Shown one piece after another: positions 1 to 5,951 of a stretch of 5,951 nucleotides of DNA. Under the pieces are notes generated by a model. That model did no database searches. It had not been told where the DNA came from and worked only from the letters and a program-made list of their open reading frames with translations. Source of the stretch: Rhodospirillales bacterium (GTDB lineage: Bacteria; Pseudomonadota; Alphaproteobacteria; Rhodospirillales; Casp-alpha2); contig JABJOR010000468.1 of NCBI GenBank assembly GCA_018664265.1, positions 1-5,951 on the forward strand, in the 5' to 3' direction. Both the position numbers and the translations under genes were made by a program. Position 1 is the first letter of the stretch. Each line of letters starts with the position of its first letter.

Positions 1-68
1 AGTTGTTAGCGGAAATGCTCTAGCACCCGCATCATTTAAAAACTTCAATAATTCGATACCGATTAACC
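1..68. other. Window edge, no supported feature
   Basis: This A+T-rich stretch lies downstream of the sRNA terminator. Two short frames are open from the window edge: a plus-strand one ending at the TAG at 89-91 and a minus-strand one over 66-1. Neither has a recognisable start, ribosome binding site or family motif. A gene end could be here, but the window is too short to tell. Confidence 0.4.
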
Positions 69-98
69 AAAAAAAAACCGGACCACAATAGGGTCCGG
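69..98 (-). terminator. Intrinsic terminator of the sRNA
   Basis: On the minus strand a 7-bp stem (CCGGACC at 98-92 with GGTCCGG at 84-78) encloses a 7-nt loop and is followed at once by nine T residues (77-69). It defines the 3' end of the predicted sRNA. There is no U-tract on the plus strand, so it works in one direction only. Confidence 0.9.
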
Positions 99-204
99 CG
101 AGTTTAAACAGGGAGGCTTCACGTCTGGGAGACGAGGGAACTTTGCAGTTCCCACACCCAGGCAGGGGCCTGGGCGGAAGTTGATGCTGCAATGCAACAT
201 CGAT
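69..204 (-). ncRNA. abcR: Predicted AbcR-like (alpha-r15-type) trans-acting sRNA
   Basis: About 136 nt read on the minus strand. Four consecutive hairpins are visible: 201-183 (8 bp, one G.U, loop AUU), 174-157 (7 bp, loop CCCU), 153-136 (7 bp, GNRA loop GCAA) and 134-122 (5 bp, loop CCC). Then come an unpaired stretch with CCTCCCT at 116-110 and an intrinsic terminator. The GNRA loop, terminator and promoter all agree on the minus strand. The C-rich loops and CCTCCCT are anti-Shine-Dalgarno elements, as in the Hfq-dependent AbcR sRNAs that repress ABC-transporter and other mRNAs. In Sinorhizobium, as I recall, the AbcR genes lie next to lsrB, and here the RNA follows an lsrB-like gene on the same strand. 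No long protein frame with family character exists here. An sRNA is well supported; AbcR identity rests on synteny and motifs. The related mmgR/suhB (alpha-r8) family, which also carries an unpaired CCUCCCU, is the main alternative. Confidence 0.75.
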
Positions 205-211
205 GAAAAGG

Positions 212-240
212 AATATAGTTGGAGATAATAAAGATGAGAA
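212..240 (-). promoter_or_regulatory. Predicted sigma-70-type promoter of the sRNA
   Basis: On the minus strand TTCTCA (240-235, four of six matches to TTGACA) is separated by 17 bp from TATATT (217-212, five of six matches to TATAAT). The likely transcription start is the A at 204, a few bases before the first hairpin. The weak -35 fits a promoter that needs an activator, and LysR-type boxes lie directly upstream. Confidence 0.6.
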
Positions 241-249
241 GAAGAAATC

Positions 250-277
250 ATGCAATCCTGCCATGCACGAAACGCAT
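250..277 (-). promoter_or_regulatory. Two overlapping LysR-type T-N11-A boxes upstream of the sRNA
   Basis: Read on the minus strand, 277-263 is ATGC-N7-GCAT, a perfect interrupted dyad of T-N11-A form, centred near -66 from the predicted sRNA start. The second, 264-250, is ATGG-N7-GCAT, one base pair short of perfect, centred near -53. This recognition-site plus activation-site layout is typical of LysR-family activated promoters. The likely binder is the adjacent lysR product, by inference. Confidence 0.55.
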
Positions 278-307
278 AGCTAGACTGACTACAGAAATTT
301 ATAACGA

Positions 308-1210
308 TTACTTATTTTTTGGCAAATCCGACTGCATGCGATGAATTAAGAAATCACGGAATGCTTTGATACGCGCTGATTCACGAAGCTCTACCGGATA
401 CACAAAATATACATCCAAATTTGGTCCACGAATCTCCGGAAGGACTTCAACCAACGTTCCGACTTCTTTACTCATGTAATCCGGCACAGCCCCGATACCA
501 ACACCGCTTTCAACAGCCCTGAAAATTCCATAAATGCTGTTCACCTTCAAAACAGGCTTTCGTGGCGGACTGTTTTCCGGACGACCAACAGTCAATAGCC
601 AATTCAAATTAGAAACAGGGGGTCTGGCATCTTCTCCATAGACAACAAGATTATGATCATCCAGATCCTTTGGGGTCTTGGGCATGCCATATTTTGCCAG
701 ATAATCTGGAGAGGCATATACATGGTATCCGATTTTCATCAAGCTACGCTGTATCAGGTCTTGTTGTTTTGGAGGCTCCATTCGAATAGCGATATCAGCT
801 TCACGCATGGAAAGATCAAGCTCGGTATCAGCAAGAACCAGAGAGATATCAATTTCTGGATAAAGCGAGATAAATTCGCTCATTCGGGATGTTAGCCAAA
901 CCGAGCCAAAAGCTACGGTCGTTGTTACTTTCAGATTTCCACTTGGAATTTCCTTACTCTCACTAATCTGGGCCTGAACGATTGCCAGCTTTGCAAACAC
1001 ATCATGGACTGTGGTGTAGAGCAAATCTCCCTGCTCGGTAAGGTGAAGGCCGCGTGCATGGCGGTGAAATAAAGGAACCTTAAGGCTTTCCTCCAATGCA
1101 CTGACTTGTCGGCTGACAGCAGACTGGCTCAGATTCAAGGATTCCCCAGCATGGGTAAAGCTACCCGCTTCGGCGACTTTATGAAAAATTCTGAGTTTGT
1201 CCCAATCCAT
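308..1210 (-). CDS. lsrB: LysR-family transcriptional regulator, LsrB/VtlR-like
   Basis: A 300-residue DNA-binding regulator of normal LysR length. Residues 2-61 form the winged HTH (FHKVAEAGSFTHAG, then SQSAVSRQVSALE and LFHR), and about 90-293 form the periplasmic-binding-protein-like effector domain. The ATG at 1210 has a modest AGAAG eight bases upstream. The gene begins 33 bp after the trxB stop on the same strand, so the two probably share a transcript. This trxB-lysR order matches LsrB of Sinorhizobium and VtlR of Brucella and Agrobacterium, which act on AbcR-type sRNAs; here a matching sRNA and LysR boxes lie just downstream. Unlike rhizobial LsrB, for which redox-active cysteines have been reported, this protein has no cysteine. 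LysR membership is certain; the LsrB assignment rests on context and overall character. Confidence 0.85.
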   Translation of the reverse strand: MDWDKLRIFHKVAEAGSFTHAGESLNLSQSAVSRQVSALEESLKVPLFHRHARGLHLTEQGDLLYTTVHDVFAKLAIVQAQISESKEIPSGNLKVTTTVAFGSVWLTSRMSEFISLYPEIDISLVLADTELDLSMREADIAIRMEPPKQQDLIQRSLMKIGYHVYASPDYLAKYGMPKTPKDLDDHNLVVYGEDARPPVSNLNWLLTVGRPENSPPRKPVLKVNSIYGIFRAVESGVGIGAVPDYMSKEVGTLVEVLPEIRGPNLDVYFVYPVELRESARIKAFRDFLIHRMQSDLPKNK

Positions 1211-1243
1211 AATAATGCTTCTGCTTCATAATTTCAGACAGAT

Positions 1244-2212
1244 TTATTGCGCAGCTTGATCTGTGGCTACATCGAGATGCCCTAGGTATCGTTCGGCTTC
1301 AAGAGCACTCATACAACCGGTTCCTGCTGCGGTAATCGCCTGACGATAAATTTTGTCTTGCACGTCACCTGCTGCAAAGATCCCTGTTATATTTGTTTTC
1401 GTGCTACCAGGCTGAGTTACAATATAGCCTTCTTCATCAAGTGTAATCTGGCCAGAAAATAATTCCGTATTGGGCTTATGCCCGATAGCAACAAACACGC
1501 CATCAACATCAATTTTACTGATCACGCCTGTTTTTACATTTCGTAAATTTGCGCCCGTTACACCGGGGGGCATATCCTGGCCAATGACTTCATCCAGCAC
1601 ACTATCCCAAACAACGTCAATTTTATCATTTGCGAATAAACGGTCCTGCATAATTTTTTCAGCACGTAATCCATCACGGCGATGAACCAGCGTTACTTTG
1701 GATGCAAAATTTGTCAGGTACAGAGCTTCTTCAACAGCCGTATTTCCGCCACCGATCACACAGACTGGTTTATCTTTATAAAAGAAACCATCACAGGTTG
1801 CGCACGCAGATACGCCAAAGCCCTGAAATTTCTGTTCACTTTCAAGTCCAAGCCAACGCGCTGTTGCTCCGGTTGCTATAATTGCCACATCACCCGTATA
1901 AACTGTTCCACTATCGCCAACAGCTTCAAACGGGCGTTTTGAAAAATCTACGCTCATGATAGTATCTTCAATCATTTCAGCGCCAACAGCATTAGCCTGA
2001 GCCTGCATTTGTTCCATCAACCACGGCCCTTGAATAGGTCCTGCAAAACCTGGATAATTTTCAACGTCCGTAGTAATGGTCATCTGTCCACCAGGCTGCA
2101 TGCCCCTAATCAAGCGTGGAGACAAATTTGCCCGGGCTGAATATATTGCAGCCGTATATCCGGCTGCACCGGAGCCGATAATCAACACCTTGCTGTGCAG
2201 GTTTTCCGCCAT
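1244..2212 (-). CDS. trxB: Thioredoxin-disulfide reductase (NADPH)
   Basis: A cytoplasmic homodimeric FAD flavoenzyme of 322 residues that passes electrons from NADPH to thioredoxin. Visible in order: the N-terminal FAD Rossmann motif GSGAAG (13-18), the PGGQM segment (40-44), the redox-active CATC site (C137 and C140, followed by D141), the NADPH fold GGGNTA (154-159) with HRR (177-179) for the NADP phosphate, and the second FAD motif GIFAAGD (277-283) with RQAITAAG (290-297). All catalytic elements are intact and the length is standard for the low-molecular-weight bacterial class. The ATG at 2212 is preceded by AAGGA at 2228-2224. The gene is divergent from the Lrp/AsnC gene and heads a likely trxB-lysR operon. 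Confidence 0.97.
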
Positions 2213-2257
2213 AATCCATTTCGTCCTTATAAATTAGCTTATCAATCAGTCAGGCAC

Positions 2258-2286
2258 AGCATAAGGCGCAATAATCATGCCTGCAA
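2258..2286 (-). promoter_or_regulatory. Possible trxB promoter
   Basis: On the minus strand TTGCAG (2286-2281) and TATGCT (2263-2258) are 17 bp apart. Both hexamers match the sigma-70 consensus only partly, and the leader to the trxB ATG would be about 40 nt. It is the best-spaced candidate I found in the divergent region, but the call is tentative. Confidence 0.3.
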
Positions 2287-2357
2287 GGCGAGCAGCCCCT
2301 TCAAATGGCAATCCTCTTTGTTTTCTCGTAAAGTTCTGCTCAAACCTATATCGCCCC

Positions 2358-2389
2358 TTGGAAAGCGTCTGTCTATTTTGTAATATAAT
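2358..2389 (+). promoter_or_regulatory. Possible promoter of the Lrp/AsnC gene
   Basis: A perfect TATAAT at 2384-2389 lies about 55 bp before the Lrp start. The nearest -35-like hexamer, TTGGAA (2358-2363), is 20 bp away from it, which is long; it is 17 bp from the overlapping TAATAT (2381-2386). The -10 is convincing, the -35 is not. Lrp-family proteins often control their own divergent regions, so binding here is plausible but unproven. Confidence 0.45.
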
Positions 2390-2444
2390 TACGCAAATCA
2401 ACTCCCACACGAGCTTAACATTTCAAATTATGGAATTTCGCACT

Positions 2445-2927
2445 ATGCAGCGACACAAACTTGACCGAATCGACCTGGTTATTCTTAAAAACCTGCAAGA
2501 CAACGGGCGCATTACAAATGTTGACTTGGCGAGCCGTGCTGATATATCCGCCCCACCGTGCCTACGCAGAGTTCGAGCCCTGGAGCAAGAAGGCTATATT
2601 CACGGATACCACACCAGTGTCGATGCAGCTAAACTTGGCTACACAGAAATGTTTTTTGCCCTTGTAGGCCTGTCCAGCCAAGCACAATCTGTATTGCAAG
2701 CGTTTGAGCAGTCTGTAAGCCAGTGGGATGAAGTTCGCGAATGCCATATGATCCGTGGTGGGGGTGATTTTCTTATTAAACTGGTAGCGCGTGATAAAGC
2801 ACACAGAGATGATCTGACCATGCGCCTCACATCAAGCGAAAATGTCATTACGGTTTCAACACTGGAAACAATTCGCACAGAAAAAAGCATCCCAGGTGTG
2901 CCAATCCTGATCGATACACTTGATTAA
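2445..2927 (+). CDS. Lrp/AsnC-family transcriptional regulator
   Basis: A 160-residue feast/famine regulator, the usual family length. Residues 6-57 are the AsnC-type winged HTH (LDRIDLVILKNLQ, then NVDLASRADISAPPCLRRVRAL split across helices 2 and 3), and about 67-145 are the RAM effector domain with a GGGDF turn at 105-109. I chose the ATG at 2445 because the protein then begins MQRHKLDRID, as relatives do, and GGAA sits nine bases upstream. The in-frame ATG at 2430 (five residues longer) is the alternative. The frame stays open back to 2277, but that extension does not resemble the family. The gene is divergent from trxB, a common alphaproteobacterial pairing. The ligand, probably an amino acid, cannot be read from the sequence. 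Confidence 0.93.
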   Translation: MQRHKLDRIDLVILKNLQDNGRITNVDLASRADISAPPCLRRVRALEQEGYIHGYHTSVDAAKLGYTEMFFALVGLSSQAQSVLQAFEQSVSQWDEVRECHMIRGGGDFLIKLVARDKAHRDDLTMRLTSSENVITVSTLETIRTEKSIPGVPILIDTLD

Positions 2928-3007
2928 AATTCTTTAATTTAATTCAACATTTTTATAGCCACATCAAGATTTTTATGGTACCTCTAGTTTTATAGATGTA
3001 TTACCTG

Positions 3008-3027
3008 CATAAGAGCGCGATCTTATG
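3008..3027. promoter_or_regulatory. Operator-like 20-bp palindrome upstream of the XRE gene
   Basis: CATAAGA (3008-3014) and TCTTATG (3021-3027) are a perfect 7-bp inverted repeat with a 6-bp spacer. The two central spacer base pairs are also symmetric, so only one of ten pairs breaks the dyad. It lies 70 bp before the XRE start and just downstream of a TATAGA hexamer (2991-2996) that could be a -10. This size and symmetry suit a dimeric XRE repressor, so autoregulation is a reasonable inference. No U-tract follows, so it is not a terminator. Confidence 0.5.
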
Positions 3028-3097
3028 GATTCGGGGGAATGTAATGCAACTTATAAAGGAACAAAATAACAGAACCTGACATAAAAAGGGGAACACA

Positions 3098-3457
3098 ATG
3101 AATAAATTAGAAATAATAATTGGGCGAAACGTCCGCACTTTAAGAAAACAAAAACGTTGGACCCAGTCCAAACTTGCGAATTCAATTGGTATGTCGCTGG
3201 ATATGATTGGACGAATAGAACGCGGACAAGCAGCGCCTTCTATTGCAACCGTAGATAAACTGGCTATAGTTTTCGACTCCAAGCCAATTGTTCTGCTAAC
3301 AGAATCTCCTATACTGGTAGAATCCACGCCCAGTCGTAAAAAGCACTATGAGCATCTATACAGTTTATTGTCTGATATTGATGACGATGTTCTGGAATGG
3401 GTACTAGGCATAGTCAGTGCTGCAATTGAAACGCCCGGGCAACCCCATAAAACCTAG
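3098..3457 (+). CDS. Small XRE-family helix-turn-helix regulator
   Basis: A 119-residue protein with a Cro/C1-type HTH at about residues 6-62: the scanning helix WTQSKLANSIGMS, the recognition helix around SLDMIGRIERG, and the PSIATVDKLA helix that closes the fold. The remaining ~50 residues are acidic and helical in character (DIDDDVLEWVLGIVSAA) and could mediate dimerisation. I recognise no enzyme domain. The ATG at 3098 has a strong AAGGGGA six bases upstream. A 108-aa frame on the other strand is its shadow. The gene lies between the Lrp gene and a diguanylate cyclase, with operator-like palindromes on both sides, so it may regulate itself, the cyclase, or both. Its targets cannot be determined from sequence. 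Confidence 0.88.
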   Translation: MNKLEIIIGRNVRTLRKQKRWTQSKLANSIGMSLDMIGRIERGQAAPSIATVDKLAIVFDSKPIVLLTESPILVESTPSRKKHYEHLYSLLSDIDDDVLEWVLGIVSAAIETPGQPHKT

Positions 3458-3493
3458 AATTTTGTAATTATAGATAAAAGTCTGTTGATTTGT

Positions 3494-3513
3494 TAATTCT
3501 AAAACCAGAATTA
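3494..3513. repeat. 7-bp inverted repeat between the XRE gene and the cyclase
   Basis: TAATTCT (3494-3500) and AGAATTA (3507-3513) are perfect inverted copies around a 6-bp spacer. Arms and spacer are the same length as in the palindrome upstream of the XRE gene, though the sequence differs. It is A+T-rich and lacks a U-tract, so it is a poor terminator. It may be a binding site or chance in A+T-rich DNA. Confidence 0.35.
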
Positions 3514-3539
3514 CATTGCAATGGCTAACTTGTATATTT

Positions 3540-3576
3540 ACCTGTAATATTATTCTACACAAATAATATTACAGGT
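3540..3576. promoter_or_regulatory. 15-bp perfect inverted repeat overlapping the cyclase Shine-Dalgarno
   Basis: The arm at 3540-3554 (ACCTGTAATATTATT) is perfectly complementary to 3562-3576 across a 7-nt loop. The right arm contains the only Shine-Dalgarno candidate, AGG at 3573-3575, seven bases before the ATG at 3583. In RNA the hairpin would block ribosome access; in DNA it could be a large operator. A TATATT at 3533-3538 might be a -10; if so, transcription would start inside the left arm and the DNA-operator reading would be preferred. Confidence 0.7.
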
Positions 3577-3582
3577 TTAGTT

Positions 3583-4854
3583 ATGGATAAAATTCTAATT
3601 GTCGAAGATGCAAATTTCTTTTCGAAGATTCTATCAACAAGCATCAATAAAAAATTGGGACTACCGGTCATTGTTGCCAAATCCATGGCCGAGGCAAAAA
3701 GCCATATAGCCAATCACGGACGCGACATTGTTCTCTCACTTTTAGATCTCAACTTGCCGGATGCTCCAAATGGCGAAATTGTCGACTATGTTCACAGCCA
3801 GGCAATACCGTCTATTGTTTTCACCTCTTTGCTTGATGACGATATGCGAGAAACCATCATCGCAAAAAATGTTATCGATTATGTCTTAAAAGATAACCCT
3901 TCCAGTGTTGATTACCTGACATCCCTGGTTAAACGCATCATTAATAACAGAAGTCTTACAGCTCTGGTTGTTGATGATTCATCAACCTCTCGAAAGCTTT
4001 ATCACAAATTCCTGACGAACTACCAATTCAGAGTCCTTGAAGCCAGTGATGGCGAGGAGGCTTTGAAAATCATTCACGATTCTAAAACAACTACCGGTAA
4101 TGCCATTTCGCTGATTATTACAGATTTTTCCATGCCCAACATGGATGGCTGCGAGCTGATCAGAGAAATCAGAAAAGATTATTCAAAAGACAAAATGGTC
4201 ATTATTGGTGTTTCGGCGTCAGGCAATAACAAATTGTCATCAAAATTCATCAAGACCGGAGCCAATGACTTCCTCAGCAAACCTTTCTTCCCGGAAGAGC
4301 TATTGTGCCGCGTGTCCCAAAACATAGACAACATGGAACACCTTCTCGCATTAGAGAAGCTGGCATCTTATGACTACCTCACAGGACTTGGGAACAGGCG
4401 CCTATTTTTTGATCAGGCAACGCCTTTGCTGGCATCTGCAAAACGTAAAGAAACCGATATAGCCTTAGCCATGCTGGATATTGATCATTTTAAATCCATT
4501 AACGACACCTATGGCCATGATATAGGGGACGTTGTTCTAAAAGCTCTTGGCGAAACGCTGACATCGGCCCTGCGGGCAACGGATGTGGTTGCGCGCATGG
4601 GGGGCGAAGAATTTGTTATCATCACACCCGATATCTCTGCTGATAAATTGCCAGAATTTCTGGATAAAATTCGCGTAAGAATTTCAGAATTATCCTTCGA
4701 GGCTGAAGGCAAAAGTTTCAGCATTACAGCAAGCTTTGGTGCCATAAATTATCCAGTCGATAACCTTGAAGAAATGATCAGGTTAGCCGATGAAGCGCTT
4801 TATGAATCCAAAAATAGCGGCCGTGACAGAGTGACAATTACAGGCACAGCTTAA
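3583..4854 (+). CDS. PleD-like response regulator diguanylate cyclase (REC-REC-GGDEF)
   Basis: A 423-residue soluble protein that should make cyclic di-GMP from two GTP. REC1 (about 1-122) has the acidic pair E8/D9, phosphoacceptor D55, T81 and K103. REC2 (about 126-245) has D131/D132, phosphoacceptor D181 in a TDFSMPNMDG motif, S211 and K233. A short helical linker (about 249-262) leads to the GGDEF domain (263-418): DYLTGLGNRR, metal ligands around LDIDHFK (D299), and the active GGEEF (340-344). The RxxD inhibitory site (R331-D334) lies five residues before it, so product feedback is expected. Both receivers keep their aspartates, whereas only the first does the signalling in PleD. No histidine kinase is nearby, so the input is unknown. 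No signal peptide or membrane segment is visible. The gene stops 3 bp from the convergent greA stop. Confidence 0.95.
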   Translation: MDKILIVEDANFFSKILSTSINKKLGLPVIVAKSMAEAKSHIANHGRDIVLSLLDLNLPDAPNGEIVDYVHSQAIPSIVFTSLLDDDMRETIIAKNVIDYVLKDNPSSVDYLTSLVKRIINNRSLTALVVDDSSTSRKLYHKFLTNYQFRVLEASDGEEALKIIHDSKTTTGNAISLIITDFSMPNMDGCELIREIRKDYSKDKMVIIGVSASGNNKLSSKFIKTGANDFLSKPFFPEELLCRVSQNIDNMEHLLALEKLASYDYLTGLGNRRLFFDQATPLLASAKRKETDIALAMLDIDHFKSINDTYGHDIGDVVLKALGETLTSALRATDVVARMGGEEFVIITPDISADKLPEFLDKIRVRISELSFEAEGKSFSITASFGAINYPVDNLEEMIRLADEALYESKNSGRDRVTITGTA

Positions 4855-4857
4855 CAA

Positions 4858-5331
4858 TCAACCAAAGTTGACACTGCACACTTCGTAAGATTTCTTACCG
4901 CCAGGTGTAACAACCTCAATAACATCGCCAATTGTTTTTCCAAGCAACGCTTTGGCAAGGGGTGCAGTAATCGATAATCTCTTCAACGCAATATCGGCTT
5001 CATGAGAGCCAACGATTTGATAAGACACCTCATCATCCGCATCTTCATCATAGACCACCACATTGGCACCGAAGCGTATAGTGTCACCTGAGAAACTGGA
5101 GGGGTCAATGATCTCAACAAAAGATGTTACGGCTTCCAACTCTGAAATACGTGCTTCAATGAAACCCTGTTTTTCCCGAGCTGCGTGATATTCTGCGTTT
5201 TCTTTCAAATCGCCATGTTCACGGGCAACAGCAATTGCATTGATCACGGCCGGGCGCTCTACGCTCTTGAGATTTTTTAATTCCTTAACCAGACGATCTA
5301 AACCCTCTGGGGTCATTGGATACTTATCCAT
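4858..5331 (-). CDS. greA: Transcription elongation factor GreA
   Basis: A 157-residue factor that enters the RNA polymerase secondary channel and stimulates cleavage of backtracked RNA. Residues 1-75 form the antiparallel coiled coil, whose tip carries the catalytic acidic pair D41 and E44 in [11 protein letters not shown]; the rest is the FKBP-like domain ending in a GGKKSYEV segment. The frame can be opened at a TTG at 5340, but AAGGA (5345-5341) abuts that codon and sits nine bases before the ATG at 5331. The ATG product begins [10 protein letters not shown], gives the family's standard length and puts D41/E44 at the E. coli numbers. It follows carB on the same strand, a common alphaproteobacterial order, but a terminator lies between them. 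Confidence 0.96.
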
Positions 5332-5380
5332 AGCACTCAATCCTTATAACGCTCGCCGAGGTCACTCAAAGCGTAGCAAC

Positions 5381-5418
5381 AAAAAAACACGGCAACCAAC
5401 CATTTAAGGCTGGCGCCG
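5381..5418 (-). terminator. Intrinsic terminator after carB
   Basis: On the minus strand the arms CGGCGCCAGCC (5418-5408) and GGTTGGTTGCCG (5401-5390) pair over about 11 bp, with two G.U pairs and one bulged U, around a 6-nt loop. Seven T residues (5387-5381) follow after TG. It starts 15 bp past the carB stop and so separates carB transcription from greA. Confidence 0.85.
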
Positions 5419-5433
5419 ATTAATCACTTACAT

Positions 5434-5951
5434 TTAATTAAAATACGACTGAAGCGGCGCAACATCAAGAGGCTCTTTCGCAAGAGTTGCAATTGCTGTC
5501 GCCATAGCGGACGCCGCCGTTATTGTCGTGTAATAAGATACATTATGCGTAAGTGTCGAACGACGGATGGAAAAGCTGTCCGATACAGCCTGTGCACCCT
5601 CTGTTGTGTTAATCACCATTTGCACATCACCATTGATAATCGCATCAACACAGTGTGGGCGACCTTCCAGAACCTTGTTCACGCGGGTTACTTCAAGGCC
5701 CTGTTCAACCAGATAGCTCTGGGTTCCAGCCGTAGCAATCAATTTAAAACCGGACTCAGAAAGGCTTTTGGCAATCTCGGCAACGGCGTCCTTATCCCTG
5801 TTCTTAACCGAAATAAAGACAGTCCCTTCTTTCGGCAAGTTCATGCCAGCTCCGAATTGTGATTTGGCAAAGGCTTTGGCGAAGTCTTTATCGAGCCCCA
5901 TAACCTCACCCGTTGAGCGCATCTCAGGGCCAAGGATAATATCCACACCGG
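5434..5951 (-). CDS. carB: Carbamoyl-phosphate synthase large subunit, C-terminal part
   Basis: The last ~172 residues of a protein usually about 1,070-1,100 long; the 5' part lies beyond the window. The frame is open to the edge, where [18 protein letters not shown] matches the end of the second ATP-grasp half. It is followed by the methylglyoxal-synthase-like allosteric domain ([39 protein letters not shown]), which in CarB binds regulators such as UMP and ornithine. The whole enzyme uses glutamine-derived ammonia, bicarbonate and ATP to make carbamoyl phosphate for pyrimidines and arginine. The GTG at 5946 is an internal valine, not a start. The C-terminus is intact and followed by a strong terminator. 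Confidence 0.97.

Follow-up and report, generated by a model that had tools for sequence, protein, structure and literature searches.

Does the gene-free stretch that follows the lysR gene of this contig encode a small regulatory RNA and, if so, how does that RNA relate to the families already described in Alphaproteobacteria? The window, by which we mean the whole stretch of 5,951 nucleotides analyzed here, makes up the whole of contig C280, from a genome in 603 contigs that is 78% complete, and its minus strand reads trxB, lysR and then the gene-free stretch. A preliminary description had placed an unannotated RNA of 136 nt at this position and considered it a likely orthologue of AbcR. Our own reading, to which we assign a probability of roughly 0.78, is that positions 204 to 69 hold the gene for a predicted RNA of about 136 nt, likely activated by the LysR protein, that would shut off the translation of solute-binding proteins at their ribosome-binding sites.

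The order trxB-lysR-RNA is that of the AbcR locus, in keeping with the earlier remark that the segment follows an lsrB-like gene, and on the strength of this synteny we infer that the LysR protein is an orthologue of VtlR/LsrB. The window holds a single copy of the RNA, and the contig stops 68 nt beyond it. Among open reading frames of at least 80 aa, only one overlaps the segment, an 88-aa frame truncated by the contig end, which we take to be spurious. Elsewhere in the window, positions 3583-4854 encode a 423-aa protein with receiver-type and GGDEF domains, for which the CbrR and PleD models are nearest, both below cut-off, and greA (window 5340), given a TTG start in the list of reading frames, more probably begins at an ATG three codons further on.

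Folded as a single sequence, the minus strand between 69 and 215 reaches -60.2 kcal/mol, against -34.4 (sd 3.3) for shuffled versions (z -7.76, with 0 of 200 as good), and forms five hairpins, here called HP1 to HP4 and the terminator. The heavily base-paired minus strand with a terminator at its end, the GNRA loop (GCAA, in HP3), the anti-Shine-Dalgarno segment before the terminator (CCUCCCU, following HP4) and the excess of hairpins over the three-stem AbcR RNAs had all been noticed beforehand, and each is borne out. Inverted repeats fold well on either strand, as would be expected of palindromic or repeat DNA with no RNA function. However, the minus strand is clearly the better folded of the two (z -3.8 for the plus strand of the segment), the U tract and the seed make sense on the minus strand only, and an unpaired segment is among the most conserved parts; we consider a mere DNA repeat hardly credible.

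Comparison of five close genomes revealed two-sided compensation in HP2, HP3 and the terminator, at 13 of 34 counted pairs and with 162 of 163 cells paired, the terminator being counted in four of the five because G020 ends at a contig edge. The arms for these counts were chosen by the analyst from single folds, since HP2, HP3 and some terminators are misaligned between groups by MAFFT. The compensatory changes that the preliminary description had proposed looking for in relatives are thus present. HP1 and HP4 display no covariation within the five close genomes; the HP4 stem is kept with changed letters in the diverged copies L136, L288, L289, L308 and L309. A covariance model, R1, was built from HP4, the CCUCCCUGU segment and the terminator of 26 family sequences, the window's included. 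HP4 and the single strand that follows it are almost letter-identical in relatives, and also in most of the class-level loci matched by the model. A pattern scan for the exact core, among the matches listed, yielded 119 loci in named organisms (hereafter named loci); the pattern fixes most of the core by construction, and the letters it leaves free also hardly vary. In G014, the HP4 loop plus its closing U reads UCCUCCC.

Table 1. Coordinates of the predicted RNA, its parts and its neighbors within the window, with the basis for each assignment.
Feature	Positions	Strand	Basis
trxB, thioredoxin reductase, conserved neighbor	1244..2212	-	TIGR01292, 406 bits
lysR, vtlR/lsrB type, predicted activator	308..1210	-	Open reading frame and family scan; trxB-vtlR-abcR order reported in A. 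tumefaciens (PMC7486931)
Predicted VtlR (LysR) binding palindrome ATGCG-TTTCG-TGCAT, about -73 to -59	263..277	-	Exact match to ATGCR-N5-YGCAT
Published VtlR/LsrB half-box GCAT-N3-TG-N3-T, 6 of 7 fixed bases, about -62 to -50	254..266	-	Sequence; box as reported in PMC8844928
-10-like element TATATT	212..217	-	Sequence; TATATT-like in several relatives
Predicted gene for a small RNA of about 136 nt, starting near 204 and ending in U tract	69..204	-	Fold z -7.76; same place in relatives; model R1 86.4 bits (not independent, as the window sequence is one of the 26 used to build R1)
HP1, 5' hairpin AUGUUGC-AUU-GCAGCAU, conserved	184..200	-	Fold; 77-82 nt after palindrome start in 20 named loci
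HP2, covarying hairpin	155..176	-	Two-sided changes in 4 of 8 pairs, five genomes
HP3, covarying hairpin, GCAA (GNRA) loop	136..153	-	Two-sided changes in 3 of 7 pairs, five genomes
HP4, CGUCU-CCC-AGACG with CUCCCA, nearly invariant	122..134	-	Fold and relatives; AbcR M1 reported as CUCCCA (PMC5461406)
Single-stranded targeting segment GAAGCCUCCCUGUUUAAACUC (predicted)	100..120	-	Unpaired in fold; hardly varies as far as CCUCCCUGU; its complement stands at ribosome-binding sites of solute-binding-protein genes
Terminator stem	78..98	-	Fold; two-sided changes in 6 of 7 pairs, four genomes
Nine-U tract of terminator	69..77	-	

The RNA and the LysR gene are both widespread. The RNA segment was found in 41 of 48 family genomes (blastn, E<=0.1; some of these matches are to sibling RNAs only) and the LysR gene in 43 of the 48 (E<=1e-40). 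Of the genomes sampled, R1 finds a match in 187 of 199 from the order (E<=0.01) and in 135 of 289 from the class (E<=0.001); both counts take in weaker sibling copies, and that for the order also takes in genomes from which the model was made. The LysR gene was recognized in 139 class genomes (E<=1e-90). At least 78 of these have an R1 match on the same strand no more than 1.5 kb past the gene (median distance 228.5 nt), a minimum figure because the matches listed covered 122 of the 135 genomes. Another 21 have their listed R1 match at other places only, which makes 99 with both gene and match, and for the remaining 40 of the 139 no R1 match is among those listed. When 20 VtlR-downstream loci from these 40 were searched with filters off, five degenerate copies emerged, the weakest at E 0.02. 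Seen from the side of the RNA, and among the matches listed, a LysR gene stands within 1.5 kb upstream at 91 of the 119 named loci (median 221 nt), 13 of the 119 are untestable for LysR, and 15 (15 of the 106 testable) have no LysR gene upstream. The suggestion that the window RNA might be a lone divergent member of its family gives way here to a widespread set of vtlR-linked RNAs.

Among the matches listed, the named carriers include Azospirillum, Thalassospira, Magnetovibrio, Kiloniella, Nisaea, Inquilinus, Roseomonas, Reyranella, Minwuia, Micavibrio and Caedibacter, and belong mostly to Rhodospirillales, Acetobacteraceae and their neighbors; a plasmid collection gave one match, in Tistrella mobilis. 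The core is also present in two records labelled 'Rhizobium sp. Q54', a label that may not give the true family. In three loci of one genus (L127-L129, from G256, G384 and G481), about 5 kb separate the RNA from the LysR gene, with both on the same strand. Several other genera have tandem copies at the LysR locus. In one family, R1 matches after the LysR gene number three in L308 (G390), three, one of them weak, in L309 (G486), and two in L310 (G264); these tandem stretches contain further UCUCCCA or CUUCCUCCCAG hairpins and, judged by eye, GCAT-type boxes between the copies.

The sequence upstream of the RNA suggests how its transcription might be controlled. From the TATATT at 217-212 a start near 204 is predicted, in agreement with the 5' boundary assigned in the preliminary description. 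This box falls within a promoter-like hit at 240-212, of a kind that the promoter scan finds no more often than in shuffled sequences. For S. meliloti abcR1, a VtlR/LsrB half-box has been described between -61 and -49 (PMC8844928; also PMC7486931). This half-box alone is a weak discriminator (exact in 23 of 105 named loci among the matches listed versus 3 in shuffles), and a fuller palindrome, which contains the start of the half-box, was therefore sought. Among the matches listed, the exact palindrome occurs upstream in 62 of 105 named loci, against 0.1 in shuffles, and with at most one mismatch in 81 of 105, against 5.5; the 105 are the named loci, out of 119, whose upstream sequence extends to 400 nt or more, and the shuffle values are means of ten dinucleotide-shuffled sets. 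Where both elements were recognized, in 20 named loci among the matches listed, the palindrome starts 77-82 nt before the HP1 stem. Judging from the sequence, the LysR protein likely binds this palindrome and activates the RNA.

The predicted RNA begins only about 100 nt past the lysR stop codon and on the same strand, a position that would also suit a 3' UTR of the lysR transcript that ends in an elaborate terminator and holds no independent RNA. This seems very unlikely to us, as a -10-like box and a palindrome held at that steady distance intervene between lysR and the RNA, and the core occurs without LysR upstream in the 15 testable loci mentioned above, among the matches listed.

The single-stranded segment offers a route to the possible targets of an independent RNA, as AACAGGGAG is the complement of CUCCCUGUU. 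The pattern AACAGGGAG-N4-12-ATG has six sites in the genome of the window, and all six open reading frames match Pfam solute-binding families. Across nine genomes we counted 60 AACAGGGAG sites and 42 open reading frames of at least 100 aa, 24 of which encode solute-binding proteins (three of the TRAP type). By genome, the solute-binding fraction is 6/6 in the window's own, 6/7 in G014, 2/4 in G012, 3/9 in G015, 1/2 in G037, 0/3 in G042, 1/4 in G024, 2/4 in G031 and 3/3 in G022, giving 14 of 17 in the three closest genomes versus 10 of 25 in the other six. G042 carries the RNA, yet none of its three AACAGGGAG-site frames is solute-binding.

Two controls indicate how far this enrichment exceeds that expected of any strong ribosome-binding site. 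A one-base variant, AACAAGGAG, which keeps a strong Shine-Dalgarno sequence, precedes solute-binding frames in 4 of 27 cases (44 of 49 sites examined, five being without a locus; 25 of 50 families assigned by scan and the rest by eye). For ACAAGGGAG, composed of the same letters and with the same AGGGAG, the figure is 1 of 13 (all 23 sites, none of them in the window's genome; ten of the 13 frames scanned and the rest judged by eye), and two more frames are other parts of ABC systems (ABC_trans_aux and MlaC) that were not scored as solute-binding. Set against both controls pooled (5/40), 24/42 gives a Fisher p of 2e-5, a value to be read with the caveat that targets in related genomes are partly orthologous and hence not independent observations. 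Computed duplex energies were left out because they favor targets over controls by construction. G021, from the same family, has no LysR gene at E<=1e-40 and only sibling-type copies of the RNA, the best at 40 bits; of its AACAGGGAG-site frames 3 of 10 are solute-binding and a fourth is a TRAP permease. The difference from 24/42 is not significant (p 0.12), and this natural control is not decisive.

Sibling RNAs elsewhere in the same genomes share CCUCCCUGUU, and the target signal can therefore not be credited to the window copy alone; the window RNA and its siblings may have a common regulon. These siblings (L062-L076, and L462 at G000:C329:9355-9407 in the window's own genome) share a CCUCCCUGUU-type segment and a terminator, without HP4. 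CRP/FNR-like dyads of the form TGTGA-N6-TCAC were seen by eye before five of them (L063, L064, L072, L075 and L076).

No Rfam threshold was reached in the window, where SorX scored 25.5 bits (46.6 needed) and suhB/mmgR (RF00519) 21.4 bits (41 needed), and the αr15 model (RF02345) gave no match even at E<=10; the covariance-model comparison with αr15 and suhB/mmgR suggested in the preliminary description accordingly went against membership of either. Among 94 other loci scanned (17, 18, 20, 20 and 19), a single one, L312, passes an sRNA threshold (1658-1727, SorX, 47.0 bits against 46.6), suhB remains below threshold in every one, and L299 holds a tRNA. An αr15 search of the 289 class genomes found none, but found none in 14 control genomes either, and is uninformative on the spread of that family. 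BjrC1505, considered as a relative, was dropped at 14.5 bits in the window. SorX (RF02784), from Rhodobacter, has a hairpin, a CCUCCCUGUU segment and a terminator, as does the window RNA, for which it gives the best Rfam score, and SorX and the vtlR-linked RNAs may constitute one superfamily. A further motif, CUCCCUGU, is known from SmelC671 (PMC3927594).

One alternative is that the RNA is a copy of αr8, the family of mmgR and SisA-D (suhB, RF00519), which stands beside lysR but serves in feast/famine control at large and has no particular connection with the LysR protein. This would account for several of our observations: the suhB/mmgR model aligns over its full length in the window and rises to 40.6 bits (threshold 41) in L129, the nearest of the other loci, and RNAs with the same seed occur elsewhere in the genomes. 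Published accounts describe αr8 as a terminator plus a single-stranded UUUCCUCCCU after a weak hairpin, often multi-copy and reported from all Alphaproteobacteria except Rickettsiales, and report that Caulobacter SisA represses many membrane-transport genes (PMC12559287). The window RNA shares the hairpin, the CCUCCCU single strand and the terminator, while the UUU that precedes CCUCCCU in the αr8 10-mer reads AAG here. However, three extra hairpins stand at the 5' end, HP4 is far more conserved than a 'weak hairpin', and suhB falls short of its threshold in the window as in the 94 other loci. Moreover, the main αr8 copy adjoins an N-formylglutamate amidohydrolase gene, whereas the window RNA has lysR and trxB as neighbors, its other side being cut by the contig end, and a recurring link to LysR and a palindrome is not among the αr8 traits in those parts of the published accounts available to us. 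An αr8 copy of this kind strikes us as unlikely, and the survey behind the αr8 distribution may already include some vtlR-linked copies.

Our preferred reading, that of a LysR-activated RNA directed at uptake genes, builds on computed features: the fold, the compensation in HP2, HP3 and the terminator, the nearly invariant HP4-CCUCCCUGU core, the place after lysR, the palindrome and the match of the seed complement to ribosome-binding sites. In this model, the LysR protein, as an orthologue of VtlR/LsrB, would bind the palindrome and activate the RNA, which would be transcribed from the minus strand. The CCUCCCUGUU segment, together with the CUCCCA of HP4 once that hairpin has opened, would then pair with AACAGGGAG-type sites, possibly helped by an RNA chaperone such as Hfq, and the blocked ribosome-binding sites of uptake genes would result in repression. 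A closely similar arrangement has been reported in rhizobia and their relatives, where VtlR/LsrB controls AbcR and AbcR silences transporter mRNAs through anti-Shine-Dalgarno motifs (PMC7486931, PMC8844928, PMC3712013); the A. tumefaciens genes stand as trxB-vtlR-abcR1-abcR2, with VtlR as an activator of AbcR1 (PMC7486931).

The AbcR-type control circuit has been studied in rhizobia, Agrobacterium and Brucella, but its origin is probably earlier, and its distribution much wider, than these groups suggest. Going further, we lean slightly towards an ancestral alphaproteobacterial circuit in which a trxB-adjacent, VtlR-type LysR protein acts on an ATGCR-N5-YGCAT operator to switch on an RNA whose nearly invariant core measures about 26 nt and which silences solute-binding proteins; rhizobial AbcR would be a late, diverged branch, and same-seed siblings under other regulators (some with CRP-like boxes) would converge on the same uptake genes. 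The AbcR RNAs of rhizobia, Agrobacterium and Brucella bear on life with a host. If our proposal is correct, the same circuit operates in free-living Alphaproteobacteria of soil and sea, among them Thalassospira, Azospirillum, Magnetovibrio and numerous uncultured lineages, and its original job was to rank nutrient uptake, perhaps by redox state, an idea suggested by the adjoining trxB. The core model, operator and target motif supplied here make each link testable in culturable species. In the open-access literature, surveyed mostly at the level of listings, we found no publication on AbcR or a vtlR-linked RNA outside Rhizobiales; in the accessible text of an Azospirillum brasilense sRNA survey, AbcR is named only in a reference (PMC7685610).

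It remains to consider whether the window RNA is an orthologue of AbcR1/2 in the strict sense, that is, whether one ancestral RNA occupied this locus and αr15 represents its diverged rhizobial branch. Such common descent is compatible with our preferred reading and would add to it, and we give it even odds. Our comparison draws on the Rfam model, the locus and published descriptions, and no Rhizobiaceae AbcR locus was recognized among the VtlR-downstream loci retrieved. The αr15 model does not match, and for this reason we do not file the window RNA in the Rfam αr15 family; αr15 has partial homology to SuhB (PMC7143759) and is described for Rhizobiaceae and Brucellaceae (PMC3712013), whereas the named carriers here, among the matches listed, lie mostly elsewhere. 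AbcR1 and AbcR2 of S. meliloti have three hairpins in 114-121 nt, compared with five in about 136 nt for the window RNA. The AbcR motifs M1, CUCCCA, and M2, GUUCCC, were defined in Brucella (PMC5461406). M2 lies between hairpins 1 and 2 of AbcR, where the window RNA has CCUCCCUGU instead; GUUCCC occurs in the window RNA only within a paired arm of HP3, and is not preserved in G014, G020, G013 and G012. In the degenerate copies L288 and L289, which likewise follow the LysR gene, the HP4 loop is altered and GAGCUUCCCU replaces GAAGCCUCCCU; they are possible intermediates towards the GUUCCC of AbcR. Common descent would also fit the degenerate copies at other VtlR loci (L288, L289 and L299) and the tandem copies in other genera, which recall abcR1/abcR2.

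The proposal of an AbcR orthologue in the preliminary description therefore stands in part: the locus, the compensatory changes in relatives, the anti-Shine-Dalgarno segment, the VtlR-type box and the predicted solute-binding targets speak for it, and the αr15 model, M2 and the three-hairpin plan against. We predict that the window RNA works like rhizobial AbcR1, with which it shares its locus, and the label that suits it best is that of a vtlR-linked, AbcR-like RNA from a widespread set that falls below threshold in Rfam 15. Like AbcR1 and AbcR2 (αr15) of Sinorhizobium, Agrobacterium and Brucella, it lies downstream of trxB-vtlR/lsrB on the same strand, has a VtlR half-box at almost the same distance, carries the anti-Shine-Dalgarno M1 motif CUCCCA in a hairpin and an A/U-rich segment before the terminator, and is predicted to act on the same class of targets, the solute-binding proteins.
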